From: a virus
Reading direction: 5' to 3' (one strand)
Virus record (IMG/VR): IMGVR_UViG_3300030116_005269
Location: 29,352 to 65,717 of that record
DNA: 36,366 nucleotides
A program made the translations under genes and the position numbers. Under the pieces are notes generated by a model. It saw only the letters and a program-made list of their open reading frames with translations, did not search any database and was not told the DNA's origin. Position 1 is the stretch's first letter; each line of letters opens with the position of its first letter. Positions 1 to 36,366 of this stretch are shown in pieces.

Positions 1-583
1 CAGTAGAAGTTTGTGTAAGTATTTCGTCATAAGTACCACCTTCGCCCAATACCCAACGATTAGTAGATACATCATAAAAAAGTCTTGCGTCGTCTGTGTC
101 GCTTGTGTCAACAATAATACCTGCGTCAGCTTCGCTATTACCTGTATTTAATTTAACAAAAGCGTCGTCAACAGTAATAACTGTAGAGGTTGTACTAGTA
201 AGTTCACCCTGAACATCTAAATTACCCTGAATTGTTGCTGATCCTGAAAGTGTTAATCCTGTAAATGTTGGTGAGTCGCCCGTACCTACACCTAAACTTG
301 TTCTTGCAGTTGCACCACTTTCTACCTGCCACGCTGTACCTGTCGATACGATAAACGCACCATCCGAGTGAACAAGATTTGATATTGTAGTTAAATCGGC
401 GTCATAAGCTTGTACATTCGATCCTATTTGTAAACCTAGACCAATTCTTAAATCTGCTAAAGAAGAATACGATCCACCTGTACCACCATCGTCTAGTCCT
501 ACATAATCCGCGCTTTGAAATTCAGCAAAACCGTCAGGATTACTCCCGTCATAATTCAGCCTTATTGGATTCTTTTCTGCCAT
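1..583 (-). CDS. Tail fibre / virion fibre protein, C-terminus cut by window edge
   Basis: An open frame starts at ATG 583 and runs off the left edge without a stop, giving about 194 residues of the N-terminal part. It begins MAEKNPIRLNYDG and continues with Gly/Thr/Ser-rich sequence including VGLDDGGTGG, LGVGTGDSPTFTGLTLSG and LDVQGELTSTTSTV. Such strings are typical of trimeric fibre proteins in marine siphoviruses and T4-like cyanophages, where they form beta-structured shaft segments. The ATG shares one base with the TAA of the preceding fibre gene (TAATG), so translation is probably coupled. It is the last visible gene of the tail block, as expected for a fibre or adhesion gene. No enzymatic motif is visible in the part present. 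Confidence 0.75.
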   Translation of the reverse strand, partial: MAEKNPIRLNYDGSNPDGFAEFQSADYVGLDDGGTGGSYSSLADLRIGLGLQIGSNVQAYDADLTTISNLVHSDGAFIVSTGTAWQVESGATARTSLGVGTGDSPTFTGLTLSGSATIQGNLDVQGELTSTTSTVITVDDAFVKLNTGNSEADAGIIVDTSDTDDARLFYDVSTNRWVLGEGGTYDEILTQTST

Positions 584-1764
584 TATTCACCCATATTTAT
601 ATTTTCAGTTTGCGTACTACCGTTTGCTAAGGTACTTGTAAAAACTAGGGACTTACCGTCACTTGTGGGTGGCATAATTATTCTGGACAATGTACTGCCA
701 TCCGACTGCAAAACTTCAATAGCTCTTGTACTCATAGCTACCGTACTTCCACCACCATTGACGGTCGCACTAGTTGTCACCGGAATAAAGTGATTTTTAA
801 GCGGTACACCACTTGCACCACCGCTTTTCAACGATAAAGGCATTTTACCACTATGACTATGAGTTATAGGTATCTTGGCTTTGAGCGTGACAGTTTTTGC
901 AGAAGTATCTGTCAAAATGTCTAACGATCCGTCCCTAGTCACAACTCCTGTCGGGTCTGTGGAAGTTTCTAAATTTAATGTATCACTAGTTGATCCTGCA
1001 CTAATTGTTGATTGATTTGGTGCGCCAACGCTAGCAAATATATTTTGGCTACCACCACTACCACCTGCACTAGATATAGTAATTTTATCATTGTTAGTAT
1101 CGGTGGTAAGAGTTATCCCTGAGCCTGCAACAAATGTCAATGTGTCTGTTTCGCTATCAGCCTCAACATTTGATCCACTAGCAGATCCAGATCCTGCTTG
1201 TACACCAAATTGAGAAAAAGCATTTGCTGCGGTATTTGTGTTAGATATAGTTATTTTTTTAGGACTTGCGGAGGTATTAGTTGTTAAAGATATACCCGAT
1301 CCTGCTTCAAACTCTACATTTTCGCTAGTTGATGTGGCTGATATAGTTGTCTGTCCATTTACTTGTAATCCTGCAAAAGCGTATTGTGCCGTTGCGGGTG
1401 AAGTCCAAGATATATTACCTAAACCGTCTGTTGTTAAAACTTGTCCACTATCACCGTCGTCACCATTGATAAGCAACTTACCTGATTTTATATTTATTCT
1501 ACCGGTGGAGTCTATTCTTAGTGCTTCTGTAGAAGCTGTACCAAAAGCTATATGTGTACCTGTTGAAGTTGTAGCAATAGATAGATTGCTATCAGATACG
1601 ACGGATTGTCCATCTAAATATAAATTAGCAGCTGCGGAAATAATTTGTACAGTTGCATTTGATAGTGTAAATCCCTCACCAGAAGAGGATGTGTCAAAAA
1701 AGTTATCTTGTGAGCTTAAATTGTTTATAGATAATGAACTTCTACTATGAGTTGTTAACGACAC
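583..1764 (-). CDS. Tail fibre protein with beta-repeat shaft
   Basis: 393 residues, rich in Ser/Thr/Gly/Asn, with no hydrophobic segment. It has the fibre signature SGQVLTTDGLGNISWTS near residue 105. A module of the form AGSGI(S/T)LTTNT followed by KITIS occurs at least twice, which suggests tandem beta-strand units in a trimeric shaft. The start is GTG 1764: an AGGAG motif lies about 7 nt upstream, and no ATG is equally well placed. It overlaps the upstream small gene by 20 bp and shares a TAATG junction with the downstream fibre gene. Role as a host-contact fibre is inferred from composition and position after the receptor-binding protein gene. An alternative is a head decoration fibre. 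Confidence 0.75.
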   Translation of the reverse strand: MSLTTHSRSSLSINNLSSQDNFFDTSSSGEGFTLSNATVQIISAAANLYLDGQSVVSDSNLSIATTSTGTHIAFGTASTEALRIDSTGRINIKSGKLLINGDDGDSGQVLTTDGLGNISWTSPATAQYAFAGLQVNGQTTISATSTSENVEFEAGSGISLTTNTSASPKKITISNTNTAANAFSQFGVQAGSGSASGSNVEADSETDTLTFVAGSGITLTTDTNNDKITISSAGGSGGSQNIFASVGAPNQSTISAGSTSDTLNLETSTDPTGVVTRDGSLDILTDTSAKTVTLKAKIPITHSHSGKMPLSLKSGGASGVPLKNHFIPVTTSATVNGGGSTVAMSTRAIEVLQSDGSTLSRIIMPPTSDGKSLVFTSTLANGSTQTENINMGE

Positions 1765-2002
1765 CTTTTATCTCCTGTCTATCGTAAGTGCCACCTAGAT
1801 CTTCATACTTTTTGTACAGAACTTCTAAGTTTTTTCTATGCTCTTTGTATTCATACTCCCACTCAACATAATCAGGGTGATTCTCTGGTAGTTTCACAAT
1901 TTCTAAATCCAAAACTGCTACTTCTGTTGCAAGTATTTTTTGTAATGTATATCTTCTTTTGAATATATCGTCAATTACTTTAAATTCGTGTGATTCAGCC
2001 AT
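1745..2002 (-). CDS. Small hypothetical protein, charged, GGTYD motif
   Basis: 85 residues, strongly charged and predicted helical (EWEYEYKEHRKNLEVLYKKYE), ending in a DLGGTYD motif plus a short tail. A very similar ending, DAGGTFD, occurs in the 60-residue protein at 3025-3207, so the two are probably related small proteins scattered among the fibre genes. No catalytic motif or membrane segment is visible. It lies between a coiled-coil small gene and the fibre gene, overlapping the latter by 20 bp. A tail chaperone or adaptor role is possible from position only. Confidence 0.65.
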   Translation of the reverse strand: MAESHEFKVIDDIFKRRYTLQKILATEVAVLDLEIVKLPENHPDYVEWEYEYKEHRKNLEVLYKKYEDLGGTYDRQEIKGVVNNS

Positions 2003-2059
2003 AGACTCCCTAGTAATACTTATATATTACTTAGTGAAATTTTGATTTAAGGTTTTTGG

Positions 2060-2254
2060 TTAAGCTTGAAGTTCAAATAATTTTGCTTTTAATTTAGTGA
2101 TACTGTTATTAACAGTAGTAATGTCTGCTTGAATACCTACATCTTCTTGATCAGCAAGCTCAAGTTCAAACATACGCTCTTCTTCTTTTTTGAGTCTTGC
2201 TTGTACATAAGCTATTTGTTCTTCATTTGTTAAATATTCGTAAGTGTGTGGCAT
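2060..2254 (-). CDS. Small coiled-coil hypothetical protein
   Basis: 64 residues, starting MPHTYEYLTNEEQ. Residues 13-64 are rich in Glu, Lys, Leu and Ile with heptad-like spacing (EQIAYVQARLKKEEERM and a second stretch near the end), so a short coiled coil is likely. It sits 9 bp downstream of the 254-residue gene in the tail operon. Small coiled-coil proteins at this position can assist fibre assembly, but nothing in the sequence shows that. Function unknown. Confidence 0.6.
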   Translation of the reverse strand: MPHTYEYLTNEEQIAYVQARLKKEEERMFELELADQEDVGIQADITTVNNSITKLKAKLFELQA

Positions 2255-2263
2255 AATTAAATA

Positions 2264-3028
2264 CTACCTATCTTTTTTAAATCTTTGAGTAATTGCTCTA
2301 TACGAGTTTTTAAATTTAGAATTAAGTTCACTTTTCTCAACTCTATCTAAATCTATATCTTTTTGTGTCATTTGATCAACCTTAAAATCCCAATCATCTC
2401 TTTTAAAAGGTATGACTTGTATAAAAGGCGTTCCTCTGTCTATGACTACATCTTTTGTTGAGTGCCATATTGTAGGAAAGTTTATGTGGTGATAGTGATC
2501 TGTTTCTACTATTCCGGGTAATACGGTAAATCTTTTTTCAAATTGATATACAGGTTGCATAAACAATACTGAATATCCGGGTGGTGTATATATACGCCAC
2601 GGGTTGTTAAATTTTACACCCTCTTTAAAATCAGTTTTCTTTAAAGGCCAATTATATATTTGTTGGGTAGAGTGAAAATCTATTCCGTATTGTGCCATAC
2701 CTTTGTTATCCCACTCTAAAGTTTCCATATCTCTTTGAACTAAAAAGTCAGCCCACATTGGAATAATAAAACCCTGAGTTATTAGATCGACAATAGCAGG
2801 ACATCTTTTGACCGTACCACCACTCCACTTAATAGCCGTTTCTTTTGACTTTCCAAAGTAATTTGGTTTACCTTTTTCGTGGACAGCGTCTTGAGTTATG
2901 TATTCGTCCATATCTCTAAACCATTTTGGTAAGAAAAATTTAGATGGTTTTATACGCGCATATTGTTCAAGACCGGCTACATCCGTCTTAAATTCTATAA
3001 ACTTGTTTCCCCCCAGATCAAATTTCAA
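2264..3028 (-). CDS. Conserved phage protein of unknown function
   Basis: 254 residues, Trp/Phe/Pro-rich. Visible features are an early FFLPKWFRDM segment, TVKRCPAIVDLITQGFIIPMWAD around residues 70-95, and FPTIWHSTKDVVIDRGTPFIQVIPF near 185-210. I associate this pattern (a KRCP..D....GFIIP motif followed by a RGTPF.QVIPF motif) with a cytoplasmic-type protein of T4-like cyanophages and other marine phages, possibly DUF6065-like; that assignment is from memory and tentative. It overlaps the preceding small gene by 4 bp (ATGA). There is no signal peptide. Its place in the fibre cluster is not enough to call it structural. Confidence 0.65.
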   Translation of the reverse strand: MKFDLGGNKFIEFKTDVAGLEQYARIKPSKFFLPKWFRDMDEYITQDAVHEKGKPNYFGKSKETAIKWSGGTVKRCPAIVDLITQGFIIPMWADFLVQRDMETLEWDNKGMAQYGIDFHSTQQIYNWPLKKTDFKEGVKFNNPWRIYTPPGYSVLFMQPVYQFEKRFTVLPGIVETDHYHHINFPTIWHSTKDVVIDRGTPFIQVIPFKRDDWDFKVDQMTQKDIDLDRVEKSELNSKFKNSYRAITQRFKKDR

Positions 3029-3207
3029 TCGAATGTACCTCCCGCGTCTATAAACGATTGCTTTAAAGTTTCTAGTTTAGTTTCTAAGTCAGTTGTATCT
3101 TCTCCACTTTCTACTGCTAATCTATGTGCCTCTTCATACATAAAGATTTGACCTTTATAATACTCAGAGTCTTTAGACTCTTCTTCTAAATTATATTCGT
3201 ATGACAT
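3025..3207 (-). CDS. Small hypothetical protein, acidic, GGTFD C-terminus
   Basis: 60 residues, acidic and predicted helical, ending DAGGTFD. The ending resembles the DLGGTYD motif of the 85-residue protein at 1745-2002, suggesting paralogy or a shared interaction tail. Its ATG shares a base with the TAA of the large tail protein (TAATG), and it overlaps the next gene by 4 bp, so it is firmly embedded in the operon. No known domain recognised. Confidence 0.65.
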   Translation of the reverse strand: MSYEYNLEEESKDSEYYKGQIFMYEEAHRLAVESGEDTTDLETKLETLKQSFIDAGGTFD

Positions 3208-6200
3208 TAGCCCTCTAACTCATCTACTCTTGCTTGTAATACTTCTATCTTAGCTGATAATTGTTGTACTGATTTAACTAAAGGTCCAATAAATTGTTGC
3301 AAGTCTAATGTTTGTATATCTTCAAATAAGTCATTATCAGTTGCATCTTTATATCCTAAACCACCAAAAGCATTGTTTGAACTATGATTTGCAAGAGTAG
3401 TAGCTCTTACTTCTTGTGCTATAAATCCATGTTTAGTTTTTAAATATTTATCTTTATTTGGATCATCATCTTCAAATAAATTATCTGCTGAGGCATTTGT
3501 ATATTGAAAATCTACAGGTCTTAAAGCATTAATATAATCAAGACCAAATGTAGTTTCTGTAATATTTTCTTTTAACCTTTCATCCGAGCCACCATGATAA
3601 AGATTCAAGTGAGCAAAAAAATCAGCGTTATTAGCTTTATTACCTAAACCGTGTGCATTGTTGCTACCTGTGTGTGAGTTTATACCGTGTGCGTTATTGC
3701 TATTTGCGTGAGTTCCGGGCGTTGCAGTTCCTGAATTATTACCTAAAACTAAATTAGAAAATCCATAGTTTTGGTTATGAGCGCTGTTATCGTGACTATT
3801 TGGATTCATAGTATTACCGTGTTGATGGTTTGAATTTGTTAAATAATTATTAGGTATGCTTGTTAAAAAACCTGAGTGGCTGTGATTATTGTTTGACAAA
3901 ACTGTACCAGAGTTTGGAAAACTTAAATTACCGTGACTATGACCTGAAGTACTTTGCCATGCTAATCCTGTAGCTGTTTTTGTTATAACATCACCTGTAC
4001 TTCCTGATGTACTACTAAATTGTAGATCGGATGTATGAGGAATATTTATAGTAGGCGCAAATGTTCCAGATGCCTGTCCCATAAACTCTATTTCATTTGC
4101 GTTAAGTGTTAGTTTTGCTTGTGCGCCAGAACTACCGGCTCTAAGTATTAAATTATCGTTAGAAGCAACTGACTCAACTAGAAAGTCATTATTAGCAGCG
4201 TTTATTTTACCTGTAGTTGAGCTACCATAAACAAAAAACAAAGTAGGACCACCAAGTCCACCAAATTCTACTCTATCATTTCCAGAGCTAGACTTGAACT
4301 CTCCTGTAGCACCTGCAACTAAACTTGTATCAACTGTTCCACTAATAGTTCCTCTAGCTGTCACATCATTAAAAAAAGCATCACCATCTGATTCAATTCT
4401 AAAACCTGCACTAGAACTATAATTTGTAGTTCTTATATTGTCACTATCAATAGTTATTCCACCTAAACTTCCACTATCAATAGCTTCCCCATCTGTGTAT
4501 GGTGTAAAATTAAGTTGACCTGTTGTTATTGTAGAAGCAGCTATTTGACTTGCGGTGATAGAGTTAGCTGTAATTTTACCGCCGTCAATAGTCGTAGAGT
4601 TTGAGTTAACATCACTAGCTGCACCACCAACATTTAACTTACCTGATAGGTCAAGTCTTGCTGCGTCAATAGTACCCGCGTCTATATCTGCGGCGTGCAA
4701 ACTTCCTCTAATAGTTGCATTTTGAAATTCTGCACTTCCATCCGAATTAATTTTCCAACCGGCTGATCCTGTTGAGTAGTTAGAAGATCTAATACTAGAA
4801 TCATTGCCTGTGTCACCACTTACATTTAAAATTATTTCTTGACCGGATATTGTACCTGCTGTTATTTTGTCTGCTGATAAATCGGCCACTTTAGCATTAG
4901 TAATAGCAGCATTAGCTATCAAAGCATTTGTCACGGCTAAGTTAGATATATGAGATGTTTGTATTAATTCTGCACTACCACTTTGTTCGTCACTAGGCTC
5001 ACTTTCATTACCTGAAGTATCAACAGCTGTGACTCTAAAGTAATGAGTATCTGCATTGTCTAAATCTATATAACCAACAGCAGCTATACCATTTCTTATA
5101 TGAGCTGAAGTAGCCACTAATTCACCTATTTTAAAACTAGAGTTTGTGACTTTTTTAGTAGTTGAGTTGTAATTTAAGTTAAAACCTGAAGTTGTAGATG
5201 CATATATGTTTAAGTGATCAATATCTTTTGCTAGTGTGAAATTAACAACAGGGCTAACTGCATTTCCATCACTATCTTTAGCTTGACCAAGATTATGTAT
5301 AAATTGGACTCTTAATGGATTAGAAGCTATTGTCGCAAATCCGTCTGGTTTATTAGGTGCGCCTGCGTCAGCCGGTGTTTGTACAGAAGTTATAGTTGCA
5401 AAAGAACTATCAAATCCTGTAAGGTCAACGGCTTGAACACCTGCCTCGTAAAATGTATTTGGTGATAAATCGTAAATAATAAATTCAGTAGTAGAAAAAT
5501 CAACTGTTGAATATATATATTCCGTGACTTGAGTATCGTTTTCGTCAAGAATATTATTACCGTCAGTATCTTGTATTACTCGCCATCTAACTCTATAAAA
5601 TGATCCGTCGGTAATTGTTGACCCGTCACTATTTGTAGGTTGTGTCCAATTTAATTTTAAAAATGCTTTTGATACACCATTACCATCCGAATAAGTACCC
5701 GCTACTTCTGTAAGACCTGAAGGTTGATTTGGTACTGATTTATCAGGTGAGCCAACAGCGTCTAAAGTATAGCCACTCATACTTAAGCTTTCACCCATAG
5801 TAGGTGCGACATCTCCAACTTCTAGTTGTACATCTCCGTCCTCAAAAATACAATAGTCAGTAAGTTCTGTATAGTTTCCGTCTTTATCTCTATAAAAAAT
5901 TCCGTAGCCCTGTTTAATAGGCCAAGTAATACCTAATATACGAATCTTTGTAGGATTAATTACTTGTCCCTGATATACGGTTTCAAATAAAGCAGATCTT
6001 CCGTCCGCTACTCTATCTACTTCGTTGTCAATAAATCCTATGTCCGGATCAAAAATAAATATTTTGTCGCCAACTACAAAGTCGCCCGATATGTCATATT
6101 CCTCTAACGATACATTTAAAGTTTTCTTTAATGTATTTAGTTCATTTAGATATGAAGTAGCCCTATCGGTTTTACTACTACCCTGTGTTTGAGGGTCGCT

Positions 6201-7007
6201 TATGTATTGAACTCTTGATAAAGCACCACCAAATAAATCTTTATACGGATTACTACTTACACTAGCACTACCAATATTTGCTTCTGCACCATACTTACTA
6301 GCTACTAGTTCTACGGTATCAACAAATTCGCTTGCGTCATATTGAGCAACTAAAGAAGTTGTTGCAATACCAGATATATTAGGATCTTCACCACTAGCAC
6401 CTCTAAATATTATTGCAGTTGGATCAGCACTATGACCACTAAATAGTGAGCTTGTAGGTCCGGCATCTAAAAAACCTTTTTGATTAACTTTAAATTCTAC
6501 ACCCAAATCTTGACATACATACTTTATAGCTTTTAGTGCGGACTCGGTATAGTGCTTACCTGTGTATGTACCACTTGGCTCAGTAATTGTTCCCTTTCTA
6601 ATAGGACCTTGATTACCACTTTCATCTCTAAGAAGTCCTTTTGGTGAGCCGGTATGGTCTAAAACATTTTCTAAAGTTGAAGCGTTATAAGACCTAACGC
6701 CACTAGGACCACCGGTTTGTGCAATAGGCATACCTGTTGTATCGCTAGTACCTAAATAAGCTATAAGACCCTGTCCATTTATTGATACAATTTCGTCGTC
6801 ACCAAGTTCTAAAGAATATACTATACCTGTATATTTTGAGGCATCTAATAAAGTGGAGTCACTAAATTCATTAACATTAAGATCTCCGGGAACAATAACT
6901 ATATGACCCCAAGCATCAATTTTATTAATAACTGTATTTGGTGTTGTGTTCTTGTTTAGTTGTAAGTTAAATGACCCTGCAGCCATTAACTTCTCGGTCA
7001 CGCTCAT
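3207..7007 (-). CDS. Large tail/receptor-binding protein with FN3 domains and S74 self-cleaving chaperone
   Basis: 1266 residues. The N-terminal ~400 residues resemble baseplate/tail-associated proteins (Gp37-like or J-like). Two fibronectin type III-like domains follow (about 425-545 and 551-680), then an AVTNALIANAAITNAKVADL segment typical of J-like proteins, a Ser/Asn-rich beta shaft, and a His-rich section with HxH motifs at 1023, 1042 and 1061. The C-terminus is an intramolecular chaperone of peptidase family S74: GGSDERLKENI places the Ser at 1141 and the Lys five residues later, matching the known Ser-Lys dyad, with GFIAQEV further on and a terminal coiled coil. In this family the trimeric chaperone folds the fibre and then cuts itself off before the Ser. 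It overlaps the upstream distal tail gene by 4 bp. Likely the main adhesion device. Confidence 0.9.
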   Translation of the reverse strand: MSVTEKLMAAGSFNLQLNKNTTPNTVINKIDAWGHIVIVPGDLNVNEFSDSTLLDASKYTGIVYSLELGDDEIVSINGQGLIAYLGTSDTTGMPIAQTGGPSGVRSYNASTLENVLDHTGSPKGLLRDESGNQGPIRKGTITEPSGTYTGKHYTESALKAIKYVCQDLGVEFKVNQKGFLDAGPTSSLFSGHSADPTAIIFRGASGEDPNISGIATTSLVAQYDASEFVDTVELVASKYGAEANIGSASVSSNPYKDLFGGALSRVQYISDPQTQGSSKTDRATSYLNELNTLKKTLNVSLEEYDISGDFVVGDKIFIFDPDIGFIDNEVDRVADGRSALFETVYQGQVINPTKIRILGITWPIKQGYGIFYRDKDGNYTELTDYCIFEDGDVQLEVGDVAPTMGESLSMSGYTLDAVGSPDKSVPNQPSGLTEVAGTYSDGNGVSKAFLKLNWTQPTNSDGSTITDGSFYRVRWRVIQDTDGNNILDENDTQVTEYIYSTVDFSTTEFIIYDLSPNTFYEAGVQAVDLTGFDSSFATITSVQTPADAGAPNKPDGFATIASNPLRVQFIHNLGQAKDSDGNAVSPVVNFTLAKDIDHLNIYASTTSGFNLNYNSTTKKVTNSSFKIGELVATSAHIRNGIAAVGYIDLDNADTHYFRVTAVDTSGNESEPSDEQSGSAELIQTSHISNLAVTNALIANAAITNAKVADLSADKITAGTISGQEIILNVSGDTGNDSSIRSSNYSTGSAGWKINSDGSAEFQNATIRGSLHAADIDAGTIDAARLDLSGKLNVGGAASDVNSNSTTIDGGKITANSITASQIAASTITTGQLNFTPYTDGEAIDSGSLGGITIDSDNIRTTNYSSSAGFRIESDGDAFFNDVTARGTISGTVDTSLVAGATGEFKSSSGNDRVEFGGLGGPTLFFVYGSSTTGKINAANNDFLVESVASNDNLILRAGSSGAQAKLTLNANEIEFMGQASGTFAPTINIPHTSDLQFSSTSGSTGDVITKTATGLAWQSTSGHSHGNLSFPNSGTVLSNNNHSHSGFLTSIPNNYLTNSNHQHGNTMNPNSHDNSAHNQNYGFSNLVLGNNSGTATPGTHANSNNAHGINSHTGSNNAHGLGNKANNADFFAHLNLYHGGSDERLKENITETTFGLDYINALRPVDFQYTNASADNLFEDDDPNKDKYLKTKHGFIAQEVRATTLANHSSNNAFGGLGYKDATDNDLFEDIQTLDLQQFIGPLVKSVQQLSAKIEVLQARVDELEG

Positions 7008-8239
7008 GTCTTTACTAACCTCACAACTTCATATACATTGTCAAGATATTGATCTCTAATCTTGTCTGCTGTATCGATAGATGTGGCGTTAGTTCCCCCA
7101 AACTCATAACCTATAAATGCTTTTAATGTAGCTGTGCTTGAGGTGGAATTAATACCACCATTTGTAGTATCGACATCAAAATTTTGTGGTGAGCCTAAAA
7201 CAATTCTATTACCTTCGCTGTCATTATTTGTTTCGGTGGCATAGCTAGTATTGTCTGTATAGCCAACAGTACTAGTAGGTTTAATATTAAATTGTGCTGA
7301 CGACCATTGAGTTGCGACAATGCTAAAGTGTCTTGCACCTCTCTTAAGTGTCACATCTAAGGTAAGTCTTTGATCTTTATTAGTTGCGTCATAATAACTT
7401 GTTAATCTTACTGTTGCGCACTCCGGCTCATTTTTCAATATTTGTACTGATCTCCACCCCTGCCATTCTGTTTCGCTAACTCCTCTTGATATAGCAAATG
7501 TTTCGTTTGATTTATAACCGTCTGTGTCATAACAAAATATATTGAATCTTGATTGGGTAGTAGTGTTGTCAAATGTCATTTTGACTAATCCATTTTGTAA
7601 TATTGTCGAGGCTGCTGAGTGATTGGGTGATTCTAAACCGCACCTTAATCTACTTACATCGTCAACCCCGTCGGTAAATACTTCACAAGCATTTTTGTAA
7701 AAATCGGCAGGATCAACTAAATATTTTGCATTATAAGACCTAATGTCACTTGCATATCTAACTATGGTTGTTCCGTTTGCACCGACTCTTTCAAAATTGC
7801 TTGGGGTATTACTATGGCTATGAGCGTAAGAATCTACAGGTCCCGCATAAAATTGAGTTGTGCTTGAAGTTATAGAGTGGTCGTTTTCTATAATTCCACC
7901 ACTAAATTGGCTTTCAAATTCTAGTTCACCCATATTACCTAACCAAAGCATATCTATTGAATACTCGTAGCCACCAACAGTCACTCTACTTGTTTCTACA
8001 CCCGCACCGTTGACTTTGACATATCCAGACATAGAGCTGTCACCTTCCCAAGTAAATGGAACTGTATAGTAGCCATTTGCACAAGCAAGTAATTCATCTC
8101 TTAAATACTTAATTTCATCAACAGTATTTGGTACAAATGTGCCGTTAATTGATAAAGTATGATCAGATCCTGATCTGTTGTCACTTAAAGTAGCAGGTGA
8201 GGTAAAAGTTAATCTACCTATTGTTATTGTATTAGCCAT
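7004..8239 (-). CDS. Distal tail / minor tail protein
   Basis: 411 residues, beta-rich, lacking membrane segments. It begins MANTITIGRLTFTSP and contains an early region (residues 25-120) with LRDELLACANG and GGYEYSIDMLWLGNMGELEFES. It lies immediately between the tape measure gene and the receptor-binding protein gene, where the distal tail (Dit-like) protein or first baseplate protein is normally encoded. It overlaps the downstream gene by 4 bp and the 39-residue zinc-ribbon gene by 8 bp. A Dit-like role is inferred from synteny; I do not recognise a named family with certainty. Confidence 0.7.
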   Translation of the reverse strand: MANTITIGRLTFTSPATLSDNRSGSDHTLSINGTFVPNTVDEIKYLRDELLACANGYYTVPFTWEGDSSMSGYVKVNGAGVETSRVTVGGYEYSIDMLWLGNMGELEFESQFSGGIIENDHSITSSTTQFYAGPVDSYAHSHSNTPSNFERVGANGTTIVRYASDIRSYNAKYLVDPADFYKNACEVFTDGVDDVSRLRCGLESPNHSAASTILQNGLVKMTFDNTTTQSRFNIFCYDTDGYKSNETFAISRGVSETEWQGWRSVQILKNEPECATVRLTSYYDATNKDQRLTLDVTLKRGARHFSIVATQWSSAQFNIKPTSTVGYTDNTSYATETNNDSEGNRIVLGSPQNFDVDTTNGGINSTSSTATLKAFIGYEFGGTNATSIDTADKIRDQYLDNVYEVVRLVKT

Positions 8240-8351
8240 TTCTTAACCTACACTTTGGACACACTTGATGACTACCCATTTGATAAAAGTAGTCACTACA
8301 ACCTTCATTTTGACAATATACCATTTTTTCTACTTGTTTATTGTCAAGCAT
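8232..8351 (-). CDS. 39-residue zinc-ribbon protein
   Basis: A short frame from ATG 8351 to TAA 8232 fills the gap between the tape measure and distal tail genes. The product has four cysteines as two pairs, C13-x4-C18 and CPKC (31-34), with Tyr/His in between, so it probably folds as a small zinc ribbon. Its ATG shares a base with the tape measure TAA (TAATG) and its 3' end overlaps the next gene by 8 bp, the same coupling seen across this operon. Tiny zinc-binding proteins occur near tail genes of other phages; function is unknown. Confidence 0.75.
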   Translation of the reverse strand: MLDNKQVEKMVYCQNEGCSDYFYQMGSHQVCPKCRLRNG

Positions 8352-11300
8352 TATCGACCTCTAATACCTGTACCTACTAGTCCTTCTTTGTCTAGTTTGA
8401 CTAGTGCTTTTCTAATTTCTATTGCTGCTTTTCTTGCTTGCATAGGATCGCTTGGTACACCGGTCACATTAACATTTAAGTTTTGCACAACTAGACTACT
8501 ACCTCTTGTATCGCCTAATGGCGTTATGTCAACACCACCGCCCGGTATAGCTCTAATTAATTCTGGTCCATACTCACCAACAAGACCCATACCACTTCCT
8601 AAAATTCCGCCTTTGTAATAACCTTTGATTCTTCCACCTGCTGCACCATTTGGTAATCCTGCAAACCCCGGTGCTTCTCCAAATAGTTGTGCGTTAAACT
8701 TTATACCTTTTGATGCATTTGATCGCACACTATCTATACCTGCGTTAGCTGCATTTATTACAGCCATAACATTGCTACCGTCAGCGTTTATTGTGATAGT
8801 TTCCTGTTCAATAGCTAAGTTTGTGTCAAAGAATTTTTGTGCAATCTTATCAACCTCGCCACCAAACTTCATACCTAATGTTTGTGCTAACTCGTCAGTT
8901 TTATTTGTTATGTTATTTATGATCTCCTCGTCAACACCTAGAGCTGATCCAAGCTCTTTAAATATTGTTATAGCCTCCGGTCCTGCTTGTAGCAACTGAA
9001 AGGCTTGCATACCCATATTGAATTGATTTTCGGCTGCTCTAATGTTTGCGTCTTGTATCTGTTCGTCAAGAGTTTGCAATCTATCGGCTCTAGCGTTTTC
9101 AGCTTTAGATAATTGTTCTTCAGCTAATTGATATTCCGCTAAAGATATAGTCCCCTCTTCGTAAGCAAGTTTTAAGAAATCTCTTTTTGCTGTAGCCTCT
9201 TCAATATCTTTTGTCATTGCGGCAGTATTACCTTTTAATAACTTACCTCTTTCTTCAAGAAGATCATTTAATTTTTGTTCTTCTCTTAATGCACTTCTTT
9301 GTGCGCCGAACATACTAAATTGACTACCAAAGGCAGAACTCATAGCGCCCATTGCTTCACTTACAGATTGTTTCATAACATCTAATAGGTCGATCATTTT
9401 ACCTTTGAAAGACATTTCAAGTTCTGGATATGAACTCTCAATACCCTCTGCAAAACCAAGCATTAAGAACTCACCCATTTCTTTTGTAATTCTTGATGGT
9501 GAGCCAAAACCACCGGCTTCGTAAGCAGCGTCAAGAATACCCTGCATTACTTTTTTAACAGCCTCATAAGACTCGGGGGCTTCATCATTAAGACCATTGA
9601 TAAACCCTCTTACATAATCTTGTCCCATTTCGTAAGTTTTATCTTGTGCTTCTTGACTTAGATCTCCTGTTTTTTCAAACAATGCGTCTTTAAGTTCATT
9701 TGATTCACTAAGACCTAATGACTCAAGCATCATTTCTCTAGCATTTAATTGATCGGTGTTAGCAATAAGATTTGCTAATACTCCTGCAAACTCTGGTCCT
9801 AATTGTGAAAATTCTAAAGCTACATCGTCAAACCCACGATCTTTTAAGAATTGTATTTGTTTTTCAAAGACTTCTCTTAATTGTATTTTTTCCGCCAAAG
9901 CTCTATTTACATCTTCGGCTGAAGTGGTTGCTAAGTCACCTAATTGGTCAAGAGCGCTAAATAGTTGTTCACCACCACTTTTAACATTTGCAGCAATTCT
10001 TTGGAATATATCTTCGGTTTCTTCTATTTGTTCAGTAGTACCGTCAAGTGCATTAGCTCTTTCTTTTTCGGCTTCAATAGCAGCCATAGTTTGTTCAAGC
10101 ATAACTCTTTGAAAATCGTGTTCTATTTCATAAATACCTAAACGACGCATAGCTTCTGCTTCAAGAGCTTTGGTTTTTCTTTCCTCTAAGTACTCCATAC
10201 CCGGAAGTAATCTCTTAGCTAATTGTTCTTGGGCTAATAAAAATTCTAGATCTGCATCAATTATGTCACTTTGATTTCTCATATAAATTTCAAAGTTTCC
10301 ATTAACAATAGCGTTGTATAATGGGTGTGCTTCTTCAGGTGATAAAATTACTCCAGATTGTGATCTAACAATTTCTATAATTTTTTGTATTGCTTCGTCG
10401 CCACTTATGACACCATCCGCAATTTCTCTTAATTGTCTTTGATATTCACCCGCCATCGCGTGTGGATCAATATTGTTAAATACTTGTTTCATTAATTGGG
10501 CTTGTTCAATAGTTTCTTCTAAATCACCAATGAATTGTTTTCTTTCAAAACTATTTCCCATTAATCCTTCGACAATAGTATCTTCAAGCCTTAGTTGTTG
10601 TCCAAAATCCATGCCCTCAATAACTTTTTGAAAGTCTTGATTTGCTTTTATTACAGCTCTCAATGTAGATTCTGTGACCTCACCATTTTCGCCAAAGTAC
10701 TCAAGTTGTCTGTTAAGTTGTTCTTGCGCACCGGCTGCGGCTGCTGTTTTAGTTCCTAATACACCCATAAGAACACCGATAGCTGTGAGAGTTGCTCTTA
10801 TAGGACCACCAACAAAGAATAATAATGCTTTCTGTAATCTTGCAATTTGTGTAATTGCAAAACCTATAACGGTAGCAAAGCTAACCATAGCCATTTCAAG
10901 AGTTTGTAGAGCTTGCTCGGAAGCAGTAAGACCTAAAATAAATTTTTGTATAAAGTTGTTTACATCTTGAACTTGAGGTAATAATTGCTCACCAATTTGG
11001 TTTTGTAATTCCATAAAAGCATTTTTAGTGACCTGTACCTGTGACTCTAAAGTTTTATATCTTTTAATAGACTCTTCGGTTAATGCAATGTTCTCTTCAA
11101 AAGCTTTGTTGGCCGTTTCTCTTGTATCGTTTAATAAACCTTCTGCTTCTGCTAAACCTAAAATAGCAAGCATTGTTCTTCTTTGTGCTAGACCTAACTT
11201 GTCTAACATACTAATTACATCTTGTCCTGACTCGTTTAACTTACCAAGTCCCTCTATAAAAGCTTGAGCACCAAGAGCAGGATCATCTTGAAAAAATTGT

Positions 11301-12103
11301 TTAAATGCTTCTTCGGTAGTCCTACCAGACGCTTCTGCTATTTTTCCAAATAATTCTAAATTTTCCCCACCCTGTATTACAGCCTGATTAATAGATTGGA
11401 ATACACGAGCTACCGCAGTACCACCTGCTTGTGCAGGTACACCAATAGCCTGTAAGGCCGTAGCAAAAGCTAAAGCATCTTGTGTTGTAGCGCCTACTTG
11501 TGCAGCAGCCTGTTGAATACGCAAAACGGTAGTCATGATTTCGCTTTCAGTTGCAGCAAAGTTGTTTCCAAGTTCAACTATTGTTGCACCTATATTTGCA
11601 AAAGTTTCTTGATTAGTTCCCGCAATAGCGTCAAGCCTAGCAAGACCTAGTGCAGCACCATCTACAGTTAAGTTTGTAGATATGGCTAGATCAGCAATAG
11701 TTCTAATAAAAGATGGTAAGTTTTCAGCAAGAATACCTAACTGACCACCAAGCTCACCAATTCTTGATAACTCGGTAGTATCAATAGGTGCTACCGTACT
11801 CATCCTTAAAATAGATTGTGCTAATTCCTCAAATTGTTCTTCGGTAGCGTCAACTGTTTTTCTAATACCCGCAAAAGCAGATTCAAAAACCATTGCTGCT
11901 TGCACAGCTTTAAATAATTCAAATGTGATACCGGCTAAGCCAATCATTGACGCAGAAGCCATTGCGTTAATTCTTTGCATTGATAATAAGGCGGGTTTAG
12001 CGGCGTCCTCTGCTGCGTCGGTTGCAGTCTTTATGGTTTTTTGAACACCACCGTTTTCAGCAAAAACATTTACGGTAATATTCGCGGCGTTAGCTCTACT
12101 CAT
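8351..12103 (-). CDS. Tail tape measure protein (TP901-like)
   Basis: 1250 residues, the largest helical protein here. The N-terminal part (about 60-390) contains MVFESAFAGIRKTVDATEE, TTELSRIGELGGQLGI and QVGATTQDALAFATALQ, characteristic of the TP901 core of tape measure proteins. It is followed by a hydrophobic stretch near 400-460, a long Glu/Gln/Leu-rich helical region, and a Gly-rich C-terminus (GGRIKGYYKGGILGSGMGLVGEYGPELI) of the type common in these proteins. It sets tail length during assembly and is ejected with the DNA. It is preceded by the frameshifted assembly chaperones (8-bp overlap), the canonical order. By the usual proportionality the tail would be long and flexible. Confidence 0.95.
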   Translation of the reverse strand: MSRANAANITVNVFAENGGVQKTIKTATDAAEDAAKPALLSMQRINAMASASMIGLAGITFELFKAVQAAMVFESAFAGIRKTVDATEEQFEELAQSILRMSTVAPIDTTELSRIGELGGQLGILAENLPSFIRTIADLAISTNLTVDGAALGLARLDAIAGTNQETFANIGATIVELGNNFAATESEIMTTVLRIQQAAAQVGATTQDALAFATALQAIGVPAQAGGTAVARVFQSINQAVIQGGENLELFGKIAEASGRTTEEAFKQFFQDDPALGAQAFIEGLGKLNESGQDVISMLDKLGLAQRRTMLAILGLAEAEGLLNDTRETANKAFEENIALTEESIKRYKTLESQVQVTKNAFMELQNQIGEQLLPQVQDVNNFIQKFILGLTASEQALQTLEMAMVSFATVIGFAITQIARLQKALLFFVGGPIRATLTAIGVLMGVLGTKTAAAAGAQEQLNRQLEYFGENGEVTESTLRAVIKANQDFQKVIEGMDFGQQLRLEDTIVEGLMGNSFERKQFIGDLEETIEQAQLMKQVFNNIDPHAMAGEYQRQLREIADGVISGDEAIQKIIEIVRSQSGVILSPEEAHPLYNAIVNGNFEIYMRNQSDIIDADLEFLLAQEQLAKRLLPGMEYLEERKTKALEAEAMRRLGIYEIEHDFQRVMLEQTMAAIEAEKERANALDGTTEQIEETEDIFQRIAANVKSGGEQLFSALDQLGDLATTSAEDVNRALAEKIQLREVFEKQIQFLKDRGFDDVALEFSQLGPEFAGVLANLIANTDQLNAREMMLESLGLSESNELKDALFEKTGDLSQEAQDKTYEMGQDYVRGFINGLNDEAPESYEAVKKVMQGILDAAYEAGGFGSPSRITKEMGEFLMLGFAEGIESSYPELEMSFKGKMIDLLDVMKQSVSEAMGAMSSAFGSQFSMFGAQRSALREEQKLNDLLEERGKLLKGNTAAMTKDIEEATAKRDFLKLAYEEGTISLAEYQLAEEQLSKAENARADRLQTLDEQIQDANIRAAENQFNMGMQAFQLLQAGPEAITIFKELGSALGVDEEIINNITNKTDELAQTLGMKFGGEVDKIAQKFFDTNLAIEQETITINADGSNVMAVINAANAGIDSVRSNASKGIKFNAQLFGEAPGFAGLPNGAAGGRIKGYYKGGILGSGMGLVGEYGPELIRAIPGGGVDITPLGDTRGSSLVVQNLNVNVTGVPSDPMQARKAAIEIRKALVKLDKEGLVGTGIRGR

Positions 12104-12772
12104 CTTTCGCTATCCTGTCTTTTTGATCTTGAATCATACTGTCTATTGAAGTAGCCACTCTTTCTTTATTGGATCTACCTCTGCGTTTATCAAGCTCTTC
12201 TTTCCACCAACCTTCTGGTGGCTCATCAGGATTGTTTGGATCTCCACCTTCCTGTATAGCCAAGTATTGAGGTGCAAAGAATAGTGATTGTTCTAATGGC
12301 ATTGTACCAAGTAATCTATAAAATTTACGCCATTCCAAATCCAACGGATCAGCTATATTATATATTTTGTTGAAGTCACTTTCTACATCAGCCCATCTGT
12401 CAACTATATCAATGGGCTTGAAAGTTATTTTGGGCTATCACCCGATTCTTCGGTTTCTTTAGGGGCAGTAAGATCTCCACCCAAACCGTATTGTTCTAAA
12501 AGAAAAGATGATATTTCTTGTAGGGTTTCAAAATCAACTTTGGAACTAATTTTGTCTAAGTTTTCTTGACCGAAAACTGATTTAAACCAAAGTGGCAAAT
12601 TTGACGCCGAAAGCGAGCCATCCTCTTCTAGCCAAGTCATTTGATTTAAAACAACTTGTGCTGTTAAGAACGGGGGAAATTCTATTTCTTCCCCACCGAC
12701 TTTCACAATAATTGGATCGTCGTTTCTCGCTTCCTTAGCGGCATCAAAATCTTTATAACGCTTTGTACTCAT
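12096..12772 (-). CDS. Tail assembly chaperone, -1 frameshift fusion (GT-type)
   Basis: Reading from ATG 12772, the ribosome meets C CCA AAA at 12434-12428 directly before the TAA at 12427-12425. A -1 slip there continues as ATA ACT TTC and stays open for 110 further codons to 12096, giving a 225-residue fusion. The second frame has no credible start of its own: its only nearby start is TTG 12344 without a ribosome site, 28 open codons after the slip. This matches the lambda G/GT arrangement: two overlapping frames between the tail tube and tape measure genes, with the long product minor in amount. The C-terminal part contains PDEPPEGWWKEELDKRRGRS. Chaperones of this kind bind the tape measure and recruit tube subunits. 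Confidence 0.85.
12425..12772 (-). CDS. Tail assembly chaperone, zero-frame product (G-type)
   Basis: 115 residues made when no frameshift occurs. It starts MSTKRYKDFDAAKEARNDDP, is acidic and helical in its second half, and stops at the TAA just after the slippery site. It lies immediately after the major tail protein gene, the standard place for the G-like chaperone. Sequence identity to any known chaperone is not evident to me; the call rests on position, size and the frameshift architecture. Confidence 0.8.
   Translation of the reverse strand: MSTKRYKDFDAAKEARNDDPIIVKVGGEEIEFPPFLTAQVVLNQMTWLEEDGSLSASNLPLWFKSVFGQENLDKISSKVDFETLQEISSFLLEQYGLGGDLTAPKETEESGDSPK
12428..12434 (-). promoter_or_regulatory. 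Programmed -1 frameshift slippery heptamer CCCAAAA
   Basis: On the minus strand the zero-frame codons are AGC CCA AAA TAA, so the heptamer C CCA AAA fits the X XXY YYZ rule exactly. The stop codon immediately 3' would make the ribosome pause on the site. After a -1 slip the frame is open into the second chaperone frame. CCCAAAA-like heptamers are used in tail chaperone genes of other siphoviruses. Confidence 0.85.
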
Positions 12773-12799
12773 ATTCCTCCCATCCGTTAAGCATTACTA

Positions 12800-13456
12800 T
12801 TAGTTAACACTTCCTTCTGTTGAAGCGTTAGTGTTATCAACTATTCTAAATAGATTCTCTTTTCCATTAGTTGTACCAACTGATGTTGAAGATGCATCTG
12901 GAACTAGAATTTTAAATTCAACGGCAACAAGCACCTTTTGAGGAGCTTTTTGATGAGCCATTGAGAAAGCACCGACATTAACTGCTCTAGGTATATGAAA
13001 ATGTCTAATCGCACCGCCCGGACCTTCTGTCACTAAAACTAGTGATTTTTCAGTAAAGTCGTCAGTTGATGGTGGGACTAATGTATCAAATCCTGAAGCA
13101 AAGTTAGTTGTGTCGTCTTCGGTAATTGTTCCACCACCGAAAGCTTCTTTAAGACTAGCCAAACTTGCTTGTGCAAGTGTACCGGTAAGTCTTATTTCTT
13201 GTGCGGTTTTAACAGATTTAATTGGATCAATTTCTTCCGCGACCATAATGTCCTCGAAAGTCTTATCATATTCCAATGTCCATCCGTCCTCCGAATAGCC
13301 AACATCAGTCCAACCTGTTGCTAGGTCAGCCCATGCTGTTGCTGTTCCTGAGTCTTGTGCAGGAAAGGCTAAGCCTTTTGCACCGACATAGAGGACACCT
13401 GTTCCAATTAGAACATCCGATATTGTACCTGAAGTATTATAACTTGTAGTAGCCAT
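12800..13456 (-). CDS. Major tail tube protein
   Basis: 218 residues, starting MATTSYNTSGTISDVLIGTG. The composition is beta-rich with Gly/Thr/Val, and there are EDIMVAEEIDPIKSVKTAQEIRLTGTL and VAVEFKILV segments, consistent with a tail tube fold in which a long loop precedes repeated strands. Size and position directly upstream of the frameshifted chaperones and tape measure are diagnostic in siphoviruses. It would polymerise around the tape measure to form the tail tube. Confidence 0.85.
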   Translation of the reverse strand: MATTSYNTSGTISDVLIGTGVLYVGAKGLAFPAQDSGTATAWADLATGWTDVGYSEDGWTLEYDKTFEDIMVAEEIDPIKSVKTAQEIRLTGTLAQASLASLKEAFGGGTITEDDTTNFASGFDTLVPPSTDDFTEKSLVLVTEGPGGAIRHFHIPRAVNVGAFSMAHQKAPQKVLVAVEFKILVPDASSTSVGTTNGKENLFRIVDNTNASTEGSVN

Positions 13457-13508
13457 ACAGATTTCTCCTAACTTATACTTTTACTTTTAATATGTTTGCA
13501 AACATATC

Positions 13509-13811
13509 TTATTCTTCCTCCGAGCCGTACCACTCTTCGGTTTCGTCTTCTACCTCATCCTCAATAAATGAAGTGTTGTCCACTAAATTTATGACTTCGT
13601 CAACCGGTTTGACTTCCCAATCCTCGCCTTCTGCAATAAGTCTAGGTATGCTCAAATCATTCCATAGACGACCTTTGGATTCTTTTAGTCTTTTCCAGTC
13701 TCCGCCATTTACTTCCGTCCACTCATCTTTGGTAAATGTTAAACCAGATACTTCGTCACCGATTGAATCGGCGGGATATATTGGGTTAACCTTAACTTTT
13801 ACTTTTGCCAT
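13509..13811 (-). CDS. Small acidic hypothetical protein in tail block
   Basis: 100 residues: a basic start (MAKVKVKVNPIYP), a central WTEVNGGDWKRLKESKGRLW, and a very acidic C-terminus (FIEDEVEDETEEWYGSEEE). It lies between tail terminator and tail tube genes. I recognise no domain. A head-tail joining accessory role is possible from position; the acidic tail could mediate a protein interaction. Confidence 0.65.
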   Translation of the reverse strand: MAKVKVKVNPIYPADSIGDEVSGLTFTKDEWTEVNGGDWKRLKESKGRLWNDLSIPRLIAEGEDWEVKPVDEVINLVDNTSFIEDEVEDETEEWYGSEEE

Positions 13812-13857
13812 ATTTACCTCTCAAGTAATATTAGAGGATTTTTTTTGAGTTTAAGGT

Positions 13858-14334
13858 TTATGCAGTATAACGATATGTCATATTGGCTGTGATTTGAAAC
13901 TCTGCTATTTGTCGTTCTCTATTTTCTATTCTTACGGGTGCTACTGCTATTTCAAAACCATAAATTACCGCGTTTACACCGCCATTTGATAAAACTTCTA
14001 CACGACTTTCAGTAAATAATTCTTTATATATTATTTGTGCAATATTGCTTGCTGTTGAATAGTCTGGCTCTGGTTTTGTCCCGTCACCACCCCAACGACC
14101 TGCATAAACATAAATAGCTAAAGTAGCGATATTGATCGGTGCTTGTGACGCAGGATCGCTCAACAAATTACCCTGATTTTCTATAACTACAAAAGGTAGG
14201 GTAGGGTTTTGTGGTAGCTTAGTAGCTACTCTTTGTGATATTTCATTTGTTATTGTACTTTTACTTAGCAACCATGTTCTTAAAACTATTTCAGGATCAG
14301 GTGGCATACTTGTAGCACTATCAACTCCGGGCAT
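13858..14334 (-). CDS. Tail terminator / tail completion protein
   Basis: 158 residues. The pattern of an N-terminal helix (PEIVLRTWLLSKSTITNEIS), then VATKLPQN.TLPFVVIENQG and a series of strands ending in FQITANMTYRY, resembles the tail terminator (lambda gpU or DUF3168-like) fold. It lies just after the HK97 gp10-like gene and before the tail tube gene, which is the usual order. The protein would cap the tail tube and join it to the head. The assignment rests on position and secondary-structure pattern more than on sequence identity. Confidence 0.65.
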   Translation of the reverse strand: MPGVDSATSMPPDPEIVLRTWLLSKSTITNEISQRVATKLPQNPTLPFVVIENQGNLLSDPASQAPINIATLAIYVYAGRWGGDGTKPEPDYSTASNIAQIIYKELFTESRVEVLSNGGVNAVIYGFEIAVAPVRIENRERQIAEFQITANMTYRYTA

Positions 14335-14336
14335 AA

Positions 14337-15311
14337 TTAATCCTCATCTCCTAACAAGAAGTCTAATAGACCAGACGGGTCTTTTATTTGATTTTCATAA
14401 CTGATTTCATAATCGTCTTTTTTAGGCGGGTCAGGTTGGTAAGCATAAAAGTTTCCTTTATCTTGTCTAGTTTTTCCATTTACTTTTAGTTCATAACCCA
14501 TATCTGGAAAGTAAGCTGTTAATGCACCTTTTATACCTTTACCTAACCAAGCTCTATTTTTTGGTGGGGTAAAAAATGTATTGTTTGGTGTGTAATAACC
14601 GCCATAAACTGTTTTCCACCAATAAGGTGCTTGATCAGCCTCTCCACTTCTATTAGCGGCGCTTGACCCGACAGTTATTTTACCTGACGCTACACCTCTT
14701 TTAGGTGAGTAGTTTATACCTCTAAATCTAATTGAGTTTCTTAGGTTTCCTGTTTTAATTGGTGCGCCGGGGGTTTCACCGCCTGATATTCCTAATAAGT
14801 TGTATTGAATATCTTGCATAAGCTCGGGTAATGAAAACTCTTCTATATTGATCTTCTTTTTAGCCATATCTTTTAAAGCTTTTTGATACTCTCGCTCTAA
14901 TCTTCCACCCTGACTTTTAGATAACTCTTGTTTCATATACTCTGTCATAACTCTACCGTTAAATTCAATATCAACTCCAATTTTATAGTTGTAATGGTTT
15001 TGAACTTTCATAGTCGCAAACTTTCCATACATACGGTTAGCAATACGAGTAATAGGTCCCATACTTTGTGGTATTAAAGTTTGACCAAGACGACCTGCAA
15101 TACGACCCGCAACACGCCTTTGAATACGCATCATAGGTCCTTGCCCTCTTGGTGTTAAAGATTTAAAGTCAGCATTTATACGAGCAAATTGTAAAGCACT
15201 ACTTCTAATTGGTCTTAGAGGTTGTTGTAAAACATCTAAAGATATTATGTCACCTGCGCCGAGAGAGGTTTTGTAGAATATATCTCTAAACTGCTTGTCA
15301 TATCTAGCCAT
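14337..15311 (-). CDS. HK97 gp10-like neck/tail completion protein, enlarged
   Basis: 324 residues, about twice the usual size. Residues ~185-245 contain PGAPIKTGNLRNSIRFRG and APYWWKTVYGG, the core pattern of HK97 gp10-like proteins (a T-G-x-L-R-x-S motif and a following aromatic strand). The extra N-terminal part is very basic (RIQRRVAGRIAGRLGQTLIP) and could bind DNA or structural partners. It shares a TAATG junction with the upstream head closure gene. Likely part of the neck between head and tail. Confidence 0.65.
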   Translation of the reverse strand: MARYDKQFRDIFYKTSLGAGDIISLDVLQQPLRPIRSSALQFARINADFKSLTPRGQGPMMRIQRRVAGRIAGRLGQTLIPQSMGPITRIANRMYGKFATMKVQNHYNYKIGVDIEFNGRVMTEYMKQELSKSQGGRLEREYQKALKDMAKKKINIEEFSLPELMQDIQYNLLGISGGETPGAPIKTGNLRNSIRFRGINYSPKRGVASGKITVGSSAANRSGEADQAPYWWKTVYGGYYTPNNTFFTPPKNRAWLGKGIKGALTAYFPDMGYELKVNGKTRQDKGNFYAYQPDPPKKDDYEISYENQIKDPSGLLDFLLGDED

Positions 15312-15646
15312 TATCTACTCTTTCGCACGGTAAGAACTTTTATTAAAGATTTACCGTACCTATTTTTTTTAGTTTCAATTCCTAAAATGTCGTAATATTG
15401 TGAGCTTATGTTTACTCTATTATCACTTGTGACTGTGACGCTTGCGGGAATAAACAACTCAAATTGATCCATTAATAATTCTGTTTGATCTTCGTCTTCA
15501 GCGCTATTAATTAAAACTAATCTACCTTTAGTTGTACTTGCGCTAGCCCAAGACGAACTTTGTAGCCCTCTATCGTCAACAGTATTTGATGATATAGACT
15601 CAATAGTTATATCTTCTTTTAAAAGGTTGTTGTAATTGTAAGACAT
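15311..15646 (-). CDS. Head closure / head-tail stopper protein
   Basis: 111 residues: YNNLLKEDITIESI, then WASASTTKGRLVLINSAEDED, and a final strand set YYDILGIETKKNRYGKSLIKVLTV. The order of small beta strands and the size fit SPP1 gp16/HK97-type head closure proteins. It follows the connector gene (with WhiB and HTH genes inserted between) and precedes the gp10-like gene, a standard order. Call is by pattern and synteny. Confidence 0.65.
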   Translation of the reverse strand: MSYNYNNLLKEDITIESISSNTVDDRGLQSSSWASASTTKGRLVLINSAEDEDQTELLMDQFELFIPASVTVTSDNRVNISSQYYDILGIETKKNRYGKSLIKVLTVRKSR

Positions 15647-15660
15647 ACAATCACTTTAGT

Positions 15661-16203
15661 TTATATGTCTTGGTTTTTAAGTTTTTCCCTTAAGGCGTCC
15701 ATAGCCTCTTTTTGCATTTGTATTTTTAAAATTCTATCACTTGGTTGTCTTTTGCATAATTTACAAATTTTTTGTCTTCCGTCTTTATATTTTTGTGATC
15801 GGGAAAAAGATTTTATGTCAAGTGTTTCACCACATTTTCTACATTGCTTAGTATCAGGATTCCACTCTTTATCTTTTGCATATTTTTGTGCTTCTAAAAC
15901 ACCTAACCAAATAGCCGGATCTTCTTTCATCCAAGTCATAAATTTTTCTAAACCTATTGGTAGATCTTCATACAAAGCTCTTACGGTAAGTTTGTATTTA
16001 CCATCTCTTATGCGATCAATTATTGTAATAGCTACTTTATGATCGATTGCAGAGATAGGCTCAAATCCTGCTTGTTCTCTTAATTGTCTAACTCTTTCGT
16101 GTGAACACTCCCACTCTCTAGCCCAATCACTCAAAGGCTTGTGAGGGTCAGCTTTAAATAATTCATAAGCTTTTTCTACATTAGGTACTTTTCTACTTGG
16201 CAT
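15661..16203 (-). CDS. Helix-turn-helix protein with C-terminal CxxC zinc motif
   Basis: 180 residues. The N-terminus has a helix-turn-helix-like segment (LSDWAREWECSHERVRQLREQAG, residues 24-46). The C-terminal part has C121-RKC124 and C147-KLC150 with F-S-R-x-x-x-x-K-DG between them, a four-cysteine zinc motif seen in phage DNA-binding and HNH-associated proteins; no HNH residues are visible. It overlaps the WhiB gene by 11 bp and sits inside the head-tail connector cluster, so it would be expressed late. A transcriptional regulator working with WhiB is a reasonable inference; a packaging-related DNA-binding protein is the main alternative. Confidence 0.7.
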   Translation of the reverse strand: MPSRKVPNVEKAYELFKADPHKPLSDWAREWECSHERVRQLREQAGFEPISAIDHKVAITIIDRIRDGKYKLTVRALYEDLPIGLEKFMTWMKEDPAIWLGVLEAQKYAKDKEWNPDTKQCRKCGETLDIKSFSRSQKYKDGRQKICKLCKRQPSDRILKIQMQKEAMDALREKLKNQDI

Positions 16204-16483
16204 CTTTTCTCTTTCTCGTAAGCCCTCTTTCTTTTCTTATTTTTCGACGCTCACGCTCTGATAGTCCTCCCCATATACCAAACTTTTCATTGTTAACTAT
16301 TGAATATTCTAAACAATGTTCTTGTGCTTTACAGGAATTACATAATTCTTTTGCTTTTCGAGTGCTAGCACCCCTGTCTGGAAAAAATAGATCAGGATCT
16401 TCGCCTATGCAATTTGCATCTACCTGCCACCATAATTCTTGTAGTCTTAGTAGATTGCCTAGAGCTTCCTGTTTATAGTCCAC
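16193..16483 (-). CDS. whiB: WhiB-family iron-sulfur transcription factor
   Basis: 96 residues with the WhiB signature: cysteines 25, 48, 51 and 57 (C-x22-C-x2-C-x5-C) that ligate a 4Fe-4S cluster, then GIWGG (69-73) and a basic C-terminal tail (RKIRKERGLTRKRKDAK) for DNA contact. WhiB proteins are actinobacterial and bind the principal sigma factor; phage copies such as mycobacteriophage TM4 WhiBTM4 repress host whiB2. The start is GTG 16483 with GAGGTG upstream. The gene is within the late structural operon rather than an early region, which is unusual and suggests late reprogramming of host or phage promoters. This is the strongest host marker in the window. Confidence 0.95.
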   Translation of the reverse strand: MDYKQEALGNLLRLQELWWQVDANCIGEDPDLFFPDRGASTRKAKELCNSCKAQEHCLEYSIVNNEKFGIWGGLSERERRKIRKERGLTRKRKDAK

Positions 16484-16632
16484 TTCTCACCTCTAACGAT
16501 TTCGTTGAATTGTTGATTTATGAACACTTCTTGCTCAACATTCTTTCTCGTGTATTCGTTAAGGTGTGCATGAAGCAAACCGTGATAATTTAGAAATCCA
16601 ATAATCCAAGTGTAAGTTGCTAAATCTAGCAC
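16459..16632 (-). CDS. Short hypothetical protein between connector and WhiB genes
   Basis: A 57-codon frame opens at GTG 16632, sharing one base with the TAG of the connector gene (TAGTG), and closes at 16459, overlapping the WhiB start by 25 bp. It fills the only gap in this stretch. The product begins MLDLATYTWIIGFLNYHG and becomes charged, with EYTRKNVEQEVFINQQF in the middle. The tight coupling at both ends argues that it is translated, but no homologue is recognised and the start is GTG. Confidence 0.5.
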   Translation of the reverse strand: MLDLATYTWIIGFLNYHGLLHAHLNEYTRKNVEQEVFINQQFNEIVRGEKWTINRKL

Positions 16633-17270
16633 TAAACAAACACCTGTTTTTTATAAGGGGCTATAAGTAAACGATCGCTATCTTTCAGTAATGGACCGTC
16701 AAAATAGGCTAAAGGGTCATTGTATTGGACTTGCAAATCACCTATGCGTTCTTCAACTACTGTACTCATACTCGCCCCGTTCGTCGAGTCGCTCAAGTGA
16801 GTATCTACTGTACCGGTGTCGGCGTTTGAACTCACATTTAAACTCGACATCAGTATTCTTGCAGAAATTCTTGCGCTTGTAAACTTTATATCGTCGGGAA
16901 TTGTTGAATAACCTGCATTGTAAACAACTGTTATATTTTTAGGTTTTGCACCTGACCAACGACCAAGTACTCTTTCTACCCTACCGTTAGAGTGAAATAC
17001 AAAATCACTTTCATTACCTTCGGTTAAAGAATTACCATCTTCTGTAATGGAGGTTATAGAATTTACAGGAATATGTTTTAAATTTATTTCTCTATTGTTA
17101 TCACCAAACAATACTTCAGTTTGATTAGACGCTTCTATATCATAACCTAGATATGTTTTGATAATTTGATCAGCAAAAGGTATTAAAGAGTTTGTGACTG
17201 TACTTTCAAGCGTAGTGCTTAAATCTACCCCTATGATACTTTCGACATCACTAACTGTGCAAAGAGCCAT
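16632..17270 (-). CDS. Head-tail connector protein (HK97 gp6-like)
   Basis: 212 residues. It begins MALCTVSDVESIIGVDLSTT, with helices containing LIPFADQIIKTYLGYDIE, then strands (VLFGDNNREINLKHIPVNSI, PKNITVVYNAGYSTIPDDIKF) and a C-terminal helix region with a YNDP segment. This is the pattern of phage connector proteins that extend the portal ring. It follows the capsid gene and precedes the closure gene. A good fit by pattern and position. Confidence 0.75.
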   Translation of the reverse strand: MALCTVSDVESIIGVDLSTTLESTVTNSLIPFADQIIKTYLGYDIEASNQTEVLFGDNNREINLKHIPVNSITSITEDGNSLTEGNESDFVFHSNGRVERVLGRWSGAKPKNITVVYNAGYSTIPDDIKFTSARISARILMSSLNVSSNADTGTVDTHLSDSTNGASMSTVVEERIGDLQVQYNDPLAYFDGPLLKDSDRLLIAPYKKQVFV

Positions 17271-17280
17271 TTAGATCTCC

Positions 17281-17520
17281 TTACTTGCTAGATTTGTTCT
17301 CTTTAGGTTTTACTGCTTTTGTTTCTACTTCTTTTTTGGAACTTTTCTTAGCAGGTTTTTTCCAACCAATTTCTTTTAAATAGCTTTCAGGATAAGTTTT
17401 TCCTGCGCCACCAACTTTAGAAGCGTTAGATTTTGGAAGTTCAGCTTTAGGTCCTTCAAAGATTGACCCGTCGCCTAATACCCATAAGTCTTTTTCCAAT
17501 TTAATGAATTTTTCTGCCAT
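17281..17520 (-). CDS. Small protein with lysine-rich tail
   Basis: 79 residues. The first 60 contain FIKLEKDLWVLGDGSIFEGP and YPESYLKEIGWKKP; the rest is a Lys/Ser/Glu-rich tail (KKSSKKEVETKAVKPKENKSSK) that is probably disordered. It lies between the 23-residue basic peptide gene and the connector gene, in the capsid region. A nucleic-acid-binding or capsid-interior role could fit the basic tail. No known domain recognised. Confidence 0.65.
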   Translation of the reverse strand: MAEKFIKLEKDLWVLGDGSIFEGPKAELPKSNASKVGGAGKTYPESYLKEIGWKKPAKKSSKKEVETKAVKPKENKSSK

Positions 17521-17540
17521 AATAAATCAATTCTACTTTC

Positions 17541-17612
17541 TTATTTCTTTTTTTTAGGTCTTTTACCGTATGGTTTCTTTTTTGGTTTTCCTCCGCCATA
17601 ATGTCTTGGCAT
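17541..17612 (-). CDS. 23-residue lysine-rich peptide
   Basis: ATG 17612 to TAA 17541, preceded by an AGGAG ribosome site at good spacing. The product is extremely basic, MPRHYGGG then alternating Lys/Pro/Arg ending KRPKKKK. A second 23-residue peptide with a similar ending (KRPPKKKKK) lies at 34816-34887. It is located right after the terminator behind the capsid gene. The strong ribosome site supports translation; a DNA- or RNA-binding role is only suggested by charge. Confidence 0.6.
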   Translation of the reverse strand: MPRHYGGGKPKKKPYGKRPKKKK

Positions 17613-17632
17613 AATTTTCTCCTATCTTATAA

Positions 17633-17659
17633 AATATGGGGGCGCGTAGCCCCCATATT
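17633..17659 (-). terminator. Terminator hairpin after the capsid gene
   Basis: A perfect 11-bp inverted repeat (AATATGGGGGC and its complement) with a 5-nt loop lies 17 bp past the capsid stop. On the minus strand it is followed by TTATAAG, a short U-poor tract, so termination may be partial. Such a site would let capsid mRNA accumulate above the downstream genes. Confidence 0.75.
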
Positions 17660-17676
17660 CTAAATACTAAACGCTA

Positions 17677-18918
17677 TTAAGCGCTTGTGATCTTATGGAA
17701 AGCGGCTTGTCTGTAAACAGGGAAACCAACTCTCATAGTAGCTCTAATCACCATGATGTTCTTTGTAAAGTTCTCACCGTGACTATCGCTGACTGCGATG
17801 TCAATTCCTTGCCTCATTACGACATGTGCTGCTTCTCCACCGCCGAACTTACCAACTAGGATTGTTCCTTCGCTTATTGCGGTTGTAGGAACAACTTTTA
17901 ATCCCCAAAGTTGGTTAGCAACGCCACCTGCATATCCACCGGCTTGGGTGAATACAGGAGCTTTAGCTGCATATCCTGCGGATGAAGTACCCGCAAAGTC
18001 CTCGTCTAATTGGAGCACAATTTGTGACCAATCGTTAGGGTGGATTACGATAGCATCTGGCTCTGTGAAAGCATTTACTCTAATATCGGTAATTGCTCCA
18101 TAGACTGCACCAATTCTACCAAGACCTCCTGCGTAAGAGCCATAAGCTGTTGAGCCTACGGATGACTTACCGGCATCTAAGATACCTTCGAGGTTTGGTG
18201 ATGTACCGTCACCAGCTAATAGCTGACTGTCTAGTCTTAATCTCATCATTGTTTGTAGTCTTGAGTTCAAATATCCCTCTAAACCAGAAACATCTTGCAT
18301 TAACTCATCTGTGACAGGTATGTTAACACCTAGTTTTGAGATTGTTGCTGTTCTCTCGGTGAATGCTAATGCTGCTTCGCCAACTGCTGCAGCTTCTGCT
18401 GCTTCTGCGGCGTTATTTGTAAAGGTTGTTTCTTCCAAATATACAAACGCATTTTGGTCTGTTTGTATTTGGTCAAATAACCCAATAACTGCATTAGGAT
18501 CACGAAGAGCTGTTTCTAAAATACCCGGTTGTCTTAATGACTCTGGTGGGTAGCCTGTTGTAGTCAAGTTTGTTTTGACTTCAAAAGGAACTGTGCTTTG
18601 AATATTCTTAGCACCATTTTCAACATAGCCTTTATAAGCTGCTGATTTTAGAACTTCTGCACCAAAAGATGAGCCTGTTGACTCTTCGGATGGTGTAGGT
18701 ACGCTTGCTACTGCTTCGCCTGAAATGTCTAATTTAGACTTTGCTTCTGCAACTTTAAGATCATCTCTTAAACTTGCTAATGCTTCATTTCTTTCAATGA
18801 CTGCATTTTTTTGTTCAGGGGTAGAAGGTCCCTCTTGAGCTTCGATTGTATCGAAAAGCCCTTTAAGTTCAGCAGACTCTTTAGCTATATCTTCACGAAT
18901 TTTATTCACTTCGCTCAT
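17677..18918 (-). CDS. Major capsid protein (HK97 fold)
   Basis: 413 residues. The first ~100 residues are a Glu/Lys-rich coiled coil (delta-like scaffold domain), then a flexible stretch, then an HK97 gp5-like body: TTTGYPPESLRQPGILETALRD, LEETTFTNNAAEAAEAAAVGE, RTATISKLGVNIPVTDELMQDV and LDSQLLAGDGTSPNLEGIL. The last motif (an LL.GDG...P.GI pattern) is typical of the family. It follows the prohead protease gene, which would cut off the scaffold part. Strong. Confidence 0.95.
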   Translation of the reverse strand: MSEVNKIREDIAKESAELKGLFDTIEAQEGPSTPEQKNAVIERNEALASLRDDLKVAEAKSKLDISGEAVASVPTPSEESTGSSFGAEVLKSAAYKGYVENGAKNIQSTVPFEVKTNLTTTGYPPESLRQPGILETALRDPNAVIGLFDQIQTDQNAFVYLEETTFTNNAAEAAEAAAVGEAALAFTERTATISKLGVNIPVTDELMQDVSGLEGYLNSRLQTMMRLRLDSQLLAGDGTSPNLEGILDAGKSSVGSTAYGSYAGGLGRIGAVYGAITDIRVNAFTEPDAIVIHPNDWSQIVLQLDEDFAGTSSAGYAAKAPVFTQAGGYAGGVANQLWGLKVVPTTAISEGTILVGKFGGGEAAHVVMRQGIDIAVSDSHGENFTKNIMVIRATMRVGFPVYRQAAFHKITSA

Positions 18919-18928
18919 TTTTTTACTC

Positions 18929-20356
18929 CTAAATGTCTTCTGTAGTTTCTTCTATTTCAATATCGGTTAATATTGTTTCGGTTGCGATTCTTTGACTTTC
19001 TAGCCAAAGATCGTCTAACTCATTGTCTAATACTTCTTCAGTTGGTAATTCCGCTTCGTCAACAGGATCTTCCTCTTGTCTTTCCTCGTCGGTATCAACT
19101 TCTGGTTCTTCCGCAGGCTCTTCCTCGGGTTTAACCTCGGTTTCCTCTACGATTTCCTCAGCTTCTGCTACCGGCTCGTTAGATTCGATTACTTCCTCTT
19201 GTTGTACTTCGTCAACAACTTCTGTTGTGTCTTCCAATGCACCCTCCGTTCCAAATTCATCTACGAATTTGTCTATTTCATCAAAAGCGTCTTGTACGCT
19301 TTCTTGAACTGTCCTGAGAGCTTCAGTCGCCGAAACCCCCAACTTCCTACCATTCTTTGCTCTAAGTTCCCCAATGGATTGAACTCGAGCTACGAGATTA
19401 TTTAATGCAGCAAGCACATCTTTCACCTCATCCGAAAATCGCTTACCTTGCACGCTGGCACGATCATCGAAAACTTCACTATCCGCATTTGAAACATTAT
19501 TAATTTTTTCACTAATGTCTTTTAAAGTTTCCATAGAAACTTCGTCTGTTGGGATAGATTTTAAAATTTCTTTCATATTGTTAGCTATTTCATTGAGATA
19601 ACTAATTGATGTATTATGTTTTTTCAAAAGAGCTTCATAATCTTCGTGAGTTTTACACGGCATGTAATATGTTGCACCGTCCATCTCGTGAGTATGCGAT
19701 CCCTCACAACCCATTTGTTTGGCTCTATTTTCTGCCTCTTCTGGCGTAAAGAAAAGATCTCCTGATAGAGCTTCTTTCTTTTCGTCGTCGGCGACAACTT
19801 CTTCTTTAGGCTCTTCTTGTTGTATGCTGTCGTGTGACAATACACCTTTTTCGTCTGTTTGATCCTTTTGACTTTTTATAGCCATAGTAAATGTTTCTTG
19901 GTTTGCACCTACCAAAACCGGACTAACTTCATACACAGATAAATCTTTAAGATAACGAACTTCCGCTTCGTCTTGATTGTCTTTTTTAAATTTTCCATAC
20001 TCACTATCATTTACTCTAAAACCAAAAGACCATTGTTGCAAGTTTCCCATGTTCTTTACAAGTTTGTAAGCTTCAGCACCTGACTCGGTGTCCATAAAAA
20101 ATTCGCCGTCAAACACAGCTTTTTCTTCGTCTTTAACAATTCGACCTTTTCCAATAGGTTTATCCCATTGGTGCGCCCATACCATAGGTACGGTTTCGCT
20201 TTCTTGATCAAATCCTGATTTAATAGCTTGAGGTAATACAACATCACCATCGCTATCAATATCATTGAATAAAGAGAAAACAGCTTTGACTTGCCCTTTT
20301 TGATCTTCCCCTTCTTTAAACTCTACTTGTATTTTTTTATACTCATCATTTTTCAT
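18929..20356 (-). CDS. Prohead protease (HK97 gp4-like, S78/U35) with long acidic extension
   Basis: 475 residues. Residues 10-160 are the protease: VWAHQWD (His62), QWSFGF (Ser110) and YEVSPVLVGAN (Glu143), matching the His-Ser-acid triad spacing of HK97 gp4. Next is a small domain (residues ~200-250) with CEGSHTHEMDGATYYMPC, then a helical stretch and a very acidic C-terminus rich in Glu/Asp/Val (about 375-475). The acidic extension may act as an internal scaffold that is itself degraded. The start ATG has AGGAG upstream. Head maturation protease; it directly precedes the capsid gene. Confidence 0.9.
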   Translation of the reverse strand: MKNDEYKKIQVEFKEGEDQKGQVKAVFSLFNDIDSDGDVVLPQAIKSGFDQESETVPMVWAHQWDKPIGKGRIVKDEEKAVFDGEFFMDTESGAEAYKLVKNMGNLQQWSFGFRVNDSEYGKFKKDNQDEAEVRYLKDLSVYEVSPVLVGANQETFTMAIKSQKDQTDEKGVLSHDSIQQEEPKEEVVADDEKKEALSGDLFFTPEEAENRAKQMGCEGSHTHEMDGATYYMPCKTHEDYEALLKKHNTSISYLNEIANNMKEILKSIPTDEVSMETLKDISEKINNVSNADSEVFDDRASVQGKRFSDEVKDVLAALNNLVARVQSIGELRAKNGRKLGVSATEALRTVQESVQDAFDEIDKFVDEFGTEGALEDTTEVVDEVQQEEVIESNEPVAEAEEIVEETEVKPEEEPAEEPEVDTDEERQEEDPVDEAELPTEEVLDNELDDLWLESQRIATETILTDIEIEETTEDI

Positions 20357-20471
20357 GAAAAATTTCTCCTGTGTAAACCAAGTGCGCTATTACAAATATT
20401 AACTAATAATTTTTAAAGTTTGCGTATTTAGGGTAGCCCATGACAAAAACTCAAATTTTGCATATCTCTGG

Positions 20472-20477
20472 TATAAT
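20472..20477 (+). promoter_or_regulatory. Extended -10 promoter (TGGTATAAT), leaderless
   Basis: A perfect TATAAT preceded by TGG (extended -10) ends 6 nt before the ATG at 20484, so transcription would begin at or within a base or two of the start codon. No convincing -35 is present. The same spacing recurs upstream of several other genes here. Confidence 0.75.
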
Positions 20478-20483
20478 TTAAGT

Positions 20484-20717
20484 ATGAAAGTAGATGTCCT
20501 TTTGATTTCGACTTTACATACAAGTTCCGGTAGCTTTCAGCTGACTATCTTGTCGGATGGCACAGGTACGGCAGAAATCTTCGGTGAAACCGTGCAATTA
20601 AAACGCAACGGTAATAAAATAGATATATCAGGTAAATTCAACGCACGCGACTTTAAGCGTGGCGCTGAGGAAAGAGATGAAATAGTATCATGGCTGAAAG
20701 AGGAAATGAAGCTATAA
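20484..20717 (+). CDS. Hypothetical protein, first gene of plus-strand cassette
   Basis: 77 residues, beta-rich in the first half (LLISTLHTSSGSFQLTILSDG, then AEIFGETVQLKRNGNKIDIS) and ending with a charged helix (RGAEERDEIVSWLKEEMKL). It has no ribosome site but an extended -10 box 6 nt before the ATG, indicating a leaderless mRNA. It lies on the plus strand between two minus-strand structural genes and overlaps the next gene by 28 bp. Independent promoter and orientation suggest expression at a different time from the structural genes. Function unknown. Confidence 0.7.
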   Translation: MKVDVLLISTLHTSSGSFQLTILSDGTGTAEIFGETVQLKRNGNKIDISGKFNARDFKRGAEERDEIVSWLKEEMKL

Positions 20718-20917
20718 AAACTGTAAGAGCGGACAAAGAATTTCAAAAATTCATGGATGTTGTTGCAGTTAGTGACAAAACAAATAGAAATAAAATTATC
20801 ACCGATTGGCTAGCATTGTTGTCTAGCGAAGAGCAAATTAGGTTAGTTAATAAACTTAAAGAGCGTGGTGTAGATTATATACCTAACGAAAATACTAGAT
20901 TTTTTGAAACTTCTTAA
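20690..20917 (+). CDS. Small possible DNA-binding protein, second gene of plus-strand cassette
   Basis: 75 residues. The segment KTVRADKEFQKFMDVVAVSDKT then NRNKIITDWLALL resembles the beta strand-helix-helix layout of ribbon-helix-helix (CopG/Arc) proteins, but the match is weak. It overlaps the upstream gene by 28 bp; GAAAGAGGAAATG-like sequence inside that gene could serve ribosomes. Its stop and the portal stop share the TTAA at 20914-20917, so the two genes are convergent with a 4-bp overlap. A regulator is possible; unknown otherwise. Confidence 0.65.
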   Translation: MAERGNEAIKTVRADKEFQKFMDVVAVSDKTNRNKIITDWLALLSSEEQIRLVNKLKERGVDYIPNENTRFFETS

Positions 20918-23538
20918 TTTCTAAAATCTTTTATTTTTCTTAATTTTGATATTGGTTGTGTGACAGACCTGTCTGTTTTCTTATGCGACCCATCTTCCAT
21001 AATCGCCCAAACAACCATTGTTGCTTCTTGATCGGTATTGTTTACTGAACTTACTACACCGTGAACAGTTGACGGTGGATCTGGATCTTTATTTATTGAC
21101 CAAGACACAGTATCTCCAACTTTGACAGACTCTGCTTTTTCACTTCTAGCTGAGTTCATCTCAACTTCTGCTAAAGCCTCTGCCTCTTCGGTAGATACAT
21201 TAATTTCCTCAATAATAAGGCTTGCATTTTTCTTTGAACTTAATGGGTGATTGCTTGGTAGTAAATCTGTGTCATAAGGTTTTCTTTTAAATTTACCTGT
21301 TCTTAAAGCTCTTAATAGTCCATTCACTCTGGCCATTGCCCACTGCTGAGGTCCTGCAACATTACCTCTTACTGACCCCGGATTGTTTTGATATGCAGCT
21401 AAACCTCTATTGTAAGACGCTGTTAGCATTCTTAATGTAGCTCTATACTTAGGATTTTTTGAATTATGATCTTCAACTTTTTTCCTTAAACTAGCTTTTA
21501 CTTTTTCACTAAGCGCTTTTTCTTCTATTTCTAGTAATAAAGCTTCTTGTATTTTTCTTCTTTCACGAATTACTTTTTTGTATTCATTTACAATTTTTTT
21601 CATAGAACTAACACCAGATTTAGTGACGCCACCCCATTTCATTACTGCGATAGTACCGTTTAATCTTGTATTGCCTTTGTGACGATTCATAAATCTTTCT
21701 CTACGCTTTACCCAACTTAAAACAGATCCTGATCTATCACCGGAACGATATTTACCCCAACGATTAAATGCGTCATTACCTGTAAATGAAGTTGGTGGAT
21801 TACCACCTGTACCGGCTCTACGCCAAATTTCAGGCCAATCCTCTTTTAGATTTTTTACATAGTTGTAATCAGGAAATTGTTTATGTTGTGAATTAGAAAT
21901 TGAAATTGTTTGATTATCACCTGATCTTGGAAAGTTAGTTATCTTAGGTGCTTTCTCATCTTTTTTCATACGAGATAATGCTTCATTGGCCTGTGTTTCA
22001 CTTTCATAACATTTTATAACTTCGTTAGTATCGTGATCTAAAATACACCAAGCACCGTTAGGCATTTCGGCTACATACTTTTCTTCGGTCAAACGAGTCG
22101 GTGTAGGTTTTAAGATACCTGACCTTTGACTATCTACTTGTGCGCCACCGGTTGTTAAAACTTTATCAATAAGTTGTTTAGCAATTTCTACAACAGGATC
22201 TTCTTTTGGCTCTTCTTCTTTAGGTGGATCTTCTTGTACGGGTCTTTCGCCGTTAGCACTAACCTCAACCATATTTAGTGGTCTTAAATATACATCGTGT
22301 GTTTCGTCAGTTGAAAGTCCTGCTTGTTTTCTTGCTTCACCTATTGTCACCCAACCACCGCTAACAGCAGTATTCATTCTTTTATAAACATCATCTTTAT
22401 CTTGTGATAAAGCTCTTACATCGTCTAAGTTGTATTTTATGTGAAGCTCTTGTGCGCTGAAATCTTTTCTTAATAATTGATGTGTTAGCTCGGATGCAAC
22501 TGATTTCCATAGCGGTACTAATTTTTGTTCGGTAAAAAACTCTCTAAGTTCACGAGTATTGTTATATGTAGCTGCGTCCAAACCTGCACCTAGTCCGGCC
22601 AATATTGCAGGTACACCTAAAACTGCGGAAACTCTTTCTTCAGGGATCTTCCTTAGTTCAGCTAAATTCATTTGATCTGGTGAGAAAGATACGACTTCTA
22701 CATTCATTGATCCCGATAAGACCATAGGTGCGCCACGATTTTTTCCGCCGAACTTTTGTTTATACATAGCGGATATTGCTTCTGCCTCTTCTTTCGAAGG
22801 ACCGCCCATTGAGTCATCTTTGGGTGAGAGGATGACACCGGGTACAGCCATGTTATGTAAGAGTGCTGCTGCATACTGTCCTGCCGCTTCATCACCCAAG
22901 ATTTCTCTTAATACAGATTTTAATGGGGCGAATCCGCGCCTATGGTTATTAGGGTCAATACCATTTCGTATATGCACAATATCATTGGTTGGAACGACTA
23001 TACTATTACCCCCAAGACCACCATAAGGGCTGTACTTAAAATGTGTTATCAATGTATCTTCATCACCTTTTGGCTCTACTAAGTTTGGCATCAAAGGAAC
23101 GAGCTGTACCACACTTCCGTCAGTATTTCGGTTTTTATATAAATAAGCGTCACCATAAGCAGATAATGAAACGACAATATAGTGAGCAAGTAAAGTTCCG
23201 GAAGTAAAAGGATTAGGTCTTTCTAAAAGTTTTATAATAGGATGATCTTTTACAAATTCAAAATCGCCGGCGTCCGTATCTTTATAAACTAAAGGTCTTG
23301 GCTCAGCAAAAGAAGTTGCTAAAACATTTAAACAAGCGACTACTGCTGAGTTGTTAGATCCATCTCCAATATCATCTAACGAGGTTGTAGGCCAATATCC
23401 TGAATCTGTGTTATAGCCGTAAACAGCTCTATCTAAAGCTGTTTGTTGATTGTATCTATTGTATTTTTGTTCTTGTCTTTTAGTTGGTGCGTTTAAAAAT
23501 TCTATTGCTCTTTGCACCCGTGATTTGTTTTCTGCCAT
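20914..23538 (-). CDS. Portal protein (HK97 type) with long C-terminal fusion
   Basis: 874 residues, about twice a normal portal. Residues 1-430 are the portal: VVACLNVLATSFAEPRPLVY, HPIIKLLERPNPF, LSAYGDAYLYKNR, VPTNDIVHIRNG, RGFAPLKSVLREILGDEAAG and VSAVLGVPAILAGLGAG. After a Pro/Glu linker come a small domain (GAWCILDHDTNEVIKCYESE), a basic Trp-rich module (near 570-665, with FNRWGKYRSG, WVKRRERFM and AVMKWGG), a second module near 705-770 with WAMARVNGLLRALRTGK, and a C-terminal Tudor-like segment (KVGDTVSWS, about 805-870, like PF11160). The extra modules appear fused to portals in actinobacterial prophages as I recall. It begins directly after the terminase TAA. Confidence 0.9.
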   Translation of the reverse strand: MAENKSRVQRAIEFLNAPTKRQEQKYNRYNQQTALDRAVYGYNTDSGYWPTTSLDDIGDGSNNSAVVACLNVLATSFAEPRPLVYKDTDAGDFEFVKDHPIIKLLERPNPFTSGTLLAHYIVVSLSAYGDAYLYKNRNTDGSVVQLVPLMPNLVEPKGDEDTLITHFKYSPYGGLGGNSIVVPTNDIVHIRNGIDPNNHRRGFAPLKSVLREILGDEAAGQYAAALLHNMAVPGVILSPKDDSMGGPSKEEAEAISAMYKQKFGGKNRGAPMVLSGSMNVEVVSFSPDQMNLAELRKIPEERVSAVLGVPAILAGLGAGLDAATYNNTRELREFFTEQKLVPLWKSVASELTHQLLRKDFSAQELHIKYNLDDVRALSQDKDDVYKRMNTAVSGGWVTIGEARKQAGLSTDETHDVYLRPLNMVEVSANGERPVQEDPPKEEEPKEDPVVEIAKQLIDKVLTTGGAQVDSQRSGILKPTPTRLTEEKYVAEMPNGAWCILDHDTNEVIKCYESETQANEALSRMKKDEKAPKITNFPRSGDNQTISISNSQHKQFPDYNYVKNLKEDWPEIWRRAGTGGNPPTSFTGNDAFNRWGKYRSGDRSGSVLSWVKRRERFMNRHKGNTRLNGTIAVMKWGGVTKSGVSSMKKIVNEYKKVIRERRKIQEALLLEIEEKALSEKVKASLRKKVEDHNSKNPKYRATLRMLTASYNRGLAAYQNNPGSVRGNVAGPQQWAMARVNGLLRALRTGKFKRKPYDTDLLPSNHPLSSKKNASLIIEEINVSTEEAEALAEVEMNSARSEKAESVKVGDTVSWSINKDPDPPSTVHGVVSSVNNTDQEATMVVWAIMEDGSHKKTDRSVTQPISKLRKIKDFRN

Positions 23539-24783
23539 TTAATATGCCGTCCATTCCCGTTTGGCCTGTGCGCTTAAAACTCCATAACCGATTGCGTCCA
23601 CTATGTCATCATGATGACCTACCGGAAAACTCATTAATTCTCTTTCCACTTCGGGCAACCACATAGCGCCCTGTCTTAAATACAGATCTCCGCTTTCCAT
23701 TCTTGCGGCTAAAGGTAAAGCTCTTGAAACTTTATCTTTGTCAGCACGCAACTCTTTAACAGCAAGACCATCCCTTTTCGCAAATTGGATAAGCGAAAGC
23801 TGGAAACCTGCTCGTTCCATTCCTACCCATTGTAAATCATATTCCGCCATTTTTTGTCTTATTCGGGGTATTATGTCCGGCGCTTCCATCCTTTGTCGAT
23901 CAACATCAAGTAGCAATATTTTACCCATTGGCGTCACGGCAAAACTAGCTATTACTGTATAGTCAGCACCCTCTTGTATTGAAGTAGCTAAGTCAACAGT
24001 ACAAAACCTAGAACAATCATATAATTCTACGGTTTCACCACTAGCAAAAAATCTACCATTTTTTTCCTTAAAATATCTAAGCCAATCAGGTTGCAACATA
24101 CCCTGTCCCGCTTCTACAAATTCAGCTAAATACTCTTGAGCGTAAACTATTGACCCTACTTCATCTTTTGCTTTTTCTACTTCTTCTCGATCAATAAAAG
24201 GGTTGTCAAATGTAGCAAATTGGAATTTTTCCCAATCGTCTTTTTTATCAGCAAATTCCCATAATTCATAAAACCAATTATTCATACCCATAGGTGTTGA
24301 GATAAATAAAGCACCACCTTTTCTTTCAGTAAGAGTAGGTCTTAATACTTGATGCCACACATCAGGTTTTACGAACGCGGCTTCGTCCATTACTAAGAAA
24401 TCCAAACCCTCACCACGAAGTCTATGTGGCGTATCGGCTGATCTAACTGCAATAGATCCACCTCCGGGAAACTTTACTTCCATATTGACCAATGATATTT
24501 CAGGCTCTATTGCTTCTGGAAATGATCTGGCTGACTCTAAAATGTCACGCCAACCAACTCTTGCTATTGTGTAGGTAGGTGCTACCCACCAAGCTCTTTT
24601 ACCTGCTAAAGCAGTTTGTAAACATAATTGAACGCCTAGTCTTGATTTACCAAATCGCCGTCCTGCACATAATATTTTCCAACGAGCGTCGCTTTCAGCA
24701 ACTTTTAATTGTGCTTCGTGTAATTCAGGAAATTCTGCAATTACTGTGCGACCGGCTTTATTATTTACTTGAACATCCATCAA
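23539..24783 (-). CDS. Terminase large subunit
   Basis: 414 residues. Walker A is GRRFGKS (41-47), Walker B is FLVMDEAA (D133, E134) and the coupling motif is STP (162-164). The RNase H-like nuclease has D264 (CTVDLA), E323 (GMERAG) and the HDDIVDA motif (D392, D393, D396). It powers DNA packaging and cuts the concatemer. The frame opens at TTG 24783 or ATG 24780; ATG is more likely, and neither has a clear ribosome site. It lies 14 bp after a degenerate methyltransferase-like gene and abuts the portal gene. The likely small subunit is 8 kb away. Confidence 0.95.
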   Translation of the reverse strand: MMDVQVNNKAGRTVIAEFPELHEAQLKVAESDARWKILCAGRRFGKSRLGVQLCLQTALAGKRAWWVAPTYTIARVGWRDILESARSFPEAIEPEISLVNMEVKFPGGGSIAVRSADTPHRLRGEGLDFLVMDEAAFVKPDVWHQVLRPTLTERKGGALFISTPMGMNNWFYELWEFADKKDDWEKFQFATFDNPFIDREEVEKAKDEVGSIVYAQEYLAEFVEAGQGMLQPDWLRYFKEKNGRFFASGETVELYDCSRFCTVDLATSIQEGADYTVIASFAVTPMGKILLLDVDRQRMEAPDIIPRIRQKMAEYDLQWVGMERAGFQLSLIQFAKRDGLAVKELRADKDKVSRALPLAARMESGDLYLRQGAMWLPEVERELMSFPVGHHDDIVDAIGYGVLSAQAKREWTAY

Positions 24784-24797
24784 GTAAAGTTTAGCAA

Positions 24798-25868
24798 CTA
24801 ATTATCGTGAACTTTGTTTAATACGATTATATAAGCTGTTGTGTCAACAAGACTTTTTTGCTGTATAGCGGTAAGCTCGCTGTCTTTTGTGACTAGATAT
24901 TTAGATTTAGCAGTAATTACTTGTTCAAGATCAAAATTCATAGTGTTCTCTACAAGTCTAAATAAATCTTGTAAATTGAAATCAGGATAGTTTCTTGTAA
25001 TTATTGCTACTTTAGAATTTAAAGAACAACTTGTGCTTAGACTTAGTATTGTTCTAGCTAAATAATTTTCAATATCTACTCTACCCATATTGTACTCTGC
25101 GTCCAAAGAATTAAATATAATAAAGTCTGCTTCGCCCATGCTTGCAGGGAATCTATCGTTTATAAAATCAAATTTTTCTACTTTCTTAGCGCTTGGGATC
25201 GGATCAAGATCATAAGACTTACAATCAAAACCCATAGCTGTTGCAACATCTTTTGTGACTTGGAACTTATCACTCATATCAATAAGTTTTGTTTCGCTAG
25301 GAACTCCACCATAAAAATAAAGTAAATTACCTATAAGTTGTGGGTGTGTTTTGTTTTCCTCGTCATATCCATACAATTCATTTTTTTTACCAAAAGACCA
25401 AAATGTTGTTGGCTTGTAATTTAAACCTAGATCTTCTAAATCAACATTGTCGCTTTCTATAATTGTTTCTAAAACTTTTTGTTTTTTAATTATTGACCTT
25501 AGTGCTTTTACAGACAAGCCCTCGTCAAGAGCTTTATCTAAATATTCTTTTTGCAATCCTGCGTCTAATGATGCAACCTCCGAGTGATGTGTCCAAGACA
25601 ATTCGGGATTTCGTCTTTCTAAAGGTACTTTATTTGCAACATAAGAAGCCTTACTAAAAGTATTGTAAGGTATTTCCATATTCAAAGCTTGTGCTGCGAG
25701 TTCACCATATTTGCGATCGCCAAAGTTCCACCAATCACCAAGCCACCACATAATATTTTGAGTTGCTTGCATTAGGTTTTGTCCTATTTCCAACCATTGC
25801 TCATAAGTAAGATCTTCTGCAAATTGGTAATAGTTGCTATCACGCTTAGTTTCTACTATCTCTCCCAT
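24798..25868 (-). CDS. DNA-binding/ParB-like N-terminus fused to degenerate methyltransferase fold
   Basis: 356 residues. The N-terminal half (20-130) has WWLGDWWNFGDRKYGE, VPLERRNPELSWTHHSEVA and LSVKALRSIIKK, a helical domain common in phage and actinobacterial proteins and probably DNA-binding. The C-terminal half follows a Rossmann-type methyltransferase plan (KLIDMSDKFQVTKDVATAMGF, SYDLDPIP, ADFIIFNSLDAEYN), but the expected Gly-rich SAM motif (DPxxGxG-like) reads DMSDKF and the catalytic DPPY-like tetrapeptide reads NSLD. It may therefore be a catalytically dead relative acting as a DNA-binding or packaging factor. Its ATG has a TAAAAT -10 box 6 nt upstream, so the mRNA may be leaderless. 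It starts the packaging block. Confidence 0.7.
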   Translation of the reverse strand: MGEIVETKRDSNYYQFAEDLTYEQWLEIGQNLMQATQNIMWWLGDWWNFGDRKYGELAAQALNMEIPYNTFSKASYVANKVPLERRNPELSWTHHSEVASLDAGLQKEYLDKALDEGLSVKALRSIIKKQKVLETIIESDNVDLEDLGLNYKPTTFWSFGKKNELYGYDEENKTHPQLIGNLLYFYGGVPSETKLIDMSDKFQVTKDVATAMGFDCKSYDLDPIPSAKKVEKFDFINDRFPASMGEADFIIFNSLDAEYNMGRVDIENYLARTILSLSTSCSLNSKVAIITRNYPDFNLQDLFRLVENTMNFDLEQVITAKSKYLVTKDSELTAIQQKSLVDTTAYIIVLNKVHDN

Positions 25869-25874
25869 AACTTT

Positions 25875-25880
25875 ATTTTA
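25875..25880 (-). promoter_or_regulatory. Leaderless -10 promoter box of packaging block
   Basis: TAAAAT on the minus strand ends 6 nt before ATG 25868, with an overlapping TATAGT just upstream. A TTGTCAC motif, the same word as in the tandem repeats near 27.3 kb, lies about 20 bp further up (25897-25903). No Shine-Dalgarno precedes the ATG. Confidence 0.55.
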
Positions 25881-25919
25881 CTATATTAAATGTTTAGTGT
25901 GACAAAAAAAGAAAATTCC

Positions 25920-25960
25920 GGTTGCTCTAGGGGAAACAATTATAAAAACCTAGAGCTACC
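25920..25960 (-). terminator. Terminator-like hairpin after thioredoxin gene
   Basis: GCTCTAGG (25924-25931) pairs with CCTAGAGC (25949-25956), with three further pairs beyond one mismatch and a 17-nt A/T-rich loop. On the minus strand it is followed within 6 nt by TTTTCTTTTTTTG. It lies 8 bp past the thioredoxin stop and upstream of the packaging promoter. The loop is long, so a regulatory inverted repeat is an alternative. Confidence 0.55.
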
Positions 25961-25967
25961 AGATATA

Positions 25968-26288
25968 TCAAGTAATATGCTTTGCAAAAGAATCTTTTAC
26001 ATTTCCAATATTTACATTGGAACGAACTTCAGCAACAGGCAATCCTTTGTTAAACGCTATAAAGGTTGGCACACTATAAATACTATAATGTTGAGCAATC
26101 TTTGGTGCTTGGTCAATATCAAGTGCGACAAATTCGCAATCTTGATCTTCCCAAGACTTAGCAAGATTTTCTACTGCCGGTGTTATCTGCTTACATGGTT
26201 GACACCAATCAGCTTCAAATTTTACGATAGTAGTAGTATCTCTAAGTACTGTGTCTGTGAAGTCCTCTTGATTTATTTTGCGTATCAT
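25968..26288 (-). CDS. trxA: Thioredoxin
   Basis: 106 residues from ATG 26288. The active site is WCQPC (Trp28, Cys29, Cys32), followed by the family pattern IYSVPTFIAFNKG with the conserved cis-Pro. It is a dithiol-disulfide reductase; phage thioredoxins support host-like ribonucleotide reduction or act as polymerase processivity factors (T7), but no reductase or polymerase gene is visible in this window. I prefer ATG 26288 over a longer start at 26309 because a TATAGT -10 box lies 6 nt upstream of it. It is divergent from a small basic protein gene, with both promoters in a 50-bp space. Confidence 0.9.
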   Translation of the reverse strand: MIRKINQEDFTDTVLRDTTTIVKFEADWCQPCKQITPAVENLAKSWEDQDCEFVALDIDQAPKIAQHYSIYSVPTFIAFNKGLPVAEVRSNVNIGNVKDSFAKHIT

Positions 26289-26294
26289 AGTTTT

Positions 26295-26300
26295 ACTATA
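26295..26300 (-). promoter_or_regulatory. Leaderless -10 promoter box of thioredoxin gene
   Basis: TATAGT on the minus strand, 6 nt before ATG 26288. Between it and the opposing promoter lies an inverted repeat CAACT-N8-AGTTG (26307-26324) that could be a shared operator. Confidence 0.6.
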
Positions 26301-26325
26301 ATAACACAACTGAAATCATAGTTGG

Positions 26326-26331
26326 TAAAAT
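26326..26331 (+). promoter_or_regulatory. Extended -10 promoter (TGGTAAAAT), leaderless
   Basis: TGG plus TAAAAT ends 6 nt before ATG 26338, nearly identical in form to the promoter at 20472. No Shine-Dalgarno is present, supporting a leaderless transcript. Confidence 0.65.
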
Positions 26332-26337
26332 AAATAT

Positions 26338-26481
26338 ATGAAAAAAATTAAAACTGTAAAAAAAGAACACGCTCCAACAATGAATAGAAAAGCTCGTCGT
26401 CAACTTGCAAAAAAAATTAGAAAAGATTTGGGCAAGGCTGTACCGTTAGATACAGCCGATGATGGGAGGAAGTCGGTTTAG
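26338..26481 (+). CDS. 47-residue basic protein
   Basis: ATG 26338 to TAG 26481. The product is highly basic in its first two thirds (MKKIKTVKKEHAPTMNRKA, then RRQLAKKIRKDLGKA) and acidic at the end. A promoter sits 6 nt before the ATG and a terminator follows 50 bp after the stop, so it forms a complete one-gene unit. A small helical nucleic-acid-binding protein is a plausible but unproven reading. Confidence 0.65.
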   Translation: MKKIKTVKKEHAPTMNRKARRQLAKKIRKDLGKAVPLDTADDGRKSV

Positions 26482-26529
26482 TAGCCGACCTAACTATCAT
26501 AGACTATTTGATTTTAGTTTCAGGTAAAT

Positions 26530-26557
26530 AAAAAGAGTCGGTTGCCCGACTCTCTTT
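26530..26557. terminator. Bidirectional terminator
   Basis: AGAGTCGG (26534-26541) pairs perfectly with CCGACTCT (26546-26553) across a TTGC loop, flanked by A-rich sequence on the left and T-rich on the right. It can serve the plus-strand basic protein gene and the minus-strand trio that ends at 26632. The nearby CTATGG-ACTA-CCATAG (26596-26611) is a second small inverted repeat. Confidence 0.8.
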
Positions 26558-26631
26558 ACCGTATCAACAAAGGGCTGCTTTATTGAAATCTATTCTTACT
26601 ATGGACTACCATAGACGATTACAATACTATT

Positions 26632-26829
26632 CTACTTCTCGTCAAATTTTTTGCAAATACCTAAGTATAAATTTACAAGATCGTCTGCGTCTTGTACTAA
26701 GTTAATACCTTTTATTCTCATATAATTAAATTGTTTTAAAACAATTTCTTTAAGATCACCATCGCTAATAAGTTCGTCAATAGCGTCTTCTCTTTTTGTT
26801 CCCGGAGGAAAATTTGGTATCTCAGCCAT
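26632..26829 (-). CDS. Small hypothetical protein
   Basis: 65 residues starting MAEIPNFPPGTKREDAID and predicted mainly helical (DDLVNLYLGICKKF at the end). It is the last of three coupled small genes: its ATG shares a base with the stop of the previous gene. A single Cys is present and no known motif. Function unknown. Confidence 0.65.
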   Translation of the reverse strand: MAEIPNFPPGTKREDAIDELISDGDLKEIVLKQFNYMRIKGINLVQDADDLVNLYLGICKKFDEK

Positions 26830-27014
26830 TAAATTGTCCCTTCTGCTTTTATTCCCGTCAAAGCTTCGTATTCGTCATTTTCTACAGGTGAGATAGTTGG
26901 CGGTATATAATCTTTTTCAGTTAAAAACATATCCCACAACTTTTGCAAAGCGTCATCCGAGTTCTTCGCTGTGACTTGAAAAGTTATTTTATAGTCAATT
27001 AACGGCTCACTCAT
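26829..27014 (-). CDS. Small hypothetical protein, beta-helix type
   Basis: 61 residues. The segment YKITFQVTAKNSDDALQKLWDMF follows the same plan as the next gene upstream (VSFETTEDYILEADNETEAIKK): a strand, an A-(D/N)-(N/S) turn, then an amphipathic helix with (E/D)-A-x-x-K. They are probably diverged duplicates. It overlaps its upstream neighbour by 8 bp. Function unknown. Confidence 0.65.
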   Translation of the reverse strand: MSEPLIDYKITFQVTAKNSDDALQKLWDMFLTEKDYIPPTISPVENDEYEALTGIKAEGTI

Positions 27015-27204
27015 TTGTACCTTCTATCTCTGTGTACTTCTTAACAATATCACATTGATAGTTAATTTTAGCCTGCCACAACAAATCTTTTTGAGAACTT
27101 TGTTTAAAATCAAATATTTCTTGTACTTTTTTTATTGCTTCCGTTTCATTATCAGCTTCAAGTATGTAGTCCTCTGTCGTTTCAAAGCTAACCATTATTT
27201 TCAT
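27007..27204 (-). CDS. Small hypothetical protein, beta-helix type
   Basis: 65 residues, first gene of the three-gene set. It has a strand followed by a helix (LEADNETEAIKKVQEIFDF) of the kind seen in many small phage proteins. Unlike nearby leaderless genes it has an AGGGAGG ribosome site about 6 nt before the ATG, implying a leader that covers the pyrimidine-rich repeat region. Function unknown. Confidence 0.7.
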   Translation of the reverse strand: MKIMVSFETTEDYILEADNETEAIKKVQEIFDFKQSSQKDLLWQAKINYQCDIVKKYTEIEGTNE

Positions 27205-27220
27205 TTACTGCCTCCCTGAT

Positions 27221-27320
27221 TCTATTCTACTCTATTCTATTATACTCTATTCTACTCTTATCTACTCTACTCTAGCGCGTTATTGTCACAAATTGTCACG
27301 ATTTGTCACATGTGACATAC
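27221..27320. repeat. 100-bp array with 10-bp periodicity: CT-rich units then three TTGTCAC operator-like copies
   Basis: From 27221 the sequence falls into 10-mers: TCTATTCTAC, TCTATTCTAT, TATACTCTAT, TCTACTCTTA, TCTACTCTAC, TCTAGCGCGT. Then TATTGTCACA, AATTGTCACG, ATTTGTCACA and TGTGACATAC, giving three direct copies of (A/T)TTGTCAC spaced one helical turn apart and a closing inverted copy; GTCACATGTGAC (27305-27316) is a perfect palindrome. It lies between a minus-strand gene set (start 27204) and a plus-strand gene (start 27437). Most likely a cluster of protein-binding sites all on one DNA face. Confidence 0.75.
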
Positions 27321-27436
27321 AAAAATAAATAGTCAATATTTATGGGATTTTAAAAGATTGTAGTCGGCGACAAGTTTACAAAATGTTAACAATTAAAGGC
27401 TGTTAATGTTTTGCAAAACTGCTATATTTGTTAGCT

Positions 27437-27580
27437 ATGGATTATTTTTTAGGATTTATATTTGGTTTCTTTGTTAAAGAAACATTAGCGTATCTCAAGC
27501 AACTAAGCGATTGGGATTACGATAACCGCCGTGGTTATGAATTTGATTTAGATCCTCTTACTGAGGACGATTTACCTTAG
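27437..27580 (+). CDS. 47-residue small membrane-anchored protein
   Basis: ATG 27437 to TAG 27580. The N-terminus (MDYFLGFIFGFFVKETLAYL) is one hydrophobic helix, followed by an acidic tail (YEFDLDPLTEDDLP). An extended -10 box TGCTATATT ends 8 nt before the ATG and no ribosome site is seen. The 3' end overlaps the cytosine methyltransferase gene convergently by 23 bp. A holin or an inhibitor peptide is conceivable from the topology but unsupported. Confidence 0.55.
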   Translation: MDYFLGFIFGFFVKETLAYLKQLSDWDYDNRRGYEFDLDPLTEDDLP

Positions 27581-29165
27581 TAATCTCAGGGTCAAAGATC
27601 AAAGTATCTTCTATCAATGACCTTATAATTAAACGACCCGTCAATTCCATAAACTGTGGAACTACACCATTACCTAAAGCTTTAAGTCTATCAATGTCGT
27701 TGTCTTGTCTTTCAGCAACTCTGTTTATTTGATCTTCCCAAGAATTATCAACACCCCAAGAGTTTATTTGTCCAAGTTCAGCCAACCATCTGGAAATCCC
27801 ATGAGTCTGGTCACCCATTCCGGATTCAGCCTTTGACCAATCAATTCTGGATTCCGTTCCCCAACATCCATCTCTAAAGTAGAGCCATGCGACCCACTCG
27901 CTACTGACGGAGCTTTCTTGTTCACGGGCTTGCTTGCTTGACTTGCCCTCGGTGTTGAAAACCTTTCCCTCACTTGTACTTTGTCCGCTAGATTGAGGGA
28001 TCGATCCTCGCCCCCGTTCTTTGCTATCCGGCGTCCCTTCTCGTTCAGTTTGAGATTGAGATGTTCGTTGTCCTGTGTCGAGGGTGTCGGCCACATTTCC
28101 ACTTCCTCTTTGGTTTTCCACTCTATCACTTCTATCGTCGTCAATTCTTTGTCGAACTTCACTTCCGTCAAGTGTGGCTTGATCTTGCTCCAATCCTCTA
28201 TGCTCGGGTAATTGAATCCTTTGTCGTCCTTCCTGTACCAATGATCGACCGTCGTTTTCTTTATTCCGGTTTTCTTGGCTAGTTCCGTCGCCCCTATTTG
28301 ACTCCTTATGTATTCCGTCCACTCCTTTTGTGTTGGTAGTAGTGGTCTTTCCACCATCTCGTGATCTTGGTAATACTCCATCAAGCTCGGGTCTTTCTCT
28401 ATCATTTCCATCCAAACTTGATCGCTCAATGTTCTTTGTACTCTGTGTCCCGACGATCTCCTCGTTTTCCCCTGCATAAGTTTCGTTGCGTGTTTCAACG
28501 AGTCGTCTTTGTTGTCCATTGTTGTAGGAGTCAACCAAATCTTTGGATTTTCTCGTAAGTTCCCAGTGCCTTTTCTTTTGCTCTTCCTCTCGGGATCTCC
28601 ACGATACAACGCTCTCTCCAAAGCGTCCCCTGACCTCGGCTCTAAGTAATCCATAGTGTTTGGGGTCTCCCACGATTCCAACTCCCACCCATCTTTGTCT
28701 TTTGTGTCTTGCTCCAACGAATTTTGCTGATATAAGTTGCCATTCAAATCGATAATACCGCATTTCGGCCACACCTTTGATGACACGGTTAATGGCTTCT
28801 CCGTTGCTTGCTCGGAGGATGTTTGGGACATTTTCCAAGATAAAGATTGGTGGTCGTATCTCATCAATAAATCTTTCGACTTCATCCCATAACCATCTTT
28901 CATCTTTTACTCCTTTTTGATTTCCTGCAACGCTTACCGGTTGACACGGAAACCCTGCTGTCAAAATATCTACTTTTGATAGATACTTTGTATTTACTTT
29001 TTCTATATCTTTATTTAAAACTAAAGTATTTGGAAAGTTCTTTTCTAGTATTTTACAACAAAAATCGTCATTTTCTACCGCCCAAGCAACTTCATCAATA
29101 AGACCTGATCGTAGTAAACCAAGCTCTATACCACCAATACCTGAAAATAAACTACCTAGTTTCAA
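27558..29165 (-). CDS. dcm: DNA (cytosine-5-)-methyltransferase containing an overprinted gene
   Basis: 535 residues. Motif I is LFSGIGGIELG, the catalytic Cys74 sits in GFPCQP, ENV is at 111-113, and motif VIII corresponds to HKRQRWVGVG near 154-163. Motif IX/X-like sequence (DRLKALGNGVVP) is near 493-503. It transfers a methyl group from SAM to cytosine C5. The long middle (about 170-440), where a target-recognition domain belongs, is a polar, low-complexity stretch rich in R, E, D, G, S and Q. This stretch coincides with a second gene in the +1 frame (27764-28903). Start TTG 29165 overlaps the MetK gene by 14 bp. Last gene of the methylation operon. Whether the protein is active with this odd central part is open. 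Confidence 0.9.
   Translation of the reverse strand: MKLGSLFSGIGGIELGLLRSGLIDEVAWAVENDDFCCKILEKNFPNTLVLNKDIEKVNTKYLSKVDILTAGFPCQPVSVAGNQKGVKDERWLWDEVERFIDEIRPPIFILENVPNILRASNGEAINRVIKGVAEMRYYRFEWQLISAKFVGARHKRQRWVGVGIVGDPKHYGLLRAEVRGRFGESVVSWRSREEEQKKRHWELTRKSKDLVDSYNNGQQRRLVETRNETYAGENEEIVGTQSTKNIERSSLDGNDRERPELDGVLPRSRDGGKTTTTNTKGVDGIHKESNRGDGTSQENRNKENDGRSLVQEGRQRIQLPEHRGLEQDQATLDGSEVRQRIDDDRSDRVENQRGSGNVADTLDTGQRTSQSQTEREGTPDSKERGRGSIPQSSGQSTSEGKVFNTEGKSSKQAREQESSVSSEWVAWLYFRDGCWGTESRIDWSKAESGMGDQTHGISRWLAELGQINSWGVDNSWEDQINRVAERQDNDIDRLKALGNGVVPQFMELTGRLIIRSLIEDTLIFDPEITKVNRPQ
27764..28903 (-). CDS. Embedded (overprinted) gene: HTH protein with W-x-TP repeats, methyltransferase-associated
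   Basis: 379 codons open in the +1 frame relative to the cytosine methyltransferase, covering its codons 88-467. ATG 28903 has its own AAGGAG ribosome site 6 nt upstream. The product reads like a real protein: SLSWKMSQTS then KVWPKCGIIDLNGNLY (residues 20-58), four W/F-x-TP motifs (WETPNTMD, WLTPTTMDN, WPTPSTQDN, FSTPRAS), a helix-turn-helix (GATELAKKTGIKKTTVDHWY, 204-223) followed by PSIEDW, and a C-terminal LNPEWVTRLMGFPDGW. I recall these motifs in phage proteins encoded beside or annotated as cytosine methyltransferases, often with LNP.WVEWLMGFP.GW endings. It may provide target recognition or partner the methyltransferase. Confidence 0.8.
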   Translation of the reverse strand: MKDGYGMKSKDLLMRYDHQSLSWKMSQTSSEQATEKPLTVSSKVWPKCGIIDLNGNLYQQNSLEQDTKDKDGWELESWETPNTMDYLEPRSGDALERALYRGDPERKSKRKGTGNLRENPKIWLTPTTMDNKDDSLKHATKLMQGKTRRSSGHRVQRTLSDQVWMEMIEKDPSLMEYYQDHEMVERPLLPTQKEWTEYIRSQIGATELAKKTGIKKTTVDHWYRKDDKGFNYPSIEDWSKIKPHLTEVKFDKELTTIEVIEWKTKEEVEMWPTPSTQDNEHLNLKLNEKGRRIAKNGGEDRSLNLADKVQVRERFSTPRASQASKPVNKKAPSVASGSHGSTLEMDVGERNPELIGQRLNPEWVTRLMGFPDGWLNLDK

Positions 29166-30219
29166 TACTTTCCCAACTCATTTCAGGATTTGAATAATGT
29201 GATAATTCTATTTGTGAATAGTCTTGATTGTATAAATCTAATCTTTCAATAATACCTCTTGGTGTCATATCAAATTTGCTAACAAAATCCTCTAATACTT
29301 TTTGACTCACATGAAGTTGATCAAACCCACCTACCTGTATTTCAAGTGGTTTATCTAAGCCAATACCATAAGCTAATCGAACATAGCATTTATCAGCCAA
29401 ACCATTGGCTACTACATTTTTAGCTAAGTGTCGTGCAGCATAAGCACCTGATCGGTCAACTTTACTAGGGTCTTTTCCTGAGTATGCGCCTCCGCCTACG
29501 GCTACGCTTGGACCATAGGCGTCAGCGACAATCTTGCGACCTGTCAAACCGGTATCGGCTGACGGTCCGCCTTTCGTGAATGAGCCACTTGGATTAAGAT
29601 ATAAAACATTTAAGTTAGTTTGCAATGTGTTTTCTACTATGGTGTGTATTAAAGAATATATAGACTCTTTATCCCATTGCTTATCATGTTGCACCGAAAC
29701 AATAACTTGGTAAGTGTTTCCAAGATTAGTCACTTGTACTTTTCCGTCTAGATCAAGATCATCTCTATATTTTTGTAAAGCATATACTTGTTCAGCAATC
29801 TTTAGAGTTTTGTAAAAATTATTAGGTAAATATAAATCATTTGTATTTTCTGCATACCCAATCATTATTCCCTGATCTCCTGCACCAAAATCTTTTTTGC
29901 TAACAACCGCTTTATTTATCTCGTTTGATTGTTTTGTAATTACATTTTGTATTTCTGCTTTTTTTACATCAAACTCGTCATTGTTTGTTTTTATATATTT
30001 AGATAAAACTTCTCTTACAGTAGATACAACTTTTGATGGCATCATTGACATTTCACCACCAACTACTACAAGCCCTTTATCTTTAGTTCCGGTTATAAAA
30101 GTTTCTACGGCTACTTTTGTTTCTTTGTTTTCTTTTAACGCAATGTTGAGTAAAGCGTCGCTAATTTTATCGGCGATCTTATCGGGGTGTCCCGGAGTCA
30201 CCATTTCATCAGTCATCAT
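29152..30219 (-). CDS. metK: S-adenosylmethionine synthetase
   Basis: 355 residues. Family signatures are plain: GHPDKIADKISDALL, GAGDQGIMIGYA (the GAGDQG ATP-binding motif), GGPSADTGLTGRKIVADAYG and GGGAYSGKDPSKVDRSGAY (the phosphate-binding loop), then an ARHLAKNVVANGLADKC segment. It makes SAM from ATP and methionine. Slightly shorter than bacterial MetK (about 380-400) but no key motif is missing. I choose ATG 30219 because AAAGGAG lies upstream; the frame is open to TTG 30240. It overlaps methyltransferase genes on both sides, so its product would feed them directly. Phage-encoded MetK is unusual. Confidence 0.95.
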   Translation of the reverse strand: MMTDEMVTPGHPDKIADKISDALLNIALKENKETKVAVETFITGTKDKGLVVVGGEMSMMPSKVVSTVREVLSKYIKTNNDEFDVKKAEIQNVITKQSNEINKAVVSKKDFGAGDQGIMIGYAENTNDLYLPNNFYKTLKIAEQVYALQKYRDDLDLDGKVQVTNLGNTYQVIVSVQHDKQWDKESIYSLIHTIVENTLQTNLNVLYLNPSGSFTKGGPSADTGLTGRKIVADAYGPSVAVGGGAYSGKDPSKVDRSGAYAARHLAKNVVANGLADKCYVRLAYGIGLDKPLEIQVGGFDQLHVSQKVLEDFVSKFDMTPRGIIERLDLYNQDYSQIELSHYSNPEMSWESIETR

Positions 30220-30946
30220 ATTCAATTCGCTCCTTTGCAATATGAAAATATTTCAATTCTTTTTCGATACCTATAAATTTCCTACCGGTATTGACACAAG
30301 CAACTCCCGTTGATCCTGATCCCATTGTGAAATCAAGTACCGTGTCCCCTTCAAGCGTATAGGTTTCTATAAGATATTCTAACAAAAGTACAGGTTTTTG
30401 TGTTGGGTGATAAGATTTTTGATTTTTCTTTTGATTATCCCTAGCAAAATAAAGCATATTTGTTTTAGTTTTGTGTGTGTAAGTCACATATTTGCGATTA
30501 CCTTTATTGTCTAAGTTATTTCTAGCTGTTGCAAAGCTTTCACCACCAGATATAGTGCGTACCCTAGTTATAGGTTTTGGTAGTTTTTCACCCTGCCAAT
30601 CATATTCGGGTTGATCTTTATAAAAAATAGATATGTTTTCATTTTTTCTTAATGGTTGTTTTTTACTAAAGGCTTGTCCTGTTCCTTTGTCTTTTTCCCA
30701 TATCCAATCGTATCTATATTCGTCTATGTTGGATAATCGTAAAAAACTACTAAAAGGCTCTAAACCAAATAAAGCTATTGGTGTATTGTCTTTTCTTATT
30801 CTTTTTAGTTGTTCCCACATTATTTCTTTAGGAACTTGATTATCCCAATTATATTCTGTAGTCCCGTATGGAAGATCTGTTAAAACTAAATCAATAGATT
30901 CGTCATCAATTTGTTGCATTATCTCAATGCAGTCGCCTAGATACAA
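30209..30946 (-). CDS. DNA methyltransferase, beta-type motif order (N4-cytosine or N6-adenine)
   Basis: 245 residues. Catalytic motif IV (TDLPYG, residues 23-28) precedes the SAM motif I (LDFTMGSGSTGVA, near 204-216), with a HPTQKPVLLLEYLIE segment between them that is typical of the beta group. DLPYG is a permitted variant of DPPY. Such enzymes methylate adenine N6 or cytosine N4. Start is TTG 30946; the normal beginning K-L-Y-L-G-D-C fits here, with no ATG available. It sits 8 bp after the previous gene and overlaps MetK by 11-32 bp depending on its start. Sequence specificity cannot be read. Confidence 0.9.
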   Translation of the reverse strand: MYLGDCIEIMQQIDDESIDLVLTDLPYGTTEYNWDNQVPKEIMWEQLKRIRKDNTPIALFGLEPFSSFLRLSNIDEYRYDWIWEKDKGTGQAFSKKQPLRKNENISIFYKDQPEYDWQGEKLPKPITRVRTISGGESFATARNNLDNKGNRKYVTYTHKTKTNMLYFARDNQKKNQKSYHPTQKPVLLLEYLIETYTLEGDTVLDFTMGSGSTGVACVNTGRKFIGIEKELKYFHIAKERIEYDD

Positions 30947-30954
30947 TTTAGTAT

Positions 30955-31536
30955 CTATTTCACTAACCTTTCCATAATGATCTGTTTCGGCAGGAAATCT
31001 CTACAATAATAAGAACTAGAAAAAGTAGGACTTCCCATACCTTTACCGTCTTTTATGTATTCAATTCGCTTATCAAACATTAAAAGCTCTAAATCTATGT
31101 TCTCGAACAAATGTTTGGGTGCTGCGTCATTTAGCCAAGTGTTTGACATAAGTAATGCAAAAGGTTTGTTAAAACTTAAAGCTCTTTCAAAAATTTGTCT
31201 TTTTCCGGTAAAAGGTGGATTAGATACAATAATATCCCACCTATCCGGCTCGTATTCATAAAAGTCTTGATCTTGCGATATGTGTGAACTAACAACTTCA
31301 TTTTGCTGTCCTATAAGTTTTACAAACCAACTATGTGATAAATCAAAAGGACACCAAACTGTAGCGTCTTTTGGAATATATTTTAAAATTGGCCTTACAC
31401 CATATTCCGGTGTGTAGCATTCGTCGTTCTTACCTTTAGAGTAGAGAACTTTATTACTATCGATTCCCCAAGTGCTATTCGTCAAAACTATAATTCCTAC
31501 ATTCAAATAATTCGATACCCGGCTTGTCTTTTTCAA
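30955..31536 (-). CDS. NPPF methyltransferase-like protein, degenerate SAM motif
   Basis: 193 residues. Motif IV-like SNPPFT (105-110) marks an adenine-N6 methyltransferase relative. The SAM-binding region reads ATVWCPFDLSHSWFVK, with no glycine loop where DPFxGxG is expected. This resembles small phage NPPF proteins that start with DECYTPEYGV (38-46). The open frame starts at 31536, overlapping the upstream gene by 62 bp. TTG 31485 (overlap 11 bp) may be the true start. Could be an active enzyme with an unusual SAM pocket or a partner/decoy. Confidence 0.75.
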   Translation of the reverse strand: MKKTSRVSNYLNVGIIVLTNSTWGIDSNKVLYSKGKNDECYTPEYGVRPILKYIPKDATVWCPFDLSHSWFVKLIGQQNEVVSSHISQDQDFYEYEPDRWDIIVSNPPFTGKRQIFERALSFNKPFALLMSNTWLNDAAPKHLFENIDLELLMFDKRIEYIKDGKGMGSPTFSSSYYCRDFLPKQIIMERLVK

Positions 31537-32011
31537 AAATTACAAAAATACACGGAAACCCAAACCACTCCGGAACAAAGAAGTACGCTATACCGGTAAG
31601 GCCAAAGTTTGCTTCTTTCACCATTTGCATACGCTTTCTAGTTATATTGTGTCCTGCCATTATGTAAGCAAAGCCTTTTTGGGACACTTCAATCGATTTT
31701 TCAAAAACTCTATTTAATTTAGAAAATGGTGGATTTGAAACACACCAATCAACTTCTTGATCATAAGTAAAAAAATTAGTTTCGTATGGTGGGCGGATCT
31801 CCGTAAAGTCTTTGTCAACAAAATCAGGGTAATTATCATACCAAACGCCTTTTCCATAAAAAGGGTCTAAAACTTTGTCGCCGGCGACAAAAGGTACACT
31901 ATTGATACAATTTATTGCTAATTGCTTTGGCGTGTAAATAATATCATTTTTTCGTTCTTTAGAGCTTTGATAACTCTTGGCGACTACACCTCGTTCCCCC
32001 ATACATCCCAT
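31475..32011 (-). CDS. NPPF adenine-N6 methyltransferase-like protein
   Basis: 178 residues. Motif I is VLDPFYGKGVW (48-58) and motif IV is SNPPFS (92-97), both in the order of gamma-like enzymes. An IIYTPKQLAINCINS segment before motif I is the usual substrate-side strand. It is short, with no evident target-recognition domain, so it may depend on a partner, perhaps its neighbour at 30955 which also has NPPF. Overlaps the MT-A70 gene by 28 bp. DNA N6-adenine methylation is the likely role. Confidence 0.8.
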   Translation of the reverse strand: MGCMGERGVVAKSYQSSKERKNDIIYTPKQLAINCINSVPFVAGDKVLDPFYGKGVWYDNYPDFVDKDFTEIRPPYETNFFTYDQEVDWCVSNPPFSKLNRVFEKSIEVSQKGFAYIMAGHNITRKRMQMVKEANFGLTGIAYFFVPEWFGFPCIFVIFEKDKPGIELFECRNYSFDE

Positions 32012-32520
32012 CCTTCCGTTTTTTCTCGTGCGAACAATTCAATTCTAGGAAGATCACCACATAAGTCAACGATATGGGATTTAATAATATCGGGCTTTTT
32101 ACTATGTCGTTCTCTTGGTGCAACTACTAATTCTCTTACACCTTTGGAAACTCGACTAGGTTTTCCTTTTGTTGCTAATAAACACAATTCGGGATTACCG
32201 CGTGTCCAATAACCAAGCCCTGTAAAAAATCCCTCGCTTTTCATATTTTCCTTAGCCCAAACAAAACCCATTGTTTTATAAGTAAAACCCCAACTCTCGA
32301 TAACTTCAAACGCTATTGGTAAAGAGTGATTCACTACCCATAGAAATAGAACACAATGAGTATCTGCAATATCGTTTACCTTTAATGATTTTATCCAATC
32401 AATACTTTGAGTTTCATAATGTTGGTTTGGATTTCGTCCCTCTCCCTTTTTGCTGAAGTTTTTAAAGCTCCATGGAGGATCGGCATAGATAATATTATAT
32501 TTCTTATCGGGGAACTCCAT
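31984..32520 (-). CDS. MT-A70 family adenine-N6 methyltransferase
   Basis: 178 residues. It has YADPPWSFKNFS (catalytic DPPW 14-17), a middle CVLFLWVVNHSLPIAFEVIESWGF, YWTRGNPELCLLATKG, and ERHSKKPDIIKSHIVDLCG near the end, the standard MT-A70 order. Bacterial and phage members methylate DNA adenine N6; eukaryotic relatives act on RNA. It is first in the operon and has a promoter with -10 TATACT 6 nt from the ATG, so the mRNA is leaderless. Confidence 0.92.
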   Translation of the reverse strand: MEFPDKKYNIIYADPPWSFKNFSKKGEGRNPNQHYETQSIDWIKSLKVNDIADTHCVLFLWVVNHSLPIAFEVIESWGFTYKTMGFVWAKENMKSEGFFTGLGYWTRGNPELCLLATKGKPSRVSKGVRELVVAPRERHSKKPDIIKSHIVDLCGDLPRIELFAREKTEGWDVWGNEV

Positions 32521-32526
32521 AAAATA

Positions 32527-32554
32527 AGTATAAATAAATTTGTTTATAATTCAA
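32527..32554 (-). promoter_or_regulatory. Promoter of the methylation operon
   Basis: On the minus strand TTGAAT (32554-32549) and TATACT (32532-32527) are separated by 16 bp; the -10 ends 6 nt before ATG 32520. This is the only gene-dense promoter here with a recognisable -35, so expression may be strong. All downstream genes overlap or nearly touch and have no promoter I can see. Confidence 0.7.
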
Positions 32555-32555
32555 T

Positions 32556-32678
32556 TCATGCTACATTTAATAATGTTCATTGAAGGACAGATCAGGCTTT
32601 CTAGCCTAGTCCTGTTTCCTTTCTATGTTCGATACTTAACATTAAGCCAGCTACCAAGATAGTTGGCTTTTTGTTTTT
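32556..32678 (+). ncRNA. Candidate plus-strand small RNA
   Basis: The stretch between the methylation operon promoter and the small terminase stop codes for nothing evident. A TATAAT at 32544-32549 could start a plus transcript near 32556. It would contain an AGGCT-TTCT-AGCCT hairpin with further ACAG/CTGT pairing outside, and end at a strong terminator (32644-32678). No tRNA or known riboswitch fits. It would be about 120 nt, antisense to nothing but the leader of the operon. Confidence 0.4.
32644..32678 (+). terminator. Rho-independent terminator, plus strand
   Basis: AAGCCAGCTA pairs with TAGTTGGCTT (10 bp, one G-U) around a 6-nt loop, followed by TTTTTGTTTTT. It points in the plus direction although no plus-strand protein gene lies upstream, which is the main support for a small RNA there. 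Confidence 0.8.
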
Positions 32679-33327
32679 AGCTCGAATATTTTATTTGGAA
32701 AACTATTGGTTTGTCGTCATCCGACTTTTCGCTATGTTCTCGTTTAGACCATTCTTTAGGATTTGATCGTTCAAGAAACCATGCACTAGCTTGCCATATA
32801 CCATTTGAGGCAGCATCCGTGATTACAGCTAGGTGTGAGATCTCCCCATCTACCTTTGCTTTTTTTATAGACTCCCAAAATTCCCATAATTCCAGATCTT
32901 CAACATTTTTTATGTTATCTGGATTACCAGAACACGCTTCATCTATCTTTGTTGCTTCTTGTTGCCAACGATAAAAGGTTGTAGAACTTATACCTGCAAA
33001 GGTTGCAGCCTTATTATTCGACAATCCAAGCTTTAGAGCCTTTACTAAGTCCGTAAGCGTTTCTGTGGTCAATTTACTAGGTCTCCCTACTTCGTGTCCT
33101 ACAATCTCAACCTCGACGGCGTCGTGATCAACTATATCGGTTTCCGGAAGATCTACCTCTAGTTCATCAAATCCAATATCGTCGTCAATTACAACTTCGC
33201 TATCGGTTAGATCGGCCACTTCCTTACCGGAATAATCATTATCATTATTATCATTATTAGATAATCCTTCTACAACATCTCGTCTTTGATCAGGATCTTT
33301 GAACATATCTCTTATGTCATTATTCAT
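32677..33327 (-). CDS. Terminase small subunit-like protein
   Basis: 216 residues. The N-terminal ~75 residues are acidic and disordered. The core is GRPSKLTTETLTDLVKALKLG then NNKAATFAGISSTTFYRWQQEA (about 81-125), a helix-turn-helix typical of small terminases. It continues WESIKKAKVDGEISHLAVITD, GIWQASAWFLERSNPKEWSK, a pattern common at the C-terminal part of these proteins. It would recognise the packaging site and load the large subunit. It is unusually far (8 kb) from the large subunit gene. A -10-like TATTAT lies 7 nt before the ATG. A general HTH regulator is the alternative. Confidence 0.8.
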   Translation of the reverse strand: MNNDIRDMFKDPDQRRDVVEGLSNNDNNDNDYSGKEVADLTDSEVVIDDDIGFDELEVDLPETDIVDHDAVEVEIVGHEVGRPSKLTTETLTDLVKALKLGLSNNKAATFAGISSTTFYRWQQEATKIDEACSGNPDNIKNVEDLELWEFWESIKKAKVDGEISHLAVITDAASNGIWQASAWFLERSNPKEWSKREHSEKSDDDKPIVFQIKYSS

Positions 33328-33334
33328 ATAGTTA

Positions 33335-33340
33335 ATAATA
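33335..33340 (-). promoter_or_regulatory. -10 box of small terminase gene, near-leaderless
   Basis: TATTAT on the minus strand ends 7 nt before ATG 33327, immediately preceded by TG. No Shine-Dalgarno is seen, in keeping with the other short-leader promoters here. Confidence 0.5.
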
Positions 33341-33934
33341 CATTTATACTTGGATATTTAGTGCATATCTGCCGTTAGTCATAAAACCATTATTAATGTC
33401 GCGCGCTGCATAGAAAATTGGGGCAAAAAAATTTTTTTTGGTAAATATTGGGCTATATGAGGGGAATAATGGGGGCTAGTAAGGAAAAAATCACAAGCCG
33501 GCTCGATTGTGAAAGGGGTGGCTAGAGTTAAGGTAAAGGAGGCCAAACCCTCAACCCTAGCCAATATTGGTCGCAAGATGATCCTATTCTACTAGCTAGT
33601 AAGTGGGGTTATGGTATAGAAAAGGGGGTGTGTCCATGTACCCCCTCTTCATAACTTCCGTGACTGAAAGTTGATTCAATTATAAGATCAAAAAGCAAAA
33701 ACAACAACAACTAAAGCATTTTTTATATGCGCATTTGCCGTTGCACTCAATTTTCATTAAAAATTCTCGAGGGGTTATTTTAGATCACTATCGATTTCGG
33801 TAGCGATTTTTTAATGTACCCCCCCTATACCATAGGGGCTACGCCAAAGAATAAAAAAAAATATTATTATAAATTTTGTTTTATTGCGTATATGTGATAT
33901 GCTTTTAGCAAGTATCGTAATTTGAAAGGAAATT
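33341..33934. other. Hairpin-rich intergenic region (possible pac/ori or structured RNA)
   Basis: About 600 bp with no convincing gene. It contains TCACAA-N10-TTGTGA (33491-33512), a 10-bp arm pair GGCTAGAGTT/AACCCTAGCC (33520-33562) with an inner GAGG/CCTC pair, the palindromes CCAATATTGG (33561-33570) and TACTAGCTAGTA (33590-33601), AGGGGGT-N10-ACCCCCT (33623-33646), a terminator at 33784-33812, and CCCCTAT-ACC-ATAGGGG (33822-33838). G-runs are frequent on the plus strand. Its place beside the small terminase gene makes a packaging or replication site possible. Confidence 0.6.
33784..33812 (+). terminator. Rho-independent terminator, plus strand
   Basis: ATC-A-CTATCG pairs with CGGTAG-C-GAT around an ATTT loop (one mismatch, one G-U), followed by six T. 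As no plus-strand gene precedes it, it may end a noncoding transcript from the hairpin region. Confidence 0.6.
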
Positions 33935-34207
33935 ATGAAAGTAAGCAAAGGTCGGGGGCGACCTAAAAAATACCCTAATAAATTTATTTGGGTAATAGCC
34001 CCAAATAATGTGCTAACTCTAAAAATGGTGCGTTGGAACTCTTTTCGTAAAGCGTTTGTCGAAGTTTCCATTTTAGAAAATGGGGCGACCTATTTTGGAA
34101 AGCAAAAGCCAAAAGGCGTTGTTGTCTTTGAAAGTGTTGAACAAGCATTAGCTAATCAACCACGAGTAGAAGTTAATACGGAATATGTGCAAGTGGTGGG
34201 GCTATGA
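33935..34207 (+). CDS. Hypothetical protein with N-terminal AT-hook-like motif
   Basis: 90 residues. MKVSKGRGRPKKYPNKF contains a GRGRPKK AT-hook-like element that could bind minor grooves. The rest is beta-rich (FIWVIAPNNVLTLKM, KGVVVFESVEQALANQ). An AAAGGAAATT ribosome site precedes the ATG. It overlaps the next gene by 4 bp (ATGA). First gene of a plus-strand operon that ends at the 34901 terminator. Function unknown; a DNA-binding role is inferred from the motif only. Confidence 0.7.
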   Translation: MKVSKGRGRPKKYPNKFIWVIAPNNVLTLKMVRWNSFRKAFVEVSILENGATYFGKQKPKGVVVFESVEQALANQPRVEVNTEYVQVVGL

Positions 34208-34680
34208 GTTCCACCACCCGCAAAGCTCATAAGAGTAATAAAAAGCTCAAAGCATATATTCCCGAGCTACGCCAACAATTCTACAATGTGGAACAATTCA
34301 AAGACCATAAACCACATATAGCAAATGAGGAATTTTTTAGAAATATGAAAAGTTCTAAAGTCCGTACTTTGTCTATGCAAAGGGTGGGGCTTATGGGTTG
34401 TGCTATTAAGGTGACATATTTTGGTTATATAAATGTTAAAGGGGAACAAACAACCCCCGATAGCGTTTATATGTACGAAGTCCCTACTTTATCCGTTTGG
34501 GTTGATATTAGAAAAGCAATCTTGAACGGCTCTAGTATCGGGACAACACTTGGGCGACACTTAACAAATATGAGAGAGATTGAAAGAAACGGGGAAATAA
34601 TAAAAGAATATCCTTTTAAATATTCCAAGTTCAACAATGAAACTCAATCTTGGGAAGTTGGGAAACAATGGAAATCTTAA
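34204..34680 (+). CDS. Hypothetical protein
   Basis: 158 residues with a very basic N-terminus (TTRKAHKSNKKLKAYIPELRQQF), then mixed alpha/beta sequence (RTLSMQRVGLMGCAIKVTYFGY, VYMYEVPTLSVWVDIRKAIL). No cysteine pairs, membrane segments or known motifs. Tight coupling with the AT-hook-like gene suggests a shared task. Unknown. Confidence 0.65.
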   Translation: MSSTTRKAHKSNKKLKAYIPELRQQFYNVEQFKDHKPHIANEEFFRNMKSSKVRTLSMQRVGLMGCAIKVTYFGYINVKGEQTTPDSVYMYEVPTLSVWVDIRKAILNGSSIGTTLGRHLTNMREIERNGEIIKEYPFKYSKFNNETQSWEVGKQWKS

Positions 34681-34850
34681 CCGACCAAGAATTTCTACAA
34701 TGGTACGGGCGAACTCTTTTAAAGGGTTTGCTCGGTATCTCTTTCGCTTGGGTGCTTATTGAGTACCTTTGGGAAAATAGAGAGTACTTTAAATTAATGG
34801 CTAAGGGGGATTATCATGGGGCTATTCGCCACAATAAAAATTCTAATTGA
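34668..34850 (+). CDS. Small membrane protein
   Basis: 60 residues from ATG 34668 (the frame is open to TTG 34650, but the ATG has GGGAAACA before it and a 13-bp overlap with the upstream gene). LLKGLLGISFAWVLIEYLW (about 17-35) is one predicted membrane helix, followed by a charged tail (ENREYFKLMAKGDYHGAIRH). In a late phage operon such a protein might be a holin or spanin-like factor, but no lysin is nearby. Unknown. Confidence 0.6.
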   Translation: MEILTDQEFLQWYGRTLLKGLLGISFAWVLIEYLWENREYFKLMAKGDYHGAIRHNKNSN

Positions 34851-34887
34851 GCCAAACAAAAGACCACCTAAGAAAAAAAAGAAGTAA
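34816..34887 (+). CDS. 23-residue lysine-rich peptide
   Basis: ATG 34816 to TAA 34887, preceded by AAGGGGGATT as a possible ribosome site. It starts MGLFATIKILIEPNK and ends KRPPKKKKK, resembling the C-terminus of the peptide encoded at 17541-17612. It overlaps the previous gene by 35 bp and is directly followed by the operon terminator. Confidence 0.45.
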   Translation: MGLFATIKILIEPNKRPPKKKKK

Positions 34888-34900
34888 GCACAAAGACAAA

Positions 34901-34935
34901 CCCCCCGAGAAAATCGGGGGGTTTTCTTTTTTTTC
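34901..34935 (+). terminator. Strong rho-independent terminator
   Basis: CCCCCCGA pairs perfectly with TCGGGGGG around GAAAA, followed by TTTTCTTTTTTTTC. It ends the 33935-34887 plus operon. It may also work in reverse for the minus gene ending at 34963, with a weaker T-tract on that side. Confidence 0.92.
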
Positions 34936-34962
34936 TAGGGATCTAGATCTAGTTCCGCTAAA

Positions 34963-35352
34963 TTACCAACCTATGTCGTACTTATCAAATAAGTAATCGT
35001 AAGCCAACCCGCCAAGCTCTAGCCATTTCTCGTGAGTGACTAGGGTTTTAATTAAGTAGCAATCTTTTAATTTGTTTTCTCGGCTAAGCTCGGCGTAAGG
35101 TACGCACATTAAACGGTGGCTTTCTCTTTTCTCTTTTGTATATCCACCCTTTACCTCGTAGCCCTCACTAAGTAAAAACCACAACTCGTTAACCGCACCA
35201 ATCCAAAAAGAGTGTATACGGTCGGCTAGTTGTTCCATTGTGGCGTTGTCCTCACTTGTTAGGATTGCTTCCAAACTGTATTCCGTTGAGAACGCCCCCC
35301 AATCGATTACATTTCCTTTTATAGTCTTTTTTAGTCTTTTGTCCATATTCAT
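34963..35352 (-). CDS. Hypothetical protein with RyR-like segment
   Basis: 129 residues. The stretch ESHRLMCVPYAELSRENKLKD (about 77-97) fits the RyR-domain pattern H...-P-Y-x-x-L-x-x-x-x-K-x-x-D, seen in some phage proteins of unknown role; the upstream SFWIGAVNELWF could be its first helix. Its ATG shares a base with the stop of a possible 42-residue upstream gene. It has a leader of about 50 bp that is duplicated 125 bp upstream. Function unknown. Confidence 0.65.
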   Translation of the reverse strand: MNMDKRLKKTIKGNVIDWGAFSTEYSLEAILTSEDNATMEQLADRIHSFWIGAVNELWFLLSEGYEVKGGYTKEKRESHRLMCVPYAELSRENKLKDCYLIKTLVTHEKWLELGGLAYDYLFDKYDIGW

Positions 35353-35532
35353 TATTTTTGTTTCCTTTTCTCTCTTGTACTTATTACTAGCGACAAGTTT
35401 TTAAAAATTTGGCGAAAATACCAAATTATTTTAAATTTTTTTGTACTTCTTAGACTTTCGCCTAAAATGTTCATTTTCATAATTTCCTTATTTTTATTGT
35501 TTCCTTACTAATTACTAGTGACAAGTTTTAGA
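35349..35532 (-). repeat. Duplicated leader (two ~50-bp imperfect direct repeats)
   Basis: Copies at 35349-35404 and 35478-35532 share AACTTGTC(A/G)CTAGTAAT, an AGGAAACAA element and a start region ATGAA(A/T)ATG(A/G)ACA (minus strand). Each ends at an ATG, one for the 42-residue frame and one for the RyR-like gene. It looks like a duplicated promoter plus ribosome site. Confidence 0.6.
35352..35480 (-). CDS. Possible 42-residue basic protein
   Basis: ATG 35480 (with AAGGAAATT upstream) to TAA 35352, overlapping the next start as TAATG. The product is basic with KKFKIIWYFRQIFKN in the middle. The frame runs through one copy of the leader repeat, so it could be fortuitous. The ribosome site and junction favour translation, the AT-rich composition weakens it. 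Confidence 0.4.
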   Translation of the reverse strand: MKMNILGESLRSTKKFKIIWYFRQIFKNLSLVISTREKRKQK

Positions 35533-35712
35533 GAATTTGAGCTTTTTTTTAAATTTTTTTAAATTTTTTTTTTGATATATTTTGTAGGTCTTTTCATTTT
35601 CAATGTAGGCATTTTCAATCTCGTATTTTTATTTATTTTTTTGTTCATTAACGGAAATTTTCAATCTCGTTTTTTGTTTAGTAGATTCCCGGAAATAATA
35701 ATTTTGTTAAAA
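35533..35712. other. AT-rich intergenic region with TTTTCAAT repeats
   Basis: Runs of A and T dominate up to about 35580. Three TTTTCAAT copies follow, two in the longer repeat ATTTTCAATCTCGT(A/T)TTTT near 35613 and 35657. No gene is seen on either strand. An AT-rich unwinding element or a binding-site group would fit. Confidence 0.45.
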
Positions 35713-35714
35713 GC

Positions 35715-35743
35715 TTGACGATCTAGCTTCGCTAGATCATAAT
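35715..35743 (+). promoter_or_regulatory. Promoter with inverted-repeat operator in its spacer
   Basis: TTGACG (35715-35720) and CATAAT (35738-35743) are 17 bp apart. GATCTAGC-TTC-GCTAGATC (35720-35738), a perfect 8-bp inverted repeat, fills the spacer, so a bound repressor would block RNA polymerase. It drives the zinc-finger gene at 35773, which has AGGAGG 5 nt before its ATG. Confidence 0.75.
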
Positions 35744-35772
35744 TTTTATATGGTATCGAATAGGAGGAAAAT

Positions 35773-36339
35773 ATGAAACCATTAGGCGACTTAATAGAAG
35801 TCGGCGAAGAACTAGATGGGGCAACTATTTGTGATTGGTGCAACGGTGTCTTTAAAGGGGACGGAAATCTAGAGCGTTGTAATGAGTGCTTAATTCAAAA
35901 TATGGATGAAAAAGATATTTTGAGATTGTATTTTAGGCGTTGTGATTATTGTTCAGGTGGTGCATCCAATATCGGTGTTGTTGATGGTTGTCTTTATGTT
36001 TGTGAAAATTGTTTTACAGATTGGATAATTGATGAAACTATATCTCACACTAAAGATAACAATAAATCATTTTTGGAAAGTGATAAAAAACAAGATTGGA
36101 TATTAGATGTTAATGACCAAATCCGTTCCGGGTATAATATCGAAGACACATGGGAATGTGAACTTTACTCTAAAAACGGAGCAACATTTAACTGCCATGA
36201 AATTAGGTATAAAGTCCGTAAAGGCAAAGTTGTAGTTATAACTCAATATGAAGAAGATGACCAAATACAAGATTTTGTTTGGCATAATCATGATGAGTGT
36301 TGGGGCGAATATCTAAATTTCGGTTGTTCAAATACATGA
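35773..36339 (+). CDS. Zinc-finger protein with two double-CxxC modules
   Basis: 188 residues. Module one has C20-DWC23 and C36-NEC39; module two has C57-DYC60 and C77-ENC80. Each is a CxxC-x12/16-CxxC set for one zinc ion. The C-terminal half is acidic (TWECELYSKNG, ITQYEEDDQIQDFVWH) with no known motif. It has the best ribosome site in the window (AGGAGG) and a regulated promoter, which would suit an early gene or regulator. Its partner (DNA, RNA or protein) cannot be read. Confidence 0.75.
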   Translation: MKPLGDLIEVGEELDGATICDWCNGVFKGDGNLERCNECLIQNMDEKDILRLYFRRCDYCSGGASNIGVVDGCLYVCENCFTDWIIDETISHTKDNNKSFLESDKKQDWILDVNDQIRSGYNIEDTWECELYSKNGATFNCHEIRYKVRKGKVVVITQYEEDDQIQDFVWHNHDECWGEYLNFGCSNT

Positions 36340-36366
36340 TCACAATCAGCTAAATTGTAGGGGGGG

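Follow-up and report, generated by a model that had tools for sequence, protein, structure and literature searches.

A putative iteron-type replication origin with a tandem pentamer array, located far from the initiator gene in an environmental phage lineage

Known origins and the element under study

In phage lambda, the part of gene O that encodes the N-terminal DNA-binding region is followed by repeated initiator sites and then by an unwinding tract (PMC7466680). SPP1 possesses oriL within gene 38 and the intergenic oriR in the late region, both composed of direct repeats and an AT-rich DUE and both bound by gp38; for oriR a role in the theta-to-sigma switch was proposed (PMC6316719). In Bacillus subtilis, DnaD recognises pairs of 5'-TnnT-3' (DRE) (PMC10201434). 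Here, we describe an element on the minus strand at 27220-27319 of a window of 36,366 nucleotides, i.e. bases 29,352-65,717 of the 85,160-bp virus record IMGVR_UViG_3300030116_005269 (G000). Judged from sequence comparison it is very probably the iteron-type theta origin of this marine phage, with a pentamer array as its unwinding or loading module.

The order of repeated sites and putative unwinding tract is that of the lambda origin, but lambda has iterons of about 18 bp and shows no clear pentamer phasing in its AT-rich tract, and the present element is intergenic and far from the initiator gene. With the SPP1 origins it shares direct repeats and an AT-rich tract, and oriR is the closest functional precedent for an origin placed between genes and apart from that of the initiator; SPP1 has in-gene and intergenic origins, whereas here only an intergenic copy was found. 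The oriC of B. subtilis also has a dedicated short-repeat single-stranded DNA module beside double-stranded DNA boxes; it differs in its period (3 nt, against 5 in our array), in the opposite polarity relative to the boxes and in its DnaA boxes, which are absent here. Finally, in-gene origins are proposed for phages Shimadzu, Lagaffe, nd4 and epsilon15: in their homologous initiator genes NAGAN pentamers come after repeats on the same strand. There the module is coding (RVDKTRVDK, REEKRRE), while here it is non-coding. The openly accessible papers searched contained no earlier description of the pentamer module.

Anatomy of the element

Read on the minus strand, the element starts with the perfect 14-bp palindrome TGTCACATGTGACA (27304-27317), continues with GTGACA copies 10 bp apart and a CGCG step, and ends with 11 pentamers; TATGTCACATGTGACAAATCGTGACAATTTGTGACAATAACGCGC is followed by the array and then by TCAGGGAGGCAGTAAATG, the start of a 65-aa ORF (27007-27204, minus strand). 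On the plus strand the putative iteron appears as three TTGTCAC half-sites (minus: GTGACAA) at 27283-27289, 27293-27299 and 27303-27309, each 10 bp after the preceding one. The third is the left half of the palindrome, which is completed by an inverted half-site at 27312-27317. This arrangement of spaced copies and an inverted one had already been recognised in the initial annotation and is present as described. A further TTGTCAC, formerly placed at 25897-25903, is actually a lone copy on the minus strand at 25899-25905. Upstream, a weakly conserved TTGTCGCCG stretch (27365-27373) aligns with CTTGTCGGCAAG-like palindromes of relatives and is possibly a further site.

The short G+C step GCGCG (27275-27279), represented by CGCCC or CGCTC in most relatives, separates the sites from the array (27220-27274, minus strand). 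Its 11 units are TAGAG, TAGAG, TAGAT, AAGAG, TAGAA, TAGAG, TATAA, TAGAA, TAGAG, TAGAA and TAGAA, with the consensus [TA]AGA[N] and one degenerate member (TATAA); the plus strand reads (TnnTC)n. Earlier it was taken for a series of CT-rich 10-mers. The repetition is real but its basic period is 5 bp and not 10 (identity 0.78 at lag 5, 0.82 at lag 10 and 0.39 at lag 3). The array has 28% G+C, and the 60-bp stretch from 27221 is within the least stable 8% of the window. It runs up to the Shine-Dalgarno sequence AGGGAGG (27211-27217, minus strand, read from the sequence) of the small ORF at 27007-27204, which has no Pfam or PHROG match and is located 3' of the element in class A and class B relatives. 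TAG stops occur in every frame of this intergenic array, which shows that selection here acts on the nucleic acid rather than on a peptide such as the one encoded by in-gene arrays.

TTGTCAC occurs 12 times in the window against 4.6 expected, a number reached in none of 100 shuffles, and when the window was shuffled 1000 times with dinucleotides preserved, even two copies at 10-bp spacing never arose. The 10-bp site pair and the palindrome are each present a single time in the whole 85,160-bp record, the next best match to the palindrome having two mismatches. No second site pair or array of this kind exists elsewhere in this record, which is possibly incomplete.

The element lies between a Dcm-type methyltransferase gene and the small-ORF/packaging cluster as well as between terS and terL. 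Several DNA methyltransferase genes occur at 27558-32520, around a gene (29152-30240, minus strand) that by eye resembles S-adenosylmethionine synthetase and matched the unnamed PHROG_1569. Another small ORF of 65 aa (26632-26829, minus strand) shows about 90% identity in most relatives, at least as much as terL, and a conserved 356-aa protein is encoded upstream of terL (24798-25868, minus strand); neither has a PHROG or Pfam match. The latter possibly combines, by eye, a ParB-like HTH with a methyltransferase-like part. A WhiB gene (16193-16483, minus strand; PF02467, E=2e-24) suggests an actinobacterial host, such as marine Actinomarinales; a search for terL in prokaryote genomes gave no match.

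Conservation among relatives

A terL search yielded 80 related viral contigs, and in more than 20 of them the element is found at the matching place, 2.3-3.3 kb upstream of terL and 5' of the same small ORF. In most relatives the palindrome precedes GTGAC copies spaced by 9-10 bp and the sequence GTGAC-N-GTCACGC(C/T)C; among class A relatives it is the best conserved site. The version with three copies is confined to the nearest relatives (L125, L127), and L128 has two. The initial annotation had suggested that sites on one face of the helix would suit cooperative binding of a regulator, possibly the phage's own, and had proposed a search of related genomes for TTGTCAC clusters; both the 9-10 bp spacing and the palindrome are indeed kept there, which supports helically phased sites for the cooperative binding of some phage protein. 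Pairwise identity per 15 bp among 15 sequences averages 0.81-0.93 across 27230-27319, compared with 0.38-0.66 upstream and 0.49-0.70 across most of the small ORF. A DNA similarity search of the element against annotated phages gave no match. A scan of viral contigs for TTGTCAC pairs was not used; many of the matches listed are presumably due to chance.

The AGA core of the pentamers is nearly invariant. In 17 sequences with 9-12 units each (178 units), A stands at positions 2 and 4 in 178/178 each, G at position 3 in 175 and either T or A at position 1, and position 5 is free. A second group (L142, L151, L153-155) combines these pentamers with very different sites, TCGGAATTCC among them. In a third group (L161-L180, terL 61-64%) all 20 members carry TAACGCGTTA repeats and 7-11 NAGAN units located 121-140 bp before terL (e.g., L566:1485-1529), with AGA in 188 of 188 units; the initiator of these phages was not found in their fragments. 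The iterons are exchanged between phage groups (TGTCAC, TCGGAATTCC, TAACGCGTTA, GTCC) while the AGA core stays constant, and the CT-rich units, secondary for the first annotation, are, in the genomes compared, the widely conserved half of the element.

Initiator genes and in-gene arrays

A match of the site pattern outside the clade (L336) fell in a replication-initiator-like gene; taken alone it may be a chance match, but it directed attention to the initiator genes. The phage's own homologue (74,701-75,429 of G000, minus strand) is located outside the window, about 18 kb from the element. It matches PHROG_9474 'replication initiation protein' (E=3e-38), its N-terminal part matching such PHROG families, and aligns at 42% identity, with 49% of the query covered, to the initiator of Paenibacillus phage Harrison; those of Shimadzu, Lagaffe, nd4 and epsilon15 are also similar. 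The structure predicted for a close homologue was too weak for comparing folds (pLDDT 69), and Foldseek gave no significant PDB match. In the initiator genes of Shimadzu (e.g., GAGTAGACAAGACTAGAGTAGATAAGACTAGAGATATAAAGG), Lagaffe, nd4 and epsilon15 the repeats and then the NAGAN pentamers follow directly after the N-terminal domain, i.e. the two-part design has the same strand and order as in our element. A pattern of five units was detected in four of six genomes with homologous initiators, and there only in the initiator gene on the coding strand. Harrison and Mae-JY24 lack a NAGAN array; at the matching position Harrison combines GTCAC repeats with another pentamer (CCTAA), and the array of Mae-JY24 has a 6-bp unit.

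Full initiators were found for G001 (66%) and G013 (54%) of class A, for G002 (47%) of class B and for the distant cousin G017 (terL 57%). An attempt to derive initiator specificity from class A versus class B sequences was dropped because full initiators were too few (three A, one B). The initiator gene of G017 contains, after the HDWxxY motif, an insert with GTCC/GGAC repeats and nine NAGAN units (GAGAG, GAGAA, GAGAG, GAGAG, GAGAT, GAGAG, TAGAG, GAGAA, GAGAT), followed by TATATTAG. The initiators of the window's clade are without an insert of this type, and in those genomes the array is intergenic only. The order, with repeats 5' and purine pentamers 3', is shared by all of these phages.

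A scan of IMG/VR for six in-phase WAGAN units gave at least 119 loci, of which 113 were analysed. Among the matches listed, 85 of the 113 arrays are inside same-strand ORFs of at least 100 aa (at aa 129 in the median), and every one of the 85 ORFs contains an R-[VLIE]-[ED]-K motif of the type encoded by the array. From 20 random non-redundant array ORFs taken from these matches, 17 match replication-initiation, primosomal, DnaD-like or replisome-organizer PHROGs, and the remaining three match only families of unknown function. Scans with permuted cores were intended as negative controls, but AAG-core arrays (10/10 sampled ORFs) and GAA-core arrays (6/10) also fall mostly in initiators; hence AGA is not the sole form of the core and these scans provide no clean negative control. 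Repeated hexamers prevail 5' over 3' of the arrays for AGA (41 vs 6, n=66), AAG (31 vs 9) and GAA (29 vs 4). The AAG core encodes KLSKVKLSKDK in initiator genes of L371, L413, L405 and others; the GAA core encodes NRTEQNRTE and VKRSEEKRSE in those of L485, L559 and others. Further intergenic WAGAN arrays are located beside repeated sites (TCTCCAG; TTTGCTTAGCAT/GCGTTTGCTACA) at L233:1233, L250:3557, L229:64-92, L237:809-837 and L252:6346, and they are possibly relocated origins of unrelated phages.

In the experimentally studied initiator-gene origins of lambda (gene O) and TP901-1 (rep) no clear pentamer array is visible, which means that the array is common but not universal.

Alternative explanations

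The position 5' of a Shine-Dalgarno sequence also fits a promoter or leader and counts against the origin reading. As an operator or promoter, the element would let a phage regulator on the phased TTGTCAC sites control the leftward small-ORF/thioredoxin/packaging cluster, with the pentamers as overlapping -10-like hexamers (TAGAAT, TAGAGT). Its location 5' of Shine-Dalgarno and start codon in class A and class B relatives, TTGACT upstream in several relatives and the palindromic and direct half-sites typical of operators agree with this. Nevertheless, we regard it as unlikely: the palindrome and the 10-bp pair are unique in the 85-kb record and form no regulon, AAGAG and GAGAG units preserve the array yet break the TANNNT hexamer, the element is upstream of terL instead in class C relatives, and the same module is also found inside initiator coding regions of other phages, where promoting a small ORF that follows would be senseless. 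The element is probably not a transcription operator, but it may have an additional operator or promoter role. A binder encoded by the phage itself, considered possible in the initial annotation, is retained, but its type is probably wrong, since the comparison favours a replication initiator over a regulator such as WhiB, the HTH protein at 15661 or the protein at 20690.

The element could also be a second, late origin or a fork-pausing site, another origin being located elsewhere in the genome. The SPP1 pair of oriL and late-region oriR provides a model, and our element adjoins packaging genes too. This is improbable, as the (possibly incomplete) record contains no other site pair or array and the initiator gene has none.

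It is very doubtful that the array acts as an RNA leader in which (UAGAG)n of a 5' UTR is bound by a TRAP-like ring protein that blocks the Shine-Dalgarno sequence. The target of TRAP consists of 11 (G/U)AG triplets with 2-nt spacers, and the 11 units with a 5-nt period directly 5' of the Shine-Dalgarno sequence resemble it. A TRAP-like RNA target was rejected: no TrpBP (PF02081) gene was found in the record, the unit number varies (7-12), A never varies at position 4, T/A or G/A/T instead of G/U stand at position 1, and arrays within initiator genes are not 5' UTRs. Equally remote is a packaging (pac) or partition site, for which speak the location between terS and terL and the occurrence of short-repeat arrays in pac and parS sites, but across unrelated phages the module tracks replication initiators and not terminases.

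Proposed function and evolution

An iteron-type theta origin, the preferred reading, is consistent with a helically phased repeat cluster that would represent the initiator sites, an adjacent AT-rich and easily melted tract, an initiator gene of matching family in the same genome, and the same module in initiator genes of relatives. An origin that lies 18 kb from its initiator gene is unusual, though SPP1 oriR provides a precedent. We propose that the initiator, through its N-terminal domain, contacts the GTGAC/TGTCAC iterons along a single face of the duplex and puts strain on the adjacent DNA, whereupon the AT-rich pentamer array would open. The initiator or the helicase loader would hold one array strand in steps of 5 nt, so that the replicative helicase could be loaded. 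Ancestrally the origin would have followed directly on the N-terminal domain within the initiator gene, and it would have moved about 18 kb away in this lineage; we infer this direction, from gene to intergenic region, from sequence comparison.

The plus strand of the array resembles the DRE of B. subtilis in that its two variable bases coincide exactly with nn; invariant A at unit positions 2 and 4 means TnnT every 5 nt. Several PHROG families matched by these initiators are named DnaD-like. DnaD-type recognition of TnnT could explain the array, but we favour it rather less than its opposite since any NAGAN array gives TnnT and since it does not extend to AAG- or GAA-core arrays, where TnnT is not fixed. 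Membership in the DnaA-trio (BUS) class was ruled out by the period of 5 (lag 3 versus lag 5), the polarity and the TTGTCAC boxes. A DnaT footprint as the cause of the 5-nt unit was likewise rejected, because DnaT binds about 2 nt per subunit (PMC4132743).

A broader proposal, which we judge about evenly poised, is that a 5-nt tandem code (NAGAN/TnnTC, with AAG and GAA cores elsewhere) is a general property of phage origins of the initiator-gene type, and that its single strand is read one unit at a time by the initiator or a DnaD-like loader. Such a code would be the phage counterpart of DnaA-trios and DRE, separable from the iterons and movable with them out of the gene.

Iterons with a purine pentamer array provide a signature that would locate the origins of environmental phages, whether these lie in the initiator gene or elsewhere. 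The non-coding copy in the window's clade separates the constraint on DNA from that on protein, which in-gene origins cannot do. It makes a fixed-step single-stranded DNA code for helicase loading, as bacterial oriC uses, testable in phages. Within a single phage lineage the origin appears to have moved with its architecture retained.
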